This document shows, piece by piece, positions 1 through 32,567 of a stretch of 32,567 nucleotides of DNA. The stretch is from an uncultured Bacilli bacterium (lineage in GTDB: Bacteria > Bacillota_I > Bacilli_A > RFN20 > CAG-631). The notes beneath the pieces are model-generated. The model did no database searches. It was not told the DNA's origin and was given only the letters and a program-made list of their open reading frames with translations. The stretch's first letter is position 1. The number at the start of each line of letters is the position of its first letter. The position numbers and the translations under genes were made by a program. The DNA lies in the NCBI GenBank assembly GCA_947626825.1, contig CANQTM010000001.1, positions 1 through 32,567 of the forward strand. Direction: 5' to 3'.

Positions 1-8
1 AACGCACG

Positions 9-51
9 AAAAAATTCACACTTTAATCTTTTAGATTAACTTGTGAATTTT
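9..51 (-). terminator. Intrinsic terminator of the zinc-ribbon membrane protein gene
   Basis: A long inverted repeat: ten bases at 11-20 pair with 42-51, a 2x2 internal mismatch follows, then seven bases at 23-29 pair with 33-39 around a three-base loop. Read on the minus strand it ends in six T (complement of A at 9-14). It lies 30 bp after the stop of the minus-strand gene at 81-1289. Confidence 0.8.
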
Positions 52-80
52 GATAGTATATCTACGGAAGTCAGGAAATA

Positions 81-1289
81 TTACGATTTAATATTATTAA
101 AATAGAACTCAGTTTCTTCTTTAATTTTTTGTCTTTTATAAATTCTTGATTCTTTTCCTAAAACGATTTTAATGACAAACCAAAGTAAGAATGTTAAGCC
201 AAAACCTAAAATTAACCAAGAATCACAACTTTCAAATCCTTCAAAGAAACGATTTGAATAAATTAAGATACATCCTATTAAGTAACTCCATACTTGAAAA
301 CCAAGAGCAGAACTTCTTAATGGTGTTCTTTTAATAAAGCCAAATATAGATGTGATATAAATGATTAATGTTGATATAAAAATTAAACTAAATGTTAATA
401 TGCCAACTGTAATGCCTCCATAAATATAAGCACTATCGCCATTTCCAAGAAAACTTAGGACAGTTTTTATAAATGGTATATCAGCAAACATAAAAAGATT
501 ATTTTGTGTTGTAACAAATGGCCTTAAAAATTCAATATCATCAAATTTATTAGAAAATATAATTTTAAAGAAATCTTTACCAGCCATAATTGTATCGTCT
601 GATTTACCACCAAAGCCACTAACAATTGCTTTAAAGAAAGAATCATTTGATAAAATAGGAGTTAAAATAGCTATTAGTAATAAAAGACTAACAACAACTA
701 ATTGAATAATTAAAAATAGTCTTTTTCTTCCAACATTAACAACATTTTCAAGTTCAACACTTTCTTCAAATTTTGGCTTTTTAACTTTTTCTTTTTTGAC
801 TTTTTCTTTTTTAGGCTTTTTCTCTTTTTTGTTTGTTTCAATGTCAATAGCAGGAACAACTTGCTGATTTACATCTTCATCACTAGTTTTTACATTAGTG
901 TTAGTTTCTGTTACTTGAGGTTTAACATTTTCTTCAACAATAGGCTTTTTGTTTTCCTCAACAGGTTTTTCATTTTCATCTAAAGTTATATTGTTTTCTC
1001 TAGAATAATCTTCAATATTTTTATATTCATCATTATTTATAGAATTTGTATCATTAGATGATGCAACTTGTTGTTTAGAAATATTATTTATATTTTCAGT
1101 AGGCTGTTTGTTAATAGATTCATTTTTAGGTTTAACATTTGTATTAGTAGTTTCTTTTTTAACTATTTTAACAAAACTATAAGTACAATTTGAACACACA
1201 TTTGCGCCAACATCAACCAAAGTATTGCAAACAGGACATCGCTTAACGCTTAAATAAGGTAAAGATTCTTGTAAATAAAGTTTATGCAT
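81..1289 (-). CDS. Zinc-ribbon multipass membrane protein, function unknown
   Basis: 402 residues. An N-terminal zinc ribbon has paired cysteines C18/C21 and C32/C35. A long low-complexity N/K/E/T-rich linker follows (about 45-185, with K-rich repeats near 155-172), then about four hydrophobic segments near 190-214, 292-320, 332-351 and 358-380. This is the zinc-ribbon plus membrane-domain plan common in Firmicutes, usually unassigned; the ribbon should face the cytoplasm. ATG at 1289 is the first possible start, because an in-frame stop lies at 1307-1305 on the minus strand. The only good Shine-Dalgarno (AAGGAG, 1322-1327) is over 30 nt away, with a perfect inverted repeat between (see finding). 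The gene is divergent from the U32 gene and has its own terminator. No function can be assigned. Confidence 0.75.
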   Translation of the reverse strand: MHKLYLQESLPYLSVKRCPVCNTLVDVGANVCSNCTYSFVKIVKKETTNTNVKPKNESINKQPTENINNISKQQVASSNDTNSINNDEYKNIEDYSRENNITLDENEKPVEENKKPIVEENVKPQVTETNTNVKTSDEDVNQQVVPAIDIETNKKEKKPKKEKVKKEKVKKPKFEESVELENVVNVGRKRLFLIIQLVVVSLLLLIAILTPILSNDSFFKAIVSGFGGKSDDTIMAGKDFFKIIFSNKFDDIEFLRPFVTTQNNLFMFADIPFIKTVLSFLGNGDSAYIYGGITVGILTFSLIFISTLIIYITSIFGFIKRTPLRSSALGFQVWSYLIGCILIYSNRFFEGFESCDSWLILGFGLTFLLWFVIKIVLGKESRIYKRQKIKEETEFYFNNIKS

Positions 1290-1299
1290 AATAAGAAAT

Positions 1300-1320
1300 A
1301 TAGTTTAATTAATAAACTAT
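1300..1320 (-). promoter_or_regulatory. Inverted repeat between ribosome site and start codon
   Basis: An 8-bp perfect stem (ATAGTTTA / TAAACTAT) with a 5-nt loop lies between AAGGAG at 1322-1327 and the ATG at 1289. Without the hairpin the spacing is about 12 nt; as linear sequence it is over 30 nt. Confidence 0.6.
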
Positions 1321-1363
1321 TGCTCCTTTCCCCTTTAATTTTTTTAACTTTTTATACTAAAAT

Positions 1364-1398
1364 AAGACATTGTTGTCTTGATATATTCATTATAAAAT
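1364..1398 (+). promoter_or_regulatory. Putative promoter and operator-like palindrome of the U32 gene
   Basis: TTGTTG (1370-1375), 17-bp spacer, TAAAAT (1393-1398). The -35 lies in a palindrome AAGACA-TTGT-TGTCTT (1364-1379). Half of it recurs inverted at 1474-1483 (AGACAACAAT against ATTGTTGTCT at 1369-1378), just before the U32 ribosome site. This suggests a repressor site or loop; it is inferred from sequence only. Confidence 0.45.
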
Positions 1399-1511
1399 AA
1401 AAATAAATTAATAGCAATTTTAAATTAAACAAAATTATTTTAAATAATTTTATATAAACTATTTATTTTTTTTAGACAACAATATGTGTTAAAATTAAGA
1501 AGGTGAGTAAA

Positions 1512-3887
1512 ATGAAAAAAGTCGAATTATTAGCTCCTGCAGGAGATTTAGAATGTTTAAAAGTGGCAATAAATAATGGTGCAGATGCAGTATATTTAGG
1601 TGGAGAAAATTTTTCAGCAAGAGCATATGCAAATAATTTTTCATTAGAAGAAATTATTATTGGTATTAATTATGCCCATATTCGAAATGCTAAAGTATAT
1701 GTAGGCATTAATACTTTAATATATGATAATGAAATTAAAGAATTGCTTGAATTTACTGATTTTTTATATATAAACCAAGTTGATGCTTTAATAGTAGCTG
1801 ATTTTGGGTTGATTAATTTGTTAAAAGATCGATATAAAAATTTAGCAATTCATGTTTCAACACAATTAAATACACATACATTGTGGCAAGTAAAATTATT
1901 AGAATCTTTAAATGTTGAAAGAATAGTTTTATCAAGAGAGACACCATTAGAAGTTATTAAAAATATTACATCAAATACAAATATTGATATTGAAGTTTTT
2001 ATTCATGGTGCTTTATGTGTTTGTTATTCAGGTAATTGTTTGCATTCTTCTTTAATTGGTAAACGATCTGGAAATAGAGGTAAATGTGCCCAACCTTGTC
2101 GAATGGAATATACTTTACTTGAAAATGGAAAAGAAGTTTCCAATAAAAAATATTTGTTATCTACAAAAGATTTATGTACAGTAGAAAATATCGATAAAAT
2201 TCTTGATTCTAATGTAAAATCTTTAAAAATTGAAGGTAGAATGAAAAGTAAAGAATATGTTGGCTATGTTGTATCTACATATCGTCAAGCTATCGATAAT
2301 TATTATGAAAATAAATATAACAAAATTAATAAAGAAACATTATTGAATTTAAAAAAAATTTATTCAAGAGAATTTACAAAAGGTTTTATTTTAAATGAAA
2401 ATAATGGTGATTTTACTAATGATTATAGACCATCGCACATTGGTGTTTTAATTGGAAAAGTAATAAAAATCAAAGATGATAGGGTACAAATAAAATTATA
2501 TGATAATTTATCTCAAAAAGATAAAATTACAATTGTGCAAAATAAAGCTAATGACATAAAATTATATGTTTCAAAAATTTTTAAAAATAATAAATTAGTT
2601 TCTTGTGGTTATAGAAATGAAATAGTTGAAATAATTGTTACTTCAAAAGTTATTAATAATTCTTTTGTTTATAAAACTGTTGATAATTCTTTAATGTGTA
2701 CAATAAATGATGATTTTTTAGGCAAAATAAAAAGAATTCCTATTAAAATTAAATTTTTAGGACAAATTGGGAAAGTGATGACTTTAATAATTAAAGATTA
2801 TGATAATCATCAAATAAAAATTTCTTCTAATTATATAATAGAAAAAGCTTTAAATTGTCCAACAACATCTCAAATGATTTTAAAACAATTATCAAAGTTA
2901 CAAGATAGTGCTTATTTTATTAATGAAAGTCAAATTGTTAATGATGAAAAGGGAATTATTCCTTTAAAAGAAATAAATGAATTAAGAAGACAAGCAATTA
3001 AAAAATTAGATGAATTGCGTATAAATAAATATCAAAGAAATTTAAGTAATATTAATTTAGAAAATCAATTATATTTAAAAGAATCTAAAAAAACAAAAAA
3101 ATTAAAAATTAAAGTAAAAAATCTTCAACAACTTGATGCATTAGTTTCTTTAAAAGAAATTGATAGTTTTTATTATGAAGATGCCTTAACTTATCAAAAA
3201 GCAAAAGAAAAATATCCTAATTTAAAAATTATATTTGTTTTACCTAGAGTATATGAAAATGAAAATAGTACAAATTATAATTATAAATCTTATGTTATTA
3301 ATAATTATGGTGATCTACTTAAATATGAAAATAATCCTAAAATAATAGATTTGTATATGAATATTACTAATACATATTCTATTGCATATTTAAATAAATA
3401 TAATATAGAATCGTATACTTTATCATTGGAATTAAATTTTAATCAAATAGAAGAAATTGTAAATGATTTAATTGAAGCATATCAAATATTACCACCACTT
3501 GAAATGGTTGTATATGGTCATTATCAAACAATGATTACAAAATATTGTTTTATTTCTAAAGAACATGGTTTTTCTAATAAACATTGTGGAGCATGCAAAG
3601 AAAAACAATATGCTTTACTTGATCGAATGAATTATATTTTTCCAGTGACAACAGATGAAAATTGTAATGTTACAATTTATAATAGTAAAGCTGTTTGCTT
3701 AATAGATTATTGTCAAAAACTTTATGATTTAGGTATCTCAAGTTTAAGATTAGATTTTTCAATTGAAAGTCCCAAAGAAACATATAGAATAGCAAAAGCA
3801 TTTATTGATATGATAAATAATGGTAGTTACTCATATGAATTTAAAGATGTTACTTATGGTTATTTTTTGGATACTCAAAGTAACTAG
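1512..3887 (+). CDS. U32-family (collagenase-like) protein with DUF3656, RlhA-like
   Basis: 791 residues from ATG 1512. A GTG nine bases upstream lies inside the ribosome site AAGGTGAG and is rejected. The N-terminal U32 barrel begins with an LLAPAGD motif (6-12). The family cysteine cluster lies around HGALC (C169, C171, C176, C192, C196). U32 proteins such as UbiU/UbiV bind 4Fe-4S clusters, and E. coli RlhA hydroxylates C2501 of 23S rRNA with help from DUF3656. The length and C-terminal cysteines (HCGACK, then DR..FPV..D..C..IYNS) fit the long DUF3656 form common in low-GC Firmicutes. The role is probably RNA modification, not proteolysis, but this is inferred from family. It is a single-gene unit; the MFS gene after it has its own promoter. 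Confidence 0.85.
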   Translation: MKKVELLAPAGDLECLKVAINNGADAVYLGGENFSARAYANNFSLEEIIIGINYAHIRNAKVYVGINTLIYDNEIKELLEFTDFLYINQVDALIVADFGLINLLKDRYKNLAIHVSTQLNTHTLWQVKLLESLNVERIVLSRETPLEVIKNITSNTNIDIEVFIHGALCVCYSGNCLHSSLIGKRSGNRGKCAQPCRMEYTLLENGKEVSNKKYLLSTKDLCTVENIDKILDSNVKSLKIEGRMKSKEYVGYVVSTYRQAIDNYYENKYNKINKETLLNLKKIYSREFTKGFILNENNGDFTNDYRPSHIGVLIGKVIKIKDDRVQIKLYDNLSQKDKITIVQNKANDIKLYVSKIFKNNKLVSCGYRNEIVEIIVTSKVINNSFVYKTVDNSLMCTINDDFLGKIKRIPIKIKFLGQIGKVMTLIIKDYDNHQIKISSNYIIEKALNCPTTSQMILKQLSKLQDSAYFINESQIVNDEKGIIPLKEINELRRQAIKKLDELRINKYQRNLSNINLENQLYLKESKKTKKLKIKVKNLQQLDALVSLKEIDSFYYEDALTYQKAKEKYPNLKIIFVLPRVYENENSTNYNYKSYVINNYGDLLKYENNPKIIDLYMNITNTYSIAYLNKYNIESYTLSLELNFNQIEEIVNDLIEAYQILPPLEMVVYGHYQTMITKYCFISKEHGFSNKHCGACKEKQYALLDRMNYIFPVTTDENCNVTIYNSKAVCLIDYCQKLYDLGISSLRLDFSIESPKETYRIAKAFIDMINNGSYSYEFKDVTYGYFLDTQSN

Positions 3888-3890
3888 GAG

Positions 3891-3919
3891 TTTACATTAA
3901 GTTTTTTCCATAATATAAT
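3891..3919 (+). promoter_or_regulatory. Sigma-A promoter of the MFS transporter gene
   Basis: TTTACA (3891-3896), 17-bp spacer, TATAAT (3914-3919). Transcription would start near 3926, so the mRNA begins at or next to the ribosome site AAAGGTGGG (3926-3934) and the leader is only about 15 nt. Confidence 0.8.
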
Positions 3920-3940
3920 TATTTTAAAGGTGGGAAATTT

Positions 3941-5329
3941 ATGAATAACAAATTAAAATTAAATTACAAAAATACCATTAAAATTGGTTTAGCTTTTTTT
4001 GGTATTCTAATGTTATGGCAAGTTTATAATACCTATTGTACTATTATTTTAGAATCTATGTTAAAAGATAAATTAGACAATTATAATTATGTTATTGGCT
4101 GTATCATGGCTTTAGATAATGTTGCGGCAATAATTATAATGCCTATTGTTGGAATTTTATCAGATAAGACCAAAACAAAATTTGGCAAAAGAATGCCATA
4201 TATCATAATTGGTATGATTTTAACGGCATTAATCTTTCCATTTATTGCTTTAATGTGCGTATTTAATAGTTTAGCTGGTGTTTTAATTTTTATGATTTTA
4301 TTTTTAATAATTATGCAATCTTATCGTTCACCAGCAGTTGCTTTTATGCCTGATGTTACACCAAAGCCACTAAGAAGTAAAGCTAATGGCATTATAAATT
4401 TAATTGGTTATTTGGGTGGTGTTTTTGTTACATTACTTGGTTTTATACCTGCATTTAAATTAAAAAATGATTCAACATTAGAACAAATTCAAGATGTAGT
4501 TATTTGGCCATTTGCAATTTGTACTATTGTATTTATTATTGTTTTATTTGTTATGTCATTTACTATTAAAGAAAACAAGATGGTGGATGAAACAAAAAAA
4601 GATGTTGAAATTGGCGAGACTTTATCAGAAAATTTGGATGAAATAAAAGAAGATAACAAATTATCAAAAGGTGATAAAAAGAATTTTATTATATTATTGA
4701 TTGCTATATTTTTCTGGTTTATGGCTTTTAATTCATTTGAAACCTTTGGCAGTTTATTTACAAAAAACATTTTAAATGATTCAAATTTATATAGCCAAAT
4801 GGCAACATTTTTATCAATTGCTTCAATAATTTCTTTTGTTTTATTTTCAAATTTATCTGCAAAAATTGGTAGAAAATGGGCTATTGTTTTAGGCTTAATT
4901 TTATTAGTTGCATCATTAGGAACAGTTGCAATCTTATCACTTGTTATACCAGTAAAGGAAGATGGTATTGGTAATTTTAAATTTATTTTTTATGTCTTAG
5001 CTATTTTAATGGGAATTGGTTGGGCATTAGTAAATATAAACTCATTTCCTATGGTTGTTGAATTTGCTAATAAAGATAATGTCGGTAAATTTACAAGTTA
5101 TTATTATTCTGCATCTATGATTGCACAATCCATTACACCTTTTCTTGTAGGATTGTTTATGGACTTTACAGAAATTGGTCAAAAAGTTTTGTTTATTTAT
5201 GCAACAATAATGATGGTAATTTCTTTGGTTATTTTCTTGTTTATTGTTGAAAGTAAAGCAGTTAAAGAAAGACTAAAAAAGAATTCTAAAAAATCAGCTT
5301 TAGAATCCTTAGGAGATATTGATAATTAA
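3941..5329 (+). CDS. MFS transporter, GPH/SLC45-like sugar carrier
   Basis: 462 residues, about 12 hydrophobic segments. The loop after the second helix carries SDKTKTKFGKRMPYI, matching the D...GRRRPY signature of glycoside-pentoside-hexuronide and SLC45-type carriers. A hydrophilic central loop (about 213-245) separates the two six-helix halves. A cation-coupled sugar carrier is the best guess; the substrate cannot be told from sequence. The gene has a near-consensus promoter, starts at ATG 3941 after AAAGGTGG, and is monocistronic. Its TAA directly abuts the stop of the convergent phosphoesterase gene, with no intergenic base and no visible terminator. Confidence 0.8.
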   Translation: MNNKLKLNYKNTIKIGLAFFGILMLWQVYNTYCTIILESMLKDKLDNYNYVIGCIMALDNVAAIIIMPIVGILSDKTKTKFGKRMPYIIIGMILTALIFPFIALMCVFNSLAGVLIFMILFLIIMQSYRSPAVAFMPDVTPKPLRSKANGIINLIGYLGGVFVTLLGFIPAFKLKNDSTLEQIQDVVIWPFAICTIVFIIVLFVMSFTIKENKMVDETKKDVEIGETLSENLDEIKEDNKLSKGDKKNFIILLIAIFFWFMAFNSFETFGSLFTKNILNDSNLYSQMATFLSIASIISFVLFSNLSAKIGRKWAIVLGLILLVASLGTVAILSLVIPVKEDGIGNFKFIFYVLAILMGIGWALVNINSFPMVVEFANKDNVGKFTSYYYSASMIAQSITPFLVGLFMDFTEIGQKVLFIYATIMMVISLVIFLFIVESKAVKERLKKNSKKSALESLGDIDN

Positions 5330-6142
5330 TTATTTAATAGTTATAAGGTTTACATATCCTATCAAACCACTAGAAGCACAATATTGTTTTTTATCAATGG
5401 CAAAATTAGATGTAGATGCTCCATGTGTATGACCACAAAATATAGCCTTAATTAAAGGATTATTAATTAAAATGTCAATAAATTCAGCAGTTATATCGTC
5501 ACAATTGCGATAATCAATAATAAAATAAGAATCATATTTTTGCATTTCTTTTTCATTATATTTTGTTAAAATTGGAATATGCATACATAAAATAATAGGA
5601 CAATTATCATTTAATTGTTCTTTTAATTTATTTAAGCATTCAGATGTTATTTTCTTTTGAGAATTATCTATTCCAATAACTTTAAATTCACCAAATTTAA
5701 TTATTTGAAAAGTACTATTATCGATAATTTTATCAAAAATATTGTTTGGTGTTTCGTGATTGCCATATGTTAAGACAAATGGAATATTAAAATTTTTTAA
5801 TGACTTAGATAAATATAACAAATTAGCAGTGCTATTATAATCGATTATATCACCACTCATTAATAAAGCATCTGGATTTATTTTTTTTGTATAGTCTAAT
5901 AATTTATCAAAACATTGACATGAAGGAATCATTTGTTCTTCATTACAAATTTCATTAAAATAGTTGGCAAAATCTTTTCTTACACGGTACCAAGCTTTTT
6001 CATGATTTATAGCATCGTCTTTTTGTTTATCAGTTTCATTATCATTTAAATTAATTAAATGTACATCGCTAAAATGAACTAACGTATAACTTTTTTTTAG
6101 ATTAAGATTTAAATTTATTTTATTTTCTTGAATAAAAGACAT
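5330..6142 (-). CDS. Calcineurin-like metallophosphoesterase
   Basis: 270 residues. The metal-binding motifs occur in order: FSDVH (D26, H28), SGDIID, YGNHET, CMHIP and CGHTHG. This is the set of a class III phosphodiesterase with a two-metal site. There is no signal peptide, so it is cytoplasmic. The substrate is unknown; relatives act on nucleotides, phospholipids or phosphoproteins. ATG 6142 follows AAAGGAAAA at 6151-6160. An upstream in-frame TTG at 6178 would lie upstream of the predicted -10 and has no ribosome site. An extended -10 on the minus strand (6169-6177) would start the mRNA just before the ribosome site. Divergent from the Mrp gene. Confidence 0.85.
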   Translation of the reverse strand: MSFIQENKINLNLNLKKSYTLVHFSDVHLINLNDNETDKQKDDAINHEKAWYRVRKDFANYFNEICNEEQMIPSCQCFDKLLDYTKKINPDALLMSGDIIDYNSTANLLYLSKSLKNFNIPFVLTYGNHETPNNIFDKIIDNSTFQIIKFGEFKVIGIDNSQKKITSECLNKLKEQLNDNCPIILCMHIPILTKYNEKEMQKYDSYFIIDYRNCDDITAEFIDILINNPLIKAIFCGHTHGASTSNFAIDKKQYCASSGLIGYVNLITIK

Positions 6143-6168
6143 AAAAATATTTTTCCTTTCTTTAAGTA

Positions 6169-6201
6169 AGTATACCAATTTTCTTACAAAAAATATATAA
6201 T
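6169..6201. promoter_or_regulatory. Divergent -10 elements, phosphoesterase (-) and Mrp (+)
   Basis: On the minus strand TGGTATACT (6169-6177) is an extended -10 placed about 7 bp before the phosphoesterase ribosome site. On the plus strand TATAAT (6196-6201) serves the Mrp gene. Neither has a convincing -35. Confidence 0.5.
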
Positions 6202-6233
6202 AAAAGAAATGAAATTAAAGGAGACGTTACTAA

Positions 6234-7049
6234 ATGGCAAATTGTAATTATAATTGTGATGATTGTTCTTCAAAATGTGAAAAAAAAGATTTTATTATTC
6301 ACACAAATAAATATTCAAAAATAAAAAAGGTTATAGGAATAGTTAGTGGCAAAGGCGGTGTTGGGAAATCATTAATCAGTTCAATGCTTGCTATTACTAG
6401 TGCTAAAAAAGGATATAAAACTGCGATTTTAGATGGAGATATTTTAGGACCATCAATTCCTAAAATATTTAATATAACTCAAAAGGCATATAGTGATGAA
6501 TCTGGAAAATTAATTTATCCTGCTAATGGTCCATTAGATATTGATATTATCTCAACTACAATGTTACTTGAAAACGAAGATGATCCTATTATTTGGAGAG
6601 GTTCAATTGTTTCAAATTTAGTAAAACAATTTTATACTGATGTTATTTATGGAGAACAAGATGTTTTATTTATTGATATGCCTCCTGGGACTGGTGATGT
6701 ACCTTTAACAATTTTTCAATCTATACCTCTTGATGGAATAGTAATCGTTACTTCGCCACAAGATTTAGTTTCAACAATTGTAGAAAAAGCTGTTAAAATG
6801 GCAAATATGATGGATGTTAAAATACTTGGTATTGTTGAAAATTATTCATATATTGTATGTCCTGATTGCCAAAAGAAAATATCTTTATTTGGCCAATCTA
6901 AAATAGATTTAAAGGCTAAAGAAAATAATATTGATACAGTTATCAAATTACCACTTGATCCAAAGATTGCTAAACTTTGTGATGAAGGTAAATTATATGA
7001 ATTAGATTTTAATTATTTTGATGAAATAATTAACAAAATATTTAACTAA
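6234..7049 (+). CDS. mrp: Mrp/NBP35-family P-loop iron-sulfur carrier
   Basis: 271 residues. A deviant Walker A SGKGGVGKS (38-46), LDGDILGPSIP (67-75), WRG (121-123) and DMPPGTGD (148-155) identify the Mrp/ApbC ATPase that binds and hands on 4Fe-4S clusters as a dimer in the cytoplasm. The C-terminal CPDC (C209, C212) is the bridging-cluster motif. An extra N-terminal cysteine group (C4, C8, C11, C15) recalls the ferredoxin-like N-terminus of NBP35 and is common in clostridial Mrp proteins. ATG 6234 follows AAAGGAG by 10 nt. The gene ends at a bidirectional terminator shared with the kinase-ferritin unit. Confidence 0.9.
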   Translation: MANCNYNCDDCSSKCEKKDFIIHTNKYSKIKKVIGIVSGKGGVGKSLISSMLAITSAKKGYKTAILDGDILGPSIPKIFNITQKAYSDESGKLIYPANGPLDIDIISTTMLLENEDDPIIWRGSIVSNLVKQFYTDVIYGEQDVLFIDMPPGTGDVPLTIFQSIPLDGIVIVTSPQDLVSTIVEKAVKMANMMDVKILGIVENYSYIVCPDCQKKISLFGQSKIDLKAKENNIDTVIKLPLDPKIAKLCDEGKLYELDFNYFDEIINKIFN

Positions 7050-7074
7050 AAAAGAACCGACTGGTTCTTTTTAA
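7047..7074. terminator. Bidirectional intrinsic terminator
   Basis: A perfect 10-bp stem (7049-7058 with 7063-7072), loop GACT, flanked by A-rich sequence on the left and T-rich on the right, so it works for mrp (+) and for the kinase gene (-). Confidence 0.9.
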
Positions 7075-7077
7075 ATA

Positions 7078-7566
7078 TTATTTTGTTCTTTTATACCAAA
7101 TATCAATTTCATCTTTATTTGGCTCTTCAAATAGACTTAAAAATTTTTTAAATAATCCATCATTTATAAAAAAATCTGTTTTATTTTTTTGTTTTAAAAT
7201 ATCATTATTTCTTTTTTGGATGCTTTCATGCCAAAGTTTATCGCTAATTTCAATGTAATGCCATATATAGCTAATATTATTATTTTTAAAATAATTTGAA
7301 ATATCATAACGATCCTTTTTACTCCAAAAGCCCCAATCCAAAATTACATTAGCACCATTTTTAACAATTTCTATGGCTTTCTTTTTTAAATAATTACCAA
7401 TTTTGATAACTAAATCATCATATAATTTTCCTTGTTCATTATTTATTAAATCATATGTTACTTCATCAATTGATAATATGATTGCCTTTTCTTTTTTTGC
7501 TAATTTTTTGGCATAAGATGTCTTACCACTACAAATTTTTCCACAAATGCAAATTACTTTATTCAT
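7078..7566 (-). CDS. P-loop kinase-like protein (AAA_33 / zeta-toxin-like fold)
   Basis: 162 residues. Walker A GKICSGKT (9-16) directly follows the first strand, and LSIDE (D34) sits where small-molecule kinases of this fold place their acidic catalytic residue. An arginine-rich lid lies near KRNND. These short proteins are annotated as AAA-family ATPases or predicted kinases; the substrate is unknown. It starts 11 bp after the ferritin stop on the same strand, so the two are probably co-transcribed. No good ribosome site precedes ATG 7566, suggesting translation coupled to ferritin or weak expression. No antitoxin-like partner is visible, so I do not call it a zeta toxin. Confidence 0.7.
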   Translation of the reverse strand: MNKVICICGKICSGKTSYAKKLAKKEKAIILSIDEVTYDLINNEQGKLYDDLVIKIGNYLKKKAIEIVKNGANVILDWGFWSKKDRYDISNYFKNNNISYIWHYIEISDKLWHESIQKRNNDILKQKNKTDFFINDGLFKKFLSLFEEPNKDEIDIWYKRTK

Positions 7567-7577
7567 ATAATTTGTAA

Positions 7578-8096
7578 TTACATTGAAGGTCCAGTAGTAG
7601 ATGGAGTGTAAACTCTAGAAGCAAGTTCTTGATTTAAAGCATATAAACCTTTAGCATCATGACCAAATAATTTCATCTTTTTAATCATGTCTTCTGCATT
7701 AGTTTCTTCTTCACCTTGTTCTTTAATAAACCAATCAAGGAATTGCATAGTTTTATAATCTTTTTGTTCAAAAGCTACATGATAAATATTTGTAATAAGT
7801 GAAGTTACATATTGTTCATGTTCAAGACCTTTTTCTAAAGGATCCATATGATTTTTGAATTCTTTATTTGGTTTTGCAATGGCATCAAAAGTAACTCTTA
7901 TTCCATTATTGATAAGATATCTTCTCATCATAAAGGCATGATCTCTTTCCTCTTGAGCTTGTACTTCATACCAATGAGCAAAGCCGTCTAACCCTTCATC
8001 AGCATAATAATTAGCAAAGTCTAAATACAAATATGCTGAATATAATTCTTTATTAATTTGATCATTTAATAAATCTGCAATTTTCTTTTCTAACAT
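7578..8096 (-). CDS. ftnA: Bacterial non-heme ferritin
   Basis: 172 residues, the usual size for a 24-subunit ferritin chain. Ferroxidase residues occupy the standard places: E17, Y24, E50, H53, E94 and Q127. It oxidises Fe(II) and stores iron in the cytoplasm. AGGAGG lies nine bases before ATG 8096, and TATAAT on the minus strand (8124-8129) is a likely -10 with a poor -35. It is first gene of a probable two-gene unit with the P-loop kinase-like gene. I saw no clear Fur-type palindrome upstream. Confidence 0.93.
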   Translation of the reverse strand: MLEKKIADLLNDQINKELYSAYLYLDFANYYADEGLDGFAHWYEVQAQEERDHAFMMRRYLINNGIRVTFDAIAKPNKEFKNHMDPLEKGLEHEQYVTSLITNIYHVAFEQKDYKTMQFLDWFIKEQGEEETNAEDMIKKMKLFGHDAKGLYALNQELASRVYTPSTTGPSM

Positions 8097-8129
8097 TTAA
8101 AATATCCTCCTATTTGTAAAAATATTATA

Positions 8130-8384
8130 AGTCAGTTTTTTTGAAAAATAAAGATATTTTATTATGCAAAAATCATAAATATTGATAATTCTTTATGGCC
8201 TATTATTTTATAATGCTTTTATCTTTTTTTGACATTTCAAATAAACTAATATTAATTTAATCATTTGTAATATTATGTATTTATCTATTAAAAATTAATA
8301 TGATATTTCTTTTTTAATAACAATATTTTATATTTCTAATTAAAAAACTTGATTAAACAAATGAAAGAATTAATCGATAAATTA
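8130..8384. other. Intergenic region, little recognisable
   Basis: An AT-rich stretch between the ferritin promoter and the end of the Sel1 gene. A weak minus-strand terminator for the Sel1 gene can be proposed (6-bp stem 8351-8356 with 8370-8375, T-run complementary to 8342-8347). I see no gene and no repeat. Confidence 0.4.
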
Positions 8385-9551
8385 TTATTTGGAATTAATA
8401 AGTCTTTTAATAGCATCTTGCGCTTCTTTATTTCCTTGATTAGCAGCTTTTGTGTACCATTCAATAGCTTTTGTTAAGTCTTTTGAAACACCATAACCTT
8501 TTTCATAAAAAATTCCTAAATTATATTGTGCAATAACGCTACCTTTATATGCTGCTTTTTCATACAAATAAAAAGCTTTTTTATAATCTTTAGCAACAAC
8601 TTCTTCACCACATCTATAATAAGCAGCTAAGCATATTTGTGCTTGTGTATGATCTTGATTAGCTGCTTTTTCATATAAAGCAAAGGCTTTTAAATAATCT
8701 TTTTCAACACCTTTTCCATATATGTAACAAAGGCCCAAATTATATTGTGCATTTGCATTTCCCTGATTAGCCGCTTTTTCAAACCAGTAGAATGCTTTTG
8801 CATAATCAATGGAAACGCCACGACCATAATAATAGCAATTACCTAAACTGTTTTGTGCATAAGAATATCCTTGATTAGCCGCTTTTTCAAACCAGTAGAA
8901 TGCTTTTTCATCATCTTGAGAAACGCCCTGACCTGAGTAATAGAAATTGCCTAAACCGTTTTGTGCAATAGCATATCCTTGATTGGCTGCTTTTTCATAT
9001 AAAGCAAAGGCTTTTAAATAATCTTTTTCAACACCTTTTCCATATATGTAACAAAGGCCCAAATTATATTGTGCATTTGCATTTCCCTGATTAGCCGCTT
9101 TTTCAAACCAGTAGAATGCTTTTGCATAATCAATGGAAACGCCACGACCATAATAATAGCAATACCCTAACATGTATTGTGCATTTGCATTTTCTTGATT
9201 GGCCGCTTTTTCATACCAGTGAAAAGCTTTTTCGTAATCTTGAGAAACACCCTGACCATAATAATAACAAAGGCCCAAATTATATTGTGCTTTAGCATCG
9301 CCTTGATTAGCAGCTTTTGTGTAGCATTCAATAGCTTTTGTTAAATCTTTAGAAATACCATAACCATAATAATAGCAATCACCCAAACATATTTGTTTAG
9401 TTAGGCTATCTTTTTGCATAAGTATAAAATTATATAAATCTTTTTTCTTTTCTTCAGCTAGTCCTATATTCTCAAAAATATAACCATTACAAATTTTTTT
9501 ATAAAATTGTTCAACTGATTTAACAACTATTTTGTCATATTTATATTTCAT
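8385..9551 (-). CDS. Sel1-like repeat (SLR/TPR) protein
   Basis: 388 residues. After a unique N-terminal 50 residues come nine Sel1-like repeats of 36 residues (the eighth has 37), each with the pattern AQYNLGxCYxYGxGV.KDY.KAF.WYEKAANQG, then a short cap. Sel1 proteins are alpha-solenoid scaffolds for protein contacts. There is no signal peptide, so it is probably cytoplasmic. Repeats 3-4 and 6-7 are almost identical, also at DNA level (see repeat entry). ATG 9551 is chosen because GGGGGAAG lies seven bases before it; an ATG five codons upstream (9566) has no ribosome site. A promoter TTTCAA-17-TACAAT precedes it on the minus strand (9572-9600). Partner and pathway are unknown. Confidence 0.85.
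   Translation of the reverse strand: MKYKYDKIVVKSVEQFYKKICNGYIFENIGLAEEKKKDLYNFILMQKDSLTKQICLGDCYYYGYGISKDLTKAIECYTKAANQGDAKAQYNLGLCYYYGQGVSQDYEKAFHWYEKAANQENANAQYMLGYCYYYGRGVSIDYAKAFYWFEKAANQGNANAQYNLGLCYIYGKGVEKDYLKAFALYEKAANQGYAIAQNGLGNFYYSGQGVSQDDEKAFYWFEKAANQGYSYAQNSLGNCYYYGRGVSIDYAKAFYWFEKAANQGNANAQYNLGLCYIYGKGVEKDYLKAFALYEKAANQDHTQAQICLAAYYRCGEEVVAKDYKKAFYLYEKAAYKGSVIAQYNLGIFYEKGYGVSKDLTKAIEWYTKAANQGNKEAQDAIKRLINSK
8662..9163. repeat. 178-bp exact direct repeat inside the Sel1 gene
   Basis: Bases 8662-8839 and 8986-9163 are identical by eye, offset by 324 bp, which is three 36-residue repeats. The identity covers third codon positions, so this is a recent in-frame duplication or gene conversion and not protein-level selection alone. 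Confidence 0.9.
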
Positions 9552-9571
9552 AATATCTTCCCCCATTAATA

Positions 9572-9600
9572 ATTGTACACAAAAAAATATTTATTTGAAA
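9572..9600 (-). promoter_or_regulatory. Promoter of the Sel1-repeat gene
   Basis: On the minus strand: TTTCAA, 17-bp spacer, TACAAT (complement of 9572-9577). Confidence 0.55.
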
Positions 9601-9644
9601 AGATGAATTTAATATATAATCTCAATTTTGTTTATATTTAACTA

Positions 9645-9674
9645 TTGCATTATATTTTAAAGTTGGCATATAAT
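9645..9674 (+). promoter_or_regulatory. Promoter of small RNA copy A
   Basis: TTGCAT (9645-9650), 18-bp spacer, TATAAT (9669-9674). The conserved RNA block begins five bases after the -10, exactly as in copy B. Confidence 0.75.
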
Positions 9675-9678
9675 ATTG

Positions 9679-9732
9679 GTGAAAGTAGGACGGATGAGCT
9701 AATGACTCGTCCACAGCGCTACTTTCTTTTTT
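9679..9732 (+). ncRNA. Candidate small RNA, copy A of a tandem pair
   Basis: A unit of about 54 nt: conserved block GTGAAAGTAGGACG, two variable positions, then GAGCTAATGACTC, a variable part, and CTACTTTC followed by six T. GAAAGTAG (9681-9688) pairs with CTACTTTC (9719-9726), making the whole RNA one intrinsic terminator stem with an internal GAG/CTC stem and a CTAATGA loop. In this copy GACG (9689-9692) can also pair with CGTC (9708-9711), an alternative to the GAG/CTC stem. It lies in its own promoter-terminator unit and no plus-strand gene follows closely, so it is not an obvious leader. I do not recognise the family. Confidence 0.7.
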
Positions 9733-9821
9733 GTTTTGTCAATTATAAACATGGCCATAATTCTACCTATATAATTTAAAAAATCGTACAAAAATTTAAT
9801 TTATTATCAAAAAATTTAATA

Positions 9822-9851
9822 TTGACATTTTGTTTTAAATTAGAATAAAAT
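9822..9851 (+). promoter_or_regulatory. Promoter of small RNA copy B
   Basis: TTGACA (9822-9827, consensus), 18-bp spacer, TAAAAT (9846-9851), then four bases and the conserved RNA block. The flanking DNA differs from that of copy A, while promoter spacing and RNA are kept. Confidence 0.75.
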
Positions 9852-9855
9852 ATAA

Positions 9856-9908
9856 GTGAAAGTAGGACGAACGAGCTAATGACTCTTTCTTAGGCTACTT
9901 TCTTTTTT
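9856..9908 (+). ncRNA. Candidate small RNA, copy B of a tandem pair
   Basis: About 53 nt, offset 177 bp from copy A. The first 30 nt match copy A except at two positions (9870 and 9872). The next 9 nt differ completely from the 10 nt in copy A, and the last 14 nt (CTACTTTC plus six T) are identical. The outer stem (9858-9865 with 9895-9902) and the GAG-CTAATGA-CTC hairpin are preserved; the extra GACG/CGTC pairing of copy A is lost. Confidence 0.7.
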
Positions 9909-9941
9909 AAATTTTTACAATAAAAATATAACAAGATTCAT

Positions 9942-9973
9942 AAAAAAATTGATACAATCGTATCAATTTTTTT
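9942..9973. terminator. Bidirectional terminator between small RNA B and tRNA-Leu
   Basis: A perfect 14-bp stem (9942-9955 with 9960-9973) with loop AATC. One arm starts with seven A and the other ends with seven T, so it ends the tRNA transcript (-) and any plus-strand read-through. Confidence 0.88.
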
Positions 9974-9981
9974 GATAATTT

Positions 9982-10066
9982 TGGTGCCTGTGACCGGACT
10001 CGAACCGGTACGGAATTACCCGCTTGATTTTGAGTCAAGTTTGTCTACCAATTTCAACACACAGGC
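9982..10066 (-). tRNA. tRNA-Leu, anticodon CAA
   Basis: A class II tRNA of 85 nt including encoded CCA. The acceptor GCCTGTG pairs with CACAGGC, discriminator A. The anticodon loop CTCAAAA is closed by CTTGA/TCAAG; the long variable arm is CGG-gtaatt-CCG; the T loop TTCGAGT is closed by ACCGG/CCGGT. It reads UUG codons. Promoter upstream on the minus strand, terminator downstream. Confidence 0.97.
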
Positions 10067-10082
10067 AAAATTTCTAGAAATT

Positions 10083-10110
10083 ATTTTATCATATTTTCTT
10101 AAAAAAACAA
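10083..10110 (-). promoter_or_regulatory. Promoter of tRNA-Leu
   Basis: On the minus strand: TTGTTT (complement of 10105-10110), 16-bp spacer, TAAAAT (complement of 10083-10088) with an upstream TG (extended -10). The start would fall about 10 bp before the tRNA. Confidence 0.65.
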
Positions 10111-10167
10111 CTAAAATATTTTTTTTGCTTTTTCTCATCAAAAAAATAATTTATAATAATCTATAGG

Positions 10168-10251
10168 TATTTTAAAGAATACATTATTTAAAATATGATT
10201 AAAAGAAAGGAAATCTTATAAAATTACTTTTTTCTTTAAATAATTTTATAA
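10168..10251 (+). promoter_or_regulatory. Leader of the smr gene with two inverted repeats
   Basis: A 9-bp repeat (10168-10176 with 10187-10195) is followed by AAAGGAAA (10206-10213), then a perfect 11-bp repeat (10216-10226 with 10241-10251, 14-nt loop), then 14 nt to the ATG. The second hairpin thus lies between ribosome site and start. Confidence 0.5.
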
Positions 10252-10265
10252 ATAAGAAAAATTTT

Positions 10266-10511
10266 ATGAATAATAAAATTGATGTTCATAATTTAACACT
10301 AGATGATGCAAAAAAATATATTGTTCAAGCGATTAATATTTCATATCAAAAGGGATATAGTATTTTAGAAGTTATTCATGGTTTTAATAATGGTAATAAA
10401 ATCAAAACATGGTGTTTAAAAAGTGGAACAAAGTTAAATCATGTCATAAAGGTCGAATCAGGAGAAAATGAAGGAATAAGTAAATTTTTTATTGATTTTA
10501 AAATATTTTAA
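10266..10511 (+). CDS. Small Smr-domain protein
   Basis: 81 residues, essentially one Smr domain. The N-terminal DVHNLTLDDA (6-15) matches the LDLHGLT.EEA start of the MutS2 C-terminal domain, and VIHGFNNGN (36-44) matches the HGxGxG loop. Smr domains bind or nick nucleic acid and some act on stalled ribosomes; stand-alone short forms are poorly known. There is no good ribosome site next to ATG 10266; the nearest is AAAGGAAA across a hairpin. The next gene starts 37 bp later, so the two probably form one unit. Confidence 0.8.
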   Translation: MNNKIDVHNLTLDDAKKYIVQAINISYQKGYSILEVIHGFNNGNKIKTWCLKSGTKLNHVIKVESGENEGISKFFIDFKIF

Positions 10512-10548
10512 ATCTTTATAAATTAATCTAAAAAAGGAATGTAAAATT

Positions 10549-10917
10549 ATGAAAGAATTTTTTAAAAAAAGTTGGATAAGATTAACTATTTGTTTGATTT
10601 TTGGCTTACTAATAGTTATTATCAATAATTTAATAAGAAAAAATTGGAATTCACTTGATAATTATTGTGATGGCTTTTTTATTGGTGGCTTTTCTATAAT
10701 TTGTATTGGCTGTTTAAGTGTATTAAATTATTTTGGTGCCTTTGACGTTTTCCAATATACATTTAGAAGAAAGCCAAAAAACTCGCCTTCAGAAAGTTTA
10801 TATGATTTTTCAAATAGAAAAAAAGAAACTAGACATTCTGGAACAAAACATTTTATTCCATATTTTATCATAGGTTCTTTTTATTTAATAATATCTTTAG
10901 TTTTATTCTTTATTTAA
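10549..10917 (+). CDS. Small membrane protein, DUF3899-like
   Basis: 122 residues with hydrophobic segments near 12-28, 43-65 and 103-121. A central GAFDVFQYTFRRKPK resembles the aromatic-basic stretch following the second helix in DUF3899 proteins, which have no known function. ATG 10549 has AAAGGA upstream. It probably shares a transcript with smr. The stop overlaps the stop of the convergent histidine kinase gene by two bases, and no terminator separates them. Confidence 0.65.
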   Translation: MKEFFKKSWIRLTICLIFGLLIVIINNLIRKNWNSLDNYCDGFFIGGFSIICIGCLSVLNYFGAFDVFQYTFRRKPKNSPSESLYDFSNRKKETRHSGTKHFIPYFIIGSFYLIISLVLFFI

Positions 10918-12227
10918 TTATTAAATGTAATAGTTATGCAAGTTCCTTCATTTATAATAGAAGAAATATCAATTTTTGCATTAAGTAGTCTAACAATTTC
11001 TTTAACAAGACTTAAGCCCAAACCTAAGCCATTTTTATCACTTCTTGATGATTCTTCACGATAAAATCTATCGAAAGCATGATCAAGAGCTTCTTTACTC
11101 ATGCCAATACCATCATCTTCTATTTTTAAAATCACTTTATTGTTTTCTTTTGATAATGAAATATTAATATGACCATTTTCTTTACCATATTTATTGGCAT
11201 TATCAATAAGATTTTGTAAAATTCTTTCATATAAAACATTATCAGCATAAATTATTAAATCTTTTTCAATATTTTGTTTACAAGAAATATTTTTAATAAA
11301 ATGATAATCATTAATAAAATTAACAGTAATTTTTGAAATGTTGATTGGTTTTAATTCGATACTTAATTTGTTTGCAAAGCGAGTAAATTCAAGCAAACTA
11401 TCAGTAATTGATTTTAAGCGCATTGCTTGACGATTTATAACAGCTAAAGATTCGTTTTTGTCATTTATTTTGTTTGTTTCTTGAAGAGCATATTCACTTT
11501 CGGAAATAATAACTGTTAAAGGAGTGCGTAATTCGTGAGCAACATCAGATGTAAAACGTTCATGGTTTAAAAACATTCCTTCAAGAGCATCAAGCATTAA
11601 GTTGTAATCATCAGCTAATTTAGCCAATTCATTATCATCAGTAATTTTAGTTAATCTTTTTTTAATGTCTTTTGATTGTGAAATTTCATTAACTTCTTCT
11701 CTCATTTTATCAATTGGTTTAATGGTTCTTTTAACTAAGAAAATATTTAAAAATACACTTAAAAACATTAAAACGCCAGCTAATATAGATATAAAAATTA
11801 CTGCAATAAACCAATAACTATAGGTTGCAGAAATCATACCTCTTAAATAAATGTCGTTTCTACCTTCTAAAGAAATAGCAAAATCATAAACATAATATTT
11901 ATTATTATTTATTTTTACAAGTGAAAGTACTCCTTTTTGAATTGGCAAATCAACCATTTTTTCAGGAAATGATCCAGTTTTAAATGTACCATCACTTAAA
12001 TAAATACTAAGATAAACATCACCAACATTATAATCAAAACTATCTGGAACTACTCCTTTAGAATCGGCAATAATATTTGCTCTTGATGAAACAGTATCTA
12101 TTAAGGTATTTTTAATATTGCTATGTAATATTGTTTTACTTGCTGTTATAGAAGCAATAACAATAATAGAAGTTAATATAGATATTATTATAGAATTAAT
12201 TAAAATAATTTTTTTACCAAATTTCAT
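10914..12227 (-). CDS. Membrane sensor histidine kinase (OmpR-partner type)
   Basis: 437 residues. A transmembrane helix at about 7-29, an extracytoplasmic sensor part (about 30-135), a second helix at 139-164, HAMP (about 165-218), the H-box HELRTPL with phospho-acceptor H231, an N-box (LIDNANKYG), G1 (DDGIGM) and F/G2 (FYREESSRSDKNGLGLGLS). It autophosphorylates and passes phosphate to the response regulator encoded immediately upstream; their genes overlap by four bases (ATGA), implying coupled translation. The ligand is unknown; the nearby PepSY lipoprotein suggests an envelope signal. All catalytic boxes are present. Confidence 0.95.
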   Translation of the reverse strand: MKFGKKIILINSIIISILTSIIVIASITASKTILHSNIKNTLIDTVSSRANIIADSKGVVPDSFDYNVGDVYLSIYLSDGTFKTGSFPEKMVDLPIQKGVLSLVKINNNKYYVYDFAISLEGRNDIYLRGMISATYSYWFIAVIFISILAGVLMFLSVFLNIFLVKRTIKPIDKMREEVNEISQSKDIKKRLTKITDDNELAKLADDYNLMLDALEGMFLNHERFTSDVAHELRTPLTVIISESEYALQETNKINDKNESLAVINRQAMRLKSITDSLLEFTRFANKLSIELKPINISKITVNFINDYHFIKNISCKQNIEKDLIIYADNVLYERILQNLIDNANKYGKENGHINISLSKENNKVILKIEDDGIGMSKEALDHAFDRFYREESSRSDKNGLGLGLSLVKEIVRLLNAKIDISSIINEGTCITITFNN

Positions 12228-12892
12228 TCTTTCACCATATATCCTACACCACGAATTGTGTGAATTAATTTCTTTTCAAAGTTATCATCAATTTTTTTAC
12301 GCAAATAACGTATATAAACATCAATAGCATTTGATTCAATATAATCATCAAAGCCATATAATGAATCACAAATTGTGTCTCTTGTTAAAACAACATTTTT
12401 ATTTTTAATTAGTAAAACTAATAAATTAAATTCTTTTGCAGACAAATAAATCTCATGATTGTTTCTTAAAACTTTATGACTTTTAAGATCAACAGATAAA
12501 TCATCAATTGTTAAAATGTTATCTCTTGAGCCAACATTTCTTCTAGTAACTAGGCGAATACGTGCTAACAATTCATTAAATTCAAAAGGTTTAACGATAT
12601 AATCATCAGCACCCATATCTAACCCTTTAACAACATCACCACTTCCATCTAAAGCTGTAAGTAATATAATAGGAATATCAATTTTTTTAAGACGAACATT
12701 TTTTAAAAAATCAAGGCCATTCATAATTGGCATCATAATATCTGAGATTACAACATCAAAGTTACATGCGTTTAAAAAATCAAGTCCTTCTTGACCATTA
12801 CTAGCACATTCAACATTAAAACCATTAGCAATCAAACGTTTTTTTAGTACAGTTTTTAAACTTTCATCATCTTCAATGATTAGTATTTTCAT
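12224..12892 (-). CDS. OmpR/PhoB-family response regulator
   Basis: 222 residues. Receiver domain with acidic pocket (E7, D8, D9), phospho-acceptor D51 in VISDIMMP, the T/S switch in LLTALDG and K in IVKPFEF; the C-terminal winged helix includes AKEFNLLVLL. It binds DNA as a dimer on direct repeats. ATG 12892 follows AAAGGAG (12899-12905); a longer reading up to 12946 would run through the leader hairpin and is rejected. It ends in TGA, showing that TGA is a stop here. It has its own promoter and a leader hairpin. A likely target site lies before the PepSY lipoprotein gene. Confidence 0.95.
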   Translation of the reverse strand: MKILIIEDDESLKTVLKKRLIANGFNVECASNGQEGLDFLNACNFDVVISDIMMPIMNGLDFLKNVRLKKIDIPIILLTALDGSGDVVKGLDMGADDYIVKPFEFNELLARIRLVTRRNVGSRDNILTIDDLSVDLKSHKVLRNNHEIYLSAKEFNLLVLLIKNKNVVLTRDTICDSLYGFDDYIESNAIDVYIRYLRKKIDDNFEKKLIHTIRGVGYMVKE

Positions 12893-12909
12893 TTGAATCT
12901 CCTTTGGAT

Positions 12910-12939
12910 AAAAAGGCCCGACAGAATGTTCTATCAGGC
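12910..12939 (-). terminator. Terminator or attenuator in the regulator-kinase leader
   Basis: On the minus strand an 11-bp stem with three G-T pairs (12929-12939 with 12916-12926) is followed by C and five T. It serves the PepSY gene ending at 12974, but it also lies downstream of the regulator's own promoter and only a few bases before its ribosome site. Confidence 0.75.
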
Positions 12940-12952
12940 AATTCATAATTAT

Positions 12953-12981
12953 ATTATAACAAACATGTTTTTATTAATCAA
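12953..12981 (-). promoter_or_regulatory. Promoter of the response regulator-kinase operon
   Basis: On the minus strand: TTGATT (complement of 12976-12981, overlapping the end of the PepSY gene), 17-bp spacer, TATAAT (complement of 12953-12958) with an upstream TG. The start would be near 12946. Confidence 0.8.
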
Positions 12982-14662
12982 ATGATATGTCTATATCAAT
13001 AATATTACCATTTTGAGCATTGATTTCTATTGTGTATTCCATATCCTTTACCATAAATTTTATTTCATAGATAATCATGCCATCATCTTCTTCAAGTTCA
13101 ATTTTAAGCATTAATGTTTCACTAACTGTAAGACTAAAATGCTTTAAAGCAATTTCTAATGCTTTTTCTTCACTAATTAAATTTTTATTATTACTAAGTA
13201 ATTCATCATTTGAAAATACTTCACCAGTTTTGGCATCAACATAATAATCATATTCACGACCATTTAAAATGACTTCAACTTCATAATAATATTTTTTGTT
13301 TGCTCCAAGGCCTTTATCTTCTAATTCAACATCTTTAATTGTTGCATTTGGAAATTTGTTTAAAATAGCCTCTCTTGCTTGATCTTGACTAATTAATACA
13401 TCTGTATAATCATGATGATTATCATCTTGATTTTTAGAATTAATTGTTCCTGTTATAGCATCAACAATATATTCTACTTTTTTATTTCCTATTTTGATTT
13501 CAAATTCATAATAATACACTTTTTGACCATTTACATTTTCTTTTTCAACATCAACTTCCAAAACAATAAAATCTTGTTTTAGATAATCTTTTAATTTTTG
13601 TAAAGCATCTTCTTGACTTATGAAATTACTTGTTTCTGGTAATTTTTTATCATCATGAACATCCATTTCTACATCGATGATATCTCCAGTATAAGCATTA
13701 ATTTCAAATTCATATTCATTATTATTTGCAACAAATTCAATCTCATAGACAAATATGTTTTTTTCATAATCTAATTTTATTTTTAAAAAATTAATATTTT
13801 GATTTGCAAAATCATCGTTGAAAACAAATGAAATAGCAATTTGTTTAGCACTTTCTTCATCAATAATTTCATTGATATTATTATTGTTAACTTTTTCATC
13901 TAAAATATTTTTAGAATATTTAACAATATCACCATTAACTGCATCAATGTCTACTTGATATCGATAACTATCATAATCAAAACTTACTTTATAAAGTTTT
14001 CTGCCATTATTTAAAATATTCTTAATAGTTATATTTTGAACATTTTTTTCTTCAACACCAACAACATTAAAGGCAATGTTTTTAGCTTGCGTTTCACTTA
14101 TGTAAGAAGAATCGGCTGGAACTTTATTATTTTTTAATTTTGTTTTACTATCAACTAAAGAAAAATCAGATGCCTTAAATACATATGTATATTCAGCAGA
14201 TAAATCTTCAATTTCTACTTTATAAACTAATTCTCCCATATAAGTATCTTTATCAAAATCAAAACTTATAATATCATCTTTAGATATTTGAGATAAATTT
14301 AAAGCTTCAGTATATACTTTTTCTAAAATAGATGGTTCACTAACATTTTCATAAGGTGCTAGACTTGCTAAAACTGGAGTTTCTCCAACAATCACTTTAG
14401 AATCAGTAATGTTAAATGTTTGATCAATATTATATTCTAAGACTGATTGTTCAGTAATCAAAGTAACTAAATATGTTTCTTGTTCGCTTGTGGCAGTTTG
14501 ACTAATTACTTTTTCTTGTGGATTTATTACTTTAAAGGCTTTAACAACATCATCATTATACGATGGAAATTCTGTTTTATTAGTTTCACATGACGCCATG
14601 ATAGGCAATAAAAACATTAATGAAGCTAAAATAATACTTTGTTTAATAAATTTTCTTTTCAT
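12974..14662 (-). CDS. PepSY-repeat lipoprotein
   Basis: 562 residues. The signal peptide ends in a lipobox with C25 (IMASC), so it is a surface-anchored lipoprotein. The rest is a string of PepSY-like units: two degenerate ones (about 30-185), then five clear ones, each beginning like ISQEDAL/ISEEKAL and ending like ..YVDAKTGEV. PepSY domains often occur in exported proteins tied to protease control or next to two-component systems. It precedes the response regulator and kinase on the same strand. ATG 14662 has GGAGG eight bases before; an ATG two codons earlier and a TTG at 14680 are too close to or inside the ribosome site. The promoter carries regulator-like repeats. Confidence 0.85.
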   Translation of the reverse strand: MKRKFIKQSIILASLMFLLPIMASCETNKTEFPSYNDDVVKAFKVINPQEKVISQTATSEQETYLVTLITEQSVLEYNIDQTFNITDSKVIVGETPVLASLAPYENVSEPSILEKVYTEALNLSQISKDDIISFDFDKDTYMGELVYKVEIEDLSAEYTYVFKASDFSLVDSKTKLKNNKVPADSSYISETQAKNIAFNVVGVEEKNVQNITIKNILNNGRKLYKVSFDYDSYRYQVDIDAVNGDIVKYSKNILDEKVNNNNINEIIDEESAKQIAISFVFNDDFANQNINFLKIKLDYEKNIFVYEIEFVANNNEYEFEINAYTGDIIDVEMDVHDDKKLPETSNFISQEDALQKLKDYLKQDFIVLEVDVEKENVNGQKVYYYEFEIKIGNKKVEYIVDAITGTINSKNQDDNHHDYTDVLISQDQAREAILNKFPNATIKDVELEDKGLGANKKYYYEVEVILNGREYDYYVDAKTGEVFSNDELLSNNKNLISEEKALEIALKHFSLTVSETLMLKIELEEDDGMIIYEIKFMVKDMEYTIEINAQNGNIIDIDISFD

Positions 14663-14691
14663 TTTCATTTCCTCCTTCAAAATCTACCTAA

Positions 14692-14747
14692 AGTATATGT
14701 GAGAAACATTAAAAAAACATTAAAAGTAAATTAAAATGAAATTAAAT
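14692..14747 (-). promoter_or_regulatory. Promoter of PepSY gene with tandem 11-bp regulator box
   Basis: The minus-strand -10 is TATACT (complement of 14692-14697). Upstream, TTTTAATGTTT occurs twice without a gap (complement of 14704-14714 and 14715-14725), with two weaker copies to 14747. The form TTTAAT-N5-TTTAAT lies 10 bp from the -10 and replaces a poor -35, like direct-repeat boxes of OmpR-family regulators such as CiaR or PhoP. Confidence 0.7.
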
Positions 14748-14976
14748 TTTTTTATATTAAAACAAAGTCATAATGATAAAAAATAGAAGAATATAATTAC
14801 TATACTTATTTAAAAAAGTGAAAATACACAAAATAAGTAAAAATGATTACTAGATAAAAAAACAATTTTAATATTTTTTAAATTTCTTTTTTAAAGGCCA
14901 TTTTTATATATATAAAAATAAATTCCATAAATCGTCTATTTTAAAAGGCCCCTTAAGTCAAAAAAGAAAAAAAGTG
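14748..14976. other. Intergenic region without a gene
   Basis: AT-rich DNA between the regulator-type repeats of the PepSY promoter and the opp promoter. It holds an AT palindrome near 14900-14917 and two GGCC clusters (about 14897 and 14947), but no reading frame with a ribosome site. Confidence 0.5.
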
Positions 14977-15005
14977 TTGAAACTATTGCAAAAAAATGAT
15001 AAAAT
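14977..15005 (+). promoter_or_regulatory. Sigma-A promoter of the opp operon
   Basis: TTGAAA (14977-14982), 17-bp spacer, TAAAAT (15000-15005); start near 15012, so the leader is about 110 nt. Confidence 0.8.
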
Positions 15006-15011
15006 GGGCGA

Positions 15012-15121
15012 AAATATCACTTTTTGAAGGTGATATTTAAAGGAAATTAAAATTAAATTAAATCTTAGTTTCCGAATAAAAACTTTACTTTAGGTAAAAA
15101 TTAAAACGGAGGAAAAGAAAA
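15012..15121 (+). other. Structured leader of oppA
   Basis: The leader begins at a perfect 9-bp hairpin (15012-15020 with 15030-15038), followed by AAAGGAAA; a short TTTAC/GTAAA hairpin lies farther on. The true ribosome site GGAGG (15110-15114) precedes ATG 15122. No poly-U terminator is seen, so an mRNA-stabilising role is more likely than transcription attenuation. Confidence 0.45.
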
Positions 15122-17611
15122 ATGAAAAAGAAAAGTTTATTGTTGTTACTGATGGCTGCCTTTTGCATGACTGGTTGTGGAGAAAAAACAAATAATTCAA
15201 GTTCTGCATCAGTTGGAAGTCAAAGCGATAGCTCATCAAGTGCTCCGATAGTAGTAACTCCTGCTAATGGGGCTTATTCATTTGTTGCTTCTTCATATGA
15301 AGAAAGAACAAAAATTCTAGGTGTACTAGAAAAATATGCTGTTGATAATTATTTAACAGGTATTACATTATATGAGGATGGCGGTTACGTAATGTATGAT
15401 CCAGCTGTTAAGAAAGGAACAAACACATACATTCCAGGATATGGATTTGGTATTCTTTCTGAAGGAGAAATTACTCAAGATTTAAAACAAGAAACAAATC
15501 CTTCTTGGAAAAGATATTATCACCAATATGAAACTGAAGATCCAAATACATTGAATTATATGAATGATAAAGGTTCAGTAGTTGGTGGTTATGTAGGTTA
15601 TTTTTCAAGTTCATATTTTGATACAAAAATGAATGAAACTAAAGATGGTTATGAATGGTATGGTTTACTATCTAAAGATGATCGTCCTGTAGCATTAAAT
15701 GCTGACGAAAGTGGCTTAGCAACTAGATATAGAATCGAAGTTAAAACAGGTTCTGAATTTAAATATGGTACAGCAAGTAGTAAATTTGCATCATATAATG
15801 GTCGTGAAGTTGCTTTGGATGATTATCTTACACCTTATAAAATATTGTATACAAAGGCTTATGGTATGGAACGTGGCGCTGACAATTTATCAGGTTCAGG
15901 TTCACTTAAGGGTTTACAAACATATTATAATGCTTCAGAAAGTGGCTTTAATGCTGAAGAATTTGCAAAAATTGGTATTGATGCATCTACTGAAAATGGT
16001 AAAAATTATTTAACATTTGAATTTAATTTACCAACAAATCAATTTTATGCAATGTATTATATTTCAAGTTCATTTTTAACTTCACCAGTACCTGAACAAT
16101 TTATTAAAGATTTAGGAAATGGTAGTTTTGATGAAGGTGTTAAAGTATATGCAAACTTCTCAAGTGATTTAACTTTATCACCAGTTGATACAACATTATC
16201 AACAGGACCATACATGGTTGAAAAATGGGATCCAGGTAAAGAATTTGTCTTTAAAAGAAATCCAAATTTTGTTGCTGACAATAGATATAAAATTGCAGGT
16301 ATTCATGTAAAAATTTTACCTGCAGCTAAAACAGATCCATTAGCTGCATTTAACCAATTCCTTGAAGGCTATCTTCATGCTTCATCAATTCCAGTAGCAG
16401 AATTAGCTGAATATAAAACTGATGAAAGAACAACAACAACATTAGGTTCTTCTACTACAAAATTTAATTTAAATACTTGTACAAAAGAAGAATGGGAAAA
16501 ATTATTTGGTGTAAATGGTTCAGTAGCTCAAGCACAAAGTACATCTGGTTATTGGGCTGTTAAACCAATTATGAGTAATAGAGATTTCGTTCGTGGATTA
16601 AGTTATGCAATTAATAGAAAACAAATTGCTGATAAAATTGGCTTAACTCCTTCAATTAATTACTTTGGTTCTTCATATATGTCAAATCCTGAAGTAGGTA
16701 TTTCATATAATAGTACACAAGAACATAAGGATGCTATTAAAGATTTACTAGAAGGAACTGATGAATATGGGTATTCAGAAAATAGAGCTAAAGCAGCATT
16801 TAAGAAAGCTTGTGATGATTTAATTGCATCTGGCGCATATAAAAAAGGAGATAACATTGAACTTGAAGTTGTTTATATGTCACAAAACAATGTTACAAAT
16901 TTTGGCGCAGATGTTGAAAAATATTGGAGTGATGCATTTAATAGTTGTGGTGGAGGTTTAACACTTTCATTTAAACATTTCATTCCTGACAATTGGCAAG
17001 ATGTATATTTCAAAAAAATGATGATTGGTCAATATGATATAGGTTTTGGTGGTATTGAAGGAAATCCATTAAATCCATTAAACTTCTTAGAAGTATTAAA
17101 AAGCGATAATTCATCAACATTTACTTTAAACTGGGGTCTTGATACAAATGTATGTACTGATGAAATTGAATATCAAGGACATAATTGGTCATTTGATGCT
17201 TTATGGCAAGCAGCTGATCAAGGTGCTTATGTTGAAGATGGATGTGTTGTTTCAAATTACGATGTTTTATCTGCTCCAGTAGCAGTTGCTAATGCTGATG
17301 GTTCATATACAGTTACAGCAACAGTTAAAACAATTAATATTGAAAATGTTTCTACAGAATTTTTACAAGGTGTTATCTTCGATTACGCAACAGGTGATGA
17401 TTATGATGAAGATGTATTAGAACTTGTATCAAATGAAAACGGAGTAGTAACATTAAAAATTTCTAAGGAATTAGCAGATAAATATAAAGATTTTATTGCT
17501 GAAAATCCAGGTGCTGAAGCAAATCTAGGTATTGATTTCTATTTTAGTAGTACAGTATGTGGTATTTCAAATATGCCATTAATAACAATGCCTTTTGCTT
17601 TCCCAGAGTAG
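15122..17611 (+). CDS. oppA: Oligopeptide ABC transporter substrate-binding lipoprotein
   Basis: 829 residues. The lipobox ends at C19 (CMTGC), followed by a Ser/Asn-rich linker. The body matches the family 5 solute-binding fold: STGPYMVEKWDPGKEFVFKRNP (about 360-380), then the later FVRGLSYAINRKQIAD segment typical of OppA/DppA. It is much longer than the usual 540-600; the last roughly 115 residues look like an added beta-rich domain. It captures peptides outside the cell for OppBC. The gene is first in oppABCDF and is separated from oppB by a strong hairpin, which usually means oppA is made in excess over the membrane parts. Confidence 0.93.
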   Translation: MKKKSLLLLLMAAFCMTGCGEKTNNSSSASVGSQSDSSSSAPIVVTPANGAYSFVASSYEERTKILGVLEKYAVDNYLTGITLYEDGGYVMYDPAVKKGTNTYIPGYGFGILSEGEITQDLKQETNPSWKRYYHQYETEDPNTLNYMNDKGSVVGGYVGYFSSSYFDTKMNETKDGYEWYGLLSKDDRPVALNADESGLATRYRIEVKTGSEFKYGTASSKFASYNGREVALDDYLTPYKILYTKAYGMERGADNLSGSGSLKGLQTYYNASESGFNAEEFAKIGIDASTENGKNYLTFEFNLPTNQFYAMYYISSSFLTSPVPEQFIKDLGNGSFDEGVKVYANFSSDLTLSPVDTTLSTGPYMVEKWDPGKEFVFKRNPNFVADNRYKIAGIHVKILPAAKTDPLAAFNQFLEGYLHASSIPVAELAEYKTDERTTTTLGSSTTKFNLNTCTKEEWEKLFGVNGSVAQAQSTSGYWAVKPIMSNRDFVRGLSYAINRKQIADKIGLTPSINYFGSSYMSNPEVGISYNSTQEHKDAIKDLLEGTDEYGYSENRAKAAFKKACDDLIASGAYKKGDNIELEVVYMSQNNVTNFGADVEKYWSDAFNSCGGGLTLSFKHFIPDNWQDVYFKKMMIGQYDIGFGGIEGNPLNPLNFLEVLKSDNSSTFTLNWGLDTNVCTDEIEYQGHNWSFDALWQAADQGAYVEDGCVVSNYDVLSAPVAVANADGSYTVTATVKTINIENVSTEFLQGVIFDYATGDDYDEDVLELVSNENGVVTLKISKELADKYKDFIAENPGAEANLGIDFYFSSTVCGISNMPLITMPFAFPE

Positions 17612-17631
17612 AATTATAAAAACTCTTTAAA

Positions 17632-17680
17632 ACAAATTTATTTAGGATTAGTGTCAAAAAGATACTAATCCTAAATTTGT
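17632..17680 (+). other. Intercistronic hairpin oppA-oppB
   Basis: Right arm 17664-17680 (17 nt) pairs fully with 17632-17652 except for a 4-nt bulge; 11-nt loop. It is followed by A-rich, not T-rich, sequence, so it is probably an mRNA 3'-end stabiliser after oppA and not a terminator. Confidence 0.75.
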
Positions 17681-17712
17681 AAAATAAAAAAGGAAAGTGA
17701 GGAAATTATTTT

Positions 17713-18747
17713 ATGTGGAAATATGTTTTAAAAAGAATAATTCTTGCCCTCATTACAACTTTTATCATACTTTCTTTAACTTTTATTTTAATGAAATTAT
17801 TGCCATTTCCACTAGGCGTTGGTAATGAAAATGAACAAGCAAGTTATTATAATCATCAAGTATATTTAGGATTTGTTTTTGATTCAAAAGTACCATTAAA
17901 TGGCAAAGAAAGTTTGTGGTCTTATGTTGATTCAGATAGAATATCACATTATTATTACCAAGTTCCAGTGATGCAACAATATTTTTCATGGCTTAGAAAT
18001 ATTTTTCTTCATTGGGATTGGGGTGTTTCAAATAAAATAATGCCTAATGTCAATGCAATTAACATTATTTTAAGTAGATTGCCTAATTCAATGTATCTAA
18101 ATATTATTTCTGTTATTATTTCAGTACCATTAGGAATTATTTTAGGAATTATTGCAGCATTAAAGAAAAATTCTTTAACAGATAATATTATTTCAACATT
18201 AGTAATGGTTTTTATTTCTATACCAAGTTTTGTATTAATCACATTTTTGATTTTATTTTTTGGTTATAAAACCCATTGGTTACCACCTCAATGGCCATCA
18301 GATACGGCACCAATATCTCAAAAAATAGCTGCCTTTGTCATACCAGTTATGGCTTTATCATTTGGTTCAATTTGTGGTTATTGTCGTTTTACAAGAGCTG
18401 AATTATGTGAAGTAATGTCTAGTGAATATTTACTTTTAGCAAGAACAAAAGGTTTAACAAAAAAACAAGCAATTTTAAGACATGCATTAAGAAATGCTAT
18501 GGTACCAATCGTACCATCAATTTTAGCAGAATTTATTTCTATTTTAGGAGGATCGATGATTCTTGAAAATTTATATGGAATTCCAGGCATTGGCGATTTG
18601 TTTGTAAAAGCTTTAAATGCTCCTGATTATAATGTTTTATTTGTTGATATGGCATTATTTACTACAATTAGTTTATTAGCAGGAGTTTTGTTAGATATTT
18701 CATATGGCTTTATTGATCCTAGAATTAGAATGGGGGCAAAGAAATAA
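17713..18747 (+). CDS. oppB: Oligopeptide ABC transporter permease OppB
   Basis: 344 residues, six predicted helices. The N-terminus MWKYVLKRIILALIT is typical of OppB/DppB. The cytoplasmic EAA loop runs through ARTKGLTKKQAILRHALRNA (about 240-260), followed by GGSMILENLYGIPGIGDL. The first external loop (about 35-95) is somewhat longer than usual. With OppC it forms the peptide channel. GAGGAAA precedes ATG 17713. It ends one base before oppC. Confidence 0.95.
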   Translation: MWKYVLKRIILALITTFIILSLTFILMKLLPFPLGVGNENEQASYYNHQVYLGFVFDSKVPLNGKESLWSYVDSDRISHYYYQVPVMQQYFSWLRNIFLHWDWGVSNKIMPNVNAINIILSRLPNSMYLNIISVIISVPLGIILGIIAALKKNSLTDNIISTLVMVFISIPSFVLITFLILFFGYKTHWLPPQWPSDTAPISQKIAAFVIPVMALSFGSICGYCRFTRAELCEVMSSEYLLLARTKGLTKKQAILRHALRNAMVPIVPSILAEFISILGGSMILENLYGIPGIGDLFVKALNAPDYNVLFVDMALFTTISLLAGVLLDISYGFIDPRIRMGAKK

Positions 18748-18748
18748 T

Positions 18749-20635
18749 ATGAAAGTTTATAATCAAGAAAATTATCATATTGATAAAAGCAAATTTTCTT
18801 TTGCTCATGAAAATAAAAAAATTACTGATAGCAAGTTTGATACAAAGCCTACAACTTTTGCCAAAGATGCATTTAAAAGATTTTGTAAAAATAAATCATC
18901 AGTTGTAGCAGCATTTATTATTGGATTTTTGCTTTTAGGTTCTTTTTTAATTCCACTAATTGATACAAACGATATTAAATCTGTTCATCCAGATCAAAGT
19001 TTATTGATTCCTAAAATTTTTAATGCAGGAACAGGATTTTGGGATGGAACAAAAAAATATAATAATATTGCTTATAGTGCAGAAGATGAAGCGCCTTTAG
19101 GTTTTAAAAAAGATGCAATAATTTCTATGGAAGTTTCAGGTATTGAATATATTAATCAGCCTTATAAATATGCATTAGGTGGCTATTTAAAAATAGCAAC
19201 AGAAGACATGTTGCAAAATAAAGATGAAACTTTTGATGGCAAAATTAAATTTCTTCGTAATTATAAAACATTTAATTATGATCCAATTTATAATTATCAA
19301 TTAAATGTTAATTTAGGTGATATAGATAATATAACAGATGATAGTTCATTAGGCGAATATCGTATTCGAATGCAAACAAATTCACAATTTATTGAAATAC
19401 AAGATTGGTCAAAGAATTTTGGTGAAATATCAATTAATTTAAATGATATTGTTAAAGAGAAGGTTACTTCAGCTCAAATAAGATTTGAAGTAAAACCACA
19501 AATTAATAAATATTCTTATCTATTAATTAAAAATATTAATATTAGTTGTGATAATGAAGAAATTAATGAATTATTAAGTACAATTTCTTTTGATGATGCT
19601 AATGCAGCTGCCTTAATTCAAAAACAAGATAATGGTACTTTTCCTAATATGTATTGGCAAAGTAATGCTAATAGAGACATCTATCAAGCAGAAAAAAGAT
19701 CAGTATCATTTGTATATGATCAATATGAAGATGTTTTTGGAAAAAGAAATATGGCATTAGGTAGTTTAAGATTAAATGAATATATTGAAAAAGGTTGGGT
19801 TGAATATGATTATAATATTGGACCTGAATCATTTAAAGTTTTAGATGAAAATAGTCCTGTGATTCAAATATATTCACAAACATATGATTCTACTTATGAT
19901 ATTTATACTTTAAATGCTGATATTATTTATTATAAATATATTGGTATGAAAAAAATGCCAAAATATATTTTTGGTACAGATATTAGCGGTAAAGATATTT
20001 TTAAATTAGCATTTAGCTCATTAAAAACATCATTATTAATTGCTATTTTATCTAGTGCTGTTTGTTTATTTGTTGGGCTAGTTTGGGGCTCAATATCTGG
20101 ATATTTTGGTGGCAATGTTGACTTAGTTATGGAAAGATTTTGCGAAATATTAAGTGGTGTTCCATGGATTGTTGTTATGACTTTAACAATATTAATTTTA
20201 GGCAATAATATAGGTACATTTGCTTTAGCATTATGTTTGACAGGATGGATTGGTGTTGCAAGTAGAACAAGAACACAATTCTATAGATTTAAAGGTCGTG
20301 AATATGTTTTAGCAAGTAGAACACTAGGATCAAGTGACACACGTTTAATATTTAAGCATATTTTGCCAAACGCTTTAGGTACAATAGTGACTTCATCAGT
20401 TTTGATGATTCCAAGTGTTATTTTTTCAGAAGCGACACTTGCATATTTAAATCTAGGTTTACAAGGTGTTGATTCATTTGGTGTTTTATTATCTGATAAT
20501 CAGCAATATCTAGCAACATATCCTGCTTTAATTGTTTTTCCAGCAATTATTATCTCTTTATTAATGATTTCGTTTAACTTATTTGGTAATGGTTTAAGGG
20601 ATGCTTTAAATCCATCTTTGAAAGGTAGTGATTAA
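18749..20635 (+). CDS. oppC: Oligopeptide ABC transporter permease OppC with giant external insert
   Basis: 628 residues, about twice the usual 300. The first helix is at 51-71, the conserved FGTDISGKDIF is only at 408-418, and the core with EAA loop SRTLGSSDTRLIFKHILPNA and SEATLAYLNLGLQG follows. In normal OppC the first helix and GTD motif are 30-60 residues apart; here about 330 residues lie between, on the outer face. The insert is rich in strand-like aromatic/polar patterns and has no recognised motif. ATG 18749 starts one base after the oppB stop (weak site GGGGGC); an upstream start at 18704 inside oppB is rejected. The channel half looks intact. Confidence 0.93.
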   Translation: MKVYNQENYHIDKSKFSFAHENKKITDSKFDTKPTTFAKDAFKRFCKNKSSVVAAFIIGFLLLGSFLIPLIDTNDIKSVHPDQSLLIPKIFNAGTGFWDGTKKYNNIAYSAEDEAPLGFKKDAIISMEVSGIEYINQPYKYALGGYLKIATEDMLQNKDETFDGKIKFLRNYKTFNYDPIYNYQLNVNLGDIDNITDDSSLGEYRIRMQTNSQFIEIQDWSKNFGEISINLNDIVKEKVTSAQIRFEVKPQINKYSYLLIKNINISCDNEEINELLSTISFDDANAAALIQKQDNGTFPNMYWQSNANRDIYQAEKRSVSFVYDQYEDVFGKRNMALGSLRLNEYIEKGWVEYDYNIGPESFKVLDENSPVIQIYSQTYDSTYDIYTLNADIIYYKYIGMKKMPKYIFGTDISGKDIFKLAFSSLKTSLLIAILSSAVCLFVGLVWGSISGYFGGNVDLVMERFCEILSGVPWIVVMTLTILILGNNIGTFALALCLTGWIGVASRTRTQFYRFKGREYVLASRTLGSSDTRLIFKHILPNALGTIVTSSVLMIPSVIFSEATLAYLNLGLQGVDSFGVLLSDNQQYLATYPALIVFPAIIISLLMISFNLFGNGLRDALNPSLKGSD

Positions 20636-20636
20636 A

Positions 20637-22121
20637 ATGCCAGAAAAAATATTATCTGTCAATAATTTAGTTATCAATTTTAAAACTGACAATGGCATTT
20701 TAAAAGCTGTTAGAGATGTCTCTTTTGATTTATATAAAGGTGAGACATTATGTATTGTTGGGGAATCAGGGTCAGGAAAATCAGTAACCTCAAAAGCAAT
20801 AATGGGAATTTTAGCAAATAATGCCATTATTGAAGGCGGAGAAATAATGTATCAAGGAGAAAATCTTTTAGAAGTTTCCGAAGAAGAATTTCATAAAATC
20901 CGTGGTCATAAAATAGGCATGATTTTCCAAGATCCATTATCATCTTTAAATCCAATAGTAAGAATTGGAAAACAAATAACTGAAGCAACATTAATTAATT
21001 CTAATAAATTAAAATTAATGTATGAAGATTTAATATCAAATGATTTAGTTGCTTATAAAAATACTATTGCTAAAAAGAAAATACAACTTAATAATATTAA
21101 TAATAATATTAATTCATTAAAAAAAGAATTTTCTTCATTTGATTCATCAAAAAAATCATCATTAAAACAAGAATATGCTGATAAAATACAAAAATTAAAT
21201 GAAGATAAAGAAAAAATAAAAAAAGAATTTTCAATTAAAATTAAACCTTTATTAGAAAAATTAAATAAATCAAAAAAAGTAGCTAAACAAAAAGTTAAAG
21301 AATATAAATTAAGCGTTTTAAGTGAAAAGAAAAAATTATTAAATGAAAATTCAATAATACTAACACGATGCATTACTAAAAAAGAGAAAAATGAAGCCCT
21401 AAAACAAAGAAAACAAATAAAGCAAGATTGTATTAATAAATTAAAAATCACAAAAGCTGAAGCTAAAAAAAGAGCTTTAGAAATTATGAGAGAAGTTGGT
21501 ATTCCACAACCAGAAAAAAGATTTAAACAATATCCATTTGAATTTTCTGGTGGAATGCGACAAAGAATAGTTATTGCTATTGCCTTAACAGAAACACCTG
21601 AAATTCTAATTTGTGATGAACCTACAACAGCTCTTGATGTAACAATTCAAGCGCAAATTCTAGAATTAATTAAAAAAATTCAAAAAGATAGAAAATTATC
21701 TTGTATTTTTATTACACATGATTTAGGTGTTGTGGCAAATATGGCTGATAGAGTTGCTGTTATGTATGCTGGTAAAATAGTAGAATATGGAACAGCCAAA
21801 GAAATCTTTTTTGAACCAAAGCACCCATATACATGGGCTTTATTATCTTCAATTCCAGATGTTGATAGTAAAGAAAGGTTAGAAACTATTCCTGGTACTC
21901 CTCCAAATATGATTTATCCACCAAAAGGTGATGCTTTTGCATTAAGAAGTAAATATGCAATGCAAATTGATTTTGAAGAGGAACCACCATTTTTTAAAAT
22001 ATCAGACACTCATTATGCAGCTACTTGGTTATTACATCCAGATGCTCCAAAAGTTAAAATGCCAAAAATTGTTGAAGAAAGAATAAAAAAATCTTTAAAG
22101 GATTACAAAAAGGAGGTCTAA
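20637..22121 (+). CDS. oppD: Oligopeptide ABC transporter ATPase OppD with coiled-coil insert
   Basis: 494 residues (usual 330-360). Walker A GESGSGKS (42-49), Q-loop Q98, signature FSGGMRQR (303-310), Walker B ILICDE (323-328) and H-loop H361 are all present. About 150 residues (121-270), Lys/Glu/Asn-rich with heptad-like spacing, are inserted in the helical subdomain between GKQITEAT and AEAKKRALEIMREVGIP. The C-terminal peptide-transporter extension (HPYTWALLSSIP) is normal. ATG 20637 comes one base after the oppC stop, 11 nt after AAAGG; a GTG at 20628 is too close. It powers OppBC from the cytoplasm. Confidence 0.95.
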   Translation: MPEKILSVNNLVINFKTDNGILKAVRDVSFDLYKGETLCIVGESGSGKSVTSKAIMGILANNAIIEGGEIMYQGENLLEVSEEEFHKIRGHKIGMIFQDPLSSLNPIVRIGKQITEATLINSNKLKLMYEDLISNDLVAYKNTIAKKKIQLNNINNNINSLKKEFSSFDSSKKSSLKQEYADKIQKLNEDKEKIKKEFSIKIKPLLEKLNKSKKVAKQKVKEYKLSVLSEKKKLLNENSIILTRCITKKEKNEALKQRKQIKQDCINKLKITKAEAKKRALEIMREVGIPQPEKRFKQYPFEFSGGMRQRIVIAIALTETPEILICDEPTTALDVTIQAQILELIKKIQKDRKLSCIFITHDLGVVANMADRVAVMYAGKIVEYGTAKEIFFEPKHPYTWALLSSIPDVDSKERLETIPGTPPNMIYPPKGDAFALRSKYAMQIDFEEEPPFFKISDTHYAATWLLHPDAPKVKMPKIVEERIKKSLKDYKKEV

Positions 22122-23501
22122 ATGATGAGCAATAGACGAAAAGAAAACGATTATAATTTAGATCAAGAATTATTTAACAATATTGTAGCCAATGAAGATG
22201 GTAAAACATTAAGTGATGAACATGAAGATGAAAATAATATTGTTTTGTCGCCAAATATTGATAATAACGAAAAAAAATATGGAATACATCCACATTTAAA
22301 AAGAAAACAAGAATTAATTGATAGTGATATTTTATTATCTGTTAGAAATTTAAAACAATTTTTCTTTTTTGGTACTGGTTTTAATAAAAGTAAATTAAAA
22401 GCAGTTAGTAATATTAGTTTTGATGTGAAAAATGGAGAATGTTTTGGTATTGTTGGTGAATCTGGATGTGGAAAAACAACTACAGGACGTTCAATAATTA
22501 AGCTTTATGATATTACTTCTGGATCGGTTTATTATAAAGGCTTTAGAATTTCTGCAGGAGATCGTTGGAATAAAAAAGAAATTAAATATACTAATATTCG
22601 TTTAAAAGAATCGTTAAAAAAATTAAATAATGATGAAAAAAATGAACTTAGTAAAATTAATCTTGAAAAAAATTCTCAAGAATATGTCGACAAAGTATCA
22701 GAAATTAAAGACCGTTATTTTACTGAAAAGTTAAAAGTAAAATTTGAAGCTCAAGATATTATTTCTACTCAAAGGAAAAAAATAAATCAAATTAAATTTG
22801 ATAATCGTCATACTCCTAGGAAATTATTAAATGAAATTCAAATGATTTTCCAAGATCCAGTTGATTCATTAGATCCAAGAATGACAGTAGAAGATATCAT
22901 TCAAGAAGGACTTATTATTCAAGGACATCGTAATAAGGCTAAAAATCATAAAAAAGTAGTTGAAATGTTAGAAAAAGTTGGTTTAGTTGCTGAACATGCT
23001 TCGCGTTATCCACATGAATTTTCTGGTGGTCAAAGACAAAGAATTGGTATTGCCAGGGCCTTAATAATGAATCCTAAATTATTAATTTGTGACGAACCTA
23101 TTAGTGCCTTAGATGTTTCTATTAGAGCCCAAATCATTAATTTATTAAATGAATTAAAGGAAGAAATGGGGTTAACAATTATTTTTATTGCTCACGATTT
23201 ATCAGTAGTAAAATATTTTTGCAATCGCATAGCTGTAATGTATTTTGGTAAAATTGTTGAATTAGCAAGTAGTGATGAATTATTTGCTCATCCCCTTCAT
23301 CCATATACTAAATCATTATTATCAGCCATTCCAAAGCCTAATCCTTTAGTTGAAAAAACAAGAGTAAGGATATCTTATAATCCACATGAAACGCATGATT
23401 ATTCTATTGATAAACCAACAATGAAAGAGGTGTCTCCTAATCATTTTGTCTATTGTAATAATCATGAATTTATTAAATATCAAGAAGTTTTAAAAAAATA
23501 A
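22122..23501 (+). CDS. oppF: Oligopeptide ABC transporter ATPase OppF with charged insert
   Basis: 459 residues (usual 310-330). An acidic, Asn-rich N-terminal extension (1-68) precedes the ATPase. Walker A GESGCGKT (112-119), a charged helical insert at about 145-235, then Q-loop Q244, signature SGGQRQR (301-307), Walker B LLICDE (320-325) and H358. The insert lies before the Q-loop, whereas in OppD it lies after it. AGGAGG precedes two adjacent ATGs (22122, 22125) at acceptable spacing; the first is used. The TAA of oppD abuts the start. Last gene of the operon; a large inverted repeat follows. Confidence 0.95.
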   Translation: MMSNRRKENDYNLDQELFNNIVANEDGKTLSDEHEDENNIVLSPNIDNNEKKYGIHPHLKRKQELIDSDILLSVRNLKQFFFFGTGFNKSKLKAVSNISFDVKNGECFGIVGESGCGKTTTGRSIIKLYDITSGSVYYKGFRISAGDRWNKKEIKYTNIRLKESLKKLNNDEKNELSKINLEKNSQEYVDKVSEIKDRYFTEKLKVKFEAQDIISTQRKKINQIKFDNRHTPRKLLNEIQMIFQDPVDSLDPRMTVEDIIQEGLIIQGHRNKAKNHKKVVEMLEKVGLVAEHASRYPHEFSGGQRQRIGIARALIMNPKLLICDEPISALDVSIRAQIINLLNELKEEMGLTIIFIAHDLSVVKYFCNRIAVMYFGKIVELASSDELFAHPLHPYTKSLLSAIPKPNPLVEKTRVRISYNPHETHDYSIDKPTMKEVSPNHFVYCNNHEFIKYQEVLKK

Positions 23502-23545
23502 GAAACTGATATAACCCCAATAAAAGTAATATTACAAACAAAAAA

Positions 23546-23595
23546 CGTGTATAATTAAAACTCATTTATTAATATTTTAGTTTTAATTATACACG
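23546..23595 (+). terminator. Large hairpin after oppF
   Basis: A perfect 17-bp inverted repeat (23546-23562 with 23579-23595), 16-nt loop. No T-run follows, so it may be a processed 3' end or stabiliser and not a classic terminator. It is the only candidate end signal for opp. The rest of 23502-23741 shows nothing further. Confidence 0.6.
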
Positions 23596-23741
23596 AATTA
23601 TATTTTGATAATTTTAATACCAAATATTTTTTTAAAAAAGAAAATAATAATAAATATAATAAATAAAATTTTATTTCATTTTTTTCTTAGAATTAGTAAT
23701 ACATTTTAAAACAATTATATTTATAAAAGGAAAAAGTTCAA

Positions 23742-24305
23742 ATGATGAATACAATTTATATATTTTTTTTAAAAAAAAGTAAATTATTTTCAATGTTGAG
23801 TGTGATTTTCTTTGGCATTTTTGGAATTGTTGGATGTTCAAATGCTAGCAATTCTTCGGATACAAGCAATGTAAAATATCAATATTTGTATGAAGAAGAT
23901 TATGGTGAAAATTCGAAAAAAATAATAAATAATAAAGATGAATTAACCCAACAAGAATTATCTGTTTCTTGCGACCTAACAAAATATGATGAAACATATT
24001 TTTTAAACAATTATCTTTTGTTATTTAAATTTAATACATATTATGAAGAATCTAATTTAAAAATACAAGATAGCAAAATTATTAATGGTAATCAATTGTT
24101 AATTGATATATCGATTGATTCTCCAATTTATTATGAAGATCAACCTTTTGACGCTCAAATTTCATCTGAATTATTATTTGTTGATATTGCAAAAGATAGA
24201 GTCACTAATATTGAAAAATTAAATGTAGGTATATTAGTTATAAATTCTAGATTTGAAGATGTATATCGTTCTGCATATTACGATTGTGAAAAGATGAATA
24301 AATAA
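23742..24305 (+). CDS. Orphan lipoprotein, unknown function
   Basis: 187 residues. A hydrophobic signal segment ends in a lipobox with C32 (GIVGC), then a Ser/Asn linker and about 140 residues with no recognised domain; the pattern is mixed alpha/beta with many Tyr, Asp and Asn. AAAGG lies 11 nt before the first ATG (23742); a second ATG follows at once. It lies alone between the opp operon and an intrinsic terminator at 24381-24429, so it is probably monocistronic. A surface location is the only inference. Confidence 0.75.
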   Translation: MMNTIYIFFLKKSKLFSMLSVIFFGIFGIVGCSNASNSSDTSNVKYQYLYEEDYGENSKKIINNKDELTQQELSVSCDLTKYDETYFLNNYLLLFKFNTYYEESNLKIQDSKIINGNQLLIDISIDSPIYYEDQPFDAQISSELLFVDIAKDRVTNIEKLNVGILVINSRFEDVYRSAYYDCEKMNK

Positions 24306-24380
24306 CAAAAAAATTATTTTTCATTTAATCTCAAAAGTTTTTATTTTAATATAGATATTTAACTTTTTTAAAATAATTAT

Positions 24381-24429
24381 AGAAACTATAAGATAAATAC
24401 TGATTTTAAAACAATATAGTTTCTTTTTT
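24381..24429 (+). terminator. Intrinsic terminator after the orphan lipoprotein
   Basis: AGAAACTATA (24381-24390) pairs with TATAGTTTCT (24415-24424), 24-nt loop, followed by a T-run to 24429. Confidence 0.65.
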
Positions 24430-24458
24430 ATTTCATTTAAGTGGTAACAAAATTTCAT

Positions 24459-24524
24459 ATTAGTTTTTGTTTTGTCTCACATTAGTCTTTAATTTGTCTC
24501 GAATTAGTTTATTTTTCCGATAAA
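24459..24524. repeat. 22-bp tandem repeat, three units
   Basis: ATTAGT occurs at 24459, 24481 and 24503, and TTTGTCTC at 24471 and 24493, all with an exact 22-bp period. The third unit is degenerate. This could be an array of protein-binding sites or the end of a decayed IS21-like element, whose ends carry repeated sites; no transposase gene is present. Confidence 0.7.
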
Positions 24525-24551
24525 TGCGGCATTTTATAATAAAATTTAGTA

Positions 24552-24580
24552 TTGATTTTTAAAATAAATAATGTTAATAT
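24552..24580 (+). promoter_or_regulatory. Promoter of the small-peptide unit
   Basis: TTGATT (24552-24557), 17-bp spacer, TAATAT (24575-24580). The start falls at the base of a hairpin (CATAAC 24582-24587 and CGAAC 24590-24594 with GTTCG 24600-24604 and GTTATG 24605-24610, GG bulge). Confidence 0.6.
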
Positions 24581-24628
24581 ACATAACGGCGAACGCATAG
24601 TTCGGTTATGATAGGAGAGTAATTAATC

Positions 24629-24661
24629 ATGGAAAAATGGAATTCATTTTTGATGGTATAA
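24629..24661 (+). CDS. Possible 10-residue leader peptide MEKWNSFLMV
   Basis: ATG 24629 lies nine bases after AGGAGAG (24613-24619), right after the 5' hairpin, and the frame closes after ten codons. Nothing supports it beyond the good ribosome site. It may be a leader peptide for the small membrane peptide 45 bp downstream, or the broken start of a lost gene. Confidence 0.35.
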   Translation: MEKWNSFLMV

Positions 24662-24705
24662 TTAACATTAGAATGAATTTCGATAAATTTTTATATGGAG
24701 GGAAT

Positions 24706-24780
24706 ATGGAATATTTGTCAATAATATTTCTCATTCTTTTCATTATCTATCTTATTAAAAATAATAATAAGAAGAAGTAA
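24706..24780 (+). CDS. Possible 24-residue membrane peptide
   Basis: The frame reads MEYLSIIFLILFIIYLI followed by KNNNKKK. GGAGGG lies 3-4 nt before ATG 24706; an in-frame ATG at 24673 has no ribosome site. One hydrophobic helix with a lysine tail is the layout of many bacterial small membrane proteins, including type I toxins. The unit has its own promoter, 5' hairpin and a strong double terminator. No antisense RNA promoter was identified, so toxin is only one option; a decayed element is another. Confidence 0.45.
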   Translation: MEYLSIIFLILFIIYLIKNNNKKK

Positions 24781-24790
24781 AATTTATTAA

Positions 24791-24883
24791 TTTTTGTTCT
24801 ATGTTAATTATTTCATCATAACAAAAAGGTAGGAGTTGCAGCTCCTACCTTTTTCCACTGGAAAAGTGGTTTTTGTTCTATGT
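24791..24883. repeat. 14-bp direct repeats flanking the double terminator
   Basis: TTTTTGTTCTATGT occurs at 24791-24804 and 24870-24883, 79 bp apart, bracketing both hairpins. Confidence 0.85.
24823..24874. terminator. Double terminator, bidirectional
   Basis: A 13-bp stem (24823-24835 with 24842-24854) with A-run and T-run on either side works both ways: for the small-peptide unit (+) and for the DUF4127 gene (-). A second hairpin CCACT-GGAAA-AGTGG (24855-24869) followed by five T adds to it on the plus strand. Confidence 0.88.
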
Positions 24884-24938
24884 CGCTATTATTGTAAAAC
24901 AAAATTTAAAGAATTGTCAATAGGTATTTTTAAAAATG

Positions 24939-26501
24939 TTATTTATTCTTAATGGTTGTTTTAACGATTAAACCTGTTTCAAAATAACGATTCCAAGGTT
25001 GTTCATGTTCTATAATTTCTACTTTGTATTCATCATCTTCTAAATTATCTTTAGCCCAAGAAGTTAATTCATTTTTAATACATGTAGCTATAGTACCATC
25101 TTTTTTACCATCAATTTCATTCCAACCAAATTTGTCACGATATTTATCAAAAGTTTTGTGACGAACATAAAACATATAACCTAAATCTTCAAGGTATCTA
25201 AGTCCCATGAAATCATACCATTGTTGTGATTTACCATAAATTTTATTAATCATAGCTAATGGTATACATGTTCCTAATGTATTTGCTGCTGTGTTCCATC
25301 CTGCATATGCATTAACTTTATATAATAAATGTTCATTTTTTAATAAATGGAATAAATTAATATCACCGCCATTAGCATAAGCAATATCAGCAACTGCAAC
25401 ACATTTACCAATAGAAACTAAATATTTTATATGTTCAACATATTCAACTAAATTACGACCAACAGTATAATTTAAATCAGTTTCACCAGTTTTATAATAA
25501 TAAATACTATTATATAAATGACCAGCTTCAGCCATATCTTTTAATGGAATATTTACCATTAAAACAATATCACAATTTGCATAATCTGTTGTAAACATTC
25601 CACCAGCAGCCATAATTTGATATTTTATTGATTCAGATACTGGTCTATCTTCATAATTTGGAATTATATTACCATTATTACATGAATTGTAACGAACAAA
25701 AACTAAAGGCTTAACATTATTAATTTCATTTATTGTTCTAGCAAGTAACGTATTACCTACAGCATCAGCATCTGGATACATTAAAGCTTTTAATTCAAGA
25801 TTTAAATTAGAAATTTTTTCTCTTACAATCATTTGATCTTTTGCAGTTAAACCATAAGGAGCACTATCATCTTGAGGAATAATCAAAAAATCAATAATAC
25901 CATCTTTAACTAAATCTAAAGAATAAAGATTCATAGTGGTATTAATTTTTCTTCTTGCTAAATAATCATCAACATAGTGTTGATAATTATTCTTTTTAAT
26001 AAATTCTTTACTTTCATCATAGACTTTTTGTTGTTCATCATTTAATTTTGCAACGCTTGATAAATGATCATAAAAACCAGTCAAATAAATTTCACGTCCA
26101 CATAAAGCATAATAATCTGGTTCTTCACTATTACTTGATCCTGATGGACAACGCATGATTAGATGATAAGCATACAATTTAATTTTTGGATTAATTTTTT
26201 TAATTTCTTTTAAAACATCAAGTCTTTCTTTTAAAGTTTCAATTGTTTCATAATGTAATCTTGAAGGCACTATGCCACCATATAATATACTATCAAGGGC
26301 AATAACAGCATAATTTGCATCTATACATTCTTTTAATAAAAATTCCTTCATAGCAGTTAAATTGCCAGGAATTTTATAATTGCCCATTAATTCTTTTGGA
26401 ATTTCTACAAAATTAATATTTTTTGTCATGCTAGCAAGCATATTTGGATATGAATAAGTGCAAGGCCTTTCATCAAGTGGAATAAAAACAATTTTTTTCA
26501 T
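24939..26501 (-). CDS. DUF4127 family protein
   Basis: 520 residues. The N-terminal KIVFIPLDERPCTY and the later ALDSILYGGIVPSR match the start and first conserved block of DUF4127, a cytoplasmic family of unknown function in Firmicutes. Other dense blocks are HLIMRCPSGSSNS, LIIPQDDSAPYG, YPDADAVGNTLLAR and GWNTAANTLGT; the many conserved D/E/H/N residues suggest an enzyme. The start at 26501 follows GAGGTG by four bases; longer readings to 26561 lack a ribosome site and would cover the -10. Promoter TTTAAT-17-TAAAAT with TG extension lies at 26527-26555 (-). Divergent from gpr. Confidence 0.82.
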   Translation of the reverse strand: MKKIVFIPLDERPCTYSYPNMLASMTKNINFVEIPKELMGNYKIPGNLTAMKEFLLKECIDANYAVIALDSILYGGIVPSRLHYETIETLKERLDVLKEIKKINPKIKLYAYHLIMRCPSGSSNSEEPDYYALCGREIYLTGFYDHLSSVAKLNDEQQKVYDESKEFIKKNNYQHYVDDYLARRKINTTMNLYSLDLVKDGIIDFLIIPQDDSAPYGLTAKDQMIVREKISNLNLELKALMYPDADAVGNTLLARTINEINNVKPLVFVRYNSCNNGNIIPNYEDRPVSESIKYQIMAAGGMFTTDYANCDIVLMVNIPLKDMAEAGHLYNSIYYYKTGETDLNYTVGRNLVEYVEHIKYLVSIGKCVAVADIAYANGGDINLFHLLKNEHLLYKVNAYAGWNTAANTLGTCIPLAMINKIYGKSQQWYDFMGLRYLEDLGYMFYVRHKTFDKYRDKFGWNEIDGKKDGTIATCIKNELTSWAKDNLEDDEYKVEIIEHEQPWNRYFETGLIVKTTIKNK

Positions 26502-26526
26502 ATGACACCTCTTTTTTCTTAGCCAT

Positions 26527-26555
26527 ATTTTAGCATATTTTCTTTTTTGATTAAA
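26527..26555 (-). promoter_or_regulatory. Promoter of the DUF4127 gene
   Basis: On the minus strand: TTTAAT (complement of 26550-26555), 17-bp spacer, TAAAAT (complement of 26527-26532) with an upstream TG. Confidence 0.6.
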
Positions 26556-26613
26556 TAGCAAATTAATGCAAATAATATTATTGTAATATTAAAAGAAAGG
26601 GATAATGATTTTT

Positions 26614-27438
26614 ATGAATTCAAGAAGTGATTTTGCTGATGAAATTGTCAAAAAGAAATCTAAAGATATTAATAAGACAACCAAAAAATATAAAAATATA
26701 AAAATGACGACTATTGATATATTAAACGATGATAATCCATATGAAAAAGAAAAAGGACGTTATATTTCTATTGATTTTAATACTTTAGTAGATGAATATA
26801 TTAGGAGAAATATTGCAAATTTATTAGTTAACTCACTTCAATCACTTTATGAAATAAAAAAACAAGACAAAGTTTTAATTGTTGGTTTGGGAAACCAAAA
26901 AATTATTGCTGATTCATTAGGTCCAATGGTGGCAGATAAAATAGTAGTTACTAATCATCTTTTTTCTTTATTACCAAATGATGTCTCAAAGGATTTAAAA
27001 AGGGTTTGTGTTTTTACCCCGAAAGTTATGGGACAAACAGGCCTTGAAAGTGCTGATTTAATTATCGCTGTAACTAATTTGTTTAAACCAAATATTATAA
27101 TTGTTGTTGATGCCCTTGCATCATCATCAATTACAAGAATTAATCGTGTTATTCAATTATCTGATACAGGTATTTCTCCTGGATCAGGTGTTGGCAATCA
27201 TCGTAAAGAAATTAATGAAAAGAATTTAAACACTAAAGTCTTAGCGATAGGGGTTGCAACGGTTGTTGAAGCAATGCAAATAATCAAAGAATTAGATAAA
27301 ACTATTAAAATTCCTAGTAATCAAAATTATAATTTAGTATTAACACCAAAAGAAATTGATGAAGATATTGATCACTTATCAACGATTATAGCTGATGCAA
27401 TTAATAAATATATTCATAATGATTTCAAACATATGTAA
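26614..27438 (+). CDS. gpr: Germination protease GPR
   Basis: 274 residues. VGLGN...ADSLGP (90-104), KVMGQTGLESADLI (137-150), VVDALAS (164-170) and LSDTGISPGSGVGN (182-195) match the spore protease of family A25, which degrades small acid-soluble proteins at germination. The two conserved acids fit D100 and D166, 66 residues apart, as are D127 and D193 of the B. megaterium enzyme. It is shorter than the roughly 370 residues usual in Bacillus, with a reduced C-terminus. Two starts are possible: ATG 26605 is only three bases after AAAGGG, ATG 26614 is twelve after; I prefer the second. I found no clear sigma-F or sigma-G promoter. Its presence implies sporulation ability or a recent loss of it. 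Confidence 0.88.
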   Translation: MNSRSDFADEIVKKKSKDINKTTKKYKNIKMTTIDILNDDNPYEKEKGRYISIDFNTLVDEYIRRNIANLLVNSLQSLYEIKKQDKVLIVGLGNQKIIADSLGPMVADKIVVTNHLFSLLPNDVSKDLKRVCVFTPKVMGQTGLESADLIIAVTNLFKPNIIIVVDALASSSITRINRVIQLSDTGISPGSGVGNHRKEINEKNLNTKVLAIGVATVVEAMQIIKELDKTIKIPSNQNYNLVLTPKEIDEDIDHLSTIIADAINKYIHNDFKHM

Positions 27439-27511
27439 ATTCGACATTTATTTTAAAAAATAACGAATAAAATAACAACTATAATAGAAATAACTATTAT
27501 GGAAGGCATTT

Positions 27512-27802
27512 ATGAAAAAGAAAATTTTAGAATTTATAATTATTGGTTTTATTGTTTTAATGATTGGTGGCATTTTAACTAATATTAAAGGAACATCAAA
27601 TGATGATATTACCAATATGGTAAGTAATTTTGAGCAACAAGATCAATATGAAGCAAGTGGTTATTTATCTAATTATGTAGATGATGAAGACAATACTAAT
27701 GGTTTTGGCAAATTTAATAGTCAATTTGGTGAATTTGTTGCAGATGGAATAAATAAATTTATTGATTTGATTTTTGATTTTATGAAAAAAATTATCTCAT
27801 AA
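27512..27802 (+). CDS. Small single-helix membrane protein downstream of gpr
   Basis: 96 residues. Hydrophobic helix at about 5-24, an acidic Asn/Gln-rich middle (28-70) and a C-terminal amphipathic segment (about 75-96). GGAAGG lies five bases before ATG 27512, and a 7-bp hairpin ATAATAG/CTATTAT lies just before that. The gene starts 73 bp after gpr in the same direction. In Bacillus the gene after gpr is spoIIP; this protein lacks any amidase domain. It might be sporulation-linked by position only. No family recognised. Confidence 0.6.
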   Translation: MKKKILEFIIIGFIVLMIGGILTNIKGTSNDDITNMVSNFEQQDQYEASGYLSNYVDDEDNTNGFGKFNSQFGEFVADGINKFIDLIFDFMKKIIS

Positions 27803-27814
27803 AATTTAATTACA

Positions 27815-27873
27815 TGTTATACTATTTCTTGATGGTGGATAGTTTAACATATAATATGGATATTATATGCACC
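27815..27873 (+). promoter_or_regulatory. fmt promoter (extended -10) and leader palindrome
   Basis: TGTTATACT (27814-27822) is an extended -10; start near 27829. Directly downstream, CATATAATAT (27848-27857) and ATATTATATG (27860-27869) form a perfect palindrome around GG, and GGTG (27834-27837) can pair with CACC (27870-27873), leaving a 10-nt bulge on the 5' side. The leader to ATG 27957 is about 130 nt. Confidence 0.5.
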
Positions 27874-27922
27874 TATAAAATTTAATATATAAGTTTTCAA
27901 AATTATTTGAAATTTAAAGAAA

Positions 27923-27956
27923 GTGAGGTGCAATCAAGTTAATAAACTTGATTAAT
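27923..27956 (+). promoter_or_regulatory. fmt ribosome site with hairpin before the start codon
   Basis: GTGAGGTG (27923-27930) is the only ribosome site. Between it and ATG 27957 lies a perfect 9-bp hairpin (27932-27940 with 27945-27953, loop AATA). Skipping the hairpin leaves four bases between ribosome site and start. Confidence 0.75.
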
Positions 27957-28898
27957 ATGAACGAAAAAATAGTTTTTTTTGGAACATCAACCTTTTCTGC
28001 TACTATTTTAGAAAGTTTAATTAATACTAATTATAATGTTGTAGCCATTGTATCACAACCAGATAAACCAGTAGGAAGAAAAAAAATATTAACAACTACT
28101 CCTGTTAAAAATATATCATTAAAATATAATATTCCAATTTTTCAACCGATTTCTTTAAGAAAAGATTATGAATTTTTAAAAAATATAGATATAGATTTAA
28201 TTATTACAGCTGCTTATGGTCAAATATTACCACAAGCAATTTTAGATATGGCTAAAATAAATTGTATTAATGTTCATGGATCTTTATTACCAAAATATCG
28301 TGGTGGAGCTCCTATTCAAAGAGCTATTATGAATGGAGATAAAACAACAGGTATAACTATTATGCAAATGGTTGATAAAATGGATGCTGGTCGAATGTAT
28401 GCCAAAAAAGAAATAACAATTGATGATAATATGAATGCTTCTTTGTTATTTGAAAAAATGGCCATTGTAGGTAAAGATTTACTTTTAAATGTTTTGCCTG
28501 ATATTATAAATAATAATATTGTTGGCGAAGAACAAGATGAAAATGAAGTAACTTATGCTTATAATATTACATCAGAAGAAGAAAAAATTGATTTTAATCA
28601 ACCAGTTGTAAAAATATTTAATTTGATAAGAGGTTTATCATTAAATCCAGGTGCATATTGTATTTTTAAAAATAACAATTTAAAAATTTATTCTTCAGCA
28701 ATATATCAAAATAAAACAAACGATAATGAAAAAACAGGAACAATTAAAATAGTTGATAAAAACCGTTTGCTAGTTCGTTGTTTAGATGGATATTTAGAAA
28801 TTTTAGAATTACAAGTTGCTGGTAAATCTAAAATGTTAGCAAAAGATTTCTTGAATGGCCAAGATAAAGTTGCATTATCAAAAGAAAGGATGTCTTAA
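27957..28898 (+). CDS. fmt: Methionyl-tRNA formyltransferase
   Basis: 313 residues, standard length. FFGTSTFSATIL (7-18), the signature HGSLLPKYRGGAPIQ (107-121) and catalytic N105, H107 and D143 fit E. coli N106, H108 and D144. It transfers a formyl group from 10-formyl-THF to Met-tRNA(fMet) in the cytoplasm. The C-terminal tRNA-binding domain (about 205-310) is present. The start is ATG 27957; an in-frame TTG at 27948 lies inside the hairpin and is rejected. It usually sits with def or priA; here a lipoprotein gene follows after one base. Confidence 0.96.
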   Translation: MNEKIVFFGTSTFSATILESLINTNYNVVAIVSQPDKPVGRKKILTTTPVKNISLKYNIPIFQPISLRKDYEFLKNIDIDLIITAAYGQILPQAILDMAKINCINVHGSLLPKYRGGAPIQRAIMNGDKTTGITIMQMVDKMDAGRMYAKKEITIDDNMNASLLFEKMAIVGKDLLLNVLPDIINNNIVGEEQDENEVTYAYNITSEEEKIDFNQPVVKIFNLIRGLSLNPGAYCIFKNNNLKIYSSAIYQNKTNDNEKTGTIKIVDKNRLLVRCLDGYLEILELQVAGKSKMLAKDFLNGQDKVALSKERMS

Positions 28899-28899
28899 A

Positions 28900-29802
28900 A
28901 TGAAAAAGATAATAAAATTTTTCTTTTGCATTATAGTTTCATTATTAATGATTTCTTGTGATAATAATACAAATAAATTGCTGTTAAGGGGAAATTTAAA
29001 TAATCATACTACAATTCCTATTGATCAAATTACTTTAAAAAATAAAATTAATAATCAAGAAAGTTTTGTTTTAAGTATTTATCTTGAAACATGTGAAGCA
29101 TGCATTTCTTTTAATAAAGAAATTTTAGATAGTTATATTGAAAAAACAAAAATGGATATTTATAGTGTCAATTTGATTGATTTAGAAAATTATGAAAATT
29201 ATGAAAATAAACCATATGCAACAGAAGCCCCACAAATATTTATTTATGATAAAGGGAAAGAAATAGCACATTTAAAATATGAATATGGAAAAAAAGAATA
29301 TGAAAATTTGACAAATTTTACAAATTATATGAATCGATATATTATGGAACCAAAATTAATAACAATAAGTGAAGAATTACTTGATCAAAAGATTTTTTCT
29401 AAAGAAGATTTCTTATTATATATTGGCTGGAATCAATGCGGAGATTGCAAACTTTTAGATACTCATTTATTAAATGATTATTTAAAAGAAAATTATAAAA
29501 TTGATAATGTGATATATTATTTAGAAAGTGAAAATTATATTAATGATTCAACTAAATGGAAAGAATTTACAAAAAAATATCAATTTGATTCTTTTAGAAG
29601 TGGTCGTGTTCCTACATTACAATTTTATCAAAAAGGTGTTGTACAAAAAATGATTGTTTATCATAATGATGTCATTGAAAATAATATTGTAAAAGAATCT
29701 TATTTTGAAGATTGTTTAAATAAAAATTTAACAGATGAACAATTATTGGAAATTCATGATCAAAAGATGTATGAATTTTTAGATAAGTATTACAAAAAAT
29801 AG
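28900..29802 (+). CDS. Lipoprotein with two thioredoxin-like domains
   Basis: 300 residues. Lipobox with C20 (LMISC). The first thioredoxin-like unit has C65-EA-C68 and a cis-Pro candidate in EAPQIFIY (P111); the second has C180-GD-C183 and GRVPTLQFY. Each is followed by strand patterns ending in KG, as in thioredoxin folds. This suggests a surface disulfide oxidoreductase or thiol reductant, but the CxxC spacers (EA, GD) are not those of a known subgroup. It starts one base after fmt, with AAAGGA upstream inside fmt, so it is translated from the fmt transcript. Its TAG lies in a shared terminator. Confidence 0.75.
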   Translation: MKKIIKFFFCIIVSLLMISCDNNTNKLLLRGNLNNHTTIPIDQITLKNKINNQESFVLSIYLETCEACISFNKEILDSYIEKTKMDIYSVNLIDLENYENYENKPYATEAPQIFIYDKGKEIAHLKYEYGKKEYENLTNFTNYMNRYIMEPKLITISEELLDQKIFSKEDFLLYIGWNQCGDCKLLDTHLLNDYLKENYKIDNVIYYLESENYINDSTKWKEFTKKYQFDSFRSGRVPTLQFYQKGVVQKMIVYHNDVIENNIVKESYFEDCLNKNLTDEQLLEIHDQKMYEFLDKYYKK

Positions 29803-29824
29803 GCCTAGCTGACCTATTTTTTTT
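29794..29824. terminator. Bidirectional terminator overlapping two stop codons
   Basis: A 10-bp stem (29794-29803 with 29813-29822) with flanking A and T runs. It contains the TAG of the thioredoxin-like lipoprotein gene (29800-29802) and the stop of cdaA (29814-29816). Confidence 0.85.
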
Positions 29825-30584
29825 CATAATATTCTTTAAATTTAATTTCAAATTGTGTAATAGGAATTGGAATTAGTTCGCCTTTATAAGCAAATGATAC
29901 TTTTCCAGTTTCTTCTGATACAACAATTGTTAGAGCATCACAAATTTCTGAAAATCCAATAGCGGCTCTATGACGTGAACCAAATTTACCATTTAATGGT
30001 TTTTGCGTTGGTTGATAAAATACAGCAGAACAAATAATCATATTACCACGAATAATAGTTGCTCCATCATGTAAAGGGGTACCTTTATAGAAAATAGTTT
30101 CTAGTAATTCAGGTGTTACTGGAGCATTAATTTTAGTTCCAGATTTTTGCATATATGTCGATAAATCATCCGAACGTTCAATTGTAATTAAAGCACCTGT
30201 TTGAGTAATAGATAAAGCCTTAACAGCTTCTTGCAATTTTTGAATTAATGTATCTACTTCACTAACACTTAAACTGCTTTCTTTTTTAGAAACCTTCTTT
30301 CGGTATTTTAATTCAAGTTCTTTTTCAGGAGTAGTTAAAAGTAAAGAAATATATATACAATAAACTAAAGCAAAAACGATAGTTATTCCTCTTAGCAATT
30401 CTAAACCAAAAATACTAGAAAGAACAAAAGATAAAATAAACGCTCCAACGGTTATAATAACTTTTGTTGAAAGCTTCAAACGAAAACACATATAAATAAT
30501 TCCAACAATTAGCAATAATGAAATAGCCATATCAATATATGGTGTTACATTTTCATTAAAAATTGGAAAAGCGATATAAAACAT
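29814..30584 (-). CDS. cdaA: Diadenylate cyclase CdaA
   Basis: 256 residues. Three membrane helices (about 17-35, 40-58, 63-84), a linker helix (105-125) and the DAC domain with DGA (173-175, in LHDGATII) and RHR (204-206, in GSRHRAAIG). It makes c-di-AMP from two ATP at the membrane; c-di-AMP controls potassium and osmotic balance in Firmicutes. ATG 30584 lies seven bases after GAGGTG; a start seven codons upstream would cover the ribosome site. The usual neighbours cdaR and glmM are not in the window; it is monocistronic and divergent from glpK. Confidence 0.95.
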   Translation of the reverse strand: MFYIAFPIFNENVTPYIDMAISLLLIVGIIYMCFRLKLSTKVIITVGAFILSFVLSSIFGLELLRGITIVFALVYCIYISLLLTTPEKELELKYRKKVSKKESSLSVSEVDTLIQKLQEAVKALSITQTGALITIERSDDLSTYMQKSGTKINAPVTPELLETIFYKGTPLHDGATIIRGNMIICSAVFYQPTQKPLNGKFGSRHRAAIGFSEICDALTIVVSEETGKVSFAYKGELIPIPITQFEIKFKEYYEKK

Positions 30585-30648
30585 CCCCCAGCACCTCTTT
30601 TTCACAATTTATATATTAACAAATATAATAAAAAAAATGAATAAAAAA

Positions 30649-30676
30649 AACATTTTTTTGTTAAAAATGTTATAAT
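30649..30676 (+). promoter_or_regulatory. glpK promoter with overlapping palindrome
   Basis: Extended -10 TGTTATAAT (-10 at 30671-30676). A perfect 9-bp inverted repeat (30649-30657 with 30663-30671, 5-nt gap) covers the -35 to -10 region, as an operator would. The regulator is unknown. Confidence 0.6.
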
Positions 30677-30712
30677 TTATTTGAAATTCAAACTTATAGG
30701 AGTTAAACAAAT

Positions 30713-32212
30713 ATGCAAAACAAATTTTTATTAGCCATAGATCAAGGCACAACTTCAACAAGAACAATTATTTTTAATCGTTGTGGTGATGTAATTTATG
30801 AAGTTAGTAAAGAAATCACACAATATTATCCATTCCCTGGCTGGGTTGAACATGATGCTAATGAAATATTTGAAAAGACATTAGCATGTATGTTTGAATG
30901 CATTTTTTCTGCCAAATTATCATTTAAAGATATTGCAGCAATTGGAATTACTAATCAAAGAGAAACAATAGTTGTATGGGATAAAAAAACAAAAAAACCA
31001 GTATATAATGCAATAGTTTGGCAATCATTACAATCAAAAGAAATAACTGATAATATGTCAATTTATAATGACTTGATTAAAGAAAAAACAGGTTTGAAAA
31101 TTAATCCATATTTTTCTGCTTCAAAATTAAGGTGGCTTTTTGATAATTATCCTAAATTACAAAAAAGAGCAAATAATGGTGAATTATTATGTGGAACGAT
31201 AGATTCATGGCTTATTTACAATTTGACTGATGGTAATGTTCATGCTACAGATTATTCAAACGCTTCTAGAACACTTTTGTTTAATATCCATACATTATCT
31301 TGGGATGAAGATTTATTAAAACTATTTAATATTCCTAAGTGCATTTTGCCTGAAGTAAAAGAAAGTAGTGGTATTTTTGGATATTTAAGTAATAAAATCA
31401 CACAAGAAAAAATTCCTATTTCTGGAGTGGCTGGCGATCAACAAGCTTCATTATTTGGACAATGTTGTTATCAATATGGTGATTTAAAAAATACATATGG
31501 TACTGGTTGTTTTACTTTAATGAATACAGGTACTAAAATTGTCAATAGTAAATATGGGCTTCTTTCTACAATTGCATGGAAAATAAATGGTCAAATTACT
31601 TATGCAATAGAAGGCTCAATATTCATTGCTGGTGCTGCAATTCAATGGTTAAGAGATGAATTAAAAATAATTAAATCGGCAAGTGATTCAGAAAAATATG
31701 CATGCTCACTGCAATCTACGGAGGGAGTTTATGTTGTTCCTGCTTTCACAGGACTTGGTACACCATATTGGGATGATGAATGTAAAGGTGCAATTTTTGG
31801 TCTGACAAGAGGAACTTCTAAAGAAATAATTACACGTGCAACTTTAGAATCAATTGCATATCAAAGTAAAGATGTCATTGAAACAATGAAAAAAGAAACA
31901 AAAGCTAATTTTACACAAATTTATGTAGATGGTGGTGCAACTGTTAATAAATATTTGATGCAATTTCAAGCAGATATTTTAAATTCTAAAATAATAGTTC
32001 CCGCTACAATTCAAACTACAGCATTAGGAGCAGCGTTTTTGGCAGGTTTAGGAATCAAATATTATAAAAATGTTGCTGAAATCACTAAACTGCGTAAAAT
32101 AAACGCAATTTATGAACCTAAAATTAGCAAAAACAGACAAATTGAATTATATAAAGGTTGGAAAAAGGCTGTAAAAGTGACTAGAATGTTTAAAAACAGT
32201 GTCAAAAATTAA
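30713..32212 (+). CDS. glpK: Glycerol kinase
   Basis: 499 residues, standard length. FGGY-kinase motifs: DQGTTSTR (10-17), GWVEHDA, AIGITNQRET, DSWLIYNLT, GVAGDQQASLFGQ, NTYGTGCF and GLGTPYWDD. It phosphorylates glycerol to glycerol-3-phosphate. AGGAG lies ten bases before ATG 30713. No glpF or glpD is adjacent in the window. In the segment before GVAGDQQ, where many Firmicute enzymes carry an HPr-phosphorylated histidine, this protein has SNKITQEKIPIS, with no histidine. A weak terminator-like hairpin follows at 32262-32293. Confidence 0.96.
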   Translation: MQNKFLLAIDQGTTSTRTIIFNRCGDVIYEVSKEITQYYPFPGWVEHDANEIFEKTLACMFECIFSAKLSFKDIAAIGITNQRETIVVWDKKTKKPVYNAIVWQSLQSKEITDNMSIYNDLIKEKTGLKINPYFSASKLRWLFDNYPKLQKRANNGELLCGTIDSWLIYNLTDGNVHATDYSNASRTLLFNIHTLSWDEDLLKLFNIPKCILPEVKESSGIFGYLSNKITQEKIPISGVAGDQQASLFGQCCYQYGDLKNTYGTGCFTLMNTGTKIVNSKYGLLSTIAWKINGQITYAIEGSIFIAGAAIQWLRDELKIIKSASDSEKYACSLQSTEGVYVVPAFTGLGTPYWDDECKGAIFGLTRGTSKEIITRATLESIAYQSKDVIETMKKETKANFTQIYVDGGATVNKYLMQFQADILNSKIIVPATIQTTALGAAFLAGLGIKYYKNVAEITKLRKINAIYEPKISKNRQIELYKGWKKAVKVTRMFKNSVKN

Positions 32213-32261
32213 TATTTGTAAAAGGAAAAATAAAAAATAAAAGGTATTAGAAGTTGTAATT

Positions 32262-32293
32262 TTAAAAAACTCTTCACACTTAGGGCTTTTTAA
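32262..32293 (+). terminator. Possible terminator after glpK
   Basis: A seven-pair A/T stem (32262-32268 with 32287-32293), one A-C mismatch, then three pairs around a 10-nt loop. The right arm contains five T. It overlaps the next promoter. Confidence 0.5.
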
Positions 32294-32301
32294 GGTATAA
32301 T
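32273..32301 (+). promoter_or_regulatory. Promoter of the last lipoprotein gene
   Basis: TTCACA (32273-32278), 17-bp spacer, TATAAT (32296-32301); start near 32308. Confidence 0.8.
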
Positions 32302-32311
32302 ATTACTAGAA

Positions 32312-32342
32312 AAGCAAATTTTATTAAGGAGGAAAATTGCTT
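32312..32342 (+). promoter_or_regulatory. Hairpin displaying the ribosome site in its loop
   Basis: AAGCAAATTTT (32312-32322) pairs with AAAATTGCTT (32333-32342) with one bulged A; the 10-nt loop contains AAGGAGG and the stem ends at the ATG. The mRNA would begin at this hairpin. Confidence 0.65.
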
Positions 32343-32567
32343 ATGAAAAAAAATATGTTAACGCTTACAATGCTTTCTTTGCTTGCAATGACAGTAGCTG
32401 GATGCGGTAATAAAACTAATAGTAACTCAAATAACAATAGCGAAGACAGCAACCCACCAGTTGCTTGGCCTGAAGAACAACAAGAAGATATCTATGGCGT
32501 TTTGCCAGAAGATGTAAAAAATGCTAATGTTTCAATTGATTTACTAGTTTACATTGAAGGACAAAAT
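32343..32567 (+). CDS. Lipoprotein, N-terminal part (cut by window end)
   Basis: 75 residues are visible. MKKNMLTLTM... leads to a lipobox with C21 (TVAGC), then a Ser/Asn-rich linker and the start of a mature domain (VSIDLLVYIEGQN). The layout resembles substrate-binding lipoproteins of ABC transporters, and the linker resembles that of OppA in this window, but too little is visible to name it. ATG 32343 follows AGGAGG by ten bases. It has its own strong promoter, so it need not be linked to glpK. Confidence 0.8.
   Translation, partial: MKKNMLTLTMLSLLAMTVAGCGNKTNSNSNNNSEDSNPPVAWPEEQQEDIYGVLPEDVKNANVSIDLLVYIEGQN

Follow-up and report, generated by a model that had tools for sequence, protein, structure and literature searches.

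Tandem orphan RNA units in an uncultured Bacilli genome as probable solitary members of the RNA half of a toxin–antitoxin-like module with a predicted MazF-fold partner

Two tandem promoter–RNA–terminator units have been identified in a 32,567-nt stretch of DNA from an uncultured Bacilli bacterium (genome G000; the whole stretch is referred to below as the window). They are probably solitary members of the RNA half of an undescribed toxin–antitoxin-like module, whose other half is a convergent gene encoding a small protein of predicted MazF fold. The first-pass annotation, made from the window alone, had described the units as a duplicated regulatory or decoy RNA; this is revised here to an RNA antitoxin-type partner, tied elsewhere to the convergent protein gene and orphaned in the window.

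Both units were confirmed by direct reading of the sequence, lie on the plus strand and are 177 bp apart (Table 1). Everything initially reported about their layout checks out, that is, tandem arrangement, promoter hexamers, 18-bp spacers, a gap of four bases before the RNA (ATTG between TATAAT and the start at 9679 in copy A, ATAA between TAAAAT and the start at 9856 in copy B), a shared block and the common ending CTACTTTC-T6. The shared block is 30 nt long (9679–9708 and 9856–9885), differs between the copies at two positions, and is followed by a variable segment of 10 nt in copy A and 9 nt in copy B and then by CTACTTTC and six T in both. The promoter of copy B has 11 of 12 matches, the top score across 8–12 kb, equalled by none of 300 shuffles, while that of copy A, with a weak –35 element, has 9 of 12 matches compared to 7.35 for shuffles, 9% of which equal it. 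Both RNAs fold more stably than shuffles (z of –3.7 for A and –2.5 for B), and the whole 1.84-Mb genome holds these two copies only, with zero matches in the backwards control.

Table 1. Features of the two units and of the adjacent site (positions in the window).
Feature	Position	Strand	Details
Promoter, copy A	9645..9674	+	TTGCAT 9645-9650, 18-bp spacer, TATAAT 9669-9674
RNA, copy A	9679..9732	+	~54 nt; covariance model match 82.4 bits; fold z -3.69
Stem 1, copy A	9681-9688/9719-9726	+	conserved structure from alignment
Internal loop, copy A	9689-9691 and 9713-9718	+	conserved structure
Stem 2, copy A	9692-9698/9706-9712	+	apical loop CTAATGA 9699-9705
T6, copy A	9727-9732	+	sequence
Promoter, copy B	9822..9851	+	TTGACA 9822-9827, 18-bp spacer, TAAAAT 9846-9851
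RNA, copy B	9856..9908	+	~53 nt; covariance model match 75.1 bits; fold z -2.47
Stem 1, copy B	9858-9865/9895-9902	+	conserved structure
Stem 2, copy B	9869-9875/9883-9889	+	one C-U mismatch; loop CTAATGA 9876-9882
T6, copy B	9903-9908	+	sequence
Empty site of convergent toxin-like 3' part	9909..9984	-	no protein remnant scored
tRNA gene	9985-10066	-	beyond the 9909..9984 site

The conserved structure comprises stem 1 (GAAAGTAG/CTACTTTC), an internal loop (GAC/NYAGCG), a 7-bp stem 2 (GNNNGAG/CTCNNNC) and a 7-nt loop CTAATGA. Pairing of GACG with CGTC, earlier taken for the key helix, turned out to be wrong, as the conserved structure is formed by two other stems. The 5' block is indeed conserved, and its supposed conservation for sequence, beyond mere folding, has to be modified, since the covarying two-stem structure mainly explains it. 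Eight distinct members aligned without a model have 95.8% of cells paired, and their covariation (0.238 vs 0.096 in shuffles) was reached by none of 500 shuffles. For 45 distinct members the covariation score is 0.537 vs 0.198 ± 0.014 in shuffles, and both sides change in 13 of 15 pairs, a count that leans towards structure, as this alignment was fitted to the covariance model.

When 98 relatives were scanned with a sequence pattern, the block turned up in other families of this order, in many cases in tandem. The search of related genomes with a covariance model, proposed at the outset, recovered the RNA family in 34 of 279 genomes of the order with the wider model R2 (19 of 279 with model R1), and two more genomes carry it elsewhere in the class (G441 and G357). 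Rfam gave no match to the window RNAs up to E = 10, except for a spurious one to GOLLD, and none at gathering score for the relatives, in line with the earlier view of the units as self-contained small RNA genes of no known family. Neither RNA nor protein relatives were seen in the viral contigs, phage or plasmid collections searched.

The family has two main forms, both with a bulged CUAG core: type A, GGAAGUAG-GACG...CCUAGCG-CUACUUCC, which is the form found in the window, and type B, GAAUUCACC-CGUGGUAG...CUACCGC-CUAG-UGGGAAUUC. The apical loop varies within the family (CUAAUGA, CUCAUGA, CUUUGUU, UUCG and others), CUAAUGA being kept in most window-type RNAs. Recognised promoters are weak or absent in over half of the family members; those of window-type orphan RNAs are mostly strong (10–11 of 12 matches, 9 of 12 in copy A), which suggests that expression has been kept.

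The sole recurrent class of neighbours is a gene of a small basic protein (~100–120 aa), which is read from the other strand and ends where the RNA ends. Flanking genes otherwise vary from locus to locus, which supports the initial impression that the RNA is conserved while its surroundings drift. By coordinates, the linkage is observed in at least 16 loci (11 full protein genes and 5 partial, decayed ones), all of them convergent, with a gap of –14 to +20 nt between the protein gene and the RNA, and the protein stop codons fall inside or at the RNA hairpin. Both RNA matches outside the order (G441, G357), obtained with the RNA model alone, are located at partner genes, and these genes were also found independently by the protein model. 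The protein family is present in 70 of 279 genomes of the order, in up to five copies each, and sampling across the phylum detected it in this class only.

Of 44 protein genes, 75% have a strong convergent hairpin with a T-run at their 3' end, vs 4% of 171 control ORFs from the same loci (p about 1e-23, to be taken as a guide only, as related genes are not independent). In loci L074 and L072 (genomes G270 and G080), three tandem protein-gene/RNA modules are observed, each RNA lying 3' of its own gene. Given the order- and class-wide recurrence, the fixed geometry, the shuffling controls and the independent discovery by RNA and protein models, a chance origin is untenable. No conserved same-strand ORF that could encode a protein antitoxin was found upstream of 32 protein genes.

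No credible family match for the protein was obtained with Pfam, NCBIfam or PADLOC. In the Pfam and NCBIfam scans of 30 members, none reached the PF02452 (PemK) cut-off or credibly matched the ToxN, CptN and TenpN models, and the TenpIN model hit an unrelated neighbour only; PHROG 1936 (MazF-like growth inhibitor) matches two members weakly (E 0.017). In the 30-member alignment H24, P25, P60 and D94 are invariant, and T44 is near-invariant. The AlphaFold (AF2) model is beta-rich with a C-terminal helix (pLDDT 91, pTM 0.85), and all 50 matches listed by Foldseek against PDB are MazF-family mRNA interferases (probability 0.99–1.00), with modest E-values, the best being 1.5e-3, and TM about 0.5–0.6; PemK/MazF proteins also lead the matches in the viral library. 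In profile comparison, similarity to PemK proteins is weak (probability 12%, E 0.0024), and H24-P25 is aligned with the R-P motif, which in MazF holds the catalytic arginine. This ~105-aa basic protein of predicted MazF/PemK fold is probably an mRNA-cutting toxin.

At the 3' ends of genes from other protein clades, different structured RNAs with T-runs are located, often with promoter-like sequences (types C, D, E and F). Mapping of the six RNA types A–F on the protein tree takes five changes, the minimum possible, and none of 200 shuffles was as good; as such congruence could arise from linkage alone, it argues for a stable partnership and not for binding. One more RNA variant, GGAAGUAGACCGGUGGACAU...GCAUCUGUAUGGCUACUUCC, precedes tandem copies in two loci (L016, 9792–9847, minus strand; L017, 226–281, plus strand) and resembles the RNA beside the protein of locus L073.

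In the 95%-complete window genome no toxin-like gene was found, nor was one found in the relatives from family f1 and genus g19 that carry the RNA, and a toxin gene may sit in the 5% of G000 left unassembled. The descent of the window copies from complete modules is argued from homology, as no toxin remnant was detected beside copy A or copy B. Beside several sister type A orphan RNAs, toxin remnants do persist that match a complete module in position and orientation (35.0 bits in G198, 28.8 in G022, 29.3 in G050 and 18.6 in G002), some of them with stop codons, and none of 300 shuffles was as good; the G002 remnant is the sole toxin match in its genome at E up to 10 (E 0.088). In G238, three type A RNAs are arranged in tandem, the last one overlapping an intact toxin gene and the extra ones situated 67 and 153 nt past this gene. 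The best reading of these sequence comparisons is that the window lineage lost the toxin gene, and kept and duplicated the RNA. The orphans are possibly conserved for neutralising related toxins that arrive later.

The complete module is best read as type III-like with a new architecture: convergent, with the RNA under its own promoter and as a single unit. The RNA gene would be transcribed towards the toxin gene and end in a terminator formed by the RNA's own stem, so that the two genes would meet or overlap at their 3' ends. The folded RNA, with its terminal stem, bulged internal loop and apical stem-loop, would bind the cognate toxin and block its RNA-cutting site, as in type III systems, and an additional antisense effect is possible through the few bases that overlap the toxin mRNA. 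The RNA family, its structure, the convergent linkage, the MazF-like fold, the match of RNA type to protein clade, the lack of a toxin gene in G000 and the remnants beside sister orphans are computed results; the toxicity of the protein, its binding by RNA and the present function of the copies in G000 are inferred. A bolder proposal, possible rather than probable, is a new toxin–antitoxin class in which a minimal MazF-fold toxin is bound by a clade-specific convergent RNA that also touches its mRNA, with multiplied orphans constituting a genome-encoded defence.

In type III systems (ToxIN, CptIN, TenpIN), RNA and toxin form a bicistronic operon under one promoter, in which tandem antitoxin repeats precede the toxin gene on its own strand (PMC5086642); the known repeats are 34–50 nt long (PMC5086642, PMC12373285). 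The toxin also processes the transcript of this array. The module shares with them a small structured RNA, a toxin with the MazF/Kid fold (here predicted) and an intrinsic terminator after the RNA. On the contrary, here the RNA gene faces the toxin gene from the other strand, is separately promoted and overlaps the toxin 3' end, each predicted transcript consists of one unit that carries a terminator, any tandem copies being genes in their own right, and the protein matches no ToxIN, CptIN or TenpIN model. We do not file the module as a type III member, since the operon order, the tandem repeats and the matches to toxin family models were all looked for and are absent; it may still work like a type III system.

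With MazF/PemK mRNA interferases of type II the protein shares the predicted fold, the size and a His-Pro aligned with Arg-Pro, but unlike MazEF/PemIK it has no antitoxin ORF upstream and no Pfam PemK match, and the sequence similarity is marginal. An analogy in the way of neutralisation could be AbiF/RCd22, where a structured ncRNA binds the toxin directly and thereby neutralises it, both in cis and in trans (PMC12373285). There, as here, a structured ncRNA is paired with a toxin-like gene, and direct binding would be common to both, whereas the AbiF/RCd22 protein is Abi_2 and its RNA is upstream of the gene rather than convergent with it. A literature search for a convergent RNA/MazF-like system returned none.

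The main rival explanation is type I-like, as in RatA/TxpA: by pairing with the 3'-terminal part of the toxin mRNA, an antisense RNA would block translation or destabilise the message. In TxpA/RatA-type pairs the RNA and toxin genes overlap tail-to-tail, and a convergent layout characterises some type I pairs; here too the layout is convergent, most loci have a tail-to-tail overlap of 2–14 nt, and toxin stop codons lie within the hairpin. Pairing in cis, however, would not call for a conserved structure, and here 13 of 15 pairs covary and the internal loops are fixed. TxpA/RatA combines small hydrophobic toxins with a base-pairing RNA, whereas the RNA studied here has a conserved structure and is also found where the target is missing, and the protein is predicted to be a folded MazF-like barrel and not a small hydrophobic peptide. 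As the extra tandem copies of G238 and the toxin-less orphans have no obvious mRNA to pair with, the antisense explanation leaves them, along with the structural covariation, unaccounted for, and we consider it unlikely.

Still less probable are free-standing trans-acting RNAs that pair with mRNAs via the CUAAUGA loop and are found near MazF-like genes because of a shared insertion hotspot. The solitary copies of the window and of genus g19, with their mostly strong promoters, the position of the g19 copies 180–600 nt upstream of ackA and the conservation of the loop in most RNAs of the window type would all suit such RNAs, but the loop is swapped for UUCG, CUUUGUU, CUCAUGA and others within the same family, the RNA and the protein gene keep a fixed distance and orientation, and beside other protein clades the same spot is taken by unrelated RNA types. 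The hairpin being a mere transcription terminator of the protein gene is highly improbable: each unit does end in a hairpin with a T-run, at the gene 3' end in complete modules, but the T-run lies on the strand that does not encode the protein and so cannot terminate the transcript of the gene, many loci have a promoter a few bases before the hairpin, and the structure is conserved far beyond the needs of a terminator and persists without the gene.

Several other readings were rejected. Leaders of one gene class, named as an alternative in the first-pass annotation, and riboswitch or attenuator leaders in particular, do not fit, as no single gene class is directly downstream on the same strand; such genes, where any, are about 180–600 nt beyond the RNA terminators, and their identity differs between lineages. 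The same applies to an ackA leader in genus g19, since ackA is 180–600 nt away with terminators between, and other copies have no adjoining ackA. A short ORF within the RNA (ATGACTC..., coding for MTLS-stop in some copies) has its start codon in the loop, where it is replaced in relatives; an anticodon-loop mimic (CU at the loop start) is at odds with loops varying to UUCG, and a CsrA-like decoy (GGA motif), with GGAUG of copy A not retained in copy B. An integron attC or transposon end was discarded, as there is no gene-cassette array and promoters precede the hairpin in many loci.

These data add one family of toxin-like proteins, together with six or more structured RNA classes linked to it, from an uncultured Bacilli lineage; they are absent from Rfam, Pfam, NCBIfam and PADLOC. 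If the type III-like reading is true, the variety of MazF-like toxins neutralised by RNA goes beyond the three type III families, and such modules would be missed by any search demanding tandem repeats upstream of the toxin. The orphan RNAs allow for a direct test of solitary antitoxins being kept as anti-addiction genes, and the size of the components (a 54-nt RNA and a ~100-aa protein) permits quick testing.

Some further genes were observed near the RNAs or in the same genome. In the window, a gene of a Sel1-repeat-like protein (identified by eye; 8385–9566, minus strand) is divergent from copy A, and none similar is located beside the relatives. Outside the window, contig C1 of G000 encodes at 57964–58302 a ~182-aa PF02452-positive protein, unlinked to the RNAs; similar proteins occur in 17 of 40 relatives and represent a possible conserved PemK relative. 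Orphan type B RNAs of five loci (L029, L049, L050, L051 and L053) adjoin accessory genes, with DUF6036 nucleotidyltransferase identified by Pfam, and an MqsA-like antitoxin, a DUF1016-like nuclease, an AlbA_2-like protein and a Phd-like antitoxin recognised in these loci by eye only. In locus L028 (G094), a minus-strand ORF of 155 aa, ~460 bp from an orphan type B RNA, encodes a TenpN type III toxin (NF047358, E 4.8e-43), which fits a toxin-rich neighbourhood.
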